Below are positions 1 to 64,000 of a stretch of 64,000 nt of DNA, piece by piece. This stretch comes from a virus. Every line of letters starts with the position of its first letter. Within the stretch, counting starts at the first letter, position 1. The translations under genes and the position numbers were made by a program. Below the pieces are notes generated by a model, which had not been told where the DNA came from, did no database searches, and was given only the letters and a program-made list of their open reading frames with translations. Where the stretch lies: positions 1 to 64,000 of IMG/VR virus record IMGVR_UViG_3300013307_000004. One strand, 5' to 3'.

Positions 1-2
1 AT

Positions 3-197
3 CCCATTGCTTGCACAACCGCCTTGATACCCCTGGATTTACTGGCGAAATACAACAGGAAACGAAATGACAATCACTTGATCTGGTTACCCAAAGGACC
101 TTACTTCGTAGACGGCTATGGAATAGAGGTCTTTAACCGAATTCGACTCGAGAAACGAAAGGAATTGTATGAGCAACTTGTCACAGAAAACATCTGA
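3..197 (+). CDS. 3' end of an unrecognised gene (partial)
   Basis: An open frame enters from before the window and runs 64 codons to a TGA at 195-197. The peptide is charged and looks coding (KYNRKRNDNHLIWLPKG, then an R/K/E-rich helical end). It overlaps the start of the next gene by 29 bp, which is common in this phage. The family is not recognisable from this fragment. Confidence 0.5.
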   Translation, partial: PIACTTALIPLDLLAKYNRKRNDNHLIWLPKGPYFVDGYGIEVFNRIRLEKRKELYEQLVTENI

Positions 198-651
198 AGA
201 GATGCTGAAGGAATTCCATACTAAATATGGGCACATGATCAAAGACCGCCCTACGTTAGACATCCCCCAGGCGGTGAAGATACTTCGAGCGAAACTCATA
301 CTTGAAGAAGTAGAAGAAACTATCAGAGCAATGGGATTCAAAGTTTCTATATTTCTTGGAGAACATGATCCACATATGGAGAACCTCAGCGAAATTGCTG
401 ACGGTTTAGCTGACTCAAAATATGTAATAGTTGGAACAGCAATTACATACGGAATTCCCGAAGCAAGAGTTTTTCGTGAAGTCCATAATAGTAACATGAC
501 AAAGACACCGGCTCCCGTTTCCCCAGGCCAGAAATATGGAACGAAAACTCCTAAAGGCCCTGACTATGTAGCTCCAGATATTAGTGGAATTTTGGATGTT
601 CCAGAAGCTTTAACTGTATTAGAAATACGAGCGGGATATAAACCTAAATAG
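169..651 (+). CDS. MazG-like / phosphoribosyl-ATP pyrophosphohydrolase-like protein
   Basis: 160 aa. Likely an all-alpha NTP pyrophosphohydrolase that cleaves (d)NTPs or a related nucleotide to the monophosphate and PPi. The visible motifs are a metal-binding EEVEE helix near residues 46-50, a second helix with the pattern EIADGLADSKYVIVGTA (about 75-91), and an EVHNSNMTK stretch (104-112). All three are typical of phage MazG/PRA-PH proteins. The start has an AAAGGA ribosome site just upstream. A second MazG-like gene lies at 56781. The role could be cleaning the nucleotide pool or blunting a host alarmone response; which one is not visible from the sequence. Confidence 0.8.
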   Translation: MSNLSQKTSEEMLKEFHTKYGHMIKDRPTLDIPQAVKILRAKLILEEVEETIRAMGFKVSIFLGEHDPHMENLSEIADGLADSKYVIVGTAITYGIPEARVFREVHNSNMTKTPAPVSPGQKYGTKTPKGPDYVAPDISGILDVPEALTVLEIRAGYKPK

Positions 652-661
652 AAACACAAAA

Positions 662-693
662 ACGCCCTGCACCTCCGAAGAGATGCAGGGCGT
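662..693 (-). terminator. Rho-independent terminator of the leftward late operon
   Basis: A 10-bp perfect stem (ACGCCCTGCA / TGCAGGGCGT) has a loop that can pair further (CTC-CGAA-GAG). Read on the minus strand, the stem is followed by TTTTGTGTTTC, so it terminates the late operon ending at 746. There is no U-tract on the plus side, although the hairpin may also stop the rightward MazG transcript. Confidence 0.8.
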
Positions 694-745
694 AGTACGT
701 GTCTAGCAGGAGAATATAGTATAATCGATCTATAACACGTACTCT

Positions 746-943
746 TTACAGACCATCTACCTTTTTGATTTCAGCGTCAGCTTTTGCAATGATAGAATCA
801 TCATTAGCATTCGCCTGAGCAAGCATCTGGTCTAGATTTGTGGTATCTGCTCCATTCGCTCTGAGTGTCTTAACCAAACTGATCACGCCAGGAACGATCT
901 GTTCCGCCAAGCCGAGTAGACTGGTGATTTCTTCAGCTGTCAC
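746..943 (-). CDS. Small hypothetical protein at the end of the late operon
   Basis: 65 aa, GTG start overlapping the previous stop (GTGA), with GGAGGT six bases upstream. The sequence is helical and alanine-rich, with an amphipathic first half (LLGLAEQIVPGVISLVKTL) and an acidic end. It has no signal peptide or clear transmembrane span. Last gene of the lysis/envelope block. Function unknown. Confidence 0.7.
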   Translation of the reverse strand: MTAEEITSLLGLAEQIVPGVISLVKTLRANGADTTNLDQMLAQANANDDSIIAKADAEIKKVDGL

Positions 944-1398
944 TGAGCACCTCCAAAGGCAGGTTGCGGTGGAGCAGTCCCGCCTAACATAGTGTTAATC
1001 GCAGCAAGAACTCCTCGAATAGAAGAGATAGCCAACTGATAAGTAGATCTTGCCTGTGACGACTTCAAGAAAGTACCGCCATTAGTGTATACTTGATCGA
1101 TTCCACTAATAGCGGTATTGACACAGACTACGACAGCTCCTTGGCTGCTCGCCGACTTAATACAGTCATTAGCGGATTTGTCTAGAGTAGCTATTGTCTT
1201 GAACTGTTCTTGGATGAATTTGTGATCGGAAGGAGAAATGAGATGCTGATCAAAAGCAGCGATCTCTGCATCCTGCGACGTCTGAATGACCTGAGTTACC
1301 TGAAGAGAAGCCAAAGCCGCTTTTGATTGACTACCTTCAGGACAGCCGATGAGTACTAAGGATACTAGACTCATGACAAATAAGCCGAAAATCTTCAT
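940..1398 (-). CDS. Putative lipoprotein
   Basis: 152 aa. The N-terminus is a lipoprotein signal: a short basic start, a hydrophobic run, then a lipobox ending LIG|C at residues 17-19. The mature part is helical, has one further Cys pair (near 78 and 92), and ends in a Pro/Gly-rich tail. AGGAG lies six bases before the ATG. It follows a membrane protein gene and sits in the lysis block, so an outer spanin or a surface-exclusion lipoprotein is possible. I see no spanin-specific signature. Confidence 0.65.
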   Translation of the reverse strand: MKIFGLFVMSLVSLVLIGCPEGSQSKAALASLQVTQVIQTSQDAEIAAFDQHLISPSDHKFIQEQFKTIATLDKSANDCIKSASSQGAVVVCVNTAISGIDQVYTNGGTFLKSSQARSTYQLAISSIRGVLAAINTMLGGTAPPQPAFGGAQ

Positions 1399-1700
1399 GG
1401 AGTCTCCTGTGTAGGTGGGGTGTTTATCGTGTTACCAGCGACATTCACCGTAGCGTTATTCGGAGGAACCTGTGTAAGTTGAGTGGTTCCAGGAGGTAGG
1501 TCAGACTGACGATTGGTCAAGTCTCTTCCAGTAAGAAGTGTAGAAGCTATAGCTAGAAGAGTACCAGAGGCTGTACCGCCTAGAGTCAAAGCAGCAATTC
1601 TCAAGCCTGGATCATTTCGAGAGGCCGAGAAAATGTAGACCACAACCGCTGTGCCTAGCAGCATAGCGCACAGAGCGATTAAATTAATGGAAAGTTTCAT
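1395..1700 (-). CDS. Small membrane protein, holin candidate
   Basis: 101 aa with two hydrophobic segments (about 5-26 and 35-57) separated by a short charged loop, followed by a Pro/Thr/Asn-rich soluble tail. AGGAGG precedes the ATG. It overlaps the lipoprotein gene by 4 bp. Two transmembrane helices, small size and the neighbouring lysozyme-like gene fit a class II holin, but holins cannot be identified by sequence alone. Confidence 0.55.
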   Translation of the reverse strand: MKLSINLIALCAMLLGTAVVVYIFSASRNDPGLRIAALTLGGTASGTLLAIASTLLTGRDLTNRQSDLPPGTTQLTQVPPNNATVNVAGNTINTPPTQETP

Positions 1701-1724
1701 CTTACCTCCTATAGCCGGCTAGCT

Positions 1725-2135
1725 CTATTGACGACTCCCTGTTAACGTGTTGGGGGACGGAGGTGTGCCGGTGTTTCCTCCGCCCGACGTAGGGTCCGGA
1801 AGAACCAGTAGATTAGAAGGTCCCGACTCTCCACCCGATCCCATGTTATTGTAGGCTGTCACAGCAAAGCAATAAGTGACGCCAGCAGTAAGGTTTGGAA
1901 TAGAGGCATTCGGAGTAGAAGAACCAATCGAATCCAGAGCTACTTTCCACGTTGTAGTAGAAAAAGTAGGACATGTGGTCTGACCAGAAGCCAGAGCAAT
2001 GTCATAAACTCGAAATGCGTAAGGAACCGTAGTACTTGGCATCGTCCATTTAAGACTAGCCGTTTGAGTTGCTTGTGCCGGAAGAGCAAAAGGCAGTACA
2101 AACAACGTCAAAAGAAGTAGAAGTGTTTTTCTCAT
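1725..2135 (-). CDS. Secreted fibronectin type III-like protein
   Basis: 136 aa. A Sec signal peptide (MRK plus a leucine-rich core ending LPAQA, about residue 22) precedes one FN3-like beta-sandwich: SLKW near the start, then the pattern ASIPNLTAGVTYCFAVTAYN and SGPSNLLVL. A Gly/Pro/Thr-rich tail follows. The export signal means the product probably acts in the periplasm or on the cell surface, not only in the virion. It lies between the lysis enzyme and the membrane protein. Confidence 0.65.
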   Translation of the reverse strand: MRKTLLLLLTLFVLPFALPAQATQTASLKWTMPSTTVPYAFRVYDIALASGQTTCPTFSTTTWKVALDSIGSSTPNASIPNLTAGVTYCFAVTAYNNMGSGGESGPSNLLVLPDPTSGGGNTGTPPSPNTLTGSRQ

Positions 2136-2147
2136 GTTGACCTCTTT

Positions 2148-2636
2148 TCAGATTAGTTTGTAAGCTCTCTGAAGTTTCGTCGTGTACGGAATATCAGAAG
2201 TTTTGTGTCCAGCATTCCATATTTCGCCGATTTCGTCCAAAGAAGTTGGATGTTGATGGTTAACGTAGCTGTTGAAAAAGGCTACGAAGTCTTGAGCACA
2301 GAAATCGAGATTAGTCAAAAGATCATCAGGATTTCGATCTCTAAAGTTTACGAGCATCATCTGCCAAGGACCGAAACTACTAGCTCCTAATTTGTCATAC
2401 TTAGCTACCAAAGCTCTGACCCCCACGCTTCTTAGATAAGTATAACCGTTGATGTAATAGGAAGCCTCGAATCTTGGACCACAATTGTGTCCAGCGAATT
2501 TAGGATCTGCTCCACCTGATTCAACCGCAGCGATAGCTAGCATGACTTTAAATGGATCTAAAATTTCGGGGACTTTGAGTAATGGGGAATACTCATGACA
2601 TGCGGCTATAACATCGGTTGTATCAAAAGAGCTCAT
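2148..2636 (-). CDS. Lysozyme-like / lytic transglycosylase-like endolysin
   Basis: 162 aa. It probably cleaves peptidoglycan glycan strands at lysis. Residues 34-60 read AIAAVESGG then GPRFEASYY, so Glu39 is the likely catalytic acid of a lysozyme/SLT fold, and GASSFGPWQMM (about 84-94) matches the Ser-x-Gly-x-x-Gln motif of that fold. There is no signal peptide, so export would need a holin, and candidate membrane genes flank it. The ATG overlaps the previous stop (ATGA). Confidence 0.7.
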   Translation of the reverse strand: MSSFDTTDVIAACHEYSPLLKVPEILDPFKVMLAIAAVESGGADPKFAGHNCGPRFEASYYINGYTYLRSVGVRALVAKYDKLGASSFGPWQMMLVNFRDRNPDDLLTNLDFCAQDFVAFFNSYVNHQHPTSLDEIGEIWNAGHKTSDIPYTTKLQRAYKLI

Positions 2637-3139
2637 CTGCCTTCCCTCACCTGGTTCTTGATTTCGGTTCCTTGGGTTTTAAGATCTTGCAAAGATTTTG
2701 ACTGACGTTCAATGATGTTAGTAAGTGAATCGATTGAGTCTTGCCTACGGGAGTCCCTAACCATGATATACACCTGGGCTAAAACTAACAATAACCCAAT
2801 AATAGCTATTGCTTTGTCAGAAGCTCGGCTATGATGTCTTTTTTCTCTTAACTCTCCTTCTTTACTTCCTATTTCAGCAGCCCGGCGTATAACGATTTTT
2901 TGAACATCCTCGGCAATGGCAGCAATCTGGCCAGACATCTTATCGAGTAGGCCAGGCTTTCCGTTACCAACAATTGGATTCAATTTCAACTCCAGTTCTA
3001 TCTGTTTAAGGAGAAGCTTCTGCTGTTCGTTTCTTAAAGCATGTATATCCTTTCTATTTTGAGCATGCTTCTCGTTGAAGTCTCGACGAAGCGAATTTAG
3101 ATCTCTACACCCTTCTTCGTCATTACAGTCGTATGGCAT
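2633..3139 (-). CDS. Coiled-coil protein with one transmembrane segment
   Basis: 168 aa. The N-terminal two thirds are charged and helical with heptad-like leucines (coiled coil, about 15-60). One hydrophobic span (AIAIIGLLLVLAQVYIMV, about 110-127) is followed by a second charged helix. It lies upstream of the lysozyme-like gene, as XhlA-type or holin-accessory proteins often do. Function not established. Confidence 0.55.
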   Translation of the reverse strand: MPYDCNDEEGCRDLNSLRRDFNEKHAQNRKDIHALRNEQQKLLLKQIELELKLNPIVGNGKPGLLDKMSGQIAAIAEDVQKIVIRRAAEIGSKEGELREKRHHSRASDKAIAIIGLLLVLAQVYIMVRDSRRQDSIDSLTNIIERQSKSLQDLKTQGTEIKNQVREGR

Positions 3140-3175
3140 GATTTACGGTCTCCCCTGTTAGTATAGGCGGCGTAC

Positions 3176-6100
3176 TTATTGAATCGTCCAACTCTGTATG
3201 ATGGTTCCAACATCATTTCCTGAAGAAGTCTGGTTATCTATGAAAACTCCAAAGAAGTTATAAGCTCCATTTAGCGGACTACTCGACTTGGTAATTGGAG
3301 TTCCTACAACTCTCCAGATAAGACCGTCTAGGCTAACTGAAAAGGTGATCGTGGTTCCATTGTCAGCATATCTCATCCAGTAATATGGACTATAGAACAT
3401 GCTCACCCATCCTCCACCTAGAGTACCTGTGTAGGAAGTAAGTCCCGTTCCATAAAGTCCACCTGCATCAAAAGCCCCTTGATAAGACATTCCAAGTCCT
3501 TGATAGAGAGCTCCTGTAGTAGTGTTATTAGTGGCAATGAATCCGAGAGCGGGATAAGTTCCACCAAATGTCATTGAATTGATTGAGACAAGCATAGTCG
3601 CAGTAAATGGTGTAGCTGGATAAGCAGCTACCTGCCCTTCGATGTACGGGTTCGCTTGGCTTGCGTGAGAAACATCGAAAATCTTTACCCCATTTGCAAC
3701 ATTGCTATACGTATAGGAACCAAGAGAAGTTCCGATGTACGTATTCAGTCCCATGCTTGACGTAGTTGGAACAGTCAACAATCCGGAAAATAATCCTGAA
3801 GAACCACCGACCGCAGTAGAGGAGTACGTTATACCGTTAGAGGCTGGTATAATCGTCATACTTGTTCCCTGCACTGGTGGGATATCTCCACTGTAGTCGG
3901 TAGCAAGACTCGTTCTAGCTGAGATGGCAAGTTGATAGTATTTGGGCAGTACTGGAACGGATGCTCCTCCATTGTATGTCATGGAGCTTCCAAGGGCCAC
4001 CGTTGCTGTAGTCGAACCAATTGACTGTAAACGGATTGACCAAGTGCTTGATGGCTGCGGGTTAGGCAGCGTATAGGCACAGGGAGCCGCACAGTTCATG
4101 ATGACAGTTTTACCGGTGTCAGCGGTAGAGGCTGTAGTGGAGGTTGTGTATGTCACTGTACCTCCTGAACCGCTCAGTGGAAACCAGTTGGCTGTGTCCA
4201 GATCAGGTGACGTGTTGAGTGAAGTTTGGTCGAATACTTCTTCTACGAAATTAGTACCTGAAGTTTCTCCTAAACTGTAAGTTCCAGGAGATTTAAAGGC
4301 GTAAGCCATCTCCATTGATGTGGAGCCATCATTCGAGTAGCTTGCAGGAATCAGCGCCATTCCAGAGCCAACAGCTGTAAACGTCACAGATGCAGAAACC
4401 CAAAGATTCGAAACAAATAGAGCTGAAATCGCATTTGTTAATGGAGGACTGAAACTTTGGCCTGTGGATACACTAGACTCAAAGGATGTCTCCATGGTAG
4501 TTCCAACGTTTGAAAATTCCGCAACTGCCGAATGAATGAACACGTCTCCAATTGCCGGACCAGTAATCGTTATCGGTCCTGATGTTGAAGCCGTAGTTAT
4601 GTAAGTAATTGTTCCAAAATTATTGACGTTTGCGGTTGTCTCGTTTTTCTTAACCCAAGTATTCCCCTGCGTATCCGTTGGGACCAGACCTGAGCCAGTA
4701 CAGTTCCGGCATCCCATCTGATAGATGAGCAAATGACCAGCCGTTACATTGCTAGTCGGAGAGACATTTCTCCCACTCGCTCCGTTGGCTTGCACCAAAG
4801 AAGGAGAGCCTGGAGCTGCGATACTATTCTTCGAAATATATCCCTTACCATTGTAAGAAACAATTGTTCCTGATGAGTATGCAGAAGACCCACTCCACGC
4901 TCCTGACCACTGTACGCCACTTGTTGAAGTTCCTGTAATCCAGCAGTTAGAAACTGGATCTAATTGGATGTAATCGCCATGAGCTGGAGCAAATGTACTG
5001 CAAAACGGAATGCCATCTATACCGCCCTCTACGAACTGAGCGGTAGTCCGGCCAGCTTTACCTAGAAACGCATAGGCATTGTTTCTGTTTCCGAGCCAGT
5101 TAAAGTGTGGTCCTGCTGCCTGATTTGACTGCAATCCTGTACCAGCGTAAGGACATGGATAGTTGTACTCACACCATCCTGTAGAACCTTTGCTCTCAGG
5201 CCACGTGAGATTGTACATATCAACGGGTATCATGTTGAACCCGTCACTAACCATCTGAGCTGTAACTTGCTGCTGGGCATTGAGTACTATTGCCCCAGTA
5301 GAATCATATCCACCGCTTTGTGGCGGAAATATTCCAGCCATTACTTTAGGTTGTGCCATGCCGTACCAGCTAGCTGGTTTTGGGGTCACGGCAAACAGTG
5401 GACAGAATGAGCCAGCTGTCACAGTGATGACTGCAGTGTGCGTGCTGGTTCCAGTCAATGGATAACGTTGTCCATACCACATCGTACTAAGGTGTGGAGT
5501 GTCCCATGTGCCGAGAACGTTATTTGATAGTGAATAAGAATCTACACCATCTATTAACATTGTGGCTGTGGCTGTACCGCCACTAGTAACTATCCAGGCT
5601 AGGTACATTGACCCAGAGGCAGGAAGAAAATTGAAAGTTAATGTTGCTCCGGTCGTGCCACAAGTAGCTACTCCCTGCCTATATGGAGAATTACCGGTGT
5701 TCCAAAACTGAACTGTATCAGATGATCCAGCTGCTACCGTTGGGCGACTCAAGGTAATCGTCGTACCGGAAACTCCGATAACTACCTCAGGTGTCGGAAG
5801 ACTGACCCCATTTGTATTATCAACAACGTGCTGACCAAAGGAGATACCAGTGGCTGAAGCAACAGTCATTGTTGTTGCGCCGGCCGTCCAGGTAGCAGTT
5901 GTGGTCGCAGACGATGGATCAAAATCCGTCCACGTTCCCGTTCCGCCCTTAGTCTGATTTCGAGCAAGATACTTACCATGCAGTGGTGTTCCTAGCCACA
6001 TCCAATTCGCGATGGATGCTCCACGAACACTCAGATCCATGTTGCTGTAACTATGACCCCAAATTCCTCCGTGATTAAAACTGTCGGCCACACCAGAAAG

Positions 6101-7075
6101 AGTGTAGTAGTCAGGAGCACCAACATCAGGAGGATTTTCATTCGGAAAGATCTCAATAGCACCCACGTCGGGTGTTGTTGCGTTACCTGTGTTTAGTGGT
6201 GCGCTATCATTCGAATACGGAGTTCCAGCATACGGATAAGTTCCAGAACCGTAACTATACTGGCTTTGTTGGTTATAATTCTGAAACAACATCGTTGTGG
6301 TGGATGAGTATGCTGGTCCCTCAATCCAGATCTGTTGAGTCATGCTACAATAATATATCTTGTAGACTCCATTAACAGCATCTGATCTATAGTAAGTTAA
6401 TCCCTGATTGCCTGGAGGAGATCCTGAGCCAGGGCAGTCGAATGTTCCAGTTCCATTTACCGGAGCGCCAGAACGCCACAGAATGCTACCAGGCATTGTT
6501 GAATCGCCGAACGCCGCCATCTGAGCGCTGCCCGGGCTTCCTAAACCGTAGTTAGTTTGCCCGACAACAGTAGTCCCACCAGATGCTATAGTGCAGCTTC
6601 CATTAAGAGGACAAGTAGTACTGTTAATAGTAATGCTGGAAGTTGCTGCTGCTTTAGCCGCTAGGGCAGCCGCTAGATCGGTTTGATCTCCAAGAACGCC
6701 TAGAATAGTTCCCCAAGTGGTTGGACCGCCGCTACCGCCTCCACCACCCTGATGCCATGCGCTAACTCCATCGCAAACATATTCAGTCCAAGGAGTAGTC
6801 GTGGTGTCATAGTCAACTTGACCTTTGTTGTTTGCGTTGCAAGTGGCACTTGGAGTTCCAGTAGACAGAATAGGCTGGTAGGCTAATTTCAAACCGGCAG
6901 TTTTAAGACCGCCAAACAATTGATCGAGAAGATTGAAGTTATAGTTAAGGGGAAGATTCCAATTTGTAGACCCAGCAGGAGGAAGCTGAAGACCTACATT
7001 TGGAGTAGTAATGACCTGAGCGCTTACACTTACTACAGATATAAGCACCGCTAGCAAACAAAGAATTCTTTTCAC
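3176..7075 (-). CDS. Giant secreted tail fibre-like protein with SGNH-like and lectin-like regions
   Basis: 1299 aa from the GTG at 7075, chosen because AAGGGG lies seven bases upstream; a TTG at 7096 would add seven residues. The start looks like a Sec signal peptide (KRILCLLAVLISVVSVSA|Q), which is odd for a virion protein. Next comes a TNWNLPLNYNFNLLDQL segment seen in phage tail proteins. Residues about 330-690 look like a diverged SGNH hydrolase (GHSYSN near 348, PHFNWLG near 663). A CBM5/12-like unit follows (AWSGSSAYSSGTIVSYNG, about 733-750). The C-terminus is a beta-rich concanavalin-like region. Probable host-glycan binder or esterase. The domain calls are tentative. Confidence 0.65.
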   Translation of the reverse strand: MKRILCLLAVLISVVSVSAQVITTPNVGLQLPPAGSTNWNLPLNYNFNLLDQLFGGLKTAGLKLAYQPILSTGTPSATCNANNKGQVDYDTTTTPWTEYVCDGVSAWHQGGGGGSGGPTTWGTILGVLGDQTDLAAALAAKAAATSSITINSTTCPLNGSCTIASGGTTVVGQTNYGLGSPGSAQMAAFGDSTMPGSILWRSGAPVNGTGTFDCPGSGSPPGNQGLTYYRSDAVNGVYKIYYCSMTQQIWIEGPAYSSTTTMLFQNYNQQSQYSYGSGTYPYAGTPYSNDSAPLNTGNATTPDVGAIEIFPNENPPDVGAPDYYTLSGVADSFNHGGIWGHSYSNMDLSVRGASIANWMWLGTPLHGKYLARNQTKGGTGTWTDFDPSSATTTATWTAGATTMTVASATGISFGQHVVDNTNGVSLPTPEVVIGVSGTTITLSRPTVAAGSSDTVQFWNTGNSPYRQGVATCGTTGATLTFNFLPASGSMYLAWIVTSGGTATATMLIDGVDSYSLSNNVLGTWDTPHLSTMWYGQRYPLTGTSTHTAVITVTAGSFCPLFAVTPKPASWYGMAQPKVMAGIFPPQSGGYDSTGAIVLNAQQQVTAQMVSDGFNMIPVDMYNLTWPESKGSTGWCEYNYPCPYAGTGLQSNQAAGPHFNWLGNRNNAYAFLGKAGRTTAQFVEGGIDGIPFCSTFAPAHGDYIQLDPVSNCWITGTSTSGVQWSGAWSGSSAYSSGTIVSYNGKGYISKNSIAAPGSPSLVQANGASGRNVSPTSNVTAGHLLIYQMGCRNCTGSGLVPTDTQGNTWVKKNETTANVNNFGTITYITTASTSGPITITGPAIGDVFIHSAVAEFSNVGTTMETSFESSVSTGQSFSPPLTNAISALFVSNLWVSASVTFTAVGSGMALIPASYSNDGSTSMEMAYAFKSPGTYSLGETSGTNFVEEVFDQTSLNTSPDLDTANWFPLSGSGGTVTYTTSTTASTADTGKTVIMNCAAPCAYTLPNPQPSSTWSIRLQSIGSTTATVALGSSMTYNGGASVPVLPKYYQLAISARTSLATDYSGDIPPVQGTSMTIIPASNGITYSSTAVGGSSGLFSGLLTVPTTSSMGLNTYIGTSLGSYTYSNVANGVKIFDVSHASQANPYIEGQVAAYPATPFTATMLVSINSMTFGGTYPALGFIATNNTTTGALYQGLGMSYQGAFDAGGLYGTGLTSYTGTLGGGWVSMFYSPYYWMRYADNGTTITFSVSLDGLIWRVVGTPITKSSSPLNGAYNFFGVFIDNQTSSGNDVGTIIQSWTIQ

Positions 7076-7085
7076 AATTTTCCCC

Positions 7086-8060
7086 TTAGTGTCCAATCGC
7101 TAACCACTTACCAGAACCAGTTCCATTAGTGTGGGCTATGAATCCCGAAGCACTAATTCCATGAACCAGCCAAATTCTCGAATTAAAGTCTCCATCATCT
7201 CCACTGTCTGTCATCATTACTTGCCAACATGTAGTTGGAAATGACACTGGAAAAGTAACGGGAATATCCCCTAAACCTACAGAGGTTTCACCCCACTTAA
7301 AGATCAATCCAAAGACTCTTACTGAGTTTCCAGTAATTGTGATGCCAAGAGCTGAGATAGCAGCTGCTATTGCCGCAGTAACAAAAGCAGTGGTCGCTGC
7401 GTTTGTTGTATTGTCTCCTGCTGATTGAGTAGGAAATTTGGCTGCTGCTGGTGTTCCTCTCTGATTGATAGGGGTGTTGACTAGACCTACGTCAGTAAGC
7501 ATAGGTCCAACAGGTCTGAATCCTGTACCAGAAGCATCTACTTCAACAGCAATAGCACTCACTACATTAGAAGTAGGATCTGGCTGCCACTGTCCAAACC
7601 AAGTTCCTGGAAATGTTACAGTTCTTCCACCAGTAGCATCTTGAATAAAGATGAAAACTAACTTTTGTCCAGGTACCATTCCGAAAAGATTCAGTGAAAC
7701 ATTTCCATTTAATGAAATCTGGAAACCATTAAACTTAGAACAGTCCAGATTTACTGTGGAAGAAAATGGAACACTCTGAATATTCCCAGCTAGATCAGCC
7801 GTGGTGAGAACGGCAGAAAGAACGGAAGCTAAAGTAGCTAGATTTGTATCTAGCATGTTGAAACCCTTCGTAGCCATCATCTGAGCGAAGGCGGCTACGA
7901 AGGTAGATAGTTGGTAGTAAAGCTTATTACCAGTTTGAGAAGGGAAAATGTTGCCAGTTGGAGCTCCGCCCGTTCTCTGAGAATCTGCTAGGTATGCTGC
8001 ATCAGATTCTTGGTTAGCTTGACCAGGATTCCACTGAAGAAAATTATTCGAACCAGCCAT
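7086..8060 (-). CDS. Tail fibre protein with gp53-like C-terminal domain
   Basis: 324 aa. The N-terminus has the pattern DAAYLADSQRTGGA found in Mu-type and prophage fibres. The middle is Thr/Ala-rich fibre sequence. The last 80 residues (FKWGETSVGLGDIPVTFP ... WLAIGH) match the gp53-like tail-fibre receptor-binding tip. It sits between the DUF2612 baseplate gene and the giant fibre gene, so it is likely a receptor-binding fibre attached to the baseplate. Confidence 0.75.
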   Translation of the reverse strand: MAGSNNFLQWNPGQANQESDAAYLADSQRTGGAPTGNIFPSQTGNKLYYQLSTFVAAFAQMMATKGFNMLDTNLATLASVLSAVLTTADLAGNIQSVPFSSTVNLDCSKFNGFQISLNGNVSLNLFGMVPGQKLVFIFIQDATGGRTVTFPGTWFGQWQPDPTSNVVSAIAVEVDASGTGFRPVGPMLTDVGLVNTPINQRGTPAAAKFPTQSAGDNTTNAATTAFVTAAIAAAISALGITITGNSVRVFGLIFKWGETSVGLGDIPVTFPVSFPTTCWQVMMTDSGDDGDFNSRIWLVHGISASGFIAHTNGTGSGKWLAIGH

Positions 8061-8063
8061 TGG

Positions 8064-8648
8064 TTAACTCCACTTACCGGTATCCCAACCGGCGACGAAT
8101 GCATCGTCTCTGTCGAATCCGAAGAACGGAAGACCAACGATGAAGTAATTGTACTGAACTCCTTCGGGTCTAGGAACAATCATGTCATGAGTGATTAGAT
8201 CTTGAATGATTGAAGTAAAGGTTCCTGTCAAGATAATATTAGCACTCATGTTCTGATTATCTTGAATGATGATCTGTCCACCAGCAAATAACTGAGACCA
8301 AATTGGATAAAGACTGCCAATCTTTCCATCCCATTGATTGTTTGCTATAGTTGCTTTGATTAGAAGTCTGTAAGTCGTGTCATCCAAAATTGGACTAACA
8401 CTAGCACTAGGCTGAAATGGAACAGTTCTAAATACTCCTACTATCTGACCTAAAACGTCTAATTGAACTCCGATAGCAACATCCAGATCAAAAGCGCCGT
8501 TTATCTCTATCAGGCAATTTGAGATGTCATCCAGAATATTGAGAAGTGTCTGCAGCCACTGTTTAAAAATAGCTGAAGAGCTATATTCTGAAGTCAGTAG
8601 GTTCAGATAGTAAGGAACAGGAAGAATCTGTACAGGTGTTGTGGACAT
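8064..8648 (-). CDS. DUF2612 baseplate protein (gpI-like position)
   Basis: 194 aa. Family signs: LDVLGQIVGVFR (about 63-74), a central segment with DDTTYRLLIKA, and the C-terminal FFGFDRD...AGWDTGKWS. DUF2612 proteins occupy the P2 gpI slot between gpJ and the fibre in contractile tails and probably link fibres to the baseplate. Confidence 0.85.
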   Translation of the reverse strand: MSTTPVQILPVPYYLNLLTSEYSSSAIFKQWLQTLLNILDDISNCLIEINGAFDLDVAIGVQLDVLGQIVGVFRTVPFQPSASVSPILDDTTYRLLIKATIANNQWDGKIGSLYPIWSQLFAGGQIIIQDNQNMSANIILTGTFTSIIQDLITHDMIVPRPEGVQYNYFIVGLPFFGFDRDDAFVAGWDTGKWS

Positions 8649-8649
8649 T

Positions 8650-9849
8650 TTACACCACCGTCAGAATAATGTTCGGCACGATACCTTGTGCAGTTTCCCA
8701 GAAATTAAGAACGATGTCAGTTGTACCTACTGGAGAAGGAGCTATTCCAGTGGTCATAACTGTTACCTTATAATCAGGCGACAGAAGACTCTTGTTAACT
8801 GACATTGCTACTGCCATGAGGGCATTAAAGATAACTGCTTCACCGATCTTAAGCCCATTTAGATAGGCTGCAAGGGCATTTACTATGTCATCCTGCATAG
8901 CAGAATTGAAGGCAGAAGTTATACCATGAACTGAAAGACTGATGTAGATTGGAACGTAAGAAGGCCTAATGAAACTGATCGGAGTAATGTTTCCAGAATT
9001 TGGATCAGTAACGTTAACCGTTGTCATAGCAGTAGCAGTAGCTGCGTCTGTATTACAGCCAATTCCCTTGTTATTGTAAATAGAAGTGGCTACGGCTAGA
9101 TCAGTTCCACCCTCAACTACACACGTTATTGAGTGCCCTGTATTTCCGAAAGGGTCAGTGACGTTCGTCTGATTCTCAATCACATTGATACGTGTAACTC
9201 CAGGAGTAGCAAGAAGATCTGCGATCGTCCCAGCCAGTCTTGTAAGTGAAGGAAGAGCTACAGATATGCCTTGTCTTGCTCTTAATTGAGAATCAGCTTC
9301 AGGTATGTCTCCAGGAATAGCAGCAGAAGGATTTGTAACTCCTGTCCAGCCAGCAGTGAACCCACCCACAGGAAATTTAATAGTGTTTGGATCGGCACTA
9401 ATGGCTCCACTTTGTTGTGCGGTCCCAATAGCTCCAACAGTCCCGCCCGGTCCGATTGTAACGGTGGCTGGCAAAATCCACAGAACACCGTTAATGTCCG
9501 CAACAACCGCATTATTGATGGGAGTTCCAGGAGCACCAGACAAAACTAAGATAGCCGTTGAGAAAGTAGGAACTTTTCTTGCTATTCCATTCAGTTTGAT
9601 GATACTATCAAGACCTGAGCCGATGGCAGTCAGTGGAGATCTCTGATTATACTCAAGCTGACACAAACTCATGTTATCATTGAGTTTAAGAGTTAGCGCA
9701 GTTATCCACTGATAGTCGGCTGAGTCATTTCCAAGATAGGTAGTAGCTCCATAACAGGCACGATAAGCATCAATCAGAACCTGCTGCATGTCATCAAACG
9801 TAGGAATCGACAAACCAGCAGATGTCACCTTTGGTGCAAAGTATGTCAT
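8650..9849 (-). CDS. Baseplate wedge protein, J/gp47 family
   Basis: 399 aa. The gpJ-like features are an N-terminal helix that begins YFAPKVTSAGLSIPTFDD, LTAIGSGLDSIIKLNGIAR (about 74-92), and the Gly/Pro-rich beta region GTPINNAVVAD. A second half carries NVTDPNSG and a wedge-like fold. Known role: wedge component that contracts with the sheath. It lies directly before gpI-like and after gp25-like genes, the standard order. Confidence 0.9.
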   Translation of the reverse strand: MTYFAPKVTSAGLSIPTFDDMQQVLIDAYRACYGATTYLGNDSADYQWITALTLKLNDNMSLCQLEYNQRSPLTAIGSGLDSIIKLNGIARKVPTFSTAILVLSGAPGTPINNAVVADINGVLWILPATVTIGPGGTVGAIGTAQQSGAISADPNTIKFPVGGFTAGWTGVTNPSAAIPGDIPEADSQLRARQGISVALPSLTRLAGTIADLLATPGVTRINVIENQTNVTDPFGNTGHSITCVVEGGTDLAVATSIYNNKGIGCNTDAATATAMTTVNVTDPNSGNITPISFIRPSYVPIYISLSVHGITSAFNSAMQDDIVNALAAYLNGLKIGEAVIFNALMAVAMSVNKSLLSPDYKVTVMTTGIAPSPVGTTDIVLNFWETAQGIVPNIILTVV

Positions 9850-9857
9850 GGATTCCT

Positions 9858-10256
9858 CTAATTAGAAACGGTAAGTGAAGCTGACGAACCAGGAGAACTC
9901 ACAATAAAAACTGTTCCAAACGGAGTTTCAGCCTGAGCAGAAAACTTAAACTGTCTACTTTCATAGCTAGCCTTAACGTTACTTACTAGCGTAACGAACG
10001 GAGACAGTTTAATTCTTTGAGAAATTAAGTTAACTACTACTTTCAGATTTGTCACAGATCCTGAAGAACCTAGGATATTCTGAAATAGTGGTAATCCATC
10101 TAACAGATCTAAAAACCATTCACCCTCAAATAGCTTAAGTCTGGTTCCGATTATCTGAGTAACGGCTTGAAGATCAGAGATGAAACTATCCTGACCATTT
10201 CCTTGTAAGGGTTCTCCAGTGTCAGGGTCCAATGCGCGAACTGTAATAGTAGCCAT
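9858..10256 (-). CDS. gp25/gpW-like baseplate wedge protein
   Basis: 132 aa. A lysozyme-like inactive baseplate fold of the gp25 family is suggested by DLQAVTQIIGTRLKLFEGEWFLDLLDGLP (the family's Arg and the EWF segment) and by length. It sits between the spike and gpJ genes as in Mu-like tails. The ATG overlaps the spike gene stop by one base. Confidence 0.85.
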   Translation of the reverse strand: MATITVRALDPDTGEPLQGNGQDSFISDLQAVTQIIGTRLKLFEGEWFLDLLDGLPLFQNILGSSGSVTNLKVVVNLISQRIKLSPFVTLVSNVKASYESRQFKFSAQAETPFGTVFIVSSPGSSASLTVSN

Positions 10257-10966
10257 TACGGTGTCACCGGTCCTGAGTCACTACCACCGGTAGCAACTCC
10301 TGTGTGAGTATGAGTAAGAAAGACTTTTCCATCTATAGTGGTATCCACATCGTCACTAGCAATGATAACTTTCTTTCCCTGGATCTTTATATCTCCTGTG
10401 GCTGAAAGATCAATTTCAGGAGCTGTGATAGAAATCTTAGTAGGACTGAGACTAACCACCACAGATAGATCATCTGACCTAAGCTGCACAGAGTCAGGAG
10501 AATAGTTTGGAATATTATTCGGCTGAGACCAAGGACCAAATAAGGCGAAAGCATCAGAAAGATCATGTCTCCGTTTATCTGCTTGAGGATTAACTCCTCC
10601 ATTTTGCCACCACCCGTCTATACACATGTCAGCAAAAATTAGAAGACATTCAGTTCCTTCTACTATGGGAAAAGTAAGAGACCACCCAGGAACTCTCATC
10701 ATAATAATAGGAACATCTTCTAATTGATCGATAGACTCATTGACTGGAATATTTTGAGTTACACCAGGATTAGGAGTCGCCGTAGTAACTGGAGGTGGCT
10801 TTAGGACAATTTCCTGAAGAGCTATCTGAGCTACAATGGTCTGCTTGTCAGGATCAAAAGAGACTACGTACGCAGGTATAGCTGTGCGCATCATACAGGC
10901 CCACTGCCATAAAGCTCCCTCTATGGACTCTGTACTTAAACCTAGTCTCTCTTGAATTGAAATCAT
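10256..10966 (-). CDS. Membrane-puncturing spike, Gp138-like
   Basis: 236 aa from the ATG at 10966, preceded by AGGAAA; an upstream in-frame ATG at 11059 lies inside the hub gene and is unlikely. An OB-fold domain (AYVVSFDPDKQTIVAQIAL ...) is followed by FPIVEGTECLLIFAD, then a repetitive beta-helix (SVVVSLSPTKISITAPEIDLS). The end HTHTGVATGGSDSGPVTP is the histidine-rich tip typical of Gp138-family needles, which bind iron. It pierces the outer membrane during contraction. Confidence 0.85.
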   Translation of the reverse strand: MISIQERLGLSTESIEGALWQWACMMRTAIPAYVVSFDPDKQTIVAQIALQEIVLKPPPVTTATPNPGVTQNIPVNESIDQLEDVPIIMMRVPGWSLTFPIVEGTECLLIFADMCIDGWWQNGGVNPQADKRRHDLSDAFALFGPWSQPNNIPNYSPDSVQLRSDDLSVVVSLSPTKISITAPEIDLSATGDIKIQGKKVIIASDDVDTTIDGKVFLTHTHTGVATGGSDSGPVTP

Positions 10967-10968
10967 AG

Positions 10969-12078
10969 TTAGTTTCCTGTTGCATCTGCCTGACCGCTCT
11001 GACCGAGCAATTGAATTGCAGTTAGAATCTGAGCTGCTCCAGTAATTTCTGTGTACCATTCATTTCCACGCGTGTCTCCTCTGATGCAGACACCGATCAC
11101 TACATATTGATCTACAAGTGGAAGAGGAGGAAATGAACCTTTAGAAAGAGGATATCCAATTGGAGCTTGACGGATATACTGAATAGCAAGTCCAACTTTC
11201 ACTAAGGGAGCTACCACTTGCACTAGCGGGTCTATCAAAATTCTGAAGTCAACACCTAGTTGTGTTTGTCTGGGATGCCCTACTAAAGTGAAAGAAACTT
11301 TACTAGCTGTTTGAGGTGGCGGACCTAATGGAATCACTGGAGCATAAGTACCTACTAATGGACCGGTAGGAGTTTGTAGAGTATCTATATTCCAGTGAGT
11401 AGCATCAAACCATGAAAGACAATTAGCTTGATCTGCTAGTTTGTTCAGGTAGTGATGTGGGTTTCCAAAATAAGTTTTCGCTCTTGGTAGGTTACCTGAT
11501 CCTCGTTGGGGTTTAGCTGCAGCAAGAGCAGATTGGACTTGAGACTGTCTGATTCCAATTTTGTTAACGGCATTTTCTGCAATGAACTGAGCTTGGCTAA
11601 ACTGAGTGGACCTAGCTGGGAGTGTGGCATTGAGAAAATTCTGAGTCGTTAAGGCTCGGTTTAACAGACAGTGAATAATCAGTCTCTGATCTACAATATC
11701 TGGTCTATCTTGAATAGTGTAGAAAATGGGACCATTCCAAATAACAGGAGGAATTGATGGAGGAGGATAGTCGAATTGGTAACCTGCTGCCAGAGTAACC
11801 ATATCTCCTTCCTGAATGATAGCCTGGTAAAGATTTATTCCCTTTGAAGGTCCTGAGCTGATAGGTCCATTAGCATTCCAAATAGTAATCTCAGCGTGCC
11901 AAAATGCAGAAAATGCAAGTTGAGTTACTTCAAAGGTCATTCGAAGTGCTTCTGGCTCAAAGGTATCACTCGTGATAACTATAGGAGTTCCAGCACTAGG
12001 ACCTGCATTTGGAGTGATAGTCAAGGACCACGCTCTTCCAAAGAACGGAATCTTTGAAGAAGTTATCGCAGTTGACAT
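10969..12078 (-). CDS. Baseplate hub protein (gp27/gpD-like)
   Basis: 369 aa from the ATG at 12078 (GGTGAT upstream), five codons inside a longer frame. Beta-barrel sequence with LRMTFEVTQLAFSAFWHAEITIWN, then a second domain. By position between plug and spike, and by the phage protein D-like pattern (FGNPHHYLNKLADQANCLSWFD near the middle), it is the central hub. It joins the tail tube to the spike. The intergenic space upstream holds repeat element A. Confidence 0.75.
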   Translation of the reverse strand: MSTAITSSKIPFFGRAWSLTITPNAGPSAGTPIVITSDTFEPEALRMTFEVTQLAFSAFWHAEITIWNANGPISSGPSKGINLYQAIIQEGDMVTLAAGYQFDYPPPSIPPVIWNGPIFYTIQDRPDIVDQRLIIHCLLNRALTTQNFLNATLPARSTQFSQAQFIAENAVNKIGIRQSQVQSALAAAKPQRGSGNLPRAKTYFGNPHHYLNKLADQANCLSWFDATHWNIDTLQTPTGPLVGTYAPVIPLGPPPQTASKVSFTLVGHPRQTQLGVDFRILIDPLVQVVAPLVKVGLAIQYIRQAPIGYPLSKGSFPPLPLVDQYVVIGVCIRGDTRGNEWYTEITGAAQILTAIQLLGQSGQADATGN

Positions 12079-12109
12079 AATATCACCCATTTGATCATTT
12101 TGTTAATTA

Positions 12110-12196
12110 CCAGGGTCACACCAGGGAAATCCAGGGATACCAAGGGTTAACTTGTGCATATATGCAATGATAAATTAATCATCCGGCATTTGCACA
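12110..12196. repeat. Dispersed 87-bp element, copy A
   Basis: It starts with three CCAGGG units and one CCAAGGG spaced 10-11 bp, then an AT-rich half with the palindrome TGCATATATGCA and flanks TTGTGCA / ATTTGCACA. The first 30 bases are identical to copy C (54265) and the total length is the same. It fills the gap between the plug and hub genes of the late operon and is oriented against transcription. Confidence 0.85.
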
Positions 12197-12212
12197 TTTA
12201 CTATCCAGCCAC

Positions 12213-12638
12213 TTAAAATAGTGGAGTATCATCTATCCAGAGCTGAAAGTCTGTTCCTAGGTTTGTGTCATTAGGATAGTCTAACCCACCAAATCCTTCT
12301 TCTCCTCCATAAGGACCTGAACCATAGAATCCTTCACCATATCCAGTGTTACTTCCTGTCTTAGGAAATAAATTGGATACATTCACAATGTACCAGCTTC
12401 CAATTTTGAGATAAGCTTGTTGAGCTAGTATATTGGCGGCAGGATAACTTCCCGTGAGCATTGGAACTGAATCTATAAGAAGATTCCCACTAGCGTCAGA
12501 GATACTTAGTATCCAGTATCCTGCCATCTGATTATACTTCACAGCTATATTCAACTGTAAAGAAACTCCATCAACAGTAATAAGAACAGTAGCCTGTTGA
12601 TTAGGAGAGGTGGTCAGAGGAATTACTTGAAGAGCCAT
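12213..12638 (-). CDS. Baseplate plug protein, Pam3 gp18-like
   Basis: 141 aa. The pattern VIPLTTSPNQQATVLITVDG, KYNQMAGYWILSISDASGN, LAQQAYLKIGS and DYPNDTNLGTDFQLWIDDT is characteristic of the small plug/hub-associated protein of simplified contractile tails. A Gly/Tyr-rich loop (about 100-118) is inserted before the last motif. It is located between Dit-like and hub genes. Confidence 0.8.
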   Translation of the reverse strand: MALQVIPLTTSPNQQATVLITVDGVSLQLNIAVKYNQMAGYWILSISDASGNLLIDSVPMLTGSYPAANILAQQAYLKIGSWYIVNVSNLFPKTGSNTGYGEGFYGSGPYGGEEGFGGLDYPNDTNLGTDFQLWIDDTPLF

Positions 12639-12646
12639 CCTTCCTC

Positions 12647-13432
12647 CTAATTAACAGTTCTACTCCAATTGTTACTACTGACGTCTCCTGATCCTGGAAT
12701 TTGTGGGTAAGTTTTCACATTCGGGTACAGGTCAGATGGAAGAGCATTTTGCTCTAGTTGAGCAGAATTTGGTGGTCTTGACTGAATTACTCCATTTGAA
12801 GTACTGCCTGTTGTTTGAGATCTAGCACTAACAGTCTGAACTGAAGCAACGCTAGCAGATAATGTTTCTTCTAAAACTAAAGACGCTTTCAAAGCGTGTT
12901 TAGTTTTGTTATCATCAGGAGTAGTAGCATCAATGAGCAGACAGTTAACGTAAGTGTCCAGTCTGGTAGTTAATGTTATCAGAGTCTTTCCTACTTGAAA
13001 TCCCTTAATTACTTGCCAAGCAGAAATACTCTTAGTAGAGAACCCAGTCCACACACCTTGAGAGTAAGATGCCATGGCATCTGACATTCCAACTTCTAGA
13101 GTTATTCTAGATGGTTCTATGTATGCGTGGTCTGAAATATTCGCCCCGGTAAGAACAGGGTGGGAGGTTTTCCTTAGTCTTCTAGAATGAGTGATCTTGA
13201 AGACAGCATCAAAAATGTAGTCAACTTGAACAGGAGAACCTTGTCTGGGGCTAATTGTAAATGGAGGCTGGATTACACTCAAAATAGTAAGTGCTGGCTG
13301 TGAGTACTGTGGAGGAGTCCAAACTCCTCCTTCAATCTCTACTTGAGGCGCATCAGAGGATCCGAAGATAATCTGTTCTGACGTAAAAGCCGCCAAGGAA
13401 AGAGCCGAAGGGAGAAAAATTCCGCTTGACAT
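12647..13432 (-). CDS. Dit-like baseplate/tail protein
   Basis: 261 aa. The first ~180 residues resemble the Dit-like N-terminal domain (VDYIFDAVFKITHSRRLRKTSHPVLTG, then DHAYIEPSRITLEVGMSDAM). The last ~70 are Ser/Asn/Pro-rich linker. It follows the tape measure gene by one overlapping base. It would form the tube-to-hub adaptor. Confidence 0.8.
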   Translation of the reverse strand: MSSGIFLPSALSLAAFTSEQIIFGSSDAPQVEIEGGVWTPPQYSQPALTILSVIQPPFTISPRQGSPVQVDYIFDAVFKITHSRRLRKTSHPVLTGANISDHAYIEPSRITLEVGMSDAMASYSQGVWTGFSTKSISAWQVIKGFQVGKTLITLTTRLDTYVNCLLIDATTPDDNKTKHALKASLVLEETLSASVASVQTVSARSQTTGSTSNGVIQSRPPNSAQLEQNALPSDLYPNVKTYPQIPGSGDVSSNNWSRTVN

Positions 13433-15066
13433 TAATGAAACGCTCCTCCAGCTGTTTGGGCCATAGTTCTCTGATCTCGGATTCTTAGAGCATCTCTGAG
13501 ACCGGAGGAAATAACCTGAGTCGCTTGTTCTGGCGTGCTATTCGGAGGAACTACTATTTGACCTATGTGAACGTTTACGTCACCTGAGGACAGTTTGTTT
13601 TCCCAAGTCTGCATGCCGGCAGCGTAGTTTCTGTAGGTATCTTCGTAGTATCCACCCTTTTTAAGAGCTTCAGCAAAATGTTCGATATCTTTTGCTTCAG
13701 TTATTCCTTGAGATTTGTATCTCTTACTAGTGATAATTTTGGCATAGTCAGAAGCAAAATCTTCTAGACTCGAATACTCACGATAAGTCTTATCCGAGTT
13801 TTCGATTCCAGCTGCATTATTCTTAGATTTGAAAACAGAGCTAGTAAATCCACCTGTTTCATGAGCCCACTGGTCCAATATAAGATTAGAAGGAATTCCA
13901 GTCTGTTTTGAGACCATTTCAGCCAGAGATCTCATGTCAGTAACTCCCTGACCGCCATAACCCATAGGAACCCTACTAAAGACTTCTGGTCTAACTGGAG
14001 TATGACTCAAATTGTAGCTGTTGATGGCTTTAAAGTCCGGATTGTTTACCTGTTGATCTTTCTGAAAGGTAAACATATCCCTAACATCAGCGGCTGCTTT
14101 AACAGATTCGTCAGCTGCTCTGTTGATATACTTCTTAGCCTCATCCAGACTACCATGAGTGTAAGCGGCTTTAACTGCTTCATAAGCCGCAAAGGCAGAG
14201 TTAGCTATAGCCATGAAAGAATGACCGCCAACTTTACCAAGTAGATCAAAAGTTAGGATCATTTTCGTGACGTCGTTGATGAGATCATCGAAAGTCTTCA
14301 GGAGGCTTTTGGCGCTCACGTCTTGAGTTTGAATGGAATCATCACCATCTAGAACGCCAAATAGATACTGAAAGTCTCCTGCTGCTGTTTTCACCATACT
14401 TCCGATGTCTGACATTACTACTTTGACATCGTCCCAAACTGGAACGAAATCAGTAGAAATCTCATCAGAAATAGCAGGGAGATTTGAAGTGAACCAATCA
14501 TTCAGATCTTGAAGTTTCTTGAGTTGATCATCAGAACTCAGACCGGCTTTTTCGAAGAGTTTAGAAATTGTACCACCAAGTAAGAATTCGAATTCAGTGG
14601 TGAATCTCTTTACTTCCATCCGATAATCTCGGATTTTCTTCATGTTCTCATCAAACGAGCCACCCATGGCTCTGCCGAGTTTAATGTTCTGCTCATAGAG
14701 ATATTGAAATCTCTTATTGAGTTCTGGATCATAAGCAACCTCATCAATCGTAGCCCCGAGCTCATCCAATGAAACCTGCATGGCTCGAGCAGATTCCTTA
14801 GTCATCAGCATTCTGAGGCCAAGAAGTCTGTAAGACTGATCGGTCATTGCTGTTTTATCCGCAAGTCCTATGAGACCCAGTCCAATTGCGGATAAAGCGC
14901 CTACCGCTACCGCCTCTAATTTAAAGAAGCCAGTAGCTGATTGAAGAGTGAAATTCTCCGTAAGTTTTTGGGTGTCCTTAAGTACAAACCCAAGTTTGTG
15001 AAAAGAGGCCGTGTCAGGCAAAGCTCCTACTCTTATAAAGTAGGATTCTAAAATATTTTCTGCCAT
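13432..15066 (-). CDS. Short tape measure protein with C-terminal glucosaminidase-like domain
   Basis: 544 aa. A hydrophobic segment (about 48-68) and long helices form the tape measure. Residues about 377-490 are a lysozyme/GH73-like domain (SLAEMVSKQTGIPSNLILDQ, then AHETGGF with Glu403 as the likely catalytic acid, NNAAGI, and YYEDTYRNYAAGM). Its C-terminal tail ends in HIGQIVVPPNSTPEQA. The short length predicts a short contractile tail. The muramidase domain probably degrades peptidoglycan at entry. Confidence 0.85.
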   Translation of the reverse strand: MAENILESYFIRVGALPDTASFHKLGFVLKDTQKLTENFTLQSATGFFKLEAVAVGALSAIGLGLIGLADKTAMTDQSYRLLGLRMLMTKESARAMQVSLDELGATIDEVAYDPELNKRFQYLYEQNIKLGRAMGGSFDENMKKIRDYRMEVKRFTTEFEFLLGGTISKLFEKAGLSSDDQLKKLQDLNDWFTSNLPAISDEISTDFVPVWDDVKVVMSDIGSMVKTAAGDFQYLFGVLDGDDSIQTQDVSAKSLLKTFDDLINDVTKMILTFDLLGKVGGHSFMAIANSAFAAYEAVKAAYTHGSLDEAKKYINRAADESVKAAADVRDMFTFQKDQQVNNPDFKAINSYNLSHTPVRPEVFSRVPMGYGGQGVTDMRSLAEMVSKQTGIPSNLILDQWAHETGGFTSSVFKSKNNAAGIENSDKTYREYSSLEDFASDYAKIITSKRYKSQGITEAKDIEHFAEALKKGGYYEDTYRNYAAGMQTWENKLSSGDVNVHIGQIVVPPNSTPEQATQVISSGLRDALRIRDQRTMAQTAGGAFH

Positions 15067-15266
15067 TAGCCTTTTTCCTGCGACCTTCTCCAGGCTCTGG
15101 CCCGGTTCTCATTCTCTAGTCGAACGTCTAGAAGCTCCACAGCATCGAACAGATCATCAATGGTATATGTTCCATCGAATGTTTCATGGAGTCTCCATAG
15201 CCCGTCTTGGACCGGTCTCATTAGAAACGGGTCCAAGCTGGGATATTCTGTCGGTTCCCAGTTCAC
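15066..15266 (-). CDS. Small tail protein (DUF6889-like), between chaperone and tape measure
   Basis: 66 aa, GTG start overlapping the chaperone stop. Pattern FLMRPVQDGLWRLHETFDGTYTIDDLFDAVELLDVRLENENRAR. I recall this as a DUF6889-type small phage protein, found in the second tail-chaperone position. No slippery heptamer is visible at the junction, so it seems to be translated by coupling rather than frameshift. Confidence 0.65.
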   Translation of the reverse strand: MNWEPTEYPSLDPFLMRPVQDGLWRLHETFDGTYTIDDLFDAVELLDVRLENENRARAWRRSQEKG

Positions 15267-15640
15267 TTCTGAGTGTTCGGTGAATTCGACTCTGGGCCGA
15301 CTAGAAAAGGGGAAAGACTGAATGCCAACGACTCAGTTGTGAGAGAAAGAAGTTCATTTGCTTCTAAAGGCATGGTAACTGTTCCCGAAGGCCCTAGTAC
15401 AGCCGTCGGAAATGTGTTTCCTTCCTTAGTATCCAAGAAGTAAACTCTCTTCAAAGCCTCAGTTTCTATCATCGTGTATTCTTCTCTGGTAAGCTTACCT
15501 AGAGCGCTAAGAATATTTCCTCCCTCAGACCTGCTTCCCATAGTTGTAAACAACCAGCAGGCTGTGCGGGGATCCATTTTCTTTACCTCGAACGTTCTTT
15601 CCCCTACAGTTACTGTTCTTGAAGTTTGCCGATTTTCCAC
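15263..15640 (-). CDS. Tail assembly chaperone
   Basis: 125 aa. An N-terminal beta segment (RTVTVGERTFEVKKMDPRTA) leads into a helical domain CWLFTTMGSR...LGKLTREEYTMIETEALKRVY, seen in phage tail assembly chaperones that hold the tape measure. It is located between the tube and tape measure genes, the expected place. Confidence 0.75.
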   Translation of the reverse strand: MENRQTSRTVTVGERTFEVKKMDPRTACWLFTTMGSRSEGGNILSALGKLTREEYTMIETEALKRVYFLDTKEGNTFPTAVLGPSGTVTMPLEANELLSLTTESLAFSLSPFLVGPESNSPNTQK

Positions 15641-15650
15641 TTCAATCTCC

Positions 15651-16091
15651 TTACATAGTCACTACATTTGCAGCCATAAGCTTCCAAGTACAGAAACCAC
15701 CTGAAGGACCGTATGGCTTATCTGGAATTTTAGTTGGAGAAACTCCTGTGAGAATGTGAATTGCCCCACTAAGAAGATCAACAACTTTAACTGCTGCCGC
15801 TGCGAACTGTTGAGCATTCTGATTTTCACTCAGAGTAAACTTGGTATTAGCCCAGTTTACTAAGAACTGATGCAGAGTGCTATTTTGCTGAGTCTCAAGC
15901 GTGAAGGAACCGTTGCTCCCAGAAACATAGCTGACCATGACGGTGCCATCTGCAGCAACATCATGAACAGTACGATCAACTGTGTAGTCAATCGTAATGT
16001 TTTTCACACCTTGCTGACCCTCAAATGCGAACGCTCCAGTATCAGGATCTGTGAACGCTCCCACAATACTTTTAAAGGCATAGGTTGTCAT
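15651..16091 (-). CDS. Tail tube protein (DUF3277-like)
   Basis: 146 aa. It begins TTYAFKSIVGAFTDPDTGAF and continues with DYTVDRTVHDVAADGTVMVSYVSGSNGSFTLETQQNS, the tube-protein pattern in which a beta sandwich presents an assembly loop. It follows the sheath gene and precedes the chaperone, so it is the major tail tube subunit. Confidence 0.85.
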   Translation of the reverse strand: MTTYAFKSIVGAFTDPDTGAFAFEGQQGVKNITIDYTVDRTVHDVAADGTVMVSYVSGSNGSFTLETQQNSTLHQFLVNWANTKFTLSENQNAQQFAAAAVKVVDLLSGAIHILTGVSPTKIPDKPYGPSGGFCTWKLMAANVVTM

Positions 16092-16103
16092 CTATATTCC
16101 TTT

Positions 16104-17531
16104 CTATGCTTGAACCAAAACTTGGATCGTAACAAAATGAACAGCCCCTGCCTCAATTAGTGCTACGTAGATTGGAGGAGCTTTACGAGCCTGAATATCC
16201 GATTGGCTCAAACTGCTGTATTTAGGAGTAAGAACCAAATACCCGAGTGGTAGAGCCTGTCCAGCAACTAGTTTGTTATTTCCACCAACATCGATTGTCT
16301 GACCTTGCCAAACCCCAGGAGCAATGAAACCAGTGTCTGCAGACTTAGCCAGAGCTCTTTCAACTTCCTGAACTAGAATCTGCTGACCAGCATCAGTCTG
16401 AGGTACTTTAGGCAAAGTAGTCAGTTTGTTCATCACGTTGAATTGAATATTAGCAGCTAGAACATCCAACCCAAGCATCTGATCAAAGAAGACCAGATCT
16501 GCCATCATGGTACCTTGCTCAAGAATGCTAAACTTGTTAGCATAATTGAGATACAGATTACCATTAGGACCTTCACCGCGAGTAACACCCTCGATTTTAT
16601 CTACTTGAGTTGTAGTGAGTGGCTCAACATAGACATTCACCAGGGGAAGCCCGGCATTGAACTTCATGGTGAAGGAAGAATTTGATAGCTGAGTATTTGA
16701 ACCCATCGCTCTGCCCATAACAGCAGCAGCGAAATAAGGCTGGTTAGGATAAGTTCCACCCTGAGTTGTTGCGTACTGCATCCATGTTCTACTGGAATTA
16801 GCGGCAAAAATAGTCAGAAGAACGTTTCCAGCTGTTCCAGTTGGAACATCTGAATCTGCAGTAACCCCAAAGTACAGAGTGCCTACTTGAGTCTGAGTCC
16901 ATGCTGCAATTGCAATATGATCTGCCTTAGCCGCACCGCATACCATTCCGGGGTACCACTCAGCATTCTGCGCTCGGCAGTATTCAAAAGCTTGAAGGCA
17001 GCTCTCACCGATAGCAGTGATATCGACAGTAAGACCCGAACCAGTTGAAGGACTGACAGCAGTAGTAGTTTCGCCAGAAGAGACTGCATACCCTGTTCCC
17101 TGGGATCCAAAGAGAATACCGATAGAGGAAGGAACTCCAGCAGTAGCCGCTAGGATTACTCCGACACCGCCAGTGCCGCCAGAGATATTGAAATGATCTC
17201 CAACAGCCCATCCGGTACCGGCTACGTTAATAGCAATAGCAGAAATAGCTGTCAGATCTTGTCTTCCGATCAAAACAGCTGCGGGTGGCTCAGGTTGGCT
17301 GAAATAGAGACCAGCTGCGATATAAGCAGGATCTGTTGGTGAGAATCCATCTGTTAACATTGCGGTGGAATAGGTTGCTTGAAGGTACTTTCTAGTTCTT
17401 TCAGAAGAAGGAATTACAGCTTCTGAACCGACAATCAAACCCATATTAAAGGTTGGTGCGGCTACTTGAGGTGAATTGGTCACCACAGTTACGTCCGCGA
17501 TTATGCTAAGAGGTAACGGATTAGATGACAT
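16104..17531 (-). CDS. Tail sheath-like protein, DUF3383 family
   Basis: 475 aa. DUF3383 pattern: an N-terminal VTVVTNSPQVAAPTFNMGLIVG, a FEYCRAQNAEWYPGMVCG segment, and a C-terminal region with GYLVLTPKYSSLSQSDIQARKAPPIYVALIEAGAVHF. A glycine-rich inserted domain (about 100-175, GTGWAVGD ... GTGYAV) is likely surface exposed. DUF3383 proteins form the contractile sheath in Acinetobacter-type and cyanophage-type myoviruses, so this is the main evidence for contraction. Confidence 0.85.
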   Translation of the reverse strand: MSSNPLPLSIIADVTVVTNSPQVAAPTFNMGLIVGSEAVIPSSERTRKYLQATYSTAMLTDGFSPTDPAYIAAGLYFSQPEPPAAVLIGRQDLTAISAIAINVAGTGWAVGDHFNISGGTGGVGVILAATAGVPSSIGILFGSQGTGYAVSSGETTTAVSPSTGSGLTVDITAIGESCLQAFEYCRAQNAEWYPGMVCGAAKADHIAIAAWTQTQVGTLYFGVTADSDVPTGTAGNVLLTIFAANSSRTWMQYATTQGGTYPNQPYFAAAVMGRAMGSNTQLSNSSFTMKFNAGLPLVNVYVEPLTTTQVDKIEGVTRGEGPNGNLYLNYANKFSILEQGTMMADLVFFDQMLGLDVLAANIQFNVMNKLTTLPKVPQTDAGQQILVQEVERALAKSADTGFIAPGVWQGQTIDVGGNNKLVAGQALPLGYLVLTPKYSSLSQSDIQARKAPPIYVALIEAGAVHFVTIQVLVQA

Positions 17532-17561
17532 ATTTCAGTGACTCCTTACGTCGTAACTGTG

Positions 17562-18389
17562 TTATGGTGCTGTGACCGTGAAGTCTGTCTGGAGACCGGT
17601 TTCATTGTAGATCTTGACCTCAACAGACTTTACAGTACCAACGGTCAGGGTCTCTGTAATCTGTTCGTTAAAGTCAATCACCATATCTTGCCGTTCCCAC
17701 CATTGACCTTGAAATCTTTCTGGTCCTCTAGAAGGTTCCTCAATCGATGGATTTATGTATAGATTACTATCCGCTAGATACTTTGTAGCGAACAGTGATT
17801 TCAGTAAACCCGATTGAATTAATTTACAGTTGTTAGTAGAATTTGGACCATAAAAAGTCCAATGACTGGTCCACATTCTAGTAAAAACATCTGTAAAAGT
17901 TCCAGTTAAACCCGAAAATTGATTGTCTCTTAGTCTAGAATAAGCACTATCTTCAGTAGTACATCTTATGAAAAGAGTGTCTTTATCTATACTAGGACCT
18001 GGTTGTCCCTGTCTAAGCCAGCCGATTCTAACCTTAGAAAAAGCTAATGGATCTGCTATGACAAGGGACGAAACTCCTGTAGTCGTAGCGTTTGAGTCCA
18101 TCGTGAATGTTCCAAGCAATGGATCTACACTAATGATTTTAGCTCCAGAAGGTACTCCAGTTCCTGTTACTGTTTCTCCAGCATAAATCAACCATGTGTT
18201 ACTTGGAAAATCAGGTTGACTAGGAGTTGCAATGGGAGAACCAGAAACTAACGCTACATTCAGTGTAAGTGGAGAAGCCAGAATACCTAACAGTTGAGCC
18301 GCTACGAACTGAAAAACTGTCTCAATTTCTTTATCAGAATGGGCATCTGAGGTAAATAGATTTCCATCAGGCCACTGAATGCTTTGCAT
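17562..18389 (-). CDS. Neck / tail terminator protein
   Basis: 275 aa. It contains VRIGWLRQGQPGPSIDKD, then YSRLRDNQ and the aromatic stretch TRMWTSHWTFYGPNSTNN, the pattern of phage neck terminator (gp12-like) proteins. A beta-rich insert lies at about 50-115. Gene order (capsid, connectors, terminator, sheath) supports a role capping the tube or sheath at the neck. Confidence 0.75.
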   Translation of the reverse strand: MQSIQWPDGNLFTSDAHSDKEIETVFQFVAAQLLGILASPLTLNVALVSGSPIATPSQPDFPSNTWLIYAGETVTGTGVPSGAKIISVDPLLGTFTMDSNATTTGVSSLVIADPLAFSKVRIGWLRQGQPGPSIDKDTLFIRCTTEDSAYSRLRDNQFSGLTGTFTDVFTRMWTSHWTFYGPNSTNNCKLIQSGLLKSLFATKYLADSNLYINPSIEEPSRGPERFQGQWWERQDMVIDFNEQITETLTVGTVKSVEVKIYNETGLQTDFTVTAP

Positions 18390-18803
18390 TTAGTTTCCTG
18401 CCAATCTAACCGCAATTGCTTTCCAGAAATTGCGATTGGGATAAGGGAACACCTGAAGAACTCTCCACTTGGTGTAGCCCCAATCGATGATGTCACTTAC
18501 TCTCTGATCTGGATCTATTCCGCTGGAACCGCCTCCATTTGGATCACCTTGTTCTGTATCTAACTGAGTTAGATATATTCTCTGTTGAGAATGAAACACC
18601 ATAGATCCTGTGATTCTATCAGCTTCAGGAATCATTTCGAGATCTTCTGGCGTAGCAACAGAAACTACTCCCCACCCAGGGATAGTAACAGAACTAGTAG
18701 TCCATCCTCCAAGTTGAAATGAGCCAGTAGATCTAATGATTGAGTATGACTCTGAGAGCACTCCATCATCAACTACAAATGCTAGATCATCTACTTCACT
18801 CAT
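18390..18803 (-). CDS. Head closure / neck protein (putative)
   Basis: 137 aa. A beta-rich small protein (VTIPGWGVVSVATPEDLEMIPEADRITGSMVFHSQQ, then KWRVLQVFPYPNRNFWKAIAVRLAGN). The size, the C-terminal YxW-like end and the position between connector and terminator genes match head-tail stoppers. No decisive motif. Assignment is mainly positional. Confidence 0.6.
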   Translation of the reverse strand: MSEVDDLAFVVDDGVLSESYSIIRSTGSFQLGGWTTSSVTIPGWGVVSVATPEDLEMIPEADRITGSMVFHSQQRIYLTQLDTEQGDPNGGGSSGIDPDQRVSDIIDWGYTKWRVLQVFPYPNRNFWKAIAVRLAGN

Positions 18804-19488
18804 CTTTTACCTTCTCTTCTCGGAGGACATACGTGATAGCCTTTCTCATTGTGTCTGAGAAAATACCAGGAGAATCAAAACCCTTGGCTCTGATGGTAGC
18901 AGGACTATTTCCAGGCCAGCCATTAGCGGGATTAGTGAACCAATTTCTAGCGGCCTGTGAAGCGAAGATTCCGACCTTCTTGAGAATTGCCTGTGCCTGA
19001 GATGATTGACCGTCTAATTGAAGTTTCGCGGCCTGTGCGAGCATCTCAGAAATTTGTTTCTTATTCGGCGCGAAAAACAGAGAAGCCTTTAAAACTGATC
19101 TTGGAGGTTGTTGCTTTAATGGAGAACCCTTTTCAAACATGGCTAAAAGATAAGCATTACTCAGATTGGATCTTTTCTTAAGAGTAATGAGTTTCTTTTT
19201 CTTTAGAAGACTGGCTTTCTTAGTAGACGTAAATTTTTCTATTCTTTTCTGAATTTCCTTACGTCTTCTGAAAGCAGTTGAAGTATCTCCAGGAACGCCT
19301 ACTAGTAACATGTGGGAACCAATTTGCTTGATTCCCATGAAGTAATTCTGAGCATTTCCTTTATGAATAACTTCTACTGGAAGTTTTTCTGCTTTAGGAG
19401 TCTTAGACTTCTCTAGAGCAGCGACAGCCTCTTTTCCACGTTTTTTAGCTCGCCAGAACTCGATGAGTTCCTTATTTGATGGAGGCAT
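18796..19488 (-). CDS. Virion morphogenesis / tail completion protein (putative)
   Basis: 230 aa from the ATG at 19488, which shares bases with the previous stop (TAATG). Very basic and lysine-rich at residues 80-125. The C-terminal half ends NWFTNPANGWPGNSPATIRAKGFDSPGIFSDTMRKAITYVL, like the HK97 gp10 / Mu gpG-type minor tail proteins (the 'SPGI..DTG' region). Probably acts at the head-tail joint. Confidence 0.65.
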   Translation of the reverse strand: MPPSNKELIEFWRAKKRGKEAVAALEKSKTPKAEKLPVEVIHKGNAQNYFMGIKQIGSHMLLVGVPGDTSTAFRRRKEIQKRIEKFTSTKKASLLKKKKLITLKKRSNLSNAYLLAMFEKGSPLKQQPPRSVLKASLFFAPNKKQISEMLAQAAKLQLDGQSSQAQAILKKVGIFASQAARNWFTNPANGWPGNSPATIRAKGFDSPGIFSDTMRKAITYVLREEKVKDE

Positions 19489-20234
19489 TACGGCACCCAA
19501 ACAGGTCCAGAACACGTGGCCATTGCCACTGTAATGAACAATTCTCCATACTGAGTCTCAGACCATGCTCCCCACTGTTCCCAGCCTTCAACCACCTTAG
19601 AAGAAGCACTGACATCGCCAGCTGCTCTGTGGACGATGATTCCCTTTGTAAGTCCAGAGGAAGCTATTTGAGCTGCTGTAAGATTAGGTCCGGCCTCAGT
19701 TCTGAGGTAGAGAGTGAGATAGTGAGCCACAAAGTAGGCTACCTGCATGAACCAAGCTTGCTTGTACCGAGCTTGCATTACAGAAGCCAAAGCTAACTCA
19801 AGATACGTCATCATCACAATGAGTGGCGCCCATGGAGCTTTATAGACTGTGAGAGTCGTATCTGTAGCAATAGCAACTTCTGTAAGAGTAATGGTATTCG
19901 TATTAGTGTCAATAGACTCAATGAGAGTATCTTTTGGAAAAGAGTTCAGATTGACTACTAATTGACCTACAGCTAATCCAACAAGCAAACCCGGAGGAAC
20001 TGTCACTATAGGAGAACCTAAAGTAATAGTCAGTCCATTTAGAACTGTTGGTGGTCCAAAAAACTTTGGATAGATAGTTAGAAAATCTGTTAGCGTATAT
20101 GGCGGGTTTCCGGAGAATACCATTCCGGATGCTCCACCAAAGTACATTAGAGTGAGACTGCCGAAGTCCAACCCCGCAGTACCATAGAGCATATCATAGA
20201 ATCCGGCAATGTCCGGAAACCCGTAGGTACCCAT
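19488..20234 (-). CDS. Head-tail connector, DUF4054-like
   Basis: 248 aa. The helical C-terminal part (MQARYKQAWFMQVAYFVAHYLTLYL) and the end AAGDVSASSKVVEGWEQWGAWSETQYGELF fit DUF4054 adaptor proteins. The N-terminal YPKFFGPP is the usual 'F...YPEF' start. A beta insert (about 60-130) with VTGTG-like turns separates them. It probably binds the portal. Confidence 0.75.
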   Translation of the reverse strand: MGTYGFPDIAGFYDMLYGTAGLDFGSLTLMYFGGASGMVFSGNPPYTLTDFLTIYPKFFGPPTVLNGLTITLGSPIVTVPPGLLVGLAVGQLVVNLNSFPKDTLIESIDTNTNTITLTEVAIATDTTLTVYKAPWAPLIVMMTYLELALASVMQARYKQAWFMQVAYFVAHYLTLYLRTEAGPNLTAAQIASSGLTKGIIVHRAAGDVSASSKVVEGWEQWGAWSETQYGELFITVAMATCSGPVWVP

Positions 20235-20243
20235 ATAAGCTCC

Positions 20244-20750
20244 TTACTTCGATTCTGTTTCTTCCTCTTGAGAATCTTCAGAATCCTCAGAGTCTTCATC
20301 CTCATCTACAGCTTCAGCACTAGGAATCAGGGACGGAGTAGATTCCTGTTCCGGTGCAGTCTCTTTTTCCTGATTCGGTTCGTCCGAATCATCCGAAGAA
20401 GCACTTGGTGCTTGTGGAATCTGAGAGGCGGTTTGAGAAGTCTGAAGGGGAGAATCTTCATCTTCAAGAGGCTTAACTTGAGGCTCTTTTCCCCTAACGT
20501 CTGTTTGAGACCTTGCAGCTTGAATCTGTTCATCTGTGGGTCTGCTCTTAGCTCTGTTCTTCTTTCCACCGCGATGAATCGTGACTGTTCCATCTTTCAC
20601 AAGCAAATCGAAACCTGGATGATCTTCTACGTCATCCGGGACTCTTACTGCTTGATTTGCTGGGACATGGACTAAACCTAGTTGATCTGCTCTCGTACCA
20701 CTAAAGGACGGAGAGTGAAGATTAACGTGCCGAGTTGACTTAATAATCAT
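20244..20750 (-). CDS. Hypothetical protein with long acidic, low-complexity tail
   Basis: 168 aa. An N-terminal compact region (HVPANQAVRVPDDVEDHPGFDLLVKDGTV, about 28-57) is followed by a disordered Ser/Gln/Glu-rich stretch ending in EDSEDSQEEETESK. It lies between the capsid terminator and the connector genes. It may be a head-surface or head-fibre protein, but nothing in the sequence decides it. Confidence 0.6.
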   Translation of the reverse strand: MIIKSTRHVNLHSPSFSGTRADQLGLVHVPANQAVRVPDDVEDHPGFDLLVKDGTVTIHRGGKKNRAKSRPTDEQIQAARSQTDVRGKEPQVKPLEDEDSPLQTSQTASQIPQAPSASSDDSDEPNQEKETAPEQESTPSLIPSAEAVDEDEDSEDSEDSQEEETESK

Positions 20751-20769
20751 CGTAATCTCCTAAAAAAAA

Positions 20770-20805
20770 CTGCGGGTCCCCAAGACCTACCCAAGAGACC
20801 CGCAG
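20770..20805 (-). terminator. Terminator after the major capsid gene
   Basis: A 9-bp perfect stem (CTGCGGGTC / GACCCGCAG) with an 18-nt loop. On the minus strand it is followed by eight T's (20762-20769). It lies 20 bp past the capsid stop codon. Partial termination here would give extra capsid mRNA relative to downstream connectors and tail genes. Confidence 0.85.
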
Positions 20806-20824
20806 GTTCCTTGCCAGGAAAAGA

Positions 20825-21835
20825 TTATGCGCCGTAGAAAATGCCAACAGTCTGCGGACGGTTAATCTTAACCACGCCAATGTTTGCCAGGTACAGGAAT
20901 TCGAAGCACCCAGATACGATAGACGGAGGCGCACCAAACCTGGTGAGCTCCTGCGGAATGCCCAAAGACAGGCAGTCCTTATCGTACTTATATGCGATAA
21001 TTTCCTGTGAAGTGCTTGGACCCTGACCATCAAGCCACTGAGGCAGAGGATAAAACTCCGGCTCAATTCCAAAGGCAGAGCCAAGATAGTTCCTCTTGAC
21101 GTAATCTGCAATTGAAGCATAGCCCTGAACTCCACCAACAATAGCCATTGGAGCAGTTATTTGAATGTACTGCGCCGGCGGAATAAGGAACCGATCCGGC
21201 ATTGCACCAGGTGCATTACCAGAAGCGTTCCAGATCGTCAACGCCATGAAGTTGAAGTCACCCAGAATAGCAACAGGACTCTTCGTCGACCAGGTCATGG
21301 TAGAACCAGTACCAGTGGCCGGCAAAGCAGTCTGAGTCACGCCAGGATTGTTCACCAAGCCATAGATGCCATTAAAACCAGCATAGGCACGGCGATCAAG
21401 AGTCTTGCTGTAATCAACACGAACGCCCTTGTCCAGGAGGTCCTGAGGACTACGACCAACCTGTGCCATACGCAGTGATTCCACAATGGGAATCCTGATG
21501 CGTACTTGGTACGGAAACACAGGCCAGACGTCCTGAGTGTTGTTGTATTCGATTACGCGAGAATCGTTGGTCTGAGATCCTGCTGAGTTATCAGCCGGCC
21601 CGCGAAAATCTACGTTGTGGGCAATGTGGTTCATGATCCATCCGCCGCCGCGATCAATGGGAAGATCACGGAGGTATGTGTAGTTCTCAAGGGGCAGACG
21701 AACTACAGGATCAAGTTTGGCAAGCTCTGCCATGAGGAAGGACTGTCCCGTCGCGGCCGCAGCAGCATCAGAAAGGACTTTTCCACTCCGCAGAGCTTGA
21801 AGATTCTGCTCATATTCACGTGGAGATAGACTCAT
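20825..21835 (-). CDS. Major capsid protein (DUF2184 family)
   Basis: 336 aa. HK97-fold pattern: LDPVVRLPLENYTYLRDLPID, then NNTQDVWPVFPYQVRIRIPIVESLRMAQVG, DYSKTLDRRAYAGFNGIYGLVNNPGV (E-loop/spine to P domain), and a C-terminal FLYLANIGVVKINRPQTVGIFYGA. Downstream of the cement and protease genes, as expected. Its ribosome site is only GGAAAGG about 13 bases upstream, unusually far for the most abundant protein. Confidence 0.9.
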   Translation of the reverse strand: MSLSPREYEQNLQALRSGKVLSDAAAAATGQSFLMAELAKLDPVVRLPLENYTYLRDLPIDRGGGWIMNHIAHNVDFRGPADNSAGSQTNDSRVIEYNNTQDVWPVFPYQVRIRIPIVESLRMAQVGRSPQDLLDKGVRVDYSKTLDRRAYAGFNGIYGLVNNPGVTQTALPATGTGSTMTWSTKSPVAILGDFNFMALTIWNASGNAPGAMPDRFLIPPAQYIQITAPMAIVGGVQGYASIADYVKRNYLGSAFGIEPEFYPLPQWLDGQGPSTSQEIIAYKYDKDCLSLGIPQELTRFGAPPSIVSGCFEFLYLANIGVVKINRPQTVGIFYGA

Positions 21836-21862
21836 TGTATTCTATTAGACCTTTCCTTCCGC

Positions 21863-22423
21863 TTACGGAATCTGACGAGCAAGAATGGTGACCTGGGCCG
21901 TACCATCTACTTCCAGGAAACCAGTCTTCCATTTAAAGTTAGGATAAAGTACGGAATTAGATCCGTCAGCCTGAGCTTCCAGACCACCAACAACACCGTT
22001 CGGAACAGCACCATTCAGCACGGTACGGATCCAAACGCTACCACCAGCAGTCGGCGTACCGTTCGCGCAGTAAACATTGATAGTTCCCTGAACGAGAACA
22101 TCGCAAGGTTGACCAGGAAGGTAAGAACCACCAGGAGTAACAGCCCCATTTGTTCCCTGAACATTGTAAGTGGGGTTGATGTTGACGTTACTGACCGCGA
22201 TGCCCACTGGAATACTGGCAGTCAGTGTGCCACTATTCGCAATAAACTGAGCTACACTGGAATACGTGTTGTCAGTGTTAAGAACGGCAGTTTCACCGAA
22301 CGCGATGCTCTTCGTATCAGTCGGCTTTACTTGCCTCTCGGATCGAAGGGAATATCCCTCGTTGCTGATGCTCCCAACGAATCCTAGGTATAGTCCTTTT
22401 ACAGGAATGACTGTTGCTGGCAT
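21863..22423 (-). CDS. Head decoration / structural cement protein
   Basis: 186 aa. A beta-tulip-like pattern (YLGFVGSISNEGYSLRSERQV, AFGETAVLNTDNTYSSVAQF, SVWIRTVL) resembles the Gp24-type cement protein of phages with DUF2184 capsids. Placed directly before the capsid gene. Confidence 0.75.
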   Translation of the reverse strand: MPATVIPVKGLYLGFVGSISNEGYSLRSERQVKPTDTKSIAFGETAVLNTDNTYSSVAQFIANSGTLTASIPVGIAVSNVNINPTYNVQGTNGAVTPGGSYLPGQPCDVLVQGTINVYCANGTPTAGGSVWIRTVLNGAVPNGVVGGLEAQADGSNSVLYPNFKWKTGFLEVDGTAQVTILARQIP

Positions 22424-22426
22424 GTT

Positions 22427-23206
22427 TTACTTATTCCCTTCCTTGAGGCAAGTATTCTGGTGACGCTCCAGACCTTTACGGTACGGAACACCATCAAAAC
22501 AGCTGCAGGACTTAACTTCCTTCGGCTGGGCATCCGTGGCAATAGCGGGAATTCCATCCGGAACCTTTGAAGTGGCCAGAACCTTATAGACACTGCCACC
22601 AGAGCTGTTCAGACTCTTGACCATTCCATTGTAGCTATCAACACAGGCCTGTTGGTCAGCAGAACGCTGTGAACGTGGAATTGTGAGAAAACTTGCAACT
22701 AGAGGACGAATAGCTTTGACGTGACCGATAATAGCGTCATTCGCAGCCTTAAGAGCACTCGCTCCCTTGTTGTCAATACGCTCGGGTTCGGTACCATCTG
22801 CTGCAGTCTCGCCAGGCTCGATTGCGTCTTCAGCACCTTCTCCATCCTTAGCACCTTTTTCCTTGAGCTCTTCAACTTTCTCATCAGAAGCAGGTTCAGG
22901 AGCTTTGTCCCCGATCATATCACCGAGTGCTTTACGATGTCCCATTCTCTCAGCATCGTTCGAAGCATTCATCATCGCATCGAGTGCGTCATGAGCTGCT
23001 TTGTGCTTAGAGTCGTAAGAGCACATCTTTTCGTCAACAGCAGGATCAGCATCGACCGCTGCACGCTTTGATGGTTTACCATTCTTTCCCACACCATTTG
23101 TTTCGAGTGTGAGCAAAGTATGGCCAAGTTCAGCCGCATCCTCGTCCGTGGCGTCAGCAACAGCAGACTTAACACCCCGCCCGAGAATCGAGTCCAGTAG
23201 GCTCAT
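22427..23206 (-). CDS. Probable nested scaffold protein (internal start in the protease gene)
   Basis: An in-frame ATG at 23206 (Met212 of the protease) is preceded by AAAAGGAG four bases upstream, stronger than most ribosome sites here. It would yield 259 aa starting MSLLDSILGRGVKSA and covering only the charged helical region. This matches the lambda C/Nu3 arrangement, in which the scaffold is the C-terminal part of the protease gene. Inferred; not proven by the sequence. Confidence 0.6.
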   Translation of the reverse strand: MSLLDSILGRGVKSAVADATDEDAAELGHTLLTLETNGVGKNGKPSKRAAVDADPAVDEKMCSYDSKHKAAHDALDAMMNASNDAERMGHRKALGDMIGDKAPEPASDEKVEELKEKGAKDGEGAEDAIEPGETAADGTEPERIDNKGASALKAANDAIIGHVKAIRPLVASFLTIPRSQRSADQQACVDSYNGMVKSLNSSGGSVYKVLATSKVPDGIPAIATDAQPKEVKSCSCFDGVPYRKGLERHQNTCLKEGNK

Positions 23207-23839
23207 ATTGCTCCTTTTCTTCTGTTTGATTTCGGGCGGGGCCGAATCCAGAATTGCAATTCGGTCTCCGGCCCTGCCAGTTTCCACTACTGCTACATGA
23301 TTCCCTCGGATATAGTACATTCCGATGGTACCATCAGCAAGGCGCTTGAGACGGAGAATGTAACCGCAACTTACGTCACGAATTCCAGACTCCGGGTCTC
23401 CTGTCGGTCTGATCTTTTCGATCAGCTCAGGATTTTTAATGACAAGGTTTCCTACCAACGTAACATTTCCGTCAGGAGTATCTTCGCCTTGTCGTATATT
23501 TTGAATGTGACCGCAATTAGCTTCAGCGTCGTTATCAACAGTTAGGACGTTTCCTTGCGTTCTGGGGTGAGTGTCTGTTACTGTTTTACCTTCGAATGAA
23601 GCAATTGTGTCAGGATGTAAGACCTCTTCTTTAGGTCTAAATACTTTGTACTTTAGATCCCTATCAAGACCCCAAGATTCTGAAAAACCCGGAAATCCTT
23701 CAAGTTCCTTTCCAAAATACTCTTGATATCCGCTACGGCAGATGGGTACGTTCTTACAAATGAGATACCCTTCTGGAGTCATCTCCATATTCGGACTAAG
23801 TATTAGACCATAGAAAAGAGAAACTTGTTCTCTACCCAT
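22427..23839 (-). CDS. DUF2213 prohead maturation protease with scaffold-like C-terminus
   Basis: 470 aa. Residues 1-205 form the DUF2213 protease domain (FYGLILSPNMEMTPEGYLICKNV; VTDTHPR with the likely catalytic His of a Ser-His-type protease at about 90; a CGHIQNI segment; DVSCGYILRL). The rest is charged, helical and disordered (Glu/Lys/Asp-rich, about 260-380), as scaffolds are. It cleaves the scaffold and capsid during head maturation. An internal start is listed separately. Confidence 0.85.
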   Translation of the reverse strand: MGREQVSLFYGLILSPNMEMTPEGYLICKNVPICRSGYQEYFGKELEGFPGFSESWGLDRDLKYKVFRPKEEVLHPDTIASFEGKTVTDTHPRTQGNVLTVDNDAEANCGHIQNIRQGEDTPDGNVTLVGNLVIKNPELIEKIRPTGDPESGIRDVSCGYILRLKRLADGTIGMYYIRGNHVAVVETGRAGDRIAILDSAPPEIKQKKRSNMSLLDSILGRGVKSAVADATDEDAAELGHTLLTLETNGVGKNGKPSKRAAVDADPAVDEKMCSYDSKHKAAHDALDAMMNASNDAERMGHRKALGDMIGDKAPEPASDEKVEELKEKGAKDGEGAEDAIEPGETAADGTEPERIDNKGASALKAANDAIIGHVKAIRPLVASFLTIPRSQRSADQQACVDSYNGMVKSLNSSGGSVYKVLATSKVPDGIPAIATDAQPKEVKSCSCFDGVPYRKGLERHQNTCLKEGNK

Positions 23840-23847
23840 GATTTCTC

Positions 23848-24162
23848 CTAGTCTTTTCTAGCAGCAACGGCCCTCCGAGTCATTTCAGCTTTTCCAAGCT
23901 CTTTTCTACCGATCTCATATGCAAGTCCCGCCGGATTCGTGACCCCAGGCTTGTGTGCGAGTTTATGCTCCAGATCACTAAAAGCAGAATCGCAAACAGA
24001 ACTACTACTATTACCTTGAGAAGCGATTGCGTACGGGGGACCATAACTAGTCATCTCCATAGGGGAATCGGTAATTGGAATGTGATGGGATGAACTATCT
24101 TCAGGAGTTGGATCGCATACAGGCCCAGTCGAACAAGCACTATAGCCTCCATTGATCTTCAT
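23848..24162 (-). CDS. Hypothetical small head-module protein
   Basis: 104 aa. The N-terminal half is Ser/Pro/Gly-rich and disordered, with three Cys. The C-terminal third is a basic helix (HKLAHKPGVTNPAGLAYEIGRKELG), a pattern I have seen in other phage proteins but cannot name. AGGAGG-type site upstream. Lies between the minor head and protease genes. Confidence 0.6.
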   Translation of the reverse strand: MKINGGYSACSTGPVCDPTPEDSSSHHIPITDSPMEMTSYGPPYAIASQGNSSSSVCDSAFSDLEHKLAHKPGVTNPAGLAYEIGRKELGKAEMTRRAVAARKD

Positions 24163-24360
24163 TTAGCTTCCTCCTTGTCTTACTGGAAGTTTGGGATCAA
24201 CCTTAACAGAAGGATCTTGATAAGCTGACAATCCTAGACCAGGAGCCGGGCTTATCACTGCACCCGAATTACCACCTCCATGTCCGCCACTCAATTCCAT
24301 CTTAGAGTCGTGAACATTTTGATGTGGAAATTGACCTAAAACAGTGTTTCCTAAATCCAT
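24163..24360 (-). CDS. Hypothetical small glycine-rich protein
   Basis: 65 aa, AAGGAG six bases before the ATG. Glycine/serine/histidine-rich with no predicted domain. It abuts the next gene at one base, suggesting coupled expression. Function unknown. Confidence 0.55.
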   Translation of the reverse strand: MDLGNTVLGQFPHQNVHDSKMELSGGHGGGNSGAVISPAPGLGLSAYQDPSVKVDPKLPVRQGGS

Positions 24361-24370
24361 GTAGTACTCC

Positions 24371-25240
24371 TTAATCCAGAATTTCCATTAACTGAGCTTT
24401 TGTGAGCTGACCTATAGAGTCATTGTAGTAGACCTTGATTCTGGCGCTACCATTTGAGAATAGATCGTCCACATGTAAAACAGGCTCAGGACTACATCTA
24501 CAACCCGGACAGTGACCCGGTGAGTACCGACCTAAAATAGCCGGTAATCCTATTAAAGCCTCTGGAGAAGGAAGATCCCTCCAGAACACTAGTACGCCAT
24601 CAAGCTTCCTGTGTGATGGGCGAACGTGAGAGTCATGACTAGTTGTCCAGATGAAGCACTGAACATCTAAATCTTCAGATCTTGCTTCAGTCAGCTCGGA
24701 GTTAATCAGATGAGGATTCTGATTAGCAACCATGGCTATGTTTCTAAGAATGTTAGCTTGAAAGCTTCTCCTTAGAATGTTAAAGACCCCTTGCTCTGTT
24801 GCTCCTTGAGATCTAGCATAAGAAGCTTGGCGAGCCAGTCTGTGTGAAATTCGCTCAGGAATGTTTGTAATGGCCTCAGTAGTAGTATGAATCTGCTGAG
24901 TGATAGTTTTTCCGATCGAACCCTTACGTGTTTCATAAAGGTAAGGAAAAATCTGAAGTCCTCCTCGTACGTTTCGTGCAGTTTCACGCCAGCCATACAC
25001 GTTGTGTATGTTAACGTTTCGTACAAGAATCATTGACATTCGCTGAGCGGCTTCTTTAAGCTTAGGATCTCTACTAGCAAAAGAAAGTTCATTAATCCAA
25101 GAATCTATTTCTTCGAAACTTGGACATTGACGAATAGACTCTCTTAAAGTTACTGCTAGTGCCTTCCTAAACGAAGCTTCGAACCGACGCGGAACTAGAA
25201 AAGGCGACGTTTTTCGAGAGCGGGTAGTTAAGGTTTCCAT
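24371..25240 (-). CDS. Minor head protein, Mu gpF-like
   Basis: 289 aa. A helical N-terminal portal-associated region is followed by the C-terminal signature W-T-T-S-x-D-x-x-V-R-P-S-H (about 203-215) and PGHCPGCRCSPEP (about 247-259), diagnostic for gpF/SPP1 gp7-type minor head proteins. AGGTGG upstream of the ATG. It overlaps the preceding gene by 74 bp. Likely ejected or bound inside the portal vertex. Confidence 0.85.
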   Translation of the reverse strand: METLTTRSRKTSPFLVPRRFEASFRKALAVTLRESIRQCPSFEEIDSWINELSFASRDPKLKEAAQRMSMILVRNVNIHNVYGWRETARNVRGGLQIFPYLYETRKGSIGKTITQQIHTTTEAITNIPERISHRLARQASYARSQGATEQGVFNILRRSFQANILRNIAMVANQNPHLINSELTEARSEDLDVQCFIWTTSHDSHVRPSHRKLDGVLVFWRDLPSPEALIGLPAILGRYSPGHCPGCRCSPEPVLHVDDLFSNGSARIKVYYNDSIGQLTKAQLMEILD

Positions 25241-25637
25241 GCTTCAACCACCTGACAAAGTCTTGCATCGAAAGATCAACCATGCTATGGAAGATCTCAT
25301 TGCTCTTATTGTGGCCTGACATGTAAATAGAAAGAGCTTCTTCTTTTGATTGAAACCCTAGCATCACTTTGTGCTCATCGAATACGTCGTTCGCGTGAAC
25401 ATGAGTTTGATTCACTACGTAGACTCTTTGAGCTTCAGTACAATCTCCAATGTAGCAATCTATCTCATCTCCATCAGCACCGATATAGCCATCAATAAAG
25501 CCATAATCTGCAGGACTCTCTCCCTTCCAAGATTTTCCACCTCTCATAGTTCCCTTAGGATACTCAATACAGCAAACTAAGGGACCCACTCGTTTCTCTG
25601 AGACAATTTTCGGAGGAGTTCCGATGGGCAGTTGCAT
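25167..25637 (-). CDS. InPase-like (phage inorganic pyrophosphatase-type) protein
   Basis: 156 aa. Central motif GADGDEIDCYIGD (about 54-66), then RVYVVNQTHV, FDEHKVMLGF and FVRWLKHG. These are the hallmarks of the InPase domain often found in phage polyvalent proteins and next to head genes. The family carries pyrophosphatase-like acidic residues (GDEID). Its substrate in phages is not established. Gene sits between portal and minor head protein and overlaps the latter by 74 bp. Confidence 0.75.
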   Translation of the reverse strand: MQLPIGTPPKIVSEKRVGPLVCCIEYPKGTMRGGKSWKGESPADYGFIDGYIGADGDEIDCYIGDCTEAQRVYVVNQTHVHANDVFDEHKVMLGFQSKEEALSIYMSGHNKSNEIFHSMVDLSMQDFVRWLKHGNLNYPLSKNVAFSSSASVRSFV

Positions 25638-25646
25638 TCTTTCCTC

Positions 25647-27350
25647 CTATCTTTTGGGTTTCTTTGTCTCATGTTTCAACGAATGCCTCACAGATTGATT
25701 GAGAGATTTCGTAGTGGTAGAAGCTGCGGCTCCTGCTCCAGCAGGTTTATCTTTTCCCTGGGTTAGTCTACGACTCTTGTGCCAAACTAAGCCCTTTACA
25801 CCAACAGGCTTAGCTTCTACTGGAAGCTGCTCACCTTCTCTTGCTCCCGGTTTTTTTTGATCTGTTTTCTCTCCTACTTCAACTCCACCTGCTTCGAGGT
25901 CATCTCCACCGTCAAGCTCGAATTGCTCTGCCATCATTACTTCAGAAGCATACAGATCCGGAGTAGCAGCTACAGCTTCTTGAGTGATGTTAAACAGGCC
26001 GTGAGTACCAGAACCGTTAGCAAGCTCTGCGCGTGCTTCTTTCTTGGTAAGCAAGTCGGCGTTGTAACCCATAAGAACTGATTCAACGGCTGACTTAGCA
26101 AGATCATAACGTTCCTTCTCAGTCAGAGCACGAATTGGAGTCCAGTGATAAGCTAGATCCTCAGCAACCTGACCAAAACACGACATACAGATTACTGGAA
26201 GAAGTTTATCGATGACGGGATTAGCTTCAGAGATTCTCTTTTCCTCTACCATGTTGTCGTAGATTTGAAGAGAAGCTCCTCCGTTGTTACCCATCTCACC
26301 GCCCATACCCTGATTACGACCAAAGATAACTTCGTAAGGGATACCAGTTGCCGCGGCAAGATCTTTCATGAACTCTCTGTAGACGTCAGAGATTCCACCG
26401 AAACCGTATGACTTTCCGTCTAGTTGGCCGTCCTTACCAAGAACAAGAAGACCATTGTTATTCAGCTGCTGAGAGATCATTTCCATGCGCTGAATGAACA
26501 TGTTGTAAGCGTCGTTAGAAGCACCGGCTCCGGACATCATAGTAGCCAGCATCGGTTCTTTGATCGTTAGCACCTGGGCGCGTGTCAATAATGATACGAT
26601 GTTCCAGGAACTATAATCACGCTTTTTGAGCTCGTCGAAGATTACTTCTACTTCCGACATTCCCCAGTAGAGTTCGACTTGGACTTCCCACTGCGGAAGT
26701 TCTCTTCCTGTAAACCGGAGGATTCTTGAGTGGTGAACTGTGACATTGCCGGCATCCATGATGCAATTGTAATAGGTCGGCAACCCGAAAGATTCCGGAT
26801 CATTAATATCTGAGTTGATCTCGGGACCCGGGATGATACCCGACCACCGGTCAAGCACAATAAGACCTTTGTATGAACCAACTTCAACATCATCAAGCTC
26901 CAGTGGCTTACGAAGATCGTTGTGTCCTTCGATAGCTATAATGGCACCAGCTCCGCCGAACAGCCTTCCCCACTTAGCTAGCGAACGAAGTCTAGGAATA
27001 GTTCTGGTCTTGAGTAGAACATTTCTGAACAATGAAACTTGCTCAGGCGTAAGATCAAAATCTAGTACAGGAAAAGCTTTGAATACATCGTTAGCAACTT
27101 GATCGATGATTTTACGAACAATCCATGAGCTGCGGTACAGACTCAGTATCAGAGGATACTGCTCTGTGAGTCTAACGATTGGATAGTTTCCCGTATTTAC
27201 TAAATTAGGAGTACCATTTCCAGTTCGAGCTGCTACGTTCTGATAGCTGTCAGTCATCACAGGCTGAAGCTGTCTTAAAGCATCAAGATCTACGGGATCA
27301 AAGAGACTATCCGCGATCTTTGCTTTCTTTTTGGTACTAGAACGTGGCAT
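25647..27350 (-). CDS. Portal protein, DUF1073 type
   Basis: 567 aa. It forms the dodecameric DNA entry ring. DUF1073 pattern: YRSSWIVRKIIDQVANDVFKAF (about 92-113), AKWGRLFGGAGAIIAIEG (about 144-161), VHHSRILRFTGRELP, and DLAAATGIPYEVIFGRNQGMGGEMGNN. The last ~110 residues are Lys/Ala-rich linker. The family is sometimes labelled Acb1 (anti-CBASS) by domain overlap, but this is clearly a portal by context. TAATG overlap with the terminase gene. Confidence 0.9.
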   Translation of the reverse strand: MPRSSTKKKAKIADSLFDPVDLDALRQLQPVMTDSYQNVAARTGNGTPNLVNTGNYPIVRLTEQYPLILSLYRSSWIVRKIIDQVANDVFKAFPVLDFDLTPEQVSLFRNVLLKTRTIPRLRSLAKWGRLFGGAGAIIAIEGHNDLRKPLELDDVEVGSYKGLIVLDRWSGIIPGPEINSDINDPESFGLPTYYNCIMDAGNVTVHHSRILRFTGRELPQWEVQVELYWGMSEVEVIFDELKKRDYSSWNIVSLLTRAQVLTIKEPMLATMMSGAGASNDAYNMFIQRMEMISQQLNNNGLLVLGKDGQLDGKSYGFGGISDVYREFMKDLAAATGIPYEVIFGRNQGMGGEMGNNGGASLQIYDNMVEEKRISEANPVIDKLLPVICMSCFGQVAEDLAYHWTPIRALTEKERYDLAKSAVESVLMGYNADLLTKKEARAELANGSGTHGLFNITQEAVAATPDLYASEVMMAEQFELDGGDDLEAGGVEVGEKTDQKKPGAREGEQLPVEAKPVGVKGLVWHKSRRLTQGKDKPAGAGAAASTTTKSLNQSVRHSLKHETKKPKR

Positions 27351-28645
27351 TAGGCAGCCTTTCTGATGTCAGCTACTTTCTGAATATTTAGAATTCTCCA
27401 CTCAGGATAAAGATACGTGAGCGCGTATCGGTCGGCATCTTGAGTGTGATCGTTTACTTTCAAAGGTCTTTCGGTACCGTCTTCGGCAGCCTTGACATCC
27501 CATGCGTAAAGACCTTTTTCACGTCGCCATTCCTTACAATCTTTACGGACTCTGCGATTTCCGGTTGCTTCAACTTCAGAGACTCGATGGATTCCGTTGA
27601 GAACGTCGTTGTCAGCGTCAACAACGATAAAGCCTCTTTGGATGAGTTCAACCTTGAATGAAGTGGCTGAGGGGTCCACGACAAGGATTGGACGCGCTGG
27701 AGCAACACGGCGTGACTTCTTAATGAAATCCTCGAGATCGTCAGCATATTCCCTATCCGTTTTCTGTCTCATTTCTTTGACAGAATCCCAGTAGTACTCT
27801 CTGTCTAGCCAAGTTACTTGTCCATCATCGAAATATTCTAAGAAGACACACGGGTTGTGTGTTCCGTAGTCTATTGCGATAATATGCTGAGTAAATCCAC
27901 CGGAGCCGAATAAACCAGGGGGATGGAATCCATCGTCATACAGAAATTTGTCGTCCCAACTGTCCTTATAGACAGCGCCTTCAGCCACCACCCATAGTCC
28001 AAGGATGTACCTGAGATAATAGACGCCTTTCTGTGAGGCAATGATCTGTCTCTTAGAGATGGGGTCAAGATTCGGGTTGTCGTCCAGAGTAAAGTGAATG
28101 ACTTCGAGGTCTGCTGTGAAGTTTTCATTGTGGATGACATCCGTGTACAGGTAGTGTTGAGGAGTACCTGGGTTCGTAGTGGCATACAGTCTCGATCCCG
28201 GAGGAGAGAGACGCATGAATAACTGCTTCGTAAAACTCTGCGGAAATTCAGTCCACTCATCACAGATCGCAATGGCGATCGTCATACCAAGAATCTGCTT
28301 ATAAGAAGCTTCGTCCTTGGCTCCGATTACGAACCATTGCGTACCGAAAAGTTCTAATTCCCCCGTAGCTCGGTTGTATGCATAGTTCTTTTTGCCGACA
28401 ACCTGAAATAAGTCGAGGAGTATGTTCTTATAGACTGACTGTTTGGTCGCGCCGCAAATAACTCTTTTTCCAGCAACTTTATAGAGGCAAAGTTGTGATA
28501 TGATCTTAGCGTCGACAGCAAAGGTCTTTCCACTACGAACACTTCCTTCTAATAGGGTGTACTTTTTATCCTGGCTCGGGTGCCGGCGAACAAACTTACT
28601 CGCTTTAGCGCCAAACTGTGCGAATACAGGCATAGGAAGAATCAC
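27350..28645 (-). CDS. Terminase large subunit (PBSX type)
   Basis: 431 aa with the GTG at 28645, or 427 with the ATG at 28633; the ribosome site is weak for either. Walker A is GSVRSGKT (34-41) and Walker B is IAICDEW (about 125-131, D129 E130). Nuclease acids are visible in IAIDYGTHNP and LVVDPSATSFK. It translocates and cuts DNA during packaging. No TerS is adjacent upstream; see 32556. Confidence 0.92.
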   Translation of the reverse strand: MILPMPVFAQFGAKASKFVRRHPSQDKKYTLLEGSVRSGKTFAVDAKIISQLCLYKVAGKRVICGATKQSVYKNILLDLFQVVGKKNYAYNRATGELELFGTQWFVIGAKDEASYKQILGMTIAIAICDEWTEFPQSFTKQLFMRLSPPGSRLYATTNPGTPQHYLYTDVIHNENFTADLEVIHFTLDDNPNLDPISKRQIIASQKGVYYLRYILGLWVVAEGAVYKDSWDDKFLYDDGFHPPGLFGSGGFTQHIIAIDYGTHNPCVFLEYFDDGQVTWLDREYYWDSVKEMRQKTDREYADDLEDFIKKSRRVAPARPILVVDPSATSFKVELIQRGFIVVDADNDVLNGIHRVSEVEATGNRRVRKDCKEWRREKGLYAWDVKAAEDGTERPLKVNDHTQDADRYALTYLYPEWRILNIQKVADIRKAA

Positions 28646-28698
28646 GTCCTTGCCGCTGCTTTAGGGTTTCTACTCGATTCCCGAACAACGGAGGTTAG

Positions 28699-28974
28699 TT
28701 ACCGCGAAATAGGCGGGATGTATGGGTTTGGATCTTCATCTGGAAATCTCCAGTAAAATCCGTGAACCTGGTTGATAGAGCCATGCTGACAGCTAGTTCT
28801 ACGTTCGATCTGACGTCCGTAACCATCTTGCTTGTTTTCGTCAACTGAAACGATTACAAGGTTGACCATGGTTGGACCCCAGACAGTCGTAACTAGTGCA
28901 TCACAGGCTGTACCATCAGATTCGTGCCACACAACCGGTTTACCAACTTCCGGTTTGCGTTCCACGTGATTCAT
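28699..28974 (-). CDS. Hypothetical conserved phage protein
   Basis: 91 aa. Compact, with VVWHESDGTACDALVTTVWGPTMVNLVIVSVDENKQDGYGRQIE, a pattern I recall from other phage late modules. AAAGGAGG abuts the ATG, so a GTG three codons further in (28965) has the better ribosome spacing. Lies between the terminase and a fibre-like gene. Function unknown. Confidence 0.65.
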   Translation of the reverse strand: MNHVERKPEVGKPVVWHESDGTACDALVTTVWGPTMVNLVIVSVDENKQDGYGRQIERRTSCQHGSINQVHGFYWRFPDEDPNPYIPPISR

Positions 28975-28992
28975 CCTCCTTTCGTTAGGATC

Positions 28993-29460
28993 TTAACCGA
29001 TTCTCCAAGCAGTACCGTCAGAGAATACAGGAACTTTGTTCGTACCGCTGCCGGCAACTACTGAATTGAAAGTAGTAGCAGTAGCGTCAGTCACCATAGC
29101 CCTTGCGCCATCACCCGCAGTAACAGCCGCTGGAAGAGAAGCCACAGTAACAGGAGTCGTCTTGATGTAGGGAACTGTGACCGGATTAGCGATGGTAACT
29201 ACATTAGCAGTAGTAACTCCATCGTCAATAGATGAATTTGCTCCAATCGCATCAGCAGCCGTCGCCTTAGGAATGAATCCCGCTGTCAGTCCAGTGATCT
29301 CACTGCCCGCAGCTACTGTGCTTCCTTTGTACTTCAGTGTAGTGCCGTCGTCGACCAGACCAGAGGCTCCCATAATGCCTACGCCCTGCTCTTGGCTAAC
29401 TACTTTAGGAATAGCGTTATTGGCTGTTGGAAGAGAAGCTGCTAACGTCGAAATAGACAT
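28993..29460 (-). CDS. Small fibre-like / virion-surface protein
   Basis: 155 aa from the ATG at 29460 (AAAGGA upstream); a longer frame to 29526 lacks a ribosome site. Ala/Thr/Val-rich beta repeats (VTVPYIKTTPVTVASLPAAVTAGDG). The end is ARAMVTDATATTFNSVVAGSGTNKVPVFSDGTAWRIG, typical of the C-terminal tip of phage tail fibres and pyocin-like appendages. The position upstream of the terminase gene is unusual for a fibre. Confidence 0.6.
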   Translation of the reverse strand: MSISTLAASLPTANNAIPKVVSQEQGVGIMGASGLVDDGTTLKYKGSTVAAGSEITGLTAGFIPKATAADAIGANSSIDDGVTTANVVTIANPVTVPYIKTTPVTVASLPAAVTAGDGARAMVTDATATTFNSVVAGSGTNKVPVFSDGTAWRIG

Positions 29461-29479
29461 AATTGATCCTTTCTTTATG

Positions 29480-29525
29480 CTGGGCGATGATCGGCAGCAC
29501 CGCCCAGCCTTTGCGCTTTCGCGCA
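29480..29525 (-). promoter_or_regulatory. Two leader hairpins before the fibre-like gene
   Basis: On the minus strand, a GCGC-GAAA-GCGC tetraloop hairpin (about 29513-29524) is followed by a 7-bp stem CTGGGCG...CGCCCAG (29480-29507) whose 3' arm ends 20 bases before the ATG. No U-tract follows. Likely a structured 5' leader; a translational control element or stabiliser is a guess. Confidence 0.5.
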
Positions 29526-29585
29526 TTGCAACCGTAGCAGGAGGTCTGGTGCACGGTTACACCTTTAAAGTCACCCCGAAAAATT

Positions 29586-29831
29586 TTAGATGTTGTACGT
29601 GGGCCGGTCTATTCTCCTACGAAAGATCCGGTCAAGCGACCATACATGAACTTCTTTAGTCTCTTCTTCTCCAAACTGGAAGCGTCCTATTCTCTGGCTG
29701 CCAGCCACCGTCCTCACTTGCCTAGTACGGGCGGTATCAACAGCTAAGGCTTTATGGTCTCCACAGAAATGTTGAGAACCAGCATAATAAAGACCTGGTT
29801 GACCACAAAAGCATTTACCAGAAGGAACCAT
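29586..29831 (-). CDS. Small protein with Cys/His zinc-binding pattern
   Basis: 81 aa from the ATG at 29831 (GGAG upstream), overlapping the LuxR-like gene stop. CFCGQPGLYYAGSQHFCGDHK (about 7-27) has three Cys and two His fit for one zinc. The C-terminal part is basic (RIFRRRIDRP). Function unknown; a nucleic-acid-binding role is plausible from composition. Confidence 0.6.
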   Translation of the reverse strand: MVPSGKCFCGQPGLYYAGSQHFCGDHKALAVDTARTRQVRTVAGSQRIGRFQFGEEETKEVHVWSLDRIFRRRIDRPTYNI

Positions 29832-29832
29832 T

Positions 29833-30039
29833 TCAGACTCCGTAAATCTGTTGAAGAAGATCGGCTCTGTTAAGAGCAAATTTGATGAATTCAATTCTCG
29901 AACTACAACCGACTTTATTGTAGACGTTTTGAAGATGTCTTTTGACGGTTACAATATTTATTCCAAGTTCTTTGGCTATCTTTGTATCAGACCAGCCAAG
30001 TAGAATGTGTCTCGAGATTCTTGCTTCAGCTTTTGTCAT
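29833..30039 (-). CDS. Stand-alone LuxR-type HTH regulator
   Basis: 68 aa. The whole protein is a GerE/LuxR helix-turn-helix: SRHILLGWSDTKIAKELGINIVTVKRHLQNVYNKVGC, with the family's W/D/K and the final V-x-x-R/S-I/L-E helix. No sensor domain. The promoter copy at 30040-30071 covers its start, so it may control its own promoter and the late operon. It lies at the origin of the leftward late transcript, the right place for a late activator or repressor. Confidence 0.8.
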   Translation of the reverse strand: MTKAEARISRHILLGWSDTKIAKELGINIVTVKRHLQNVYNKVGCSSRIEFIKFALNRADLLQQIYGV

Positions 30040-30071
30040 CACAGTAACATTTTGAAGATTATGTCACAACT
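30040..30071 (-). promoter_or_regulatory. Repeated promoter/leader sequence, copy 1
   Basis: 32 bp, 30 identical to copy 2 at 30248. It contains AGTAACAT and, on the minus strand, AGTTGTGACATAATC (CATAAT could be a -10). It overlaps the start of the LuxR-like gene, so the transcript would have almost no leader. Confidence 0.55.
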
Positions 30072-30235
30072 AATTTGTCACGTACCACACAGGCGTCAGC
30101 TTCAGTCTCTGGTTTATTAAGAATCTTGCAGCAATCGCAACCAGGTTCGTGGCAGGATGATCCGCTATAATTGTCACCACCATGAGTCGTTAGGTCATGA
30201 AGGCAAGTAGAACGGTGGCAGTGAAACTGAAGCAT
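30059..30235 (-). CDS. Cysteine/histidine-rich small protein
   Basis: 58 aa from the ATG at 30235, with AAGGGAA five bases upstream. Cys/His density (HCHRSTCLHDLTTHGG, SCHEPGCDCCK) suggests one or two structural zinc sites. Its stop lies inside the repeated leader of the next gene. Function unknown. Confidence 0.6.
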   Translation of the reverse strand: MLQFHCHRSTCLHDLTTHGGDNYSGSSCHEPGCDCCKILNKPETEADACVVRDKLVVT

Positions 30236-30247
30236 ATGTTTTCCCTT

Positions 30248-30279
30248 CACAGTAACATTTTGAAGACTATATCACAACT
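30248..30279 (-). promoter_or_regulatory. Repeated promoter/leader sequence, copy 2
   Basis: 32 bp matching copy 1 (30040). On the minus strand it has AGTTGTGATATAGTC, with TATAGT as a possible -10, and just upstream the inverted repeat CAACT-AAA-AGTTG. The AGTAACAT motif is shared with the control region. Confidence 0.55.
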
Positions 30280-30287
30280 TTTAGTTG

Positions 30288-30386
30288 CTAAGGTCTCTTA
30301 CCAGGAAAAGCAGGAGGAATTCCTTTCCACTTAGCTAGCAATCCGAGTCTGAACTGTGGAGTTTTGACTTCTGTTTTGGGTTTCAT
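30288..30386 (-). CDS. Very small basic protein
   Basis: 32 aa (MKPKTEVKTPQFRLGLLAKW then a Pro-rich end), ATG at 30386 with GAGGT upstream. Codons and SD spacing look real and it is the first leftward gene after the divergence point. Too short to classify. Confidence 0.45.
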   Translation of the reverse strand: MKPKTEVKTPQFRLGLLAKWKGIPPAFPGKRP

Positions 30387-30453
30387 GGTTTACCTCATCT
30401 GGAGTTCGGATTTTGGCCGCCGGAAACCAGGCGGACGGCTAACACATTTCGTT

Positions 30454-30481
30454 TTGTATACGTTTCGGAATATGTTATTAT
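30454..30481 (+). promoter_or_regulatory. Rightward promoter candidate
   Basis: TTGTAT (30454) and TATTAT (30476) are separated by 16 bp, inside the 137-bp AT-rich divergent gap 30387-30523. No other feature is seen in this gap. Confidence 0.4.
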
Positions 30482-30523
30482 TAATTCATAAGCTAATGAG
30501 CAGCAAAAAAGGAGAGTAACGAA

Positions 30524-30592
30524 ATGAAAATGCTAATGCTCGCACTCACGGTCATCGCGTATTTCGTTGCAGTCACTTTGCACCTGCTCTAA
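30524..30592 (+). CDS. Membrane micropeptide
   Basis: 22 aa (MKMLMLALTVIAYFVAVTLH plus LL), a single transmembrane helix, with AAGGAG ten bases before the ATG. Two more membrane micropeptides follow at 30991 and 31080. Function unknown. Confidence 0.5.
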   Translation: MKMLMLALTVIAYFVAVTLHLL

Positions 30593-30620
30593 GCTAATTC
30601 ACACAAGGAGAACATTAACC

Positions 30621-30923
30621 ATGACGACTCAAGTTCAACTCGCAGACGGCAGCATCGTAACCGCCACCATCATCAAGCAGCCCAAGGCCGTACCAGCCAA
30701 GCTCAAGTCCTACCGTATCCTCCCCACCTGCCCTCTCTCGTTCAAGGGCAAGCAACGTCAGGCCACGGCCGACGCTCTCCGGAGCAAGCCAGAGGAGTTC
30801 CTCTCCAGAGAGGCCGTAGCCGAGATAGCAGGCGACAAGCTGAAGACAAAGTTCGCTGCAGCTGAGTCGGCCGGATGGCACCTCCACCAGCTCGAGAAGC
30901 TTGGATTCGTAGAGTCGAAGTAG
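30621..30923 (+). CDS. Winged-helix-like paralogue 1
   Basis: 100 aa from the ATG at 30621 (AAGGAG upstream). One of three paralogues with 31498 and 60282. Shared pattern: YRIL, F.GKQRQ.....AL, a helix around FLSREAVAEIAGDKL, and a C-terminal SAGWHLHQLEKLGFVE. This looks like a winged-helix DNA-binding fold with the recognition helix before W-H-L-x-x-L. Likely an abundant early regulator; the family name is not known to me. Confidence 0.7.
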   Translation: MTTQVQLADGSIVTATIIKQPKAVPAKLKSYRILPTCPLSFKGKQRQATADALRSKPEEFLSREAVAEIAGDKLKTKFAAAESAGWHLHQLEKLGFVESK

Positions 30924-30930
30924 CTTGATC

Positions 30931-30960
30931 GCTCTCCAGAGCTTACGAGCTTTGGAGAGC
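30931..30960 (+). terminator. Terminator-like hairpin after paralogue 1
   Basis: A 13-bp stem (one G-U) GCTCTCCAGAGCT / AGCTTTGGAGAGC with a TACG loop, starting 8 bp past the stop. No U-tract follows, so it may be an RNA-stabilising 3' hairpin as much as a terminator. Confidence 0.65.
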
Positions 30961-30990
30961 GCTCACTACGACGCTAAAAGGAGAATGGAA

Positions 30991-31083
30991 ATGAACTACG
31001 TCTACGCAGTCGGAATCCCGGTGATCGCCAGCGTCGTGACGCTGATGGCGATGGCTGTATTCCTTCCTCGGAGGGCAAAGTGA
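30991..31083 (+). CDS. Membrane micropeptide
   Basis: 30 aa (NYVYAVGIPVIASVVTLMAMAV, then RRAK). AAAGGAG seven bases before the ATG; one transmembrane helix with a basic C-terminus. Overlaps the next micropeptide gene (GTGA). Confidence 0.55.
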   Translation: MNYVYAVGIPVIASVVTLMAMAVFLPRRAK

Positions 31084-31178
31084 CGATCACCTTTGTACTC
31101 GTACCCTCAGTCAACTGGCTGATCTTGCCCTTCGTCGCATTTCTCGCCTACACGCTGTTTAAACGCAGGAGGAAGTAA
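31080..31178 (+). CDS. Membrane micropeptide
   Basis: 32 aa, GTG start, GGAGGG four bases upstream. One transmembrane span (VNWLILPFVAFLAYTLF) and a KRRRK tail. Together with 30991 it resembles a pair of small membrane partners, such as holin/antiholin or membrane-anchoring peptides. Early timing argues against lysis. Confidence 0.55.
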   Translation: MTITFVLVPSVNWLILPFVAFLAYTLFKRRRK

Positions 31179-31179
31179 C

Positions 31180-31398
31180 ATGCCTAAGCACTACTGTGAA
31201 GTGAAGTGGGGTATCTGTCGGATGTATGTCCAGTTCTTCTGGGGCGAAGTTCCTCAGTACGCTAAGGTCTACGATCCTGCTGAAGCTGTCGGAATGTTTG
31301 ATGAAATCCGGCAGTGGTCTGAAAACCACGTCGCACCAAACATGGACGGCTACGATGCTGATGAAGATCGTCCCGAACCGATTCACGCCGGTAACTAA
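31180..31398 (+). CDS. Hypothetical early protein
   Basis: 72 aa, AGGAGG upstream. Aromatic-rich N-terminus (YCEVKWGICRMYVQFFWGEVPQY) and acidic end. No recognised domain. Closed by the strong hairpin at 31401. Confidence 0.65.
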   Translation: MPKHYCEVKWGICRMYVQFFWGEVPQYAKVYDPAEAVGMFDEIRQWSENHVAPNMDGYDADEDRPEPIHAGN

Positions 31399-31400
31399 AG

Positions 31401-31438
31401 TTTGAGAGGTACACGATTAAAGTTGTGTACTTCTCAAA
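31401..31438 (+). terminator. Rho-independent terminator
   Basis: A 14-bp stem TTTGAGAGGTACAC / GTGTACTTCTCAAA (one G-U) with a 10-nt loop, followed by TGAGTTGTTTT. It separates the 31180 transcript from that of the next paralogue, whose -10 TATAAT lies at 31449-31454. Confidence 0.8.
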
Positions 31439-31448
31439 TGAGTTGTTT

Positions 31449-31454
31449 TATAAT
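31449..31454 (+). promoter_or_regulatory. -10 box of a promoter for paralogue 2
   Basis: TATAAT right after the terminator U-tract, 44 bp before the ATG at 31498. The -35 box is poor (TTGTGT at 31423 is 20 bp away). Weak as a promoter by eye, but the terminator just upstream makes one necessary. Confidence 0.4.
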
Positions 31455-31497
31455 GGTATCATAATAGCAGTAAACAACAAATCAAGGAGAACACATC

Positions 31498-31893
31498 ATG
31501 AAAAACGAAAAGAACAACACGAAGGACAATGGCAACGTAGTCGTTGCAGAAACCCCGAAACCCGCAGTGCAGGCCGCTGCGACTGAAGTGAAAACGAAGA
31601 GCACTCCACCTGCCGAACGTCGGTACCAGTTGATTGCAGCTCCTGCAATCGCTCCTCGCGGCAAACAGCGTCAGATTGTCATCAACGCTCTTGCACAGGA
31701 CAAGGATCGTGAATTCACGATCGATGAAGTTACCGAGTTCGCCACGAAAGCCGGATTGACGGCGAACGCTGGGGTGAAAGCCTCTTGCATGTGGCATCTT
31801 CACCATCTGCAGAAGCTCGGTATCGCGAAGATCGTCAACCCGACGATTACCGTCGAGACTCCGAAGGTCGAAACTGAAGTCGTAGCGTCGTAA
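31498..31893 (+). CDS. Winged-helix-like paralogue 2
   Basis: 131 aa, AAGGAG 11 bases upstream. Lys/Thr/Ala-rich disordered arm (1-45), then YQLI...RGKQRQIVINAL, FTIDEVTEFATKAGL and MWHLHHLQKLGIAKIV, aligning with 30621 and 60282. The basic arm plus wing suggests chromosome-like or promoter binding. It has its own terminators on both sides, so it is a single-gene unit and probably highly expressed. Confidence 0.7.
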   Translation: MKNEKNNTKDNGNVVVAETPKPAVQAAATEVKTKSTPPAERRYQLIAAPAIAPRGKQRQIVINALAQDKDREFTIDEVTEFATKAGLTANAGVKASCMWHLHHLQKLGIAKIVNPTITVETPKVETEVVAS

Positions 31894-31900
31894 CCGATGG

Positions 31901-31930
31901 GGAGGGTCGAAAGGCCCTCCCTTTCCTTAT
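31901..31930 (+). terminator. GNRA-loop terminator after paralogue 2
   Basis: Stem GGAGGGTC-GAAA-GGCCCTCC (31901-31920) followed by CTTTCCTTAT. Strong 8-bp stem with a GAAA tetraloop. Confidence 0.8.
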
Positions 31931-31959
31931 GCTCATCTACATGGTGGTCATAAGGAAAG
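31921..31959 (+). promoter_or_regulatory. Inverted repeat masking a ribosome site
   Basis: CTTTCCTTATG (31921) and CATAAGGAAAG (31949) form an 11-bp hairpin with a 17-nt loop. The 3' arm runs into GGAG, the ribosome site of the GTG at 31969. The 5' arm is also the U-tract of the preceding terminator, so termination and translation may be linked. Confidence 0.6.
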
Positions 31960-31968
31960 GAGAACACA

Positions 31969-32166
31969 GTGATTCACATCACGACTGAAACGAAAGATCA
32001 GACGTTTGTCATTGGAACCGAATGGCGTTTGATCTTTGAGAACAAGGTACCGAACGTTCACTTCGATACCGAGTTTGAAGCTCATCAGCAGTTATCGAGA
32101 CTTCAGTGTCTTACCGACGTCATTGAGGACGATTTCAGCATCACGCCACGGAGGAAGCTGAAATGA
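31969..32166 (+). CDS. Hypothetical early protein
   Basis: 65 aa, GTG start with AAAGGAG upstream. Mixed alpha/beta (FVIGTEWRLIFENK, TEFEAHQQLSRLQ). Basic C-terminus. Overlaps the next gene by 4 bp. Function unknown. Confidence 0.6.
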   Translation: MIHITTETKDQTFVIGTEWRLIFENKVPNVHFDTEFEAHQQLSRLQCLTDVIEDDFSITPRRKLK

Positions 32167-32378
32167 ACCACGACGCTTGGATCTTTGCTGCTGGCTACCT
32201 ATTCGGCAAGTTGATCGAATGGGCTGTAAACAAGTCCGCCGATTTGTACGTCCAGTGGAAACATAGACCAGTTTCTGCACCACTCACTTTGCCAGAGTAT
32301 TACGGAAAGCCGTATCATCGTGAGCAGACTCATGTTGAAAAGGTTACCGAGATGCTTGATCGACTGGAGGAGAAATGA
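32163..32378 (+). CDS. Hypothetical early protein, possibly membrane associated
   Basis: 71 aa. An N-terminal helix WIFAAGYLFGKLIEWAVN is amphipathic or membrane-associated; the C-terminal part is charged. Coupled to neighbours by 4-bp overlaps. Unknown. Confidence 0.6.
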   Translation: MNHDAWIFAAGYLFGKLIEWAVNKSADLYVQWKHRPVSAPLTLPEYYGKPYHREQTHVEKVTEMLDRLEEK

Positions 32379-32614
32379 TTACTCGTCTGCAGTATGATCT
32401 TCGAGTTTCACAATTCATTCAGCTTAGAGATGAAATTCTTCGTTCGATTAACTTTCTTAAGATTTTCAACCCTGAGCTTTCGACCGTCTCGATCGCAAGA
32501 CAAGCCACCCGCCTTGAAGAGTACGGTAATGAGCTAGTCGCGCTATCAAAACAGCTTAGGTCTGAGCTTCCTCATCCTGTTCTTCCCCAGGCTCAGGAGC
32601 AGGCGCAGAATTAA
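32375..32614 (+). CDS. Hypothetical helical early protein
   Basis: 79 aa, helical (LRDEILRSINFLKIF, RLEEYGNELVALSKQLRSEL). Last gene of the rightward cluster. Its final 59 bp are antisense to the 3' end of the leftward gene at 32556. Confidence 0.6.
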   Translation: MITRLQYDLRVSQFIQLRDEILRSINFLKIFNPELSTVSIARQATRLEEYGNELVALSKQLRSELPHPVLPQAQEQAQN

Positions 32615-32930
32615 TTGCTTGAGCCAGAGCAAGAAGCTCCGTATTTTGAGCTACCATAACTTTCTCTGGCGTCTTGCCTTCGGTCGACTCACGAAGTTCG
32701 GTAATCGCGGTAAAGCAGATGTTATCTTTACCGACAAGCGCCAAAGCTCGTCGAATGGTCTGTGAAGCAATTGCGTCGGCCCACCGACTTCCTTCAGGCA
32801 AGCCAAACTGCTCTCGGATGTCTTCGGGTACAAGACGACCTAACCACTGACGGTATCCCTCACTCAAAAGCTTCGCGCCGACTTTCTTGTCGATGACATC
32901 TGGGTCATCCGTGTGATAGAAGCTGGCCAC
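32556..32930 (-). CDS. Candidate terminase small subunit
   Basis: 124 aa, GTG start with AAAGGAG five bases upstream. The middle and end (WADAIASQTIRRALALVGKD, then AITELRESTEGKTPEKV) resemble small-terminase-like proteins with an 'RxEGKP' tail. It is 4 kb from TerL but on the same strand. The acidic disordered C-terminus (PEPGEEQDEEAQT) is encoded in the overlap with 32375. Moderate to low certainty. Confidence 0.5.
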   Translation of the reverse strand: MASFYHTDDPDVIDKKVGAKLLSEGYRQWLGRLVPEDIREQFGLPEGSRWADAIASQTIRRALALVGKDNICFTAITELRESTEGKTPEKVMVAQNTELLALAQAINSAPAPEPGEEQDEEAQT

Positions 32931-32943
32931 GGTGCTCCTTTCT

Positions 32944-33050
32944 GCGGGTTACCGCGAGATGCTATAAGTAACTATAAAATGGTTACTTTGTTAACTTAAT
33001 GTGAAGAACGGTATACACTGCATTTTTATGATGTATACCCAAATGTTACC
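32944..33050 (-). promoter_or_regulatory. Promoter/operator region of the leftward gene pair
   Basis: Inverted repeat AAGTAAC-N9-GTTACTT (32966-32988), paired GTATAC palindromes 22 bp apart (33011, 33033), and ATGTTACC (33043). On the minus strand TTAACA followed by an AT-rich stretch with TATAGT and TATAGC could form a promoter. The density of inverted repeats indicates repressor or activator binding. Confidence 0.5.
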
Positions 33051-33087
33051 CTTTTCTCATCCACGCGTAGATCAATAATGATCCGCG

Positions 33088-33360
33088 CTAGCGTATAGGC
33101 TTGAGTTCTAACAGTTGGTTGCTCACAACTCGCTGGATGACTTTGATCCGAGAGTCGCCGGAAGGCAAAGCACGAAGGAAGTGCATCTTCTGCTGTGTTA
33201 CGTAGTTCCGGCCTTCTTTGCTCGTGATCAACAGGAGCGATTCGTCTTTCAGACCTTCGATTGCAGCCGCAGCTGGTATGTGGATGTGTTCATCGTGACT
33301 AGGTTGAAGTCCATAGTGCTGTAATCTACCAACCTCTTCTTGCGATAAAAGGCAGCAGTC
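33088..33360 (-). CDS. Hypothetical protein beside the control region
   Basis: 90 aa from the ATG at 33360 (AAGGG five bases upstream); a TTG at 33429 would extend it by 23 residues. Predicted mixed fold (CLLSQEEVGRLQHYGLQPSH; RIKVIQRVVSNQLLELKPIR). The first leftward gene next to the repeat array, so a control-region-binding protein is possible. Unproven. Confidence 0.6.
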   Translation of the reverse strand, partial: DCCLLSQEEVGRLQHYGLQPSHDEHIHIPAAAAIEGLKDESLLLITSKEGRNYVTQQKMHFLRALPSGDSRIKVIQRVVSNQLLELKPIR

Positions 33361-33886
33361 CATCGAAACCCTTTTCTGGTGGAATGTAAATTGTGCTCCG
33401 TCATTAATGGCTACGGAGAACCGACTCAATCAAACGCATTTACGAAGTTTGACTGGTTTTACCGGAAGCTGTGTGTCCGACGGTAACCCAGATTTCGCCG
33501 CAAATCTCACGAAAAAGAACCGGAAACCACTAGCCCCATTTATCATTGTATACTACCATTATAGCATGTTTACACTTACAAATCACTCAATGCCATATTG
33601 CACATTCACCTCTGTCTCCCTACGCGCAGGCACGTGTGACGCACACATAATAGTCAAAAAATCCCACTCTTTTTTACAAAAGGCAACAGGGCTAGGACTC
33701 GCGGTCTTATTTAGGGACTCAAGGTTCACGGTAACATGAAAGGTAACATGATGTTACAAGTCCTTTGATTAAGTATTTGATTTGATTAAACTTACATCAT
33801 ACAGTAACATTGTGATGAAAAATGCTATATTTCTCTTTCATTGCTTTAAAAAATGTGATGATGCAAAATGCCTTGACGTATATGCG
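33361..33886. other. Non-coding control region, left part
   Basis: 526 bp without a credible gene. It holds GGTAACATG at 33730 and 33742, the second forming the 15-bp palindrome GTAACAT-G-ATGTTAC (33743-33757), and GTAACAT at 33804. Low-complexity AT-rich stretch 33760-33870. The weak frame 33407-33739 has no ribosome site. Confidence 0.6.
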
Positions 33887-34062
33887 CTCAGGTACGTGCC
33901 TGCCCGGGCGAATCGACGCGCTCAGGTACGTGCCCTCAGGTACGTGCTCTCAGGTACGTGTACGGCGCGCGTACGTACAGTCAGGTACATGCCTCTGAGT
34001 ACGTACGGTCAGGTACGTACAGTCAGGTACGTATTCCGGCCAGGTACGTGCCTAGGCACGTA
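33887..34062. repeat. Iteron-like CAGGTACGT array with terminal palindrome
   Basis: Nine CAGGTACGT-type units (two imperfect) at about 33889, 33923, 33937, 33951, 33982, 33997, 34010, 34024 and 34041, with irregular spacing of 13-34 bp. The last unit merges into the perfect 18-bp palindrome TACGTGCCTAGGCACGTA (34045-34062). Extra GTACGTAC palindromes occur at 33970 and 33999. No gene lies here and two opposing transcription units start on its sides. It fits an origin, partition site or master operator. Confidence 0.75.
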
Positions 34063-34064
34063 AG

Positions 34065-34083
34065 ATGTTACCTTCATGTTACC
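34065..34083. promoter_or_regulatory. Paired ATGTTACC motifs
   Basis: ATGTTACC at 34065 and 34076, 11 bp apart (same DNA face), between the repeat array and promoter P1. The same motif appears in the leaders of both leftward units. Confidence 0.55.
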
Positions 34084-34105
34084 TGATCTTCATATAAAAA
34101 ATGTG

Positions 34106-34135
34106 TTTACAACCGATACTAAGTTGTTATATAAT
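34106..34135 (+). promoter_or_regulatory. Early promoter P1 with internal operator
   Basis: TTTACA (34106), 18-bp spacer, TATAAT (34130). The spacer region carries the inverted repeat ACAAC (34109)-N9-GTTGT (34123). It drives the main rightward early operon, with a leader of about 15 nt. Confidence 0.75.
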
Positions 34136-34155
34136 AGAATTATGGAGAATAGCAA

Positions 34156-34479
34156 ATGAAAGCCACTCTACGGCTCAGGGTAGACGTTAACACTACTCTT
34201 GAAGTGGTTGTAAATGAACTCTTAAAGCTTTTACCAAGTTTAGGTCAGAAACGTATCTCCGATATTGATTACGCTCATCGGTTTGTAGATCCATCAGGTC
34301 AAGCCAATGTCATTCGTCTTGTTGATGCTAGAGAATACGATCCTGGCGAGTACTCTGCACAATCCAGAAGTAAGAGAGAAAGTAATTCAGAAAATGAATT
34401 ACAACTACTAGAAGAGGAAGCAAAAAGAGAAAACAAGAATAAGGCCAAAGAGCCTGGAAAGGGCTACGTCAAACTATGA
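34156..34479 (+). CDS. Hypothetical early protein
   Basis: 107 aa, GGAGAAT upstream. The N-terminal half is alpha/beta (LRLRVDVNTTLEVVVNELLKLL); the last 40 residues are charged (KRESNSENELQLLEEEAKRENKNK) and likely a coil. First gene from promoter P1. Function unknown. Confidence 0.65.
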   Translation: MKATLRLRVDVNTTLEVVVNELLKLLPSLGQKRISDIDYAHRFVDPSGQANVIRLVDAREYDPGEYSAQSRSKRESNSENELQLLEEEAKRENKNKAKEPGKGYVKL

Positions 34480-34751
34480 GTTGGACTAAAGAAATTCCGA
34501 AAGAAAAAGGCTATTACTGGATGAAAGAAGAAGGTAGAGAACCCATAGTAATAGACGTCTGGATTAGTTCTCACGATGGCACGGTTTTTGGAGAAAAGCC
34601 AGGTGATGATGGTGGTTATAATCTTGCTCTTTACGATTATGAGTACTGGCCTGAAAAGCTCATAACTCCAGATTACGACGATAAAAAAGTTTTACTTCCG
34701 TATAAAATGTTGTATACAACCGATAAAAGTTGTATTATAATAATTATATGA
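34476..34751 (+). CDS. Hypothetical protein whose 3' end is promoter P2
   Basis: 91 aa. Residues 1-75 look normal (KGYYWMKEEGREPIVIDVW, YEYWPEKLI). The final residues (YTTDKSCIIIII) are read directly from promoter P2, so the native C-terminus was probably replaced when the promoter was placed here. Confidence 0.6.
   Translation: MSWTKEIPKEKGYYWMKEEGREPIVIDVWISSHDGTVFGEKPGDDGGYNLALYDYEYWPEKLITPDYDDKKVLLPYKMLYTTDKSCIIIII
34713..34741 (+). promoter_or_regulatory. Early promoter P2 with internal operator
   Basis: TATACA (34713), 17-bp spacer, TATAAT (34736). Inverted repeat ACAAC (34716)-N8-GTTGT (34729). It lies within the end of the preceding gene and drives the structured RNA leader. Confidence 0.75.
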
Positions 34752-34770
34752 TAAGAATTTGACGGACTGC

Positions 34771-35005
34771 TACCGTAGACTAATGCTCAAGCGTTAGTCT
34801 CGGTGGGAAATAAGGCTGAAAGGAGGGTATCCATATGGATTTCGGCCTTAGAGTCGCAAGCGAGTATCAAGGCCGAAGCTGTTTTGATCCAATTATTAAG
34901 GCCTTTGATTACCAAGTAGTTACGGTGGCCGGCCGCTATAGGGCAGCTGGTCGGCCATCTAGAAAAGGTGCTACCGTAGACTTTCGCTCAAGCGGAAGTA
35001 TCGGT
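34771..35005 (+). ncRNA. Structured RNA leader with duplicated hairpin
   Basis: Four strong hairpins: (1) 34771-34803, ACCG/CGGT outer and a 10-bp inner stem with TCAA loop and one bulge; (2) about 34840-34875, stem TTCGGCCTT / AAGGCCGAA; (3) about 34924-34957, a 10-bp G/C stem; (4) 34973-35005, the same bulged design as (1) with a different stem sequence (compensatory changes). An AAGGAG site follows (1) and (4). Starts directly after promoter P2. Confidence 0.6.
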
Positions 35006-35023
35006 GGGGAAAAGGAGAACAGC

Positions 35024-35302
35024 ATGATGCCTCTAATTTCAACACGCAACGATCTCGATGAACTCGAGTTCTTAAAGGGACTTCGAGACAAGATCAATAC
35101 TGTGTACGAGCTGCATTCATCGGAAGAGGATGACACGGCGTACACATTCGTCATCTGGCCTAAGAACGTCGATGACAAGAATCACATTCTCTATACCGTC
35201 GAGCAGAACATCAGAACTGAAGAGCCTGACGGCTGGGAAACAAAGATCTATGACAATGGTACTGGCATCTTAATCGTTACATCAGTTCTTACCAGAAGGT
35301 AA
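35024..35302 (+). CDS. Hypothetical early protein
   Basis: 92 aa from the ATG at 35024, which has AAGGAG eight bases upstream. The frame is open back to an ATG at 34835 (also with AAGGAGG), but that stretch is mostly hairpins and poor protein sequence, so the short form is preferred. Mixed fold, acidic (ELHSSEEDDTAYTFVIWPKN). Function unknown. Confidence 0.6.
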   Translation: MMPLISTRNDLDELEFLKGLRDKINTVYELHSSEEDDTAYTFVIWPKNVDDKNHILYTVEQNIRTEEPDGWETKIYDNGTGILIVTSVLTRR

Positions 35303-35321
35303 GAGAAAGCGAGTCTTACGA

Positions 35322-35477
35322 ATGGCAAAGCACGGTTACAAGTGCACATGCGGATGGCAACTGAACCGAGGTCAACTAACAAGGCATGAGTATGCCGACA
35401 AGAAGATCAAGCACGCTCAGACCTGTGAAGCCCTTGCTAAGGAACTGGAAATTAGCAGAAGGGCGGCCAGCAAGTGA
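35322..35477 (+). CDS. Small protein with Cys pair
   Basis: 51 aa (CTCGW near residue 8, HAQTC later), basic C-terminus. Fits a half zinc ribbon or a small nucleic-acid-binding protein. Overlaps the next gene by 4 bp. Confidence 0.5.
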   Translation: MAKHGYKCTCGWQLNRGQLTRHEYADKKIKHAQTCEALAKELEISRRAASK

Positions 35478-35827
35478 AAATCGGAGAAATGCTCAAGCAG
35501 GAAGTCAAGAAGACGAGTGAATTTCGATCCAAAAACTACAGCACAGCCTTAGGTGATGATTACCCTGAGGTTGTGAATGAAGTCATCGATGGTGCTGGGG
35601 ATTTCCTCGTAGCTCAAATGGCGATAGATCTAATGAGAGCTTCGATGACTAATCCTGATAAAATGATCAAGCAGATGAATGACGGTCTGCCTTATCAGAT
35701 CATCGTCAAGGACAATCAGAAGTTTTTTGAAATTCAGCTCCAGATGCTTTATTGGGGCATTCAAATTGGCCGACGTCTCGAACGTGAGCAGCAGGAAGTG
35801 CTCAGGAAGATGGAGACAAAGCCATGA
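35474..35827 (+). CDS. Hypothetical helical early protein
   Basis: 117 aa, GTG start. Helical and charged throughout (AGDFLVAQMAIDLMRASM; QLQMLYWGIQIGRRLEREQQEVLRKM). No recognised family. Confidence 0.6.
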   Translation: MKIGEMLKQEVKKTSEFRSKNYSTALGDDYPEVVNEVIDGAGDFLVAQMAIDLMRASMTNPDKMIKQMNDGLPYQIIVKDNQKFFEIQLQMLYWGIQIGRRLEREQQEVLRKMETKP

Positions 35828-35997
35828 ATCAAGAAAAAGCTCCTTGCAGACTATGCACAGCGCGTGCTGAAGCAATAAAGAACGGTACGTGGGACGTTAG
35901 CTTTAGGTGGTGTCCACATTGCGGTGCTGAGTGGATGCACCTAGTAGCGAGAGACGGTGATCTATTCAAAGTTCATACGCTAGGAGGTCACTCCTAA
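35824..35997 (+). CDS. Small four-Cys zinc-ribbon protein
   Basis: 57 aa. CRLC (about 8-11) and CPHCG (about 30-34) form a four-Cys zinc ribbon. ATGA overlap upstream, TAATG overlap downstream. Role unknown; this type is common in phage early regions. Confidence 0.6.
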   Translation: MNQEKAPCRLCTARAEAIKNGTWDVSFRWCPHCGAEWMHLVARDGDLFKVHTLGGHS

Positions 35998-36320
35998 TGG
36001 ACAACCAGAAAGTCAAAGTACGAAATTCTAGGACAGTCTCCATTGTGATGGTTCGTTGTAAGAAACATCCTGAGACTAGCCCAATTTACTGGTTGGAACC
36101 GCATTCCAGTATCTTCTCAGAGTGTAAGCTCTGTAGTGTCAGAACTGACATCTCAATGAGAGACGATAAGTTTCCCAGAGAGAAAGCTTCAGAACACTAT
36201 ACTCGTTATGAGCATGGTAGACAACGGCGTTCTGGTGAAGATTATGAGGCCTGCATGGATTCTTTGATTGCTGAGGTCGTAGCTAATCCTCAGAGATTCG
36301 AGGTACCATGGAACTTGTAG
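35997..36320 (+). CDS. Hypothetical protein with two Cys pairs
   Basis: 107 aa. CKKH and CKLC (about 21 and 44) flank a conserved-looking PIYWLEPHSSIFSE. Basic middle, helical end. Function unknown. Confidence 0.6.
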   Translation: MDNQKVKVRNSRTVSIVMVRCKKHPETSPIYWLEPHSSIFSECKLCSVRTDISMRDDKFPREKASEHYTRYEHGRQRRSGEDYEACMDSLIAEVVANPQRFEVPWNL

Positions 36321-36736
36321 GCTTCACAGGCACTCAGAAGGGCATGACTGGTGAGCAAATGGATGGAGTAATCACATTGCTCAAACAGTACAAATCTGAG
36401 TTAGCTCAATTTAGACACGGGTTATGCGTAGGAGCTGACGTTCAGGCTGCTACGCTAGCCTATGTCTTCGGCTATCATATCGTTGCTTATCCAGGTCATC
36501 CTGAGTGGAACGTAAAAGACCTCTCGAGACGCGGAGTATGCTTCAATCATGAAGTAATGAAAGAAGAAAACTTTCTCAAAAGAAACCAGAGCATCATAAA
36601 TGCTTCGAGAGTGCTAATAGCTGCTCCAAAAGACATGTATGAGGTTCTTCGATCTGGAACATGGGCTGCTGTTCGTTACGCGAGGACCCGGAACGTCAAA
36701 ATTTGGATAGTTCGTCCAGATGGGAGCCTAAGATGA
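36308..36736 (+). CDS. SLOG-like (LOG/DprA Rossmann) protein
   Basis: 142 aa. GFTGTQKGMT (about 5-14), HGLCVGADVQAATLA (about 38-52), HIVAYPGHPE, and the late block INASRVLIAAPKD...SGTWAAVRYARTRNVKIWIV match the SLOG superfamily that binds nucleotide-derived ligands. In phages, SLOG proteins may sense or modify nucleotide signals; no catalytic proof here. Confidence 0.75.
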   Translation: MELVGFTGTQKGMTGEQMDGVITLLKQYKSELAQFRHGLCVGADVQAATLAYVFGYHIVAYPGHPEWNVKDLSRRGVCFNHEVMKEENFLKRNQSIINASRVLIAAPKDMYEVLRSGTWAAVRYARTRNVKIWIVRPDGSLR

Positions 36737-36939
36737 GTCTCCAAGGCGCTAACAAATTTCACGCGCACCTAGATGTATGTGCGCAATGTCGTGAACATCC
36801 ATTCAATTTATGTTTGGAAGGACATAACATTTTGATGGATGCTATCCAAGGTCTCGAAGGACCTGAGAATCTGGTCGATGCTGGTGAGAACATTCGAGAA
36901 TTTGTGAGAAAGAGGACACAAAATGATGAATCTCGATAA
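36733..36939 (+). CDS. Small Cys/His protein
   Basis: 68 aa from the ATG at 36733 (overlaps stop). HAHLDVCAQCREHPFNLCLEGH is a zinc-knuckle pattern. Function unknown. Confidence 0.55.
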   Translation: MSLQGANKFHAHLDVCAQCREHPFNLCLEGHNILMDAIQGLEGPENLVDAGENIREFVRKRTQNDESR

Positions 36940-37333
36940 GATTCCTGGCGATGTTCTAGCCGATGCTATCGATTACCTAACTGAGAATAGACGGATCACG
37001 GTAGATGAAGCTCGTGAACAGATTCGAAACGTTATTCCATACCAAGTCTTCCACTGGTATCTCGAATGGAATGGCATCCAGGGGTACTCGATGGACTTTT
37101 GGAACGCTGTTGATAGCCTTAATGCAGCGGAAGAGAAAACGGTGGTCAGTGAAACACCAAAGCCGAAAGTCATGAAATTCGTCGACCGAGGACAATGGCT
37201 AGCTCAAGCTTCTCAAGCTGCTGATCAACAGAGACAAGTCATTCAGAAGATGATTTCTGAAGGATGGGTGTGGGTCGGTGTTGGAGTGCTTGAATCTCCG
37301 GATGGAAAATCAATCTGTGAGGTGAACGGATGA
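36923..37333 (+). CDS. Hypothetical early protein
   Basis: 136 aa. Helical N-half (VLADAIDYLTENRRITVDEAREQIRNVI), then a basic linker and a hydrophobic end (WVWVGVGVLESPDG). No recognised family. Overlaps both neighbours. Confidence 0.6.
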   Translation: MMNLDKIPGDVLADAIDYLTENRRITVDEAREQIRNVIPYQVFHWYLEWNGIQGYSMDFWNAVDSLNAAEEKTVVSETPKPKVMKFVDRGQWLAQASQAADQQRQVIQKMISEGWVWVGVGVLESPDGKSICEVNG

Positions 37334-37548
37334 CGACTCTCGTTGGAAGTCAAATTCAATACGCTCAACTCTGTGCTCGAATTGGCGCTCTGGAACTCGA
37401 AATAAAGGGAATGAAGCGTCGTGGCCAGTCTGTGTACGCCATCTGTAAGCAAGAGTACACTCTTAATGGATCAAAGGCCGCCGTTCTTAAGAAGCTTCAA
37501 CAACTGAAAGAACGAATGCTGAAGGAGACCAAATGTTCACTCCAATGA
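37330..37548 (+). CDS. Small basic coiled-coil protein
   Basis: 72 aa, ATGA overlap. QLCARIGALELEIKGMKRR and AAVLKKLQQLKERMLKE are helices with coiled-coil spacing. Function unknown. Confidence 0.6.
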   Translation: MTTLVGSQIQYAQLCARIGALELEIKGMKRRGQSVYAICKQEYTLNGSKAAVLKKLQQLKERMLKETKCSLQ

Positions 37549-37952
37549 ACCAACTTCCAAAAGATGTGGAGAACTTTCACAAAGAGTATGGAAGTGATCA
37601 TACTCTGCCTCCTAATTTTGAAGAAATTACTGAGGCTGAATTTTCCCAATCTAAATTTTTTGTCTATACTCCAAATTTTTGCGAGTATCGGCAGATAAAC
37701 AAAAAAGAAGATTATGAACGGTTTACTTGGGGTGAATCTAAACGTTCATATTCTTTCTCTTTAAGACTTTTTTACTTCTATGATGGTACTGGGGTAGCCA
37801 TGGCTCATGACTACTGGGCAAAGAAAGTTCGTTACTTCAAATTTGCGAAGTGTCATCATAAGAATAAGTCGCAGCGAAACGTTGGAAACTGCTTGAATGA
37901 GTATACTTGCGTGGATTGTGGATTCAAGGAGACAATCGATAGCTCAGACTAA
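37533..37952 (+). CDS. Aromatic-rich protein with C-terminal zinc motif
   Basis: 139 aa. A Phe/Tyr-rich body (SFSLRLFYFYDGTGVAMAHDYW) ends with CHHKNKS...CLNEYTCVDCGFKE, a probable zinc ribbon. Function unknown. Confidence 0.6.
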   Translation: MFTPMNQLPKDVENFHKEYGSDHTLPPNFEEITEAEFSQSKFFVYTPNFCEYRQINKKEDYERFTWGESKRSYSFSLRLFYFYDGTGVAMAHDYWAKKVRYFKFAKCHHKNKSQRNVGNCLNEYTCVDCGFKETIDSSD

Positions 37953-37960
37953 GGAGATCT

Positions 37961-38233
37961 ATGTTACTCTATGAACGTGACGGAGATATTCACTTCGGTG
38001 CTCAAGCTCAGGTTGAGGTCTTTACTGACAAGAGCATCTTGATCACCATTGAAGGAAATGGTGAAAAGGTTCTCATGACAATGCATCGTGATGAGGCGAG
38101 CATGCTTCTACAGTCTCTTCAGACTGTGATGGATAACGGTGCTGAGAGAATGGGTTACGTTTGGTCTGTTCTACCTAAATCGGTTCAGCACATGACTCCT
38201 CCAACTCAAGCAGATCAGGAGGTGAAACTGTGA
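37961..38233 (+). CDS. Hypothetical early protein
   Basis: 90 aa, beta-rich start (VEVFTDKSILITIEGNGEKVLMTM) followed by an amphipathic helix. A fold of the small-phage-inhibitor type is possible but cannot be assigned. Confidence 0.6.
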   Translation: MLLYERDGDIHFGAQAQVEVFTDKSILITIEGNGEKVLMTMHRDEASMLLQSLQTVMDNGAERMGYVWSVLPKSVQHMTPPTQADQEVKL

Positions 38234-38433
38234 CAAAGGTCAGACTTCAGTACAAACAGTCCAATTTGTACGTTTATCTGGATTCTAACAACAAAATTAA
38301 GTCTGTTCACCTTGCTGGAGATTTGATGGAAGTGACAGATAGACTGGATGCTGCTGAAAGAGCAGACATCGAGAAGAAAGCGGTAAGAAGAAAGAATTTT
38401 GAGGAGACTCTTCATGCCAAAATCAGAGTCTAA
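38230..38433 (+). CDS. Hypothetical early protein
   Basis: 67 aa, GTG start overlapping the previous stop. Short beta hairpin start (YVYLDSNNKIKSVHL) and a charged helix. Unknown. Confidence 0.55.
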   Translation: MTKVRLQYKQSNLYVYLDSNNKIKSVHLAGDLMEVTDRLDAAERADIEKKAVRRKNFEETLHAKIRV

Positions 38434-38821
38434 AACGCTCATCTATGACATCAATCACCCTGGAGAGAAAGATGCGGGCATCCTCTCATATACAGAGGTT
38501 GTCCACGTCACCTTTGAATCTGGAAGTCTCCCAGAAGATGCTGTAGCGTTCTTAGAAGATTCACTTCAGGAACTGTATGATGGAGCAACGGTCACTGCAA
38601 GAAACTATACCATCATGAGGCCGTTGATGGAGCTTCTCGAGAAAGACGGTTGGCACAAGAATACAGACTTTCATTGGTCTAAGTACATGGCTTATGACTG
38701 CTATCTCACTTTGGATGGAGTCTGGGAAATCTCTTGGGTCAATGGAGAGATGATTGAGCAAAATCGAGGAATCGATACTCTTCAAGATGAGCTCAAAGAA
38801 CTGAAAAAGGTGGGAAAATGA
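38414..38821 (+). CDS. Hypothetical early protein
   Basis: 135 aa from the ATG at 38414 (GGAG upstream), overlapping the previous gene by 20 bp. Alpha/beta with LPEDAVAFLEDSLQELYDGATV and a Trp-rich middle (HWSKYMAYDCYLTLDGVWEISW). Unknown. Confidence 0.6.
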   Translation: MPKSESKTLIYDINHPGEKDAGILSYTEVVHVTFESGSLPEDAVAFLEDSLQELYDGATVTARNYTIMRPLMELLEKDGWHKNTDFHWSKYMAYDCYLTLDGVWEISWVNGEMIEQNRGIDTLQDELKELKKVGK

Positions 38822-38964
38822 ACATCACAGTTCAAAAGGTTAATGGTGGAGTTCAGCTTTCGAATCTGGGAGTGATCCTAGGAAAGCTTACCTACAAACA
38901 AGCTGAAACTTTAGGTTATGCTCTCATTAAGATGGCTAACCTAGGACTGACGGGGAAATCATGA
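38818..38964 (+). CDS. Very small hypothetical protein
   Basis: 48 aa (MNITVQKVNGGVQLSNLGVI ...). It is flanked by ATGA overlaps on both sides, which supports translation. Unknown. Confidence 0.5.
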   Translation: MNITVQKVNGGVQLSNLGVILGKLTYKQAETLGYALIKMANLGLTGKS

Positions 38965-39182
38965 CTCCTAAGCAGAACAGATCATATGTTCTTAAGCGCT
39001 ATCCTGGGACAAAGTGTAGATATGCGTGTATGGGATTCGTGATACGAACAAAGACTAACATCATCTTGTGCGATGGAAGATACTCAAGATCGATGGCCTG
39101 GTCTGTTGCTGCAATGAATGCTCGGTTTAGACGTGAAGGAATCTTAAAAACCCAGAAAGATGACCAATTTCTGTATGACTGA
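38961..39182 (+). CDS. Small basic hypothetical protein
   Basis: 73 aa, basic (YVLKRYPGTKCRYACMGFVI; AMNARFRREGILK). Possible DNA-binding by charge. Unknown. Confidence 0.55.
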   Translation: MTPKQNRSYVLKRYPGTKCRYACMGFVIRTKTNIILCDGRYSRSMAWSVAAMNARFRREGILKTQKDDQFLYD

Positions 39183-39191
39183 GAGGTAAAC

Positions 39192-39347
39192 ATGTTCGTT
39201 AAGAAAGAATGCCCAGCTTGCCACGGAAGGCAGACTTTTGAAGGAGCAGATGGATCCATTCAAATCTGTCAGTGTTGCGGCGGATCTGGTAAAGTAATAG
39301 AACAAGAGATTAAGGAGAAGACTGATGTTGAACAAACTAGAGGTTGA
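39192..39347 (+). CDS. Small DnaJ-type zinc-finger protein
   Basis: 51 aa. CPACHGR (7-13) and CQCCGGSGKV (27-36) reproduce the CxxCxGxG repeat of DnaJ zinc domains. Without the J domain it may act as a small RNA/DNA or protein binder. GAGAGG upstream. Confidence 0.6.
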   Translation: MFVKKECPACHGRQTFEGADGSIQICQCCGGSGKVIEQEIKEKTDVEQTRG

Positions 39348-39732
39348 AGACTTGTCGTACCTAACAGGTACGTTTCCTGCCGGGAAGTCGATTGAAGAAT
39401 CACTTCACCCCACTCAAAGGTCAGCTGGACGTCAAATCCATTTGAAGCTTCTCTTTGCTGTGCCGGCGTGGTCTGAAAAAGAAGCAAAACCGTGGGAAGC
39501 TGACAAAGATCTGGAGTTTATGAAAGAAGCTCCGGTAAAGATTGTCTCAATCAGCGTACCTAGAGGCATTCCGATCTATAAGATTCGTCACCTGATCAAA
39601 CATGTCGAAGGTGAACTTCGAGAAATCTACCTCGATGCAAAAAGGCTCAATACCGTCTTGATCAAAGAAGAGGGCTCAGACGTATGGAGTTACGCTTTCG
39701 AACTCCCGACTTATGGAGTGGCCTATGTCTAA
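39325..39732 (+). CDS. Hypothetical early protein
   Basis: 135 aa. Alpha/beta with IVSISVPRGIPIYKIRHLIKHVEGEL and KEEGSDVWSYAFELP. Overlaps upstream by 23 bp. Unknown. Confidence 0.6.
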   Translation: MLNKLEVEDLSYLTGTFPAGKSIEESLHPTQRSAGRQIHLKLLFAVPAWSEKEAKPWEADKDLEFMKEAPVKIVSISVPRGIPIYKIRHLIKHVEGELREIYLDAKRLNTVLIKEEGSDVWSYAFELPTYGVAYV

Positions 39733-39919
39733 CACGATGGGGTTGTCGGTTTGTCCTATCTGCAAAGAACCGCCCGTAAGAAGGGACGAAGAAGCTCAGA
39801 CATGGTTAGAGTGTCCTAATGGACACATCTCAACCAGTAAGGTTGATGTGAGATCAGATGACTATGCTTATACCCGCACGACGTCTTGGTGGGAATCACG
39901 GGTTAAGCAAGAGAGGTAG
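39725..39919 (+). CDS. Small zinc-ribbon protein
   Basis: 64 aa from the ATG at 39725 (GGAG upstream). CPICKEPPVRR and ECPNGHIS form a zinc ribbon. Unknown role. Confidence 0.55.
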   Translation: MSNTMGLSVCPICKEPPVRRDEEAQTWLECPNGHISTSKVDVRSDDYAYTRTTSWWESRVKQER

Positions 39920-39923
39920 CAGA

Positions 39924-40121
39924 ATGCCAACACGTTACGCGGAATATCTTCCAGCCCAACACTCTCCAGTGAGGAAAGTGTCAGTGAGGAAAAGTCCATT
40001 TCCACAGCCAGGAGTACACCTGTCGATCCTCTACAACAAGGATGAGAATATTCCTGACGATCGTGATGTGAGATTCTTTATTCCTGAAGCCGAATGGCAG
40101 AAATTGAGGAAAGTCGAATGA
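39924..40121 (+). CDS. Small basic hypothetical protein
   Basis: 65 aa from the ATG at 39924 (GAGAGG upstream). Basic, Pro/Val-rich N-half, helical end (IPEAEWQKLRKVE). Unknown. Confidence 0.55.
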   Translation: MPTRYAEYLPAQHSPVRKVSVRKSPFPQPGVHLSILYNKDENIPDDRDVRFFIPEAEWQKLRKVE

Positions 40122-40321
40122 TTACCAAAAAAGAAGCAATACAGTGTTGTGACGGTCTAAACAATACAGCAGGAAAGTTTAGATCAGCTCACGATAGATC
40201 GTTCGAATTTTGGGTCTTGACTGCGCTAAGAGTCATCATTCATATTCTTTTGGGAAATCTAATGAAAGAAGAATCTGATGGTTCCATGAGAAGAGAATAC
40301 TTTCCAAGAGAAAAGAGATGA
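40118..40321 (+). CDS. Small hypothetical protein
   Basis: 67 aa from the ATG at 40118 (4-bp overlap). Helix with a hydrophobic middle (LTALRVIIHILLGNLM). Unknown. Confidence 0.5.
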   Translation: MITKKEAIQCCDGLNNTAGKFRSAHDRSFEFWVLTALRVIIHILLGNLMKEESDGSMRREYFPREKR

Positions 40322-40497
40322 TTGAACCTCTTTACTTAGGTGATGGAGTCTATGTTCAGCCGAATCCACATGATCCTGTTAGTCTCATAGTAACGACCGG
40401 TAGTCATCTATTACATCAAGCAGACAACACTATCTACATGGAATTGCCGGCTCTCGAAGCTCTTCATCAGTATGTCGAAAGGTGGAAGCAAAGTTAA
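40318..40497 (+). CDS. Small conserved phage protein
   Basis: 59 aa, ATGA start overlap. Pattern YLGDGVYVQPNPHDPVSLIV followed by IYMELPALEALHQYVER, a short phage protein seen in many tailed phages (YLGDGVY...). Function unknown. It ends directly at repeat copy B. Confidence 0.65.
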   Translation: MIEPLYLGDGVYVQPNPHDPVSLIVTTGSHLLHQADNTIYMELPALEALHQYVERWKQS

Positions 40498-40559
40498 CCT
40501 GGGTTTCCAGGCGGTTATGCAAATTGCATAATGATAAATTTATTATGCTGATTTGCACA
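40498..40559. repeat. Dispersed element, diverged copy B
   Basis: Contains the near-perfect palindrome TTATGCAA-A-TTGCATAA (40515), AATGATAAA, and ATTTGCACA (40551-40559), matching the AT-rich half of copies A and C. CCAGGG-like motifs (CCTGGG, CCAGG) flank it and a CCAGATTTCACCAGGG stretch follows (about 40579-40594). Precedes the 40661 gene. The gap 40498-40660 has no coding frame. Confidence 0.65.
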
Positions 40560-40660
40560 AGTCACCCTGCGATACCTCCAGATTTCACCAGGGTATACTC
40601 TGGTTAATTTGCAAATGTCATTTTGCAACAGGTAATTAAAACTCAATTCACGGGTGACGC

Positions 40661-40909
40661 ATGTCAGAGAGTTTTCAGAAACATGATCAATTCGTCAGGC
40701 AAGAAGAAGCCTTGAGACAAGTAGTCAAGATCTTAAACGAAACGCTCTTTCAACCATCGGTAGCAATGACAGCACACGCCTGCGCTGATCAACTAGATAA
40801 GCTTTTGATCAGAGCTCAAGCAAGTAGAAAACGTTTTGAAATTATTCGAGGAACAGCTTTACAAGCCAGACTCGAGAAAAGGAGGCAGGAAAATGTTAGT
40901 CGTTCTTGA
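40661..40909 (+). CDS. Hypothetical helical protein
   Basis: 82 aa. Helical (REEALRQVVKILNETLFQPS; LLIRAQASRKRFEII). First gene after repeat B. Overlaps the next by 17 bp. Unknown. Confidence 0.55.
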   Translation: MSESFQKHDQFVRQEEALRQVVKILNETLFQPSVAMTAHACADQLDKLLIRAQASRKRFEIIRGTALQARLEKRRQENVSRS

Positions 40910-41138
40910 CTTAGAAGAACAACAATCTCGAGATGAGTTGATTCATATTCTTAACTGTCTTGAAGCTGAGCCAGGAGACAACACTTTTGATCGTGCTAGA
41001 AAAGCTCTGATTAAGTTTCATAAAGCTGGAAGATGGAATACAGTAGAGAATTCTGATGGAGTTCTGAAAATTTGCAGAGGTAACCATGAAAATAATGCAG
41101 GTTGCCAATACGAAACGTACGTCAAACAGAAGGAGTAA
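40893..41138 (+). CDS. Hypothetical early protein
   Basis: 81 aa from the ATG at 40893 (AGGAGG upstream). Helical with an early VVLDLEEQQSRDELIHIL and a late Cys pair (ICRGN...GCQYE). Unknown. Confidence 0.55.
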   Translation: MLVVLDLEEQQSRDELIHILNCLEAEPGDNTFDRARKALIKFHKAGRWNTVENSDGVLKICRGNHENNAGCQYETYVKQKE

Positions 41139-41141
41139 AAT

Positions 41142-41951
41142 ATGCCAAGCAAAGTAGTAACCTTCCCCGCCTCGCAACCGATGACGATAAGGGACTATAT
41201 CCAAGCTGATCAGTTCGCTCCAAAGATAGATCCTAGCGTCAACAAGATTCCTTCTAAGTTATTTCGAGCTTCATCTAGTGGTGATCCAAACCGGTCTATG
41301 GTTGTCACTAACTACACTGAGCAAAACGGTGGCGGAGGGCTAGTCAGTAAGAGTTATCCACTTACGATTCTGCCGAATGGCGCTGAGATGTTCTTTGGAA
41401 TGGATCTTCAGGTCATCTATACTGCTGCTGATTGGGCTACCATCATGCGCATGGAATTCGATGATAAAGTCATGGTTGCAGACGGTACGAAGCAGTTAGA
41501 TTCTAAGGGAAATCCGACTCTAGCAGCTCAAATGAACGAATCTCATGAATGGAATCCTAATACAAAGAGCTGGCAGTATGACCCTGATGGTAACGGTTGG
41601 CAGAACATTGGATTCAATCCTAAGACTCCGATGCTGCTAACAGATCCAAGCACAGGAACTGCTCTGGTAAACGACATACGTTTTAGGTGGTGGTGGAATG
41701 GTAGAGTTGGAGACGGAGGACGTTGGAGTTCACTTGCAATGTCACAAAATGGTGAAATCTTCACTGCTTTTCAGAAACAATTCGTGAACATTCCACTCAT
41801 TAGGGCTAAGTGGGCAGGTCCCTTGCGTCACCCACAGTTCCAAACTGAGTACACTGGTCCCGTACCAGGGTCACACTCATTTGAAATTGTTCGTGGTCGA
41901 CTAATTGAAAGTCCCTCAAACATTGACATCAATTTACCCTGGGCGAACTAA
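41142..41951 (+). CDS. Large unrecognised protein, independently terminated
   Basis: 269 aa, AAGGAG upstream. Beta-rich, with a glycine loop (EQNGGGGLVSKSYPL), FFGMDLQVIYTAADWATIMR, and a Trp-rich stretch (RFRWWWNGRVGDGGRWSSLAM). No catalytic motif seen. It is larger than its neighbours and closed by its own terminator, which suggests a separately tuned product. Virion-like or ligand-binding folds are possible. Confidence 0.65.
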   Translation: MPSKVVTFPASQPMTIRDYIQADQFAPKIDPSVNKIPSKLFRASSSGDPNRSMVVTNYTEQNGGGGLVSKSYPLTILPNGAEMFFGMDLQVIYTAADWATIMRMEFDDKVMVADGTKQLDSKGNPTLAAQMNESHEWNPNTKSWQYDPDGNGWQNIGFNPKTPMLLTDPSTGTALVNDIRFRWWWNGRVGDGGRWSSLAMSQNGEIFTAFQKQFVNIPLIRAKWAGPLRHPQFQTEYTGPVPGSHSFEIVRGRLIESPSNIDINLPWAN

Positions 41952-41956
41952 GGGTA

Positions 41957-41999
41957 CTGGGGAGATTTTCTTGGCAATGAGCAATCTCCCCAGATTTTC
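41957..41999 (+). terminator. Rho-independent terminator
   Basis: An 11-bp perfect stem CTGGGGAGATT / AATCTCCCCAG with a 15-nt loop, followed by ATTTTC, eight bases past the stop of the 41142 gene. Confidence 0.8.
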
Positions 42000-42013
42000 A
42001 CAAGGAGAATAAA

Positions 42014-42361
42014 ATGAGCGAATACGACAGACAGAAAGACATTGAAGCTGAGGGACAACGGGCTTCTAAAACAGCAATGATTCTGACATTTCCACCAGAT
42101 GGTCTTAATCGAGAAAAACTCAAGAAAGACCTCAATAAACTTCACACGATGATTTATGAAGACAATTGTGTTGGGTGCTGTCTTCATATCGTTTTGGATG
42201 ATCAAAACTATGACAGAGAATCTATTAAGTTCTGTCTGAATGAATCAGTGAAAAAGGGGCACATGATTTGTGGACTGATGTGTGTTGGACTTTCATTTTT
42301 AACAGATAAAGATCTTGAATTCCTTCAAGAGAATCCTGGCTGCTATGAGGAGCTACCATGA
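42014..42361 (+). CDS. Hypothetical early protein
   Basis: 115 aa, AAGGAG upstream. DRQKDIEAEGQRASKTAMIL then Cys-rich VGCCLHIVLDD and a C-terminal helix. Unknown. Confidence 0.55.
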   Translation: MSEYDRQKDIEAEGQRASKTAMILTFPPDGLNREKLKKDLNKLHTMIYEDNCVGCCLHIVLDDQNYDRESIKFCLNESVKKGHMICGLMCVGLSFLTDKDLEFLQENPGCYEELP

Positions 42362-42666
42362 AGACAAGTGAAATGCAGAGAATGGAGTGGCGTACTGTTC
42401 TCATGCAAAGAGTAGCAAAGAAGCACGGTGGAACAAGTCCACCCTTTGGCTCTAGAGCCGCTCTAAATCTAGTGGATGATTTAGACCGAATGGTTCACAT
42501 GCTAAGGAGAATGAAAGCCGCAATAGAGTGTCTTCCTTGGGGAGCAAGACGTCCTCAGTTAGACAGCATGTTGAAGATGATCAATGAAGCACTTGAGGTA
42601 GAAAATGCCGTTCCAAACGTCAAAGATTCGAACGCAGAACCACGAAATTCTAACAACAGAATTTAG
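42358..42666 (+). CDS. Hypothetical basic protein
   Basis: 102 aa, ATGA overlap. Basic helices (EWRTVLMQRVAKKHGG; AALNLVDDLDRMVHMLRRMK), with a Trp/Gly ending. Unknown. Confidence 0.55.
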   Translation: MKTSEMQRMEWRTVLMQRVAKKHGGTSPPFGSRAALNLVDDLDRMVHMLRRMKAAIECLPWGARRPQLDSMLKMINEALEVENAVPNVKDSNAEPRNSNNRI

Positions 42667-42967
42667 TGAAAGAATCATCCAAAGAAATAAGCCGAATCTG
42701 CAGACGAAGGCGGCAGACGTTCTGTTAGTGTTTCTGACTTGGAAATTCGAGGAACGTGGACCAACATATCACACGTTCGTCATCAGAACACCAAAGATGA
42801 TGAGTTCAAAACTGCTCCATTCTTTCCGATTCTTTTGCAAGACTAAACTGAGAGAAGACAACCACACTGTTCAGTTCGTTCATTTTGCAGTATTTCCACG
42901 AGAAAAGAAAGAATGGATTCTCGAAGACAACATTGACAAAGAAAGAGAGGAATTCGTATGTCTTTAG
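42605..42967 (+). CDS. Hypothetical basic protein
   Basis: 120 aa, overlapping the previous gene by 62 bp. Lys/Phe-rich (LHSFRFFCKTKLRED). Possible nucleic-acid or membrane surface binding. Unknown. Confidence 0.5.
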   Translation: MPFQTSKIRTQNHEILTTEFSERIIQRNKPNLQTKAADVLLVFLTWKFEERGPTYHTFVIRTPKMMSSKLLHSFRFFCKTKLREDNHTVQFVHFAVFPREKKEWILEDNIDKEREEFVCL

Positions 42968-43140
42968 AGCGTTTGTGGCTACGAAATGAATGCTGGATAC
43001 TAGGATGTACGCAACACTGGAATCATCAGGGTTGTTGGTGTGATAGAAGAAATTCTGTTCATCGAGGTGTTCGTTATGATGGACCGTGTTGGGTAAGATT
43101 TTTAAGACAACTTAAAAACTTTTTAATGTATAAAAAATAG
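42958..43140 (+). CDS. Small Cys/Trp-rich protein
   Basis: 60 aa. CWILGCTQHWNHQGCWCDRR has four Cys and His close together, so a small zinc-stabilised fold is likely. Unknown. Confidence 0.5.
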   Translation: MSLERLWLRNECWILGCTQHWNHQGCWCDRRNSVHRGVRYDGPCWVRFLRQLKNFLMYKK

Positions 43141-43154
43141 TTTAAACTTTTGTA

Positions 43155-43183
43155 TTTACAACCGATAAAAGTTATTATACAAT
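43155..43183 (+). promoter_or_regulatory. Early promoter P3 (weaker copy of the family)
   Basis: TTTACA (43155), 17-bp spacer, TACAAT (43178). Half of the inverted repeat is altered (ACAAC ... GTTAT). Drives the 43304 gene through a 100-nt leader with hairpins. Confidence 0.6.
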
Positions 43184-43211
43184 ATAATTATGATAATTTG
43201 AGAATTTAACC

Positions 43212-43281
43212 GCTATGCATTATTGTTGTGATGATAATGCATAGCACATGTTACGAAAGTAATATCAACCGACTGTAGCGA
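43212..43281 (+). promoter_or_regulatory. Leader hairpins between promoter P3 and gene 43304
   Basis: A 12-bp perfect stem GCTATGCATTAT / ATAATGCATAGC (43212-43245, 10-nt loop), then CTGTAG-CGAT-CTACAG (43266-43281). No U-tract after either, so these look like leader structure. ATGTTACG follows the first. Confidence 0.55.
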
Positions 43282-43303
43282 TCTACAGAATGGAGAGATC
43301 ACG

Positions 43304-43753
43304 ATGCAGGCTGAAAGAATTTGCACAGCTAAGAAATGCAAGAAGCCGTGTTTAGAAGGTTTTGCTGTTTGCGATTCACATTTTCAGAGACCGTCGGGTT
43401 TGATGTTTGGACTTTGGGCAATTGATAAGGCGGTCACTTCCCAAGGAGCAACGATGCTAGTCGCTGCTTCACACCACATTCACATTTCAGATGTTCTGGA
43501 AATGAACATCGAACCTCTTGCCCCTCTAGTCTCGAGCGGGCACTATCACGAACAATTAGTATTACGACGCGTATGCGAAGTCATAGGAAAAGCTGAAAGC
43601 AGCTACTATGATGAATTGTTAGGTATGAGTGACATTCTGATAATCACTGAGTTAGTTGAATTAGGAGGCGGAATCTTTGATGATGAAAATCTGGGATTCA
43701 TGCAAACGGTGGTTAAGCAATGGAGGGCTCGAGTAGCCCTTCAGGAGAATTAA
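43304..43753 (+). CDS. Hypothetical protein with N-terminal Cys cluster
   Basis: 149 aa. CTAKKCKKPCLEGFAVCDSHF (7-27) looks like a zinc finger; the rest is helical and acidic. GGAG ten bases upstream. Unknown. Confidence 0.6.
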   Translation: MQAERICTAKKCKKPCLEGFAVCDSHFQRPSGLMFGLWAIDKAVTSQGATMLVAASHHIHISDVLEMNIEPLAPLVSSGHYHEQLVLRRVCEVIGKAESSYYDELLGMSDILIITELVELGGGIFDDENLGFMQTVVKQWRARVALQEN

Positions 43754-43757
43754 GGTT

Positions 43758-43931
43758 ATGCCCGACTTAGTGTCAAAGGGGAGAATAGCAGAGGACGCTG
43801 GTGCAGGGAGTACTACCGGCCAGAAGGTTGCTGAAGATGCAGGCGCTCAATCTGCAGTCGGGCACCCAGAGTTTTTCATGACAAAAGAACTCTTCGAGTT
43901 TATACTCGAGAATGCTGAAAAGGAGAATTAA
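43758..43931 (+). CDS. Small hypothetical protein with internal repeat
   Basis: 57 aa. The N-half contains two copies of an 'AEDAGA' unit (IAEDAGAGSTTGQKVAEDAGA), then a helix (FFMTKELFEFILENAEKEN). TAATG overlap with the next gene. Unknown. Confidence 0.5.
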   Translation: MPDLVSKGRIAEDAGAGSTTGQKVAEDAGAQSAVGHPEFFMTKELFEFILENAEKEN

Positions 43932-44083
43932 TGAAAAAGGACCTTGTCAAGGAAATTTTGAAGGAAGCCTCAAAAATCGATGCTCAGATCATGAGACTTC
44001 GAATGAGATCCAACTCATTCAAAAGAGCGGCTAACATGATTCTAGGAAAGAAGCACCTAGGAAGGCCGGTGAAGGAGAAATGA
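43931..44083 (+). CDS. Small basic protein
   Basis: 50 aa, strongly basic helix (KILKEA...RLRMRSNSFKRAANMI...). Coupled on both sides by overlap. Possible nucleic-acid binder. Confidence 0.5.
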   Translation: MKKDLVKEILKEASKIDAQIMRLRMRSNSFKRAANMILGKKHLGRPVKEK

Positions 44084-44337
44084 GTGCTCTTAAGATTTCA
44101 GTTATTAACTCAAAAGCAGTAAAACTTTTGGCGGAGTTTGGCTGGGAACCTGAAGAGCACTTCGGAGAAAAAGTGAATCGTTTCGTAAACAAGAAATATC
44201 CAAGTGAAACGATTGAAGTGTTTCCCTCAGGAAGTGGACGCCCCATTTACTTCAGGCACACTTTTGAAGGAAATAAGATGTCTGGACTCAAGCATCGTCT
44301 TCTTGATATGAATCAAAGAGAGGACATAGGCTTATAA
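44080..44337 (+). CDS. Hypothetical early protein
   Basis: 85 aa, AAGGAG upstream. Basic and aromatic (VKLLAEFGWEPEEHFGEKVNRFVN). A small hairpin GTAGAC/GTCTAC (44341-44358) follows its stop. Unknown. Confidence 0.55.
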   Translation: MSALKISVINSKAVKLLAEFGWEPEEHFGEKVNRFVNKKYPSETIEVFPSGSGRPIYFRHTFEGNKMSGLKHRLLDMNQREDIGL

Positions 44338-44373
44338 CCGGTAGACGGAGTTGTCTACACAGGAGAGCGTAGG

Positions 44374-44529
44374 ATGGCAACTGCAACAGGTAAAGCAGCA
44401 CGTCGTAGATTAGGTAATAGATACGCGTGCAAAGTTCACAACAAACGAAACAACCCTTTGAAACGGGCACGATGGGCTCAGCTGGAAAAAGAGCGTCTTC
44501 GTAAAGAAAAAAGATCAGGAGGTGAGTAA
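44374..44529 (+). CDS. Small arginine/lysine-rich protein
   Basis: 51 aa (AARRLGNRYACKVHNKRN; KERLRKEKRSGG). AGGAG upstream. Strongly basic; likely binds nucleic acid. TAATG junction with the next gene. Confidence 0.5.
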   Translation: MATATGKAARRRLGNRYACKVHNKRNNPLKRARWAQLEKERLRKEKRSGGE

Positions 44530-44741
44530 TGCCCTCTACTAAAGCAGAAGAAATCGCGAATGCACATGATGCGTGTATCAATGTACTAGGTCAGAGAGTA
44601 TTTGATGCTATGATCGTAGCTCATTTTCCTCTTCCGAGAATAGCTAGAATAGCTGCCCATCAACTATTCATGAAGATGACTCCCTCCTCAACAATGGACT
44701 ACATGGGAATTTGGCGCTATCTCAAAGAGCTAGGAGACTGA
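44529..44741 (+). CDS. Hypothetical helical protein
   Basis: 70 aa, TAATG start. Helical (AEEIANAHDACINVLGQRVFD; IARIAAHQLFMKM). Unknown. Confidence 0.5.
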   Translation: MPSTKAEEIANAHDACINVLGQRVFDAMIVAHFPLPRIARIAAHQLFMKMTPSSTMDYMGIWRYLKELGD

Positions 44742-44742
44742 T

Positions 44743-45174
44743 ATGATTCTAACTCAAGAAGTAGACTTCAATTCCGTGCCAGAAGACCTTCAAGAAGAGT
44801 GTCAGTCGTGTGCCGGCAAAAAAGTCATCGATGACGGATTCGGCGGACAAAGCGAGTGCACTGAATGTGATGGACGTGGTTGGACACTCTGTTCTGTTCA
44901 GGATCTGTTGAATGAAATCACCACTCTACGCGTTATTAAAGATCCGCCTAAGAAGTATCATGGGTGGATTGCAGTAGAACCAGATAAAGATGGAGATAAG
45001 AGGTATAGAGCTCGCTTCGAAACTAAAGAAGGTCCAATTCATGAACTTTCTTATAGGATGCCGGATGTTCTAGTTTGGCTAGAAAAACAGATCGGCAGCT
45101 CTTTTGAAATTGAAGAAAATCTTGGAGCTTTAGGAGCTTTCAAGGTGTTCACCTGGGAGGAAACAAGTGGCTAA
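44743..45174 (+). CDS. Zinc-finger (DnaJ-like) early protein
   Basis: 143 aa. CQSCAGKKVIDD...SECTECDGRGWTL (about 20-50) reproduces the CxxCxGxG-type repeat. C-terminal alpha/beta region ends GAFKVFTWEETSG. Likely protein or nucleic-acid binding. Confidence 0.6.
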   Translation: MILTQEVDFNSVPEDLQEECQSCAGKKVIDDGFGGQSECTECDGRGWTLCSVQDLLNEITTLRVIKDPPKKYHGWIAVEPDKDGDKRYRARFETKEGPIHELSYRMPDVLVWLEKQIGSSFEIEENLGALGAFKVFTWEETSG

Positions 45175-45337
45175 CATGAGGCAAGTCATCTACAAAGATC
45201 TATTCGAGAAAGCAATGGAGTCAGTAAGGGAAAAAGCTTTTAAGAATGGAGCGTGGGTTGGAGGAACTCGTAAAAGAGCAAGAACTTTAGCCCGCAAAAT
45301 CGCAAGAGAAAACCTGAGGGAAGAACTTCACCAATAG
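45167..45337 (+). CDS. Small basic protein
   Basis: 56 aa from the GTG at 45167 (GGGAGG upstream); an ATG follows at 45176. Basic helices (RKRARTLARKIARENLREEL). Probable nucleic-acid binder. Confidence 0.5.
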   Translation: MANMRQVIYKDLFEKAMESVREKAFKNGAWVGGTRKRARTLARKIARENLREELHQ

Positions 45338-45349
45338 CAAAGGGGAAAC

Positions 45350-45574
45350 GTGCCGGTAACAATCGCAAGGAGAACTGATGACGTAATCTACGCTGATATA
45401 ACGATCGAGAAAGACAGGGCCTTACACCTAGGCTTTCAAGACCAAACAGCCGCTCAACACTGGGCGTCTAAGATCGCTCGAAAGATTCAGAATCATCAAC
45501 GTCACTTGGTAGACATCACTGGTATTCCTCATGCTTTCGTGATGCCTGAGAAGTGCTTCACGGAGGATGCGTGA
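45350..45574 (+). CDS. Hypothetical basic protein
   Basis: 74 aa, GTG start. Alpha/beta (VIYADITIEKDRALHLGFQD; ASKIARKIQNHQRHLVD). Unknown. Confidence 0.5.
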   Translation: MPVTIARRTDDVIYADITIEKDRALHLGFQDQTAAQHWASKIARKIQNHQRHLVDITGIPHAFVMPEKCFTEDA

Positions 45575-45760
45575 GTGTCTGCAAAGATTTCTAACTGTAA
45601 ACATTGCGGTCGGGAGATAGTTCACTCTCCCGACCTATCTAAGCAAACTAAAACGGAATTCTACTATCATAGACCTGCTGGAAACGTGTACTGCAGAAAT
45701 GATCTGGGAATGATGCTGTCAACGAGGGCTGAACCTAGTGATACCATCGAGGAGCAGTAG
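45575..45760 (+). CDS. Small zinc-ribbon protein
   Basis: 61 aa, GTG start right after the previous stop. CKHCGREIVHS...FYYHRPAGNVYCRND suggests a Cys/His zinc site. Unknown. Confidence 0.5.
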   Translation: MSAKISNCKHCGREIVHSPDLSKQTKTEFYYHRPAGNVYCRNDLGMMLSTRAEPSDTIEEQ

Positions 45761-46178
45761 ATGCGAGTGCTGTAAGCAGAAAAGTCCAAAAGTCGTTTTT
45801 GATACGGCTCTGACGCAGCACACATCTTTCGGGATAAGAGGAAGCTGGCACTTACTCTGTATTGGGTGTCACAAAGTACTTGGAAGCGGCTTTGAACATG
45901 ACAAAACAACGATGTACGTTTTAATCAATGGGAAGTACATCGAACAGAAAGGGATTCACTTAATGACATCAGAAGAGATCCAACAGACTATCGATATGTT
46001 CACTCAGCAGACAAAGGATCCGATAGTCAAAGCAAAAATTGTGTTTCATGGTGAGATTGCCTTGCAGTTAGCGATTCTGAACAAGAATATAGAAGAAACA
46101 AACGCTCTTGAACGCCGTAAGCAAATGGTTCTTCTATCAGACAGAGCAGGCGATGAACAACAAGTGACTGGAGGTTGA
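45738..46178 (+). CDS. Protein with N-terminal zinc fold and helical tail
   Basis: 146 aa from the GTG at 45738; no good ribosome site is visible, so the start is uncertain. CECCKQK...CIGCHK (about 9-44) looks like a paired zinc site. The C-terminal two thirds are helical and charged. Unknown. Confidence 0.5.
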   Translation: MIPSRSSRCECCKQKSPKVVFDTALTQHTSFGIRGSWHLLCIGCHKVLGSGFEHDKTTMYVLINGKYIEQKGIHLMTSEEIQQTIDMFTQQTKDPIVKAKIVFHGEIALQLAILNKNIEETNALERRKQMVLLSDRAGDEQQVTGG

Positions 46179-46179
46179 G

Positions 46180-46548
46180 ATGAGCTGTACTGCTTTAGTT
46201 CTGTATGAACGCTGGGCAGTCGAAGATCCGGTGTTGGACTGTGCTATACGGATTATTGACACAAACAATTATCGGTATATAACTGAGCCTAATCCAGATG
46301 GAGTTGACACGTCAGAACTTCAGTATCCAGAAGCTTTTGCATGGCCTCCAGATCCATGGTCGACATACATGAGTCTATCTAGATCAGAAGACTTTGTTAA
46401 GTCTCTAGGCAGAGTAGGATATATCTGGGTGGACGAAGCACTGAAAGAAGCAGCAGACATACTCCATCACTTAGGCATGATGGTCTATCACGAGTACATG
46501 ATAGAAAGGATACTTGAGAAACTTGATAGGAGAGCGCAGAGAATTTAA
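46180..46548 (+). CDS. Hypothetical early protein
   Basis: 122 aa. Acidic, Trp/Pro-rich middle (YPEAFAWPPDPWSTYMSLSRS), then a helical end. The next frame starts inside it. Unknown. Confidence 0.5.
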   Translation: MSCTALVLYERWAVEDPVLDCAIRIIDTNNYRYITEPNPDGVDTSELQYPEAFAWPPDPWSTYMSLSRSEDFVKSLGRVGYIWVDEALKEAADILHHLGMMVYHEYMIERILEKLDRRAQRI

Positions 46549-46819
46549 CATTTGTGATTCTTTTGGCGTCCCTCTTAATGTAGAACCTGTCTACACTATC
46601 TGGCATGCCTTAGCTTGGAAGCATTTTTACGAACTACGCGGTTATGACGGTGAACTTTCAATCTCATCAAGGTGGATAGGAAACTATGACAGTGAAGCGA
46701 ACGAACGAGACACCTGGTACAGGATCTTCTTTCTCTTTAGATACTGTGAAGAAGAGGCTGAAGAAATTCCAGTGGAACCAGAACCTGAAATCGAAGAAGT
46801 TTTGGAATGCGATTTCTGA
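46514..46819 (+). CDS. Hypothetical protein, uncertain start
   Basis: 101 aa if the TTG at 46514 is used (another TTG at 46523); no ATG or GTG fits. Aromatic body (IWHALAWKHFYELRGYDGEL) and acidic end (EEEAEEIPVEPEPEIEEV). Overlaps the next gene by 134 bp. Confidence 0.4.
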   Translation: MRNLIGERREFNICDSFGVPLNVEPVYTIWHALAWKHFYELRGYDGELSISSRWIGNYDSEANERDTWYRIFFLFRYCEEEAEEIPVEPEPEIEEVLECDF

Positions 46820-47153
46820 TGCTATATCTAGAGACCCACAGCTTATTCAACATATAATGTTCCCAGAGGCACGTGTGTTAGAGCTTTTTGAAGATACGAG
46901 GTATCAAAGAGAGTGGATAAACGCTCACTCTGAAGATTTCAGAAACTTGTGTGCAGTTTATAGCGTACCACGAAGCACTTATGAATTTCCATGGGGCGCA
47001 AAGATCTACCTAATCATAGACTATCCGGATTCATATCAGAAACTGTGTGGACTTAACCTATCTAGGTGGGAAGCCCACGGTATAGTAGATTACGGGTTAA
47101 AAGAACGGGCTATGCTGATGACTAGAATAAAACTAGCAGAAACAAAGTTATAA
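46686..47153 (+). CDS. Hypothetical early protein
   Basis: 155 aa, AGGAAACT before the ATG. Helical C-half (RVLELFEDTRYQREWINAHSEDFRN) with a Trp/Pro segment. The overlap with the previous gene makes its first 44 residues uncertain. Promoter P4 starts 8 bp past the stop. Confidence 0.5.
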   Translation: MTVKRTNETPGTGSSFSLDTVKKRLKKFQWNQNLKSKKFWNAISDAISRDPQLIQHIMFPEARVLELFEDTRYQREWINAHSEDFRNLCAVYSVPRSTYEFPWGAKIYLIIDYPDSYQKLCGLNLSRWEAHGIVDYGLKERAMLMTRIKLAETKL

Positions 47154-47160
47154 AAAGTAT

Positions 47161-47190
47161 TTTACAACCGAATACAAGTTGTTATATAAT
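47161..47190 (+). promoter_or_regulatory. Early promoter P4 with internal operator
   Basis: TTTACA (47161), 18-bp spacer, TATAAT (47185). Inverted repeat ACAAC (47164)-N9-GTTGT (47178). It drives the XRE-type gene at 47251, whose product could bind this repeat. Confidence 0.75.
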
Positions 47191-47250
47191 AATACTATAG
47201 AGATTGGCATAGACAAACACTTCAACCGTTTTTTTAGGAGAGCTTTACTA

Positions 47251-47454
47251 ATGTCACACGTAAATAAGATCACTGATTTGATGAAACAGAAAGGAATTTC
47301 TGACGATCAGATTTGTGAGATCACTGGTCTTACTAAGATGACGTTGTGGAATGCTAAACAAGGGAAGAATGTTACGTTGGAGACGATGAAAGCAATTTCA
47401 GTAGCACTCGGAGAATCGATCGTAGTAATCTGGCCTGAGGAGATAGCCGCGTAA
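47251..47454 (+). CDS. XRE/Cro-type HTH regulator
   Basis: 67 aa from the ATG at 47251 (AGGAGAG upstream). Classic Cro/CI fold: KITDLMKQKGISDDQICEITGLTKMTLWNAKQGKNVTLETMKAISVALG, helix-turn-helix at about residues 15-35. It has the size of a minimal autorepressor. Four other promoters share the operator-like repeat of its own promoter. Confidence 0.8.
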   Translation: MSHVNKITDLMKQKGISDDQICEITGLTKMTLWNAKQGKNVTLETMKAISVALGESIVVIWPEEIAA

Positions 47455-47455
47455 A

Positions 47456-47974
47456 ATGCAAACGTTTCTTCCTGTTGTATCATTCGTGAAGTCGATGGAG
47501 TTTCTAGATTCCAAAAGACTCAGAAAACAACGGGTAGAGGCAGGTCAAATTCTAGAGATCTTGGAGAATAAACCGTTTCTCCCTTCTAATCTTCAGACTA
47601 TCGTTCCTTTTGATAGAACATTTTCTCATTGGCATCGCCATCCAGCCGTTCAGATGTGGTCGGGTCATGAAGAATGGCTCAAATTATATCTCGCGTGCGC
47701 GATAGGCGAGTGGTGTTCCAGAGGTTATCTTAACAATATTCCAGTCCCTTCGTATGATACAGAATCTCAAGAGCCTCCTGCTTGGCTCGGATGTGAAGAC
47801 TTCCACTATTCGCATCGCTGTAATTTAGTAAGAAAATTTCCGCAACATTATGGTCAGTTCTGGAAAGATGAGAATATAAACTTATCTGCTCCATATTTCT
47901 GGCCTACTCTGAACGGATTCATCAACAAATTAGAGGAGAAAAATGGCAACGACGGCGACACTCATTCGAGTTGA
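47456..47974 (+). CDS. MSMEG_6728-like / pyrimidine-dimer DNA glycosylase-like protein
   Basis: 172 aa. MQTFLPVVSFVKSMEFLDSKRLRKQRVEAGQIL, then HWHRHPAVQMWSGHEEWLKLYLACAIGEW, the pattern of the endonuclease V-like family (T4 DenV type) that excises UV-induced dimers. The N-terminal Met/Gln and HPAVQMW motif match the family. It could also be repurposed. ATG follows the regulator stop by two bases. Confidence 0.75.
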   Translation: MQTFLPVVSFVKSMEFLDSKRLRKQRVEAGQILEILENKPFLPSNLQTIVPFDRTFSHWHRHPAVQMWSGHEEWLKLYLACAIGEWCSRGYLNNIPVPSYDTESQEPPAWLGCEDFHYSHRCNLVRKFPQHYGQFWKDENINLSAPYFWPTLNGFINKLEEKNGNDGDTHSS

Positions 47975-48242
47975 CGCCAGTCCTTTAGATGTTGCTCATG
48001 GCTTACCAGAAGGTTTGGTGCCGGAGTATGAGGAAGGCCTGGGGTTCGAAGACAAACTTATGGTTGTTCCTATAGAACCTGATTGTAGGTTTCTATTGGT
48101 TCGAATAAGTTATGATGGGGAATCAGAGCTTCTTGCAGAAATCCAGGAGAATCCCTTTAAATTCTCTGAGGAGAAATGCAAGATAATTCTTCGTGGAAGG
48201 TTTTCTGGTCCTGAAGATCCGGACGAAGACGACGAAGAATAG
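47943..48242 (+). CDS. Hypothetical acidic protein
   Basis: 99 aa. Beta-rich (LMVVPIEPDCRFLLVRISYDG) with an acidic end (GPEDPDEDDEE). Overlaps the previous gene by 32 bp. Unknown. Confidence 0.5.
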   Translation: MATTATLIRVDASPLDVAHGLPEGLVPEYEEGLGFEDKLMVVPIEPDCRFLLVRISYDGESELLAEIQENPFKFSEEKCKIILRGRFSGPEDPDEDDEE

Positions 48243-48255
48243 TAGGAGGTTCAAT

Positions 48256-48789
48256 TTGGAAAATGGCCATTTTGAACAGTACGTCAAACAGGCGTTAGCA
48301 ATCATTAGCTTACAGCTAGTTACGCTAAAGCATGACAGTAAACAGAATAAACAACTTCTATGTGATCTCCAAAGGAGTTTTTCAGAAATGGCTACGACTA
48401 TTCAAGAAGCATTGCAGGATCTCGCTGCGAAGGTCAGCGAAAACACTGATGTTGTGAATGAAGAAGTTCAAACGTCAGCAGATGCAACCGCAGATATCTT
48501 GGCTGGAATTCAGGCTTTGAAAGATGCGCAGGGTGATCCGGCTGCAACACAGGCTGCTATTGACGCGATCGAAGCGGCGGCCGGCACAGTTGGACAATCA
48601 ACTCAAAATATCAAGAATGCTCAGGCTCCTCTCCAAGCAGCGGCTGATGCTCTTAAGGGTCAGCTTACTCCAGCTTCTGGTGGAACCACGGGTGGTACGA
48701 CGGGCGGTACTGATACTGGTTCTGGCGGAACAAGTGATGGTACGCTCGGTGGTACGACATCTGCTCCGGCTCCCACGCCTGAGGTCTAA
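48256..48789 (+). CDS. Helical protein with Gly/Thr-rich tail
   Basis: 177 aa from the TTG at 48256 (AGGAGG six bases upstream); a second start at 48388 (AAAGGAG upstream, ATG) would give 133 aa (MATTIQEALQDLAAKVSEN...). Helical coiled-coil body (TQAAIDAIEAAAGTVGQSTQ) and a repetitive GGTTGGTTGGTDTGSGG tail. Such tails occur on structural proteins, so its place in the early operon is odd. Confidence 0.6.
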   Translation: MENGHFEQYVKQALAIISLQLVTLKHDSKQNKQLLCDLQRSFSEMATTIQEALQDLAAKVSENTDVVNEEVQTSADATADILAGIQALKDAQGDPAATQAAIDAIEAAAGTVGQSTQNIKNAQAPLQAAADALKGQLTPASGGTTGGTTGGTDTGSGGTSDGTLGGTTSAPAPTPEV

Positions 48790-48791
48790 TT

Positions 48792-48809
48792 ACTCGATGA
48801 GAGTCGAGT
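48792..48809 (+). terminator. Short hairpin after the Gly/Thr-rich gene
   Basis: ACTCGA-N6-TCGAGT, 6-bp stem, just past the stop. No U-tract; weak by itself. Confidence 0.35.
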
Positions 48810-48810
48810 G

Positions 48811-49026
48811 ATACCGTAATGTTAAGACCGGAAGGTACGGCGTGAAGAAAGTATAAGCTTCATGGAGCCAAGCCGGTCAGATAACTTATTCACGGCTGTC
48901 TCAGTCTGAGAGCAAATGATGGGCCATAAGACTGAATGTAGGGCGCCTACTCAAGCGGTAAGGAAAGATACTCCTTGATCGTGTGTACTATGCCGAGTAG
49001 GTAGTAAACAGCCGTGAATAAGTTAC
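48811..49026 (+). ncRNA. Structured RNA of unknown class
   Basis: About 216 nt between two genes. 48882-48899 pairs perfectly over 18 bp with 49008-49025. The 108-nt domain inside has a 7-bp stem TCAGTCT/AGACTGA (48901-48907/48929-48935) and CCTACTC/GAGTAGG (48946-48952/48995-49001). The 5' part forms GACCGG/CCGGTC (48826/48873) around a GTGAAG/CTTCAT hairpin, with a competing CCGTA/TACGG pairing (48814/48836). Followed by the SNF2 helicase gene. No known class recognised. Confidence 0.7.
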
Positions 49027-49053
49027 CTAACATTTAAAGGGGAACAGGTCTGT

Positions 49054-50562
49054 ATGCAAGACGTGCGGTCATTTGACTGGTCGAGATGTCGCTATGTACC
49101 ATTCGAGCACCAGTTTGAAGGTGTCGACAAACTCTACAATAATGCTGTTTTCGGTCTTTTAGATGAAATGGGAGCAGGAAAGACAAAGCAGATTATTGAT
49201 ACTGCATGCTTTTTATATGAGCATAAGGAGATAGATTGTGTTCTTATCATTTGTCCGGCTCAAGTTAAGGATGTCTGGATCCACCCTCAGTTTTCTCAGA
49301 TTATTGAGCATAGTTTCGTTCCTGGCATCATTCATGAGTTTACTTCTCGCAGTATTCGTTTTCCGGAACAATCCAGAGGTCTTCTATGGGTTGTCACGAG
49401 CGTCGAGCTTCTTCGTAATGTTAGCCATGTTAGAACGCTTATAAATCTTCTTGCTGGAAGGAAATTCTGGGCAGTAGTAGATGAATCTTCTACAATTGCT
49501 AATCACAAAGCAGCGCAGACTAAGGGCGTTTTAATGATCCGCCCTAAAGCGTGTCGTCGTACCATTATGAATGGAACCCCTGTGGGAAATTCTATTCTAG
49601 GGCTTTATTCTCAGTTTGCTTTTCTAGATCCTGCTATTCTTAATTTCAAGAATTTCTTTGCGTTCCGTAATCACCATGCTCGAATGGGTGGCTACATGAA
49701 TAAGCAGATTGTAGGCTTCTATTATATAGAAGAGATACAAGAAAAGATAAAGCCATGGGTACTTCGTAGACTAAAGTCTCAGTGTCTAGATATTCTTCCT
49801 AAAATGAAAGCGCCACTTCGTGCTGTTAAACTATCCCAGAGAACATGGGATATTTACTGCTCGATGAGGGACGAATTTGTCGCTTACCTTAATAATACAG
49901 ATGAAGTATCTGTAGTAACTACTGCGCCAGTCAAATCTCTAAGACTGGCGCAGATTTGTTCCGGTTTTCTCGGTGGAGTAGAAGATGAAGAAGGGAATGA
50001 GCCTCAAGTCGTGGAGATCGGATCTGAACTCACAGATTCATTCTTGGATTATCTTGAATTCAGAATCGAGTCCGACCCCGATTTCAAGCTTATCACTTGG
50101 TGTAGATTCAGACCAGAGATTGCTCGTCTTGAAAAACGAGCAAAGGAGCGGTTTAAAGGGCTTACGGTTCGTGTGCTACAAGGAGGACAATCTAAAACTG
50201 TTAGGTCGGAGGCTATTTCTCTCTTCCACCCAGATTCACCAGATATTAAAGGTCCTGCCTTCCTTATCGGTCAGCCTCAGGCGGGACGATTTGGTCATAA
50301 CTTCACTAAGTGTTCCAACGTCGATTATCTATCCAACGATCATTCTCTGCTCACCAGATCCCAGAGCGAGGATCGCGTACACAGACCTGGACAGAGATTC
50401 CAAGCACTATTCCAGGACTACGTTGTTGTGGGACCAAATGGAGAGAGGACAGCAAGTGGTATGATTTTGAAAGCCCTACGAAACCACGAAAAAATGGCTG
50501 AGTGGACAACATCTCGTTGGGTATCTGAGATAATGCAGGAGGAAAATGATGTCCCATTCTGA
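49054..50562 (+). CDS. SNF2-family helicase (SF2)
   Basis: 502 aa, start ATG at 49054. Motif I GLLDEMGAGKTK (34-45), motif II VVDESS (about 143-148), motif III RRTIMNGTPVGNS, motif V AGRFGHNF, motif VI TRSQSEDRVHRPGQ. ATP-driven remodelling of DNA or DNA-protein complexes; in phages it may serve replication or counter host proteins. First gene after the structured RNA. Confidence 0.88.
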   Translation: MQDVRSFDWSRCRYVPFEHQFEGVDKLYNNAVFGLLDEMGAGKTKQIIDTACFLYEHKEIDCVLIICPAQVKDVWIHPQFSQIIEHSFVPGIIHEFTSRSIRFPEQSRGLLWVVTSVELLRNVSHVRTLINLLAGRKFWAVVDESSTIANHKAAQTKGVLMIRPKACRRTIMNGTPVGNSILGLYSQFAFLDPAILNFKNFFAFRNHHARMGGYMNKQIVGFYYIEEIQEKIKPWVLRRLKSQCLDILPKMKAPLRAVKLSQRTWDIYCSMRDEFVAYLNNTDEVSVVTTAPVKSLRLAQICSGFLGGVEDEEGNEPQVVEIGSELTDSFLDYLEFRIESDPDFKLITWCRFRPEIARLEKRAKERFKGLTVRVLQGGQSKTVRSEAISLFHPDSPDIKGPAFLIGQPQAGRFGHNFTKCSNVDYLSNDHSLLTRSQSEDRVHRPGQRFQALFQDYVVVGPNGERTASGMILKALRNHEKMAEWTTSRWVSEIMQEENDVPF

Positions 50563-50809
50563 CGATCAAATGCTTGACATCTTTATTCACAATGCTGAAG
50601 AAAAGCTTAGGCTTCTTCAGGAATTGAAGAAACGAAGGATGTTAGAAAGACAACCAGTAACACACAGATCGGTAACATACACTCCAGTTTTAAAAGGAAT
50701 CTACAAAGGGAAAATCGCCACTGTTGAATGTAATTGTGGAGAAATTGTTCGGTACAGAAAGCCAATCAACAGCATCGAAGACTTTGTTTGTCCAAAAGAC
50801 AAAGGATAG
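50546..50809 (+). CDS. Small protein with Cys motif
   Basis: 87 aa. Helical start (MLDIFIHNAEEKLRLLQELKKRRM) and ECNCGEIVRYRKPINSIEDFVCPKDK (zinc ribbon). Unknown. Confidence 0.55.
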   Translation: MMSHSDDQMLDIFIHNAEEKLRLLQELKKRRMLERQPVTHRSVTYTPVLKGIYKGKIATVECNCGEIVRYRKPINSIEDFVCPKDKG

Positions 50810-50812
50810 TTC

Positions 50813-51013
50813 ATGGATCCAGATCAGACACTAATCGATGAGATCGAATCTTGGAGATCTCTTCACAAAATGCACAAAGGAGCTAAAGTTCCGTCGACTG
50901 TATCGGCACAATCGAAAAAGACTCTAGCCTTTCTTGAGGAACTCTTGGAACTAAGAAGGAGAATAAGGGTTCTGGTAGGTAAACTGGAAAAGGAAAAGGG
51001 AGTAGCAGTATGA
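50813..51013 (+). CDS. Small charged helical protein
   Basis: 66 aa. Helices (LIDEIESWRSLHKMHKG; LEELLELRRRIRVLVGKLEKEK). Coiled-coil like. Unknown. Confidence 0.55.
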   Translation: MDPDQTLIDEIESWRSLHKMHKGAKVPSTVSAQSKKTLAFLEELLELRRRIRVLVGKLEKEKGVAV

Positions 51014-51237
51014 TTCTGTGCCAAAAGATAGTACCTACCGTCGTAAATTCTAACGGTAGAATGGTGGGAAACACTTACTGCATGCAACAAGCTGGTCATG
51101 CAGGAGAGTGTGATAAGGTAACGATCAAAGAACTTTCACCAGGAAGTAATTTTGTTCCAGGAATTTTCGAGCTAGGAAAGGAGTCAAATGGGAAAGTACT
51201 CTCACCTGAAAGATCAACTGACGCGCTTTTCGGGTGA
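51010..51237 (+). CDS. Small Cys/His protein
   Basis: 75 aa. CQKIVPTVV...YCMQQAGHAGECDKV suggests a zinc site. Overlaps the next gene by 50 bp. Unknown. Confidence 0.5.
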   Translation: MILCQKIVPTVVNSNGRMVGNTYCMQQAGHAGECDKVTIKELSPGSNFVPGIFELGKESNGKVLSPERSTDALFG

Positions 51238-51703
51238 ACCTGAATATCAGCAGCGTGTCAGTGCAGAGAAAGAAAAGATCAAACAGGATCTGTTAAGTCA
51301 GGGACTTCCACCAAATGCTGTAAATTTTGGAAAAGTTCTGGTATCGGCTAGAGTTCGGAAAGCTCAACTTGAAGCAGAGGTGAAGAAAGAAAACCTCACC
51401 ATCGAAGCAATGAATCAGCTTCTTGTTGAATTTCTTGAGGATGAATCTCTCAGTTCTGTTAAACTTGATGCTGGAGTTTCTCTTACCATCAAGGATGACG
51501 TTTACTGCTCAGTAGCTGATAAGGAATCTTTCTATAAGTGGATCCATGACAACGATCTTGAAGATCTGTTTACTGTGAACTATCAGACCATGAGTTCTAT
51601 GGTGAAACAGAAACTCAGCAACAATGAGGAAGTTCCTCCGGGAATCAACACGTTTTTCAAACAGAGTATCACAGTGAGAGGAGCAAGTAATCTAGATGAG
51701 TAA
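51188..51703 (+). CDS. Conserved phage protein of the replication module
   Basis: 171 aa. Charged helical N-half (KEKIKQDLLSQGLPPNAVNFGKVLVSARVRKAQLEAEVKKEN), then a beta part (SLTIKDDVYCSVADKESFYKWIHDNDLEDLF). It precedes the putative ssDNA-binding gene by an 8-bp overlap. Possible partner of replication proteins; function not known. Confidence 0.55.
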   Translation: MGKYSHLKDQLTRFSGEPEYQQRVSAEKEKIKQDLLSQGLPPNAVNFGKVLVSARVRKAQLEAEVKKENLTIEAMNQLLVEFLEDESLSSVKLDAGVSLTIKDDVYCSVADKESFYKWIHDNDLEDLFTVNYQTMSSMVKQKLSNNEEVPPGINTFFKQSITVRGASNLDE

Positions 51704-52520
51704 CATGAAAAAGGGTGAAATCGTTTCAGCAGGAAATTCGGCTCTCGCCAATTCAGAAGTCCCTGAGTGGTTGAGAAGTGAGGTTGGAAATCAGAAGGGC
51801 ATGGAGGATGTAGACCAGTCTGATATAGTTCTACCTCGGTTAGGATTGTGTCAAGCACTTTCCCCTCAGAAAAGAAAGAGTGACAAGGCCTACATCGAAA
51901 ATCTTCAGGAAGGTGAGCTGTTTAACAGCGTAACTCAGGAGATTTACGGTACTTCACTGGAGATCATCCCCCTATTCTTCTTTAAGAATAGGATCAAGTA
52001 CTTCCCAATTGAAGACGGTGGCGGCATCGAGTGCATGTCAGCGAACGGTATTGATGGCGGAAGTCTCAATCCTATGGGATGTGCTTCCTGCCGATTCAGT
52101 GCCTGGGGAAATGGATCCACAAAGGAAGAGGATATGTCGAATCCTCCCCTATGCACATACTACCACAACTTGATGTGTTTCACTTTGACCGACAATCCTA
52201 TGCCAATAGCAATGAGCTACAAAGCAACGGGATTGAAGCTATCAAAACAGTTTCTGGCCAACGTCAGACTCAGCCGGCTTCCGATGTACGCGAAAAAGTA
52301 CAAAATCAGTGTTGTTACTGTTCGTGATGGAAGTAATGAGTGGTTTGAGAAGAAACTCGTTCCCAGTGGATTTCCTGATGAAAGTCTCTACAGACAGATG
52401 GAAGAGCATTTCAAGGCCCTTCGCGAGATGAACATCAAGGTTGACACGACTGGTGAAGCAGCTGATGTAGATTTCCCTACTGACGATGAAAGAGTTCCAG
52501 CAGGTCACACAGAACTCTAG
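51696..52520 (+). CDS. Putative ssDNA-binding or recombination-associated protein
   Basis: 274 aa. Pattern SDIVLPRLGLCQALSPQKRKSDKAYIENLQEGELFNSVTQEIYGTSLEIIPLFFFKNRIKYFP is shared with phage proteins near replication genes. A four-Cys zinc segment (GCASCRFSAWGNG...LCTYYHNLMC) follows, then a helical tail. Gene position before the primase supports a replication accessory; ssDNA binding is inference. Confidence 0.5.
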   Translation: MSNMKKGEIVSAGNSALANSEVPEWLRSEVGNQKGMEDVDQSDIVLPRLGLCQALSPQKRKSDKAYIENLQEGELFNSVTQEIYGTSLEIIPLFFFKNRIKYFPIEDGGGIECMSANGIDGGSLNPMGCASCRFSAWGNGSTKEEDMSNPPLCTYYHNLMCFTLTDNPMPIAMSYKATGLKLSKQFLANVRLSRLPMYAKKYKISVVTVRDGSNEWFEKKLVPSGFPDESLYRQMEEHFKALREMNIKVDTTGEAADVDFPTDDERVPAGHTEL

Positions 52521-52527
52521 CAGCAGT

Positions 52528-52556
52528 TAGACCGGTTGTTATGAGCAGCCGGTCTA
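52528..52556 (+). terminator. Hairpin before the primase gene
   Basis: TAGACCGG / CCGGTCTA, 8 bp, 13-nt loop, followed by a short CCTCTTAAAATTC. Starts 8 bases past the stop of 51696. Weak terminator or processing signal. Confidence 0.45.
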
Positions 52557-52586
52557 CCTCTTAAAATTCGTTCAAGGGAAGCTGCC

Positions 52587-54077
52587 ATGCTAGATAAATT
52601 CTCGAGTTTATTTCGTGGTTCTGCGCTAGCACATGGCACTTTTGATAGAACCACAGGAACCATGCATACCATTCTAACCCCAGCTTCTGAGGAGGACTAC
52701 CGAAAGCATCTAGCTGGGGACCTTGGTTTAGGTATAGTACCTGTTGATTCAGAAGGAAAATGCTATTGGGGCGCAATCGACATCGACATAGACACGATTG
52801 ATCACAAAGATCTTTACTCTCGTGTCTCAGCAAGAAATCTTCCACTAATGGTATGTCGTTCCAAAAGTGGTGGAGCTCATCTGTACGTATTCTTCAAAGA
52901 ACAGCAACCGAGTTCTATGGTCCAACAGTTACTTAAGAAGTGGGCTGGACTATTAGGATTCCCAAACAAAACGGAGATATTTCCAAAGCAACTAAAGAGT
53001 ACTCATCAGAATGTCGGTAATTGGCTCAATCTCCCGTATTTCAATGCGCAAAACACAGTGCGCTATGCCGTGTGCGAAACCGGCTCTATTGAAATTGAAG
53101 AGTTTCTTGCCAGAGTCCAGTACTACACAGGAAAAGAGAATATCGATGCAACACAAAACAGTGGACTCATTCAGATTGACCAAATGCCGCCGTGCTTACA
53201 GACTCTTACAGAAGAAGGACTTCCCCAGGGGGCCAGAAATGTCGGACTTTTTAGTTACGGAGTGTTCTACCGGAAGTCTAGTCCCAATGGATGGGAGGAC
53301 AAGCTTCGGTATCATAATCAGAATTATGTTTCGCCTTCTCTGGGGTCTCGTGAAGTCGAGGCACTTATTAAGTCGCTTAGTGCGAGACAGTACCAGTACA
53401 AGTGCGATGAAGAGCCACTTTGCTCTCATTGTGATAGGAAGTCATGTCTCCAGTTGCCATATGGAGTTGGACACAAACCGTGGGAAGATGAGAGTAACTT
53501 CGATGAAATTACGGTAGGTAGTCTTCGAAAGATTCTCAGCGATCCACCAACATACATCTTGGAGGTAAATGGAAGAGACTTATCACTTTCATCTGATGAA
53601 TTTCGAGTGTTCGAGAAATTAAGACGAAGAATATTCGAAGTCATGGATCTAGTGATACGGCCAATTAAGCAACCTCAATGGGAACAGAAGGTAAAAGGTC
53701 TATTATCTCAGAAAACTGATATTGAGGCTCCAGAGGATGCATCTCAGTATGGTTCAGTGATCAATAGAATCGATGACTTTCTGGCTCTTAGTGATAGGTC
53801 TAAGGGTAGAGATGATTTACTCCGAGGATTGCCTATTATTGAGAAAGAACTTATTCTCTTTCAGGTTGATTACCTTCAGAAGTATCTGCAAGGTCAGAAA
53901 ACGATCATCAGTAATCATGAACTATTCTCAATCTTGCATCGAAGAAATTGCGCTTATGCTCTGATCAAAATTAAGGGTAAGGTTATTAGGGCATGGTCAA
54001 TTCCTTCTATTCAAGTTAACCGTCAGACCGAAGATTATTCAGAAGCAGAATTTGAAAAGGAAGAACCAGAGATATGA
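52587..54077 (+). CDS. Archaeo-eukaryotic primase (TOTE-type AEP domain)
   Basis: 496 aa. WGAIDIDIDT (61-70) provides the catalytic aspartates and SKSGGAHLYVFF (92-103) the second block of an AEP polymerase/primase; GNWLNLPYF follows. A Cys cluster (CSHCDRKSC, about 282-290) may be a zinc knuckle, and the rest is helical. It would make primers for replication, filling the DnaG slot. No DnaB-like helicase is seen in the window. Confidence 0.8.
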   Translation: MLDKFSSLFRGSALAHGTFDRTTGTMHTILTPASEEDYRKHLAGDLGLGIVPVDSEGKCYWGAIDIDIDTIDHKDLYSRVSARNLPLMVCRSKSGGAHLYVFFKEQQPSSMVQQLLKKWAGLLGFPNKTEIFPKQLKSTHQNVGNWLNLPYFNAQNTVRYAVCETGSIEIEEFLARVQYYTGKENIDATQNSGLIQIDQMPPCLQTLTEEGLPQGARNVGLFSYGVFYRKSSPNGWEDKLRYHNQNYVSPSLGSREVEALIKSLSARQYQYKCDEEPLCSHCDRKSCLQLPYGVGHKPWEDESNFDEITVGSLRKILSDPPTYILEVNGRDLSLSSDEFRVFEKLRRRIFEVMDLVIRPIKQPQWEQKVKGLLSQKTDIEAPEDASQYGSVINRIDDFLALSDRSKGRDDLLRGLPIIEKELILFQVDYLQKYLQGQKTIISNHELFSILHRRNCAYALIKIKGKVIRAWSIPSIQVNRQTEDYSEAEFEKEEPEI

Positions 54078-54295
54078 TCATCCTTACAAGACCGCAGATG
54101 AGTATTCTGAAAGTCAAACTTTCTTCAGAACATTTAACAAAACTGGAGAATTCGATTATCGTTACGGGGAAGCAAATCATGTCAGATGATGAGATGCTTT
54201 CCCAAGACGTTATTGAGAAGATTGCAGTTGCTTTAAATGTAACCAGGGACAAATTGTTTTATCACCAGGGTCACACCAGGGAAATCCAGGGATAA
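54074..54295 (+). CDS. HTH-like protein whose C-terminus runs into repeat C
   Basis: 73 aa, overlapping the primase stop. The second half (DDEMLSQDVIEKIAVALNVTRDKLFYHQG) looks like the end of an XRE helix-turn-helix domain. The final ~10 residues are read from repeat copy C, so the native end may have been lost. Confidence 0.5.
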   Translation: MIILTRPQMSILKVKLSSEHLTKLENSIIVTGKQIMSDDEMLSQDVIEKIAVALNVTRDKLFYHQGHTREIQG

Positions 54296-54351
54296 CCCAG
54301 GGTCATTTGTGCAAATTGCATATGATAATTCCATATTGATTTATTTGCACA
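54265..54351. repeat. Dispersed 87-bp element, copy C
   Basis: Four CCAGGG units at 54265, 54276, 54286 and 54297 (10-11 bp spacing), then TGTGCAAATTGCATATGATAA and ATTTGCACA (54343-54351). TGTGCAAAT and ATTTGCACA are inverted. Overlaps the end of the 54074 gene and lies 24 bp before the next start. Confidence 0.85.
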
Positions 54352-54375
54352 TAATGCCAGGAAAACGGAGGAAAA

Positions 54376-54750
54376 GTGGCAATTCACGTAGATATCAGCA
54401 TTAAGTCACTCGATAATCTTCGTCGTGATGCTAGGGACAAGGGTGTAAGCGTAAGAGATCTTGCTTCTCAGTATCTCGAGTGGATGTTTTGTGGAGATAG
54501 ATCTGTGTTTCAGTTTACTCCTGCTCTTGCACAGGAACTAATGCCCAAGTGTGAGTTACTCTTTGATGCTGCACTCGGTAAACCGCAGCTGTTAAATGAG
54601 CTTCATGATTTTGCAGTTAAACTACTAGCCGAGAGAAAGGAACAAGAGGAAAATGAAAGAATCAAGGAACTCAAGAAAGAAGACGCAGGTGCCGGAGAGG
54701 CCAACGAAAGTAATGACGGAAGTTCCACTGGTCCCCAGCTCGTCAACTGA
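54376..54750 (+). CDS. Hypothetical small DNA-binding-like protein
   Basis: 124 aa, GTG start with GGAGG upstream. IHVDISIKSLDNLRRDARDKGVSVRDLASQYL is a ribbon-helix-helix-like start; the C-terminal 50 are acidic and disordered. First gene after repeat C, so it may be controlled by it. RHH assignment is tentative. Confidence 0.5.
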   Translation: MAIHVDISIKSLDNLRRDARDKGVSVRDLASQYLEWMFCGDRSVFQFTPALAQELMPKCELLFDAALGKPQLLNELHDFAVKLLAERKEQEENERIKELKKEDAGAGEANESNDGSSTGPQLVN

Positions 54751-55003
54751 CAGAAGAAGTTTTCTTAATCATGAAGAAGTAAATCATCCATCTCACTATG
54801 GAGGAGATACTCTTTATGAAACTATTAAAGTACTTGAGAATCGAATGACTCCTCAAGAGTTTATTGGATTCTTGAAAGGAAACGTTTACAAGTACAATGA
54901 TCGCGCAAAGTCAAAAGGATCTGAACTTAATAACTATGAGAAAGCTCAATTCTATCAGAACTATCTCGTAGATTTCATGCGTCGAAAGGGAATGACGAAA
55001 TGA
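54653..55003 (+). CDS. DUF3310 protein
   Basis: 116 aa from the ATG at 54653 (GAGG upstream; overlaps the previous gene by 98 bp) or from 54713. The DUF3310 core is HPSHYGGDTLYETIKVLENR then FLKGNVYKYNDRAKSKGSELNNYEKAQFYQ, a family tied to nucleotide kinase-like proteins of T7-type phages. Function not settled. Confidence 0.75.
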   Translation: MKESRNSRKKTQVPERPTKVMTEVPLVPSSSTDRRSFLNHEEVNHPSHYGGDTLYETIKVLENRMTPQEFIGFLKGNVYKYNDRAKSKGSELNNYEKAQFYQNYLVDFMRRKGMTK

Positions 55004-55743
55004 AGATTGTTGCCCCTTATGCCAGGATTTTAAGTCCCAAGACTATCCTCAGTAAACTCCAGCTTATAGAATATGCTGGAAGAATCTCTCACCGTTCAGA
55101 AGAAGAAATGAAAGAGGATACCTGGGGAAAGTTCATCACAGCTGTTGTGTTGAAACATGGAGACTGGTCTATTACAGAACATGTAACGATCAGTGTTGAA
55201 GTTCTTACAGATCGTGGTGTTACTCATGAAATTGTAAGACACAGAATCGCAGCATATACTCAGGAGTCTACGCGATTCGTGAACTATGCGAAAAAGATGC
55301 CACCAGCTTTTCTGTATCCGAAACCAGACGTAAAGTGTGCTCTATGCTTAGCTGGTGATGAGGCTGAACTTAATGGAAGTCCATCTGATGGGTATAGTTT
55401 TCATCATCACGATGATGATGCTTCAGATTGTGCTTATGATACTGAGTGGATGTTTGCTATTCATGAAGCAGAACGTCATTATAGACTTCTCTTGGAAAAG
55501 GGATGGCGTCCACAAGAAGCACGGAGTGTATTTCCAAATGCTCTTGCTTCGAAGATTGTCTGTACTTATAATCTTCGTACGTGGAGGCATCTCTTCAGAA
55601 TGCGGACGACAAAAGAAACACACCCGCAATTCAAAGAGTGGTCCGTTCCTTTGTTAGCTGAGTTTAAGAAGTTAATTCCTCTTCTGTACGACGATATTGA
55701 GCCAGATGCTCGACAGGTAGATAACTTGAGACTGCCATGCTGA
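55000..55743 (+). CDS. thyX: Flavin-dependent thymidylate synthase
   Basis: 247 aa. The ThyX signature RHRX7S is present: RHRIAAYTQESTR (80-92). Later LRTWRHLFRMRT and HPQFKEWS fit the family. It methylates dUMP to dTMP using methylene-THF, NADPH and FAD. A 40-residue Cys/Asp/His insert (about 107-147, KCALCLAGD...HHHDDDASD) is unusual. A ThyA-family enzyme also occurs at 62119. Confidence 0.9.
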   Translation: MKIVAPYARILSPKTILSKLQLIEYAGRISHRSEEEMKEDTWGKFITAVVLKHGDWSITEHVTISVEVLTDRGVTHEIVRHRIAAYTQESTRFVNYAKKMPPAFLYPKPDVKCALCLAGDEAELNGSPSDGYSFHHHDDDASDCAYDTEWMFAIHEAERHYRLLLEKGWRPQEARSVFPNALASKIVCTYNLRTWRHLFRMRTTKETHPQFKEWSVPLLAEFKKLIPLLYDDIEPDARQVDNLRLPC

Positions 55744-56399
55744 AAGAGTTCTCAATTCATCCTCAACTGAACATAGCCTATAGAGAAGGAACTTTCGATG
55801 AGTGGATACTTAATGAAACGAAAAGTTATTTTCCTCTTGGGCTTACTGACAATGATCGTGTGCTGGATCTTGGTGGTCACATCGGCTGCTTTGCTTCTCG
55901 CGCACTATTGGAAAAACCCGGAATACTTCTCTGGTCTTTTGAAGCCGAGAAATCTAACTTCGAAGTACTCGAACTTAATGCCAACTACTTTAAGTTTGGA
56001 GCATTCTACAGGGCGGTAGTTCCAGATGAACTTGAAGGACACGACATTAAGATTTATGTCAACGACAAAACGAATAATGCTCTTCATTCTACGATACCTA
56101 CTCGTGGAAGATCAGAGCAGGTGGTAAAAGGGATTTCTTTAGGAAGTATTCTTAAGGATCTCAAACCGACAATCATCAAGTGTGACATTGAAGGATCAGA
56201 GTATCATCTGCCTTGGAAGTTAAATCCAGAAGTTCGTTATGTAGTAATGGAACTTCACTTAACTAAACCAGGACATCGGGGACTAGCTAAAACCACTCTT
56301 GATATTTTTTCAGATAATGGTTTTGAATTAGTTAATACTCCTCGAATTGGTGAAAAGAATTGGACTACCATTGCAAAGTGGAGGAGAAATGGACAGTAA
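55737..56399 (+). CDS. FkbM-family methyltransferase
   Basis: 220 aa. Rossmann SAM-binding motif VLDLGGHIGCFAS (42-54), acidic second strand SFEAEKSN, and the FkbM-type KCDIEGSEYHL (about 148-158). Transfers methyl groups to small molecules or sugars in other systems; substrate here unknown. Sits beside ThyX and the deoxyribosyltransferase-like gene, so it may act on a nucleotide or DNA base. Could also be host-surface sugar methylation. Confidence 0.75.
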   Translation: MLKEFSIHPQLNIAYREGTFDEWILNETKSYFPLGLTDNDRVLDLGGHIGCFASRALLEKPGILLWSFEAEKSNFEVLELNANYFKFGAFYRAVVPDELEGHDIKIYVNDKTNNALHSTIPTRGRSEQVVKGISLGSILKDLKPTIIKCDIEGSEYHLPWKLNPEVRYVVMELHLTKPGHRGLAKTTLDIFSDNGFELVNTPRIGEKNWTTIAKWRRNGQ

Positions 56400-56784
56400 T
56401 CAACCGCTCCTGTTCGTAGCAAGATTCAAAGGAGAAGGTCCTAGACCGAGAATAGTCTGCCTTTGTGGATCGACAAGATTCTACAAGGAGTACATGCAGG
56501 CTAATTTCGAAGAAACAATGAAAGGAAACATTGTCCTTTCAGTAGGATTTTTCGCCCATAGCGCCCATGAAATTGACTGGGCTAAGCGGGAACATGGCGA
56601 AACAATCGGAATCACAGAAGCAGAGAAAATAAAACTTGATGAGTTACACAAACGTAAGATAGATCTTGCTGATGAGATTCTCGTGATCAATGTAGGTGGC
56701 TACATAGGCTCGTCAACAAAATCTGAGATTGACTACGCTATCAAGTTGAACAAAACTGTTCGTTGGTTGGAGGATCCCAAGTGA
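56389..56784 (+). CDS. Nucleoside 2-deoxyribosyltransferase-like protein
   Basis: 131 aa from the ATG at 56389 (GGAGG upstream). VCLCGSTRFYKEYMQANFEE (about 23-42) and LADEILVINVGGYIGSSTKSEIDYAIKLNKTVRWLE (about 93-128) match the NDT/DUF4406-like Rossmann family. Likely acts on nucleotides (base swap or hydrolysis). Overlaps the MTase gene. Confidence 0.75.
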   Translation: MDSNQPLLFVARFKGEGPRPRIVCLCGSTRFYKEYMQANFEETMKGNIVLSVGFFAHSAHEIDWAKREHGETIGITEAEKIKLDELHKRKIDLADEILVINVGGYIGSSTKSEIDYAIKLNKTVRWLEDPK

Positions 56785-57137
56785 TTAACTTTCAAGAAGC
56801 AGTTCAGTGGTGGTGTGTTACTTGCCATGGAGTTGAACGTACTAGAAATGAAAAGGAAAGAACTCTTCGATTTATTGAAGAAGCTATAGAACTCTCGCAG
56901 TCGGCCGGCCTTTCAAAAGAAGAAGTTATTCGAATGGTAGAATGGGTCTATAGCAGAGAATCTGGCGTTTTACCTCAAGAGGTAGGCGGAGTAATGGTTA
57001 CTCTAGCTGCATTATGTTCAGCTTTCTTTGTTCATATGGATGAAGAAGCTGAAACAGAATTGAGGAGAATATGGAATGTGATGGACGTAATCCGCAAGAA
57101 ACAACAATCAAAGATAAGCGCAGCCATAGGTTCGTAG
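56781..57137 (+). CDS. MazG-like pyrophosphohydrolase
   Basis: 118 aa, GTG start (GTGA overlap, GGAGG upstream). Helical protein with RFIEEAIELSQSAGLSKEEVIRMVEWVYSR and VGGVMVTLAALCSAF, the EExxE-type MazG core. A dNTP or noncanonical nucleotide pyrophosphatase. Overlaps the following gene by 67 bp. Confidence 0.7.
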   Translation: MINFQEAVQWWCVTCHGVERTRNEKERTLRFIEEAIELSQSAGLSKEEVIRMVEWVYSRESGVLPQEVGGVMVTLAALCSAFFVHMDEEAETELRRIWNVMDVIRKKQQSKISAAIGS

Positions 57138-57364
57138 GATCAACAACTTGTGGAAAATCATGGTATGGCTATTATAGACTTGCCGCGAATCTGATTCTTC
57201 GTAAGCCATGTGTGGCAATTATTGGTTACGAAAAAGAAGAAACCGTAAGGGAAAGAGTAAGGGAAATTCTGATTAAAGAGTTCAAGATCACTGCACCAGA
57301 AGTGGATGAATACTTGAAAGATTTAACAGTGAAAGGATACGATCATGTGGGCAGATCCTCATGA
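57071..57364 (+). CDS. Hypothetical basic protein
   Basis: 97 aa, GAGGAG upstream. Basic (KRSHRFVGSTTCGKSWYGYYRLA) then a helical end. Unknown. Confidence 0.55.
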   Translation: MECDGRNPQETTIKDKRSHRFVGSTTCGKSWYGYYRLAANLILRKPCVAIIGYEKEETVRERVREILIKEFKITAPEVDEYLKDLTVKGYDHVGRSS

Positions 57365-57797
57365 AAGCTACAACCCTAACATTACTCAAGAAGAGTGGGA
57401 TGCCTTTAGATCTGATGAGAGACTTAAATCACTCGCATCGGATATTCGAGATGTTATTGAGTCTGGCTCTGTGGGCTCTGTTGATAGCTCTATTCTCGGA
57501 GAAATAAGTTTTGATGTTAGAGCTAGAATAGGAACTCCTGCTCCTCTCATACAAATGAAAACGTGTCCATGGTATGCCGCTTTGGTTATCTGTACTCTTA
57601 TTCATGCTGAGTATGAGTGTGACAATCCAGTGAGAGAAGAAGGAAGAACCCGATTTTCTAAAAGTCGTTTTATGAATGAGCCTTACACCCCAGAAAACGT
57701 TACTTTTAATGAAGATCAGTGGGGACGCATGATACCGATTCTGATCTCTGAAGTAAGAAAAGAAGAAGAAAAACAGTATGAGCTCTTCGAATTCTAA
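57345..57797 (+). CDS. Hypothetical protein
   Basis: 150 aa. Acidic, mixed fold (LASDIRDVIESGSVGSVDSSIL; CPWYAALVICTLIHAEYEC). Overlaps both neighbours. Unknown. Confidence 0.55.
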   Translation: MWADPHESYNPNITQEEWDAFRSDERLKSLASDIRDVIESGSVGSVDSSILGEISFDVRARIGTPAPLIQMKTCPWYAALVICTLIHAEYECDNPVREEGRTRFSKSRFMNEPYTPENVTFNEDQWGRMIPILISEVRKEEEKQYELFEF

Positions 57798-58038
57798 TAC
57801 GAAGACAGTCATTCAACTTACTACAGAGGCTAGAACTAGGCTCTATTGTGTCCTAGTAGATTGTCCATCATGTAACGCTCATCGTGGAGAATTGTGTTTC
57901 TCTGGTAAGGGAAATAAAAGATGGAAAGTAGGATATCATCATTTAAGGGGTAATTTAGTTCAGGAGCTGCGCAAAAAGAACGAAAATTTTGATGAGCGTT
58001 ACAGAGCTTTAGTAAAGACTCTGATGGAGGGAAAGTGA
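57778..58038 (+). CDS. Phage zinc-finger protein
   Basis: 86 aa. CPSCNAHRGELCFSGKGNK...YHHLR (about 29-57) is the small mobile phage zinc-binding fold (CxxC...C...H..R). Probably nucleic acid binding. GTGA-type overlap with the helicase gene. Confidence 0.7.
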   Translation: MSSSNSNTKTVIQLTTEARTRLYCVLVDCPSCNAHRGELCFSGKGNKRWKVGYHHLRGNLVQELRKKNENFDERYRALVKTLMEGK

Positions 58039-59516
58039 AGTACAAACTACTTGGACCACCAGGAACAGGAAAAACAACTCGACTCTTAGAGTATCTTGAA
58101 CGTGAACTTGAAAAAGGTATTCCTGCTGAGCGAATCGCTTTCTTAACTTTCACTAGAGCAGCTAGAATGGAAGCGTTACACAGGGCTAATAAAACTGAAA
58201 AAGAATTCCCTTTCTGTAAGACCATTCATTCTATATGTTACCACCAATTGGGTGTTGGTCGTGATCAAGTAGTCCGACCTGAGAACATTCGAGTATTTGG
58301 AAAAAAGATCGGTATCAAACTAACAGGCGCAGACTTAGACCCGTGGATTGAAGAATATGAACGGACCCTTGAGGCAGCGACTAGAGATGACGTTCTTCTT
58401 CAAATTAACCACCATGGTCGACATCGCAAAATCATGCTCAAAGAAGCTTTGGAGAATGCTTCTTTTGATATTGATTATAAGTATGCAGTATGGTTCACAA
58501 ACGCATACCGCGCCTGGAAGACTGCTGAAGGCATTCTGGACTACACCGATCTCTTGTCTAGATATGTGGAATATGGAAAGCCTCTGGATATCGATGTATT
58601 ATTTGTTGATGAGGCTCAGGATCTGTCTAGACTTCAATGGGAAGTAGTGAACATTCTAGGACAAAAGGCAGGTACATGGTATGTCGCCGGTGATGATGAC
58701 CAAGCAATTTTTAACTGGGCGGGTGCGGATAGTTCCGTATTCCAGGACTTTAGATCTGATTCAGTTGAGGTTCTTAATGAGTCTCATAGATTGTCACGGG
58801 CTGTTCATGGAGCTGCAAGAAAAATCACAGACAGGATCAAGAAAAGGCTCCCAAAAGAATATCAGCCTAGAGATTCTCAAGGCTCAGTACAAAATGCTGG
58901 CTACATTACCACTACTGACCTCAGTGAGAAGACCTACCTTTTGTTCAGAAACCATTTCAGAGGAGCAGACCTCGCAAGCATTCTTAAACGTGAGAGAATC
59001 CCTTACATCGGAAAAGGCAGTCCTGTCAACAGTAAAGAGACTAGAGTTGCTCTTTACGCCTGGTACAACCTCTTTAAGAAAAAAGAAGAAACCTCAGAAA
59101 GAGTCAAAACGCTGATTAGATTTATGGATGAAGAGTATCTTAATCCAATGGCAAGAAATCTTGTGAAGCAGAAACCAATCTTAGGCATAGATGAAGTTTT
59201 CATCTCTAGACCTAACTATCACAACTGGTACTTCACTCTTAAAAATCTACCAGGAAGAGATACTTTACCAGATCTGATTCGCCATGCTGGAATTTTGAGG
59301 TGTGCTTTACCAAAAGTAGAACTTATGTCTATTCACCAATCAAAGGGACGCGAAGCTCACACAGTCATTATTGATCCAGACATGAGTAGATCGGTGTTCA
59401 ACAACATGATTCATAATCCGGATGACGAGCATCGTGTGTGGTATGTCGCAGTCACAAGAGCGAAAGAAAGAGTCTTTTTGCTGTTACCAAACGGTGCTTT
59501 TAGTTACCGTTTTTGA
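58035..59516 (+). CDS. UvrD/Rep-like helicase (SF1)
   Basis: 493 aa, GTG start. Walker A GPPGTGKTTR (7-16), Ia TFTRAA, II VLFVDEAQD (about 196-204), III GDDDQAIFNWAGAD, V IHQSKGREAHTVI, VI WYVAVTRAKERVFLL. 3'-to-5' DNA unwinding for replication or repair. Promoter P5 follows its stop. Confidence 0.88.
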   Translation: MKYKLLGPPGTGKTTRLLEYLERELEKGIPAERIAFLTFTRAARMEALHRANKTEKEFPFCKTIHSICYHQLGVGRDQVVRPENIRVFGKKIGIKLTGADLDPWIEEYERTLEAATRDDVLLQINHHGRHRKIMLKEALENASFDIDYKYAVWFTNAYRAWKTAEGILDYTDLLSRYVEYGKPLDIDVLFVDEAQDLSRLQWEVVNILGQKAGTWYVAGDDDQAIFNWAGADSSVFQDFRSDSVEVLNESHRLSRAVHGAARKITDRIKKRLPKEYQPRDSQGSVQNAGYITTTDLSEKTYLLFRNHFRGADLASILKRERIPYIGKGSPVNSKETRVALYAWYNLFKKKEETSERVKTLIRFMDEEYLNPMARNLVKQKPILGIDEVFISRPNYHNWYFTLKNLPGRDTLPDLIRHAGILRCALPKVELMSIHQSKGREAHTVIIDPDMSRSVFNNMIHNPDDEHRVWYVAVTRAKERVFLLLPNGAFSYRF

Positions 59517-59568
59517 GAAGTAATCGAAACTTTGGTTACTAAAGAGTATCAACTGGTTACGATTTTAT

Positions 59569-59599
59569 TGTATCAACTTGTGCAAAGTTGGTATATAAT
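59569..59599 (+). promoter_or_regulatory. Early promoter P5 with internal operator
   Basis: TTGTAT (59569), 19-bp spacer, TATAAT (59594). The inverted repeat CAACTT-GTGCA-AAGTTG (59574-59590) lies at the same place as in P1-P4. Confidence 0.65.
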
Positions 59600-59638
59600 A
59601 GAATCAAGATTGAATAATTCGAAAGGCTTTCCATCGGC

Positions 59639-60262
59639 ATGGAAATTCGCGAGGTTACTACTTACAACGAAAAGGCTCCGTTTACCGGTTACGGTTTATG
59701 GATAGTTTTCGAAACTAAGTACAGGAAAGCCCATCTAATTCATCCAGTCTTGTTAACTGAATTGATGCTCACTGAGTATGAATTCGTTAAATCGGCAGGG
59801 GACAGACTATGGCCACTCAATGAAACTAAGACAAGCTTCAATTTCGAGAGGTTTCGCCAAGGATTCAAAGAGCGTGTTAATCTGTTCATTCGAACAAACA
59901 AACCATTTCCGCTAAACACTGTAGCTAAGGTGATCTCAGAGTTAGATGAAATATCTGAGGAAGAAGCCTACCGATACATTAAGTCCCTCGATCAGAGTGC
60001 TTGGGATGATTGCATCGAGACTACTCTCAGACTCGATAAAACTAATCGGGAATACGCCTTGGTGAAAGGGGCTGACATTAGTCACATATCGGGTAGGCCC
60101 CGCACGATAGTGGAAATTTTCATGGAAACCGGACCTTCTAGCATCTACAAAATCACTGAGTTGGCCACTGGAAGGTTAAAAACAAAGTGCAAGATAAGTA
60201 GGACAGTGACCTACTTCGTGCATAAACTAACCGCTGAAGGCGTGTTAGAAATCGTGGCCTAG
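59639..60262 (+). CDS. Hypothetical protein with C-terminal winged-helix-like domain
   Basis: 207 aa. N-half alpha/beta, helical middle (RVNLFIRTNKPFPLNTVAKVISELDEISEEEA). Last 60 residues (SSIYKITELATGRLKTKCKISRTVTYFVHKLTAEGVLEIV) look like a winged helix. Possible regulator. No strong ribosome site, only GAAAGG 15 bases upstream. Confidence 0.6.
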   Translation: MEIREVTTYNEKAPFTGYGLWIVFETKYRKAHLIHPVLLTELMLTEYEFVKSAGDRLWPLNETKTSFNFERFRQGFKERVNLFIRTNKPFPLNTVAKVISELDEISEEEAYRYIKSLDQSAWDDCIETTLRLDKTNREYALVKGADISHISGRPRTIVEIFMETGPSSIYKITELATGRLKTKCKISRTVTYFVHKLTAEGVLEIVA

Positions 60263-60281
60263 AGCCAAGGAGAATATAGAA

Positions 60282-60707
60282 ATGGCAGATACACAGGAAA
60301 CAAAAGGAAAGCAGAAGACTGGCGATAAGGTAGTTGCAGAGTCGCCGAAGCCGGCAGAAACCGCTGCTACCACCACAGTAGACGCACCTGCGAAGGAAAA
60401 GAAGCCCCGTGCTCCTAAGGGCAGCGCGAACTATCGGATCCTCGATGGCGTGGATGTTTCGAAGTTCAGCGGACAGCGTCTCGCGGTTGTGAAGGCGATG
60501 CAGAAGCTTGCCGGTGCTCAGGGCGGCGATAAGTTTTTCTCGGTTGATGAGATCGCGAAGAACGTCGAGGGTCTCCAGTCGAAGCATCCGGTGGCTGATT
60601 CCACAGCGTGGCATCTGAAGCAGATGAAAGCTCTCAAGATTGTTGACGAGCAGATCACGCCAGCTCCTGCGGCTGCGGCCACCACGGACGCAACCAAAGC
60701 GGCCTAA
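60282..60707 (+). CDS. Winged-helix-like paralogue 3
   Basis: 141 aa, AAGGAG nine bases upstream. Lys/Ala/Pro disordered arms on both sides of YRILDGVDVSKFSGQRLAVVKAM, FFSVDEIAKNVEGL and ADSTAWHLKQMKALKIV, matching 30621 and 31498. It is 29 kb from those two but keeps the same context: hairpin terminators directly downstream. Likely highly expressed. Confidence 0.7.
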   Translation: MADTQETKGKQKTGDKVVAESPKPAETAATTTVDAPAKEKKPRAPKGSANYRILDGVDVSKFSGQRLAVVKAMQKLAGAQGGDKFFSVDEIAKNVEGLQSKHPVADSTAWHLKQMKALKIVDEQITPAPAAAATTDATKAA

Positions 60708-60710
60708 TTT

Positions 60711-60748
60711 CTAGCACACGGTTTGAGTTCTCCTTTCCGGTGTGCTAG
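60711..60748 (+). terminator. First hairpin after paralogue 3
   Basis: CTAGCACAC / GTGTGCTAG, 9-bp stem with a 20-nt loop. Confidence 0.6.
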
Positions 60749-60752
60749 TCGG

Positions 60753-60795
60753 CGGGGTGGGTTGAGTCGAAAGACTTCTCACCCCGTTCCCTTTT
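60753..60795 (+). terminator. Rho-independent terminator after paralogue 3
   Basis: A CGGGGTG...GAGTC-GAAA-GACTT...CACCCCG stem with a GAAA loop (60753-60786) followed by TTCCCTTTTT. Similar design to 31901. Confidence 0.8.
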
Positions 60796-60858
60796 TAACC
60801 AAACATCTCAGCTGATCGATACGATCAACCTCAGGTGTGAACCATACACGAGGATCTA

Positions 60859-61209
60859 ATGGACTCTGATCTGAAGTCAATACTCCCAGAAATACATATT
60901 AGACCATTTCCTAGCAGACAGATTACGTATTCTGGGGAACTTGGCAATTTTTCCAGAGCGTACACCAATTGCCCTAAGTGTGGCAATACCGGGGATCTGT
61001 ACGCAGGAAAGAACTTTGATATGAGGTACTGTCCTGGAAATATGCCAGTAGAGCACATTTGCAGAGACATGTTAAATCGAGAGCATACTCATCCGAACAA
61101 CTGTGCTGGCGTTTCTGTAGAACATCATCATGTGTTCTGTAAAGTTTGTGAGTTCATTTTCTTCTTTAATCTCCCAGATCTTTCAGAGGACAAACCATGG
61201 CAAAAGTGA
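60859..61209 (+). CDS. Zinc-ribbon-containing hypothetical protein
   Basis: 116 aa. CPKCGNTGDL (about 38) and several later Cys/His (CPGN...HICRDM...HPNNCAGVSVEHHH) suggest two zinc sites. Overlaps the kinase gene. Unknown. Confidence 0.55.
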   Translation: MDSDLKSILPEIHIRPFPSRQITYSGELGNFSRAYTNCPKCGNTGDLYAGKNFDMRYCPGNMPVEHICRDMLNREHTHPNNCAGVSVEHHHVFCKVCEFIFFFNLPDLSEDKPWQK

Positions 61210-62138
61210 TAGTTCTCGAAGGCCCTGATGGAAGTGGAAAAACAACCTTAGCCAGGAAACTTGAATCAATGGGGTGGGAATATCATCATGAAGGTCCTCC
61301 CGAGCGTGGCATCAATGTTGTTGAGCATTATCTGCGGATCATTGATTCTTCTCTTAAAAGTCCTAGAAACATTGTTCATGATAGACTTTTCGCAGGAGAA
61401 ACTGTCTATGGTCCTATTCACAGAAACTATGACGCTATTGGCGGATGGGAAGGATTAAGACTCTTCAAGAGACTAACTACTAGTCGACCCATCTTCCAGT
61501 TTCTGTGCATGCCAAAACAGAAGATACTTGAGGATAATCTTCGAAGTAATCCAGAAGATTTGGAACGTTACGGTCTAGAGAAATTCCGCAAAATTTGTGA
61601 CAGATACTGGGAACTAGATCATGTGATGAACTGGCGAATCTTTGATTACACGAAACACCACGCAGAATACGTAGCACACGTAACAAATCAAGAGTACAGA
61701 TTTCTTCCAGAGGGAACTATCGGCTCTCCTGTCGCAAAGTACCTATTCATTGGAGACCAGCCAAATCATGACTCAGTCGATGTCCCGTTCTTTGCTCTTA
61801 ATGGTTCGAGTGGCTACCTTAACACTGCTATTACTATCTGCAAATTCGCCGAAGATGATCTTGCTTTTAGTAATGCTTTTGGCCCTCGCGGTAACGTTAC
61901 TCATTCTCTTGAAGAAATAATCTGGAGTTTTCCAGAGATGAAACACATGTTTCTTATGGGAGGACCGGCTAAATCATGGTTCGATCAACAAATGGGACGG
62001 TTCTCTTTACCAAAAGGAACTAGATTCCATGTTCACAAAATTCAGCATCCGTCGTATCTCAAAAGATTTAAGGGTAGTAATCCAGAGTTTCTAGCCGACA
62101 TAATCAAAGGAGTTCTTGATGGCAAAGCTAATCAGTGA
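61197..62138 (+). CDS. dNMP-kinase-like P-loop domain fused to a UDG-like domain
   Basis: 313 aa. Residues 1-165: P-loop GPDGSGKTT (9-17) and HDRLFAGETVY, as in thymidylate/dNMP kinases. Residues about 180-313: uracil-DNA-glycosylase-like fold with YLFIGDQPN (182-190), PFFALNGSSGYLN (197-209), FSNAFGP (224-230) and HPSYLKRF (284-291). The two halves would phosphorylate a deoxynucleotide and bind or excise a base. Located before the hydroxymethylase-like gene. Confidence 0.8.
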   Translation: MAKVIVLEGPDGSGKTTLARKLESMGWEYHHEGPPERGINVVEHYLRIIDSSLKSPRNIVHDRLFAGETVYGPIHRNYDAIGGWEGLRLFKRLTTSRPIFQFLCMPKQKILEDNLRSNPEDLERYGLEKFRKICDRYWELDHVMNWRIFDYTKHHAEYVAHVTNQEYRFLPEGTIGSPVAKYLFIGDQPNHDSVDVPFFALNGSSGYLNTAITICKFAEDDLAFSNAFGPRGNVTHSLEEIIWSFPEMKHMFLMGGPAKSWFDQQMGRFSLPKGTRFHVHKIQHPSYLKRFKGSNPEFLADIIKGVLDGKANQ

Positions 62139-62997
62139 TCTTGGAATTACAAAAGTGTGGGTCAAGCTTCTTGGGACATTGCTTGATGAAGGAGCGATTT
62201 CTTCTCCTCGCGATCAGAAAACGAAAGAAATTCTTAACATGACTGTTGAAGTTAGATGGGGACTAGAAAATGTTATTGTTTCTCCAGTTCGAGATCTTAA
62301 CTACAAGTTCATGGTAGCTGAGTGGTTGTGGATCATGGCTGGACTTAATGGCGTGGATATTCTTGCAAAGTATAATAGCGTGATGAGAAATTTCTCTGAT
62401 GACGGTCATATTCTGTCTGGAGCTTATGGGCCGAGATTGATGCCTCAGATGGATTACGTTATCGAGAATCTTAAGAAACAAGATTCACGTCAAGCTGTTG
62501 CTACTATCTGGACTCCTAATCCACAGAATTCGAAGGACATTCCATGTACTATTTCAGTTCAGTGGCTAATCAGACCTAACATAGCCGGCTCTAATAGATT
62601 GAACTGCATTGTGAATATGAGAAGTTCAGATGCTTGGCTTGGTCTTCCATACGACTATTACACTTTCAGTCAGATTACAAATTGGCTTGGGTTAAAAGTA
62701 GGATGTCCTGTAGGTTCAGTAACCTTTAATCTAGGTTCTAGTCATCTTTATGAAAGAGATTGGGCAGGAGCTCTTAAAGTCATGGAGGATGAAAAACTTA
62801 ATACAGTGGGATCACCAGACTTCTTTGATAGTGAGTTTCTTCCAATTAAAAAAGAAGACTTTCAAAACATGCTCCACATTCCAGAGAAAATGGCTAACGA
62901 AGGTCCAGAACCTTGGATTGAATATGCAGAAATCTTAGCTTCGCCCAGATCTCACTCTTTGGAGGTGTTACGTGGTCTCACGGGTCAGCAAATCTGA
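62119..62997 (+). CDS. ThyA-family enzyme, dCMP hydroxymethylase-like
   Basis: 292 aa from the ATG at 62119 (AAAGGAG six bases upstream). Conserved ThyA-fold features: VAEWLWIMAG (Glu), PCTISVQWLIR (catalytic Cys), MRSSD (Arg/Asp), SSHLYERD (His-x-Tyr). At the base-recognising position it reads GLPYD, where thymidylate synthases read GLPFN. Asp there is the hallmark of dCMP-acting enzymes such as T4 gp42. So it probably makes 5-hydroxymethyl-dCMP (or methyl-dCMP). Confidence 0.75.
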   Translation: MAKLISDLGITKVWVKLLGTLLDEGAISSPRDQKTKEILNMTVEVRWGLENVIVSPVRDLNYKFMVAEWLWIMAGLNGVDILAKYNSVMRNFSDDGHILSGAYGPRLMPQMDYVIENLKKQDSRQAVATIWTPNPQNSKDIPCTISVQWLIRPNIAGSNRLNCIVNMRSSDAWLGLPYDYYTFSQITNWLGLKVGCPVGSVTFNLGSSHLYERDWAGALKVMEDEKLNTVGSPDFFDSEFLPIKKEDFQNMLHIPEKMANEGPEPWIEYAEILASPRSHSLEVLRGLTGQQI

Positions 62998-63421
62998 GTA
63001 TTTTCTTCAAATCTTGGATCTAGTAGCTAGCAGAAGTACGTGTAAAAGGAGGGCAGTCGGTGCGATCATCACAGATGAAGAAGGACACATTCTCTCTACA
63101 GGATATAACGGCGTTCCACGTGGCTTTGATCATTGTATTGACGTTCCTTGCAGTGGTGCTGGCGATAGACCCGGAGATTCGTCAAACTGTATGGCAGTTC
63201 ATGCTGAAACAAATGCACTTCTCCAATGCTCGGACTTAGAAAGAGCCAGGATTCTTTACTCAACCTGCGTTCCTTGCTTTGGATGTGCGAAGAGTATCGC
63301 AAACACTAAGATCAAAACAGTTATTGCGAAACAGACTTATGCGGATACTCGAGGCATGGATGTTCTTTTAGAAGCCGGCATAGTAGTTGAAGTTAATGGG
63401 GAGGTATATGGCAGGGACTAG
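62972..63421 (+). CDS. dCMP deaminase
   Basis: 149 aa, GTG start (GGAGGT upstream). Zinc site: VHAETNALL and CVPCFGC; second Cys-rich segment CIDVPCSGAGDRPGDSSNC, also seen in phage dCMP deaminases. Makes dUMP from dCMP, feeding ThyX. Competes with the neighbouring hydroxymethylase-like enzyme for dCMP. Overlaps both neighbours. Confidence 0.88.
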   Translation: MVSRVSKSEYFLQILDLVASRSTCKRRAVGAIITDEEGHILSTGYNGVPRGFDHCIDVPCSGAGDRPGDSSNCMAVHAETNALLQCSDLERARILYSTCVPCFGCAKSIANTKIKTVIAKQTYADTRGMDVLLEAGIVVEVNGEVYGRD

Positions 63422-64000
63422 AACCTTACCTAAACCAGGTATGGTAGGCAATCTGTTTTCGGGACATCATCCTGAGACAGGTTGGAAAGCACCTGTCGAG
63501 TTACCTTCTTTTTCTCAATATCCTCAGAATCTTAAATTCGGTTTTGATTCTGAATTCCGTTATACCACCCATGCTTCTGTGGATTCTGAAATAGCTGGAA
63601 TTTCTATCTGTACTCCAGACAAGAAAAAGTATTACTTCCCAGTTGGCCACAGAGCAGGTGGGAATCTAGATGAGAACGCTGTAAAGCGATGGGCTAGAAA
63701 CGAATTACGCGGTAGACACCTCTGCATACTTAATGCAAAGGGTGACTATCAGGTAATGACTCACTGGGGCGTGGATTTTGAAGAATTAGATTGTAAGCTT
63801 CATGATCCTGCCTTTAAGGCCGCTCTTCTAGACGAGAATCGACGGCGATACAATCTTGAAGAACTCTCACAGGATATTCTCGGAAAAGGAAAAGTCGATT
63901 CAGGTGTAAGGCCAACAGACATCTTTGATTGTTCTGCTTCTGAAATCGGTCCCTATGCTGAAAATGACGCTCTACTTCATCTTGAGTTAGATTTAGCTCA
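63418..64000 (+). CDS. Family A DNA polymerase, 3'-5' exonuclease part (partial, runs out of window)
   Basis: 194 codons visible. FGFDSEF (about 44-50) is the Exo I DxE motif, LNAKGDYQVM the Exo II region, and PYAENDALLHLEL the Exo III YxxxD motif of proofreading domains. The polymerase palm would follow beyond the window. ATG at 63418 with GGAGG upstream, overlapping the deaminase stop. Confidence 0.85.

Follow-up and report, generated by a model that had tools for sequence, protein, structure and literature searches.

Phages that replace cytosine must limit the build-up of U and hmU, because hmC deaminates to hmU. Family-4 UDGs are thought to be helped in gripping DNA by their Fe-S cysteines, their CRPPxNR loop and the length of the stretches between their motifs. 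SPO1, an hmU phage, as well as M6 and Det7, encode enzymes that make hmdU-type precursors. In the UDG of S. tokodaii, an Asn reads uracil and a Phe is the stacking residue (PMC11078745), and in the glycosylases Brig1 and Brig3 the base reader has to be acidic, E147 for alpha-glucosyl-hmC and D127 for hmC, respectively (PMC11078745, PMC13160076). Here, we show that the window, i.e., the whole 64,000-nucleotide stretch analysed (positions 1 to 64,000 of the 67,780-base virus record IMGVR_UViG_3300013307_000004), encodes a kinase fused to a UDG-like domain, and we document the folds of both halves, the conservation of the pocket, the gene order and the dCMP-type signature of the partner enzyme.

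A kinase fused to a UDG domain

The fusion gene (61197-62138) is a single unbroken ORF that encodes 313 amino acids from an ATG start; it shares 13 bases with the ORF before it and 20 with the downstream ThyA-like ORF. The product consists of a P-loop kinase of the thymidylate-kinase fold followed by a compact family-4-like UDG domain, and AlphaFold2, supplied with the window sequence and its viral-contig relatives, models the whole protein with pLDDT 96.2 and pTM 0.92. Over its first 156 residues, the protein hits phrog_761 ('thymidylate kinase', E 5.6e-15), and the closest structure to the kinase half is phage YorR (3kb2; Z 18.1 over 160 residues). The TMK fold, with the P-loop and the Asp-Arg motif, is present in this half, where G9, K15, D62, R63 and Y71 are invariant and E68 and R76 nearly so among 80 representatives.

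Table 1. Features of the fusion gene and of related genes in the window
Feature	Position	Strand	Evidence
N-terminal YorR-like P-loop kinase domain, residues 1-168	61197..61700	+	phrog_761, structure match, conservation
P-loop GPDGSGKT of the kinase half, residues 9-16	61221-61244	+	sequence motif
C-terminal family-4-like UDG-superfamily domain, residues 169-313	61701..62135	+	profile vs PDB, Pfam, Foldseek/VIA
UDG motif 1, G186-D187-Q-P-N190 (TTUDGA G40-E41 position)	61752..61766	+	alignment, conservation
F198, base-stacking aromatic (TTUDGA F54 position)	61788..61790	+	alignment
N226, Watson-Crick-face reader (TTUDGA N80 position)	61872..61874	+	alignment, conservation
UDG motif 2, H284-P-S-Y-L-K-R-F291	62046..62069	+	alignment, conservation
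ThyA-superfamily dCMP-type (hydroxy)methylase	62119..62997	+	Pfam Thymidylat_synt E 3e-21; residue analysis
dCMP deaminase	62972..63421	+	Pfam E 5e-19; phrog_174 E 2.5e-42
ThyX flavin-dependent thymidylate synthase, separate dTMP source	55000..55743	+	Pfam Thy1 E 1e-37
MazG/PRA-PH-type nucleotide pyrophosphohydrolase, candidate dCTPase	169..651	+	phrog_671 E 8e-24

The whole protein gives no Pfam UDG match, and a structure search with it listed kinase matches only, so that the UDG half was predicted and searched separately. Modelled alone (pLDDT 95.5, pTM 0.90), this half places UDGs at the top ranks, its best solved matches being family-4 UDGs and UdgX (4zbx; Z 13.3, rmsd 3.7 over 139 residues). 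Scanned alone, it matches the Pfam UDG family (PF03167) at E 4e-4 and 20.8 bits, under the curated cut-off of 24.3; the same model matches 41 of 73 related C-halves at E 0.1, and a profile of these 73 retrieves from the PDB the Thermus family-4 UDG TTUDGA (1ui0) at E 1e-10 and UdgX at about 2e-7. The family-4 model TIGR00758 does not match the window protein and gives the phage G protein 35.3 bits against a cut-off of 125.3, and a PF03167 search of the virus record for a second UDG returned no match, also missing the fused domain itself. Thus, the kinase-like and UDG-like folds that the sequence-only reading had placed in one protein are both confirmed, by phrog_761, the profile, AlphaFold2 and the two structure matches, the one to UDG being clear, and the profile, Pfam and fold results rule out chance motif matches as the source of the call. 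A defence-gene reading was also rejected, the PADLOC matches in the window protein spanning only the P-loop.

The fusion is widespread and conserved among phages and viral contigs. Scans of viral contigs yielded, over all the records collected, 137 full-length copies (80 representatives at 80% identity), and the neighbourhood was counted over 133 fusion loci, some of whose contigs are near-copies of one another. These loci include the named phages AXL_3, PW916, DSL-LC01 and G; ctUtU524 is a fifth named record. Because the same fusion recurs across these viral-contig and phage loci, it is not an assembly artefact. The kinase-UDG architecture is near certain. One scan of genome contigs for a cellular origin gave, among the matches listed, only short P-loop matches. 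Given that gp315 of Bacillus phage G aligns from end to end with phrog_761 (E 3e-67) and, in its C-half, with Pfam UDG (E 1.5e-12, 48.2 bits), the public family PHROG 761, judged by these sequence matches, already includes the fusion architecture, under the label 'thymidylate kinase' only. As had been suspected from the sequence, the combination appears not to have been described: we found no published account in the open-access literature, which was searched partly under the unhyphenated spelling.

Trees of the kinase and UDG halves correlate in path length at 0.68, which suggests that, to a fair extent, both halves have a common history. On the kinase-half tree, parsimony calls for no fewer than 10 changes in UDG presence, three of them forced by well-supported branches. 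Several lineages without the UDG half still carry the kinase and the dCMP-type enzyme, among them the contigs L025 and L026, which fall close to the window, and in the loci examined the kinase-only relatives have no UDG on a separate ORF. The ratio of fusions to kinase-only relatives is meaningless, recovery being biased by the queries.

The UDG pocket and the reduced DNA-gripping elements

In the profile alignment of the 73 C-halves, D187, F198, N226 and H284 align with E41, F54, N80 and H155 of TTUDGA, and we take their roles to be those assigned to the corresponding positions in the UDG literature. All four family-4 pocket residues are intact in 69 of the 80 representatives, so that loss of both active-site sets, which would have spoken against the sequence-only reading, is not the rule among homologues. 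Weighted conservation over the same representatives is 92% for D/E187, 90% for P197, 89% for F198 and 95% for N226, G255 and A258, followed toward the C terminus by H284 (90%), P285 (100%), R290 (90%) and F291 (85%). Some members have incomplete pockets, e.g., phage G, with no aligned F198. One clade of fusions (L074, L085, L086 and L088) has degenerate UDG motifs (CDKGP ... PPLYHMQN or similar) next to an unchanged dCMP-type neighbour. Because some lineages lost the UDG half and some pockets are broken, this half is accessory.

Several family-4 elements are missing. The 4Fe-4S cysteines are absent, with fewer than four Cys in 75 of the 80 UDG halves and no conserved Cys column, and there is no CRPPxNR loop. 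The fused domain is also shorter between motifs than family 4 (median 26 vs 41 residues from N to G and 22 vs 34 from G to H) and near neutral in charge (median pI 7.6). The shortened loops and absent Fe-S cysteines, together with the pocket residues missing in some members, would fit a UDG half that has ceased to cut and instead serves as a DNA- or nucleotide-binding module, either anchoring the kinase at the replication machinery or tuning it. A related domain is fused to the DNA polymerases of phages SPO1 and phiLo, the SPO1 copy being without equivalents of F54 and N80, and vaccinia UDG (D4), as a processivity factor, offers a precedent (PMC10253040). However, such a module needs no set of acid, aromatic, Asn and His, yet 69 of the 80 diverse members retain all four, and we consider this reading, as a tether or a sensor, possible but doubtful.

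Because the fusion retains an Asn reader and the readers of Brig1 and Brig3 are acidic, recognition of U-type rather than C-type bases is predicted; by analogy across families, the fused UDG should ignore the phage's own modified C and act on U-type bases. A Brig-like, cytosine-reading glycosylase is disfavoured on the same ground.

The dCMP-type partner enzyme and its predicted pathway

The fusion gene had been placed directly before a hydroxymethylase-like gene; the position stands, and the partner can be refined to a dCMP-type, not a dUMP-type, enzyme. The gene order kinase-UDG, ThyA-like enzyme and dCMP deaminase is conserved, with the ThyA-like gene immediately downstream of the fusion in 126 of the 133 loci; 109 of these loci contain a dCMP deaminase gene and 112 a family-A polymerase. 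In AXL_3 and PW916, the fusion is immediately preceded by a MazG-type homologue. Among solved structures, the ThyA-like protein is closest to a CMP 5-hydroxymethylase. At the position of the T4 gp42 Asp, the window protein and every fusion neighbour readable there have Asp, as against Asn in SPO1, M6, Det7 and RB16 TS, and the residue after the catalytic Cys is Thr in the fusion neighbours and T4, Asn in the hmdU types and His in TS. Given the Asp shared with T4 dCMP hydroxymethylase, the pathway is predicted to modify cytosine, and the same signature rules out an hmdU pathway. Of 37 restriction enzymes, 35 fail to cut AXL_3 DNA, and the two that do cut it recognise sites composed solely of A/T (PMC7504290), the pattern expected for modified C or G. 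Together, the Asp/Thr signature, the solved relative, the AXL_3 resistance, ThyX and the MazG-type enzyme point to a T4-like cytosine-replacement pathway, adding hydroxymethyl or methyl.

Two annotations in relatives are probably wrong, the AXL_3 'thymidylate synthase' (L007:12938-13747) and the PW916 'deoxyuridylate hydroxymethyltransferase' (L008:3280-4098), both of which have the dCMP-type Asp. A 332-residue protein encoded at L159:5209-6204 (positions 66208-67203 of the record), with no Pfam match and a weak match to phrog_14998, is a possible modified-base glycosyltransferase; the annotated DSL-LC01 glycosyltransferase also matches phrog_14998 (E 2e-12). Elsewhere, the window encodes a DenV-like pyrimidine-dimer DNA glycosylase (47456-47974; Pfam Pyr_excise, E 3e-17), a TOTE-type archaeo-eukaryotic primase (52587-54077) and an FkbM-type methyltransferase (55737-56399) that overlaps the end of ThyX.

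The thymidylate-kinase fold and annotation, along with the ThyX encoded by the window phage, would suit a plain thymidylate kinase acting on dTMP, with a passenger UDG that serves uracil repair in general; the modified base would then play no part. This is improbable: the coupling is strictly to a dCMP-type, not a TS-type, ThyA homologue, and the kinase scores 26.3 bits against the dTMP kinase equivalog TIGR00041, below the cut-off of 83.25.

The neighbouring deaminase suggests another role for the UDG half, namely, editing of the nucleotide pool in cis by hydrolysing dUMP and hmdUMP, the products of dCMP deaminase on dCMP and hmdCMP, before the kinase charges them. The frequency of the deaminase gene among the fusion loci, a fusion partner that acts on dNMPs, the reduced DNA-binding elements and the existence of a UdgX crystal structure with dUMP all speak for this reading, which we nevertheless judge unlikely: UDG-less relatives of the window still have the deaminase, and, to our knowledge, known UDGs work on DNA, not free dUMP, and the superfamily offers no precedent for pool editing. 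Put as a mechanism, the protein would be a self-editing kinase that charges hmdCMP and destroys the deaminated form through a UDG-fold N-glycosidase for free dUMP or hmdUMP; this, too, seems unlikely, but would, if true, make the protein the first member of the UDG superfamily known to us to act on the nucleotide pool.

Proposed function and known systems

The likeliest single reading, which we advance tentatively, is that the protein combines an hmdCMP kinase with a U/hmU glycosylase acting on DNA. The ThyA-like enzyme would convert dCMP to 5-hydroxymethyl-dCMP (or 5-methyl-dCMP), and the N-terminal kinase would phosphorylate the modified dCMP en route to the triphosphate, as does T4 gene 1. 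The family-4-like UDG half would be a working N-glycosylase for uracil-type bases, removing, most likely from new phage DNA, U or 5-hydroxymethyl-U, the bases that result when C and hmC are deaminated. We infer the kinase substrate, catalysis, base specificity and action on DNA from the intact pocket in most representatives, the Asn reader, the coupling to the ThyA-like gene and its Asp signature, and also from the AXL_3 resistance, the CMP 5-hydroxymethylase relative and the correlated half trees. Against the glycosylase proposal count the loss of the Fe-S cysteines and CRPPxNR loop, the shorter motif spacing and the near-neutral charge, as well as the UDG-less lineages with kinase and dCMP-type enzyme and the incomplete pockets, including that of phage G; moreover, there is no obvious reason to join DNA repair to a dNMP kinase.

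The fusion may help phages with modified DNA to exclude uracil-type bases. Standing beside a dCMP-modifying enzyme, it is a candidate for how such phages limit U and hmU and could be the phage-side equivalent of the Brig glycosylases of the host. It also flags gene clusters that likely specify cytosine-modified genomes and are at present annotated as plain thymidylate synthesis.

The UDG half resembles the family-4 UDGs (TTUDGA and S. tokodaii UDG) and UdgX in fold, motif order, the acid/F/N/H pocket and the HPxYxxR loop, but it lies behind a kinase, is without the Fe-S cysteines and the CRPPxNR loop, has a shorter second half and scores under the curated family cut-offs. The kinase half shares its fold and a recognisable sequence kinship with the phrog_761-type YorR of Bacillus phage SPbeta, which, unlike the fusion, is free-standing, with no UDG half. 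In predicted role only, the locus is like T4 gene 1 and gene 42, charging hmdCMP supplied by a dCMP-type ThyA homologue, whereas T4 has no UDG fusion in its hmdCMP pathway. Brig1 and Brig3 are likewise UDG-superfamily proteins tied to hmC biology; they, however, are host antiphage defences with acidic C-type readers, whereas the fusion belongs to phages and keeps Asn at the reader position. Finally, in the SPO1 and phiLo DNA polymerases, as in the fusion, a phage replication-related enzyme is joined to a family-4-like UDG domain, which in SPO1 is N-terminal (L012:5962-6480), with M and S in place of F54 and N80, and in phiLo (9qhs) is comparable; the partner there is a polymerase, not a kinase, and the SPO1 pocket is degenerate.
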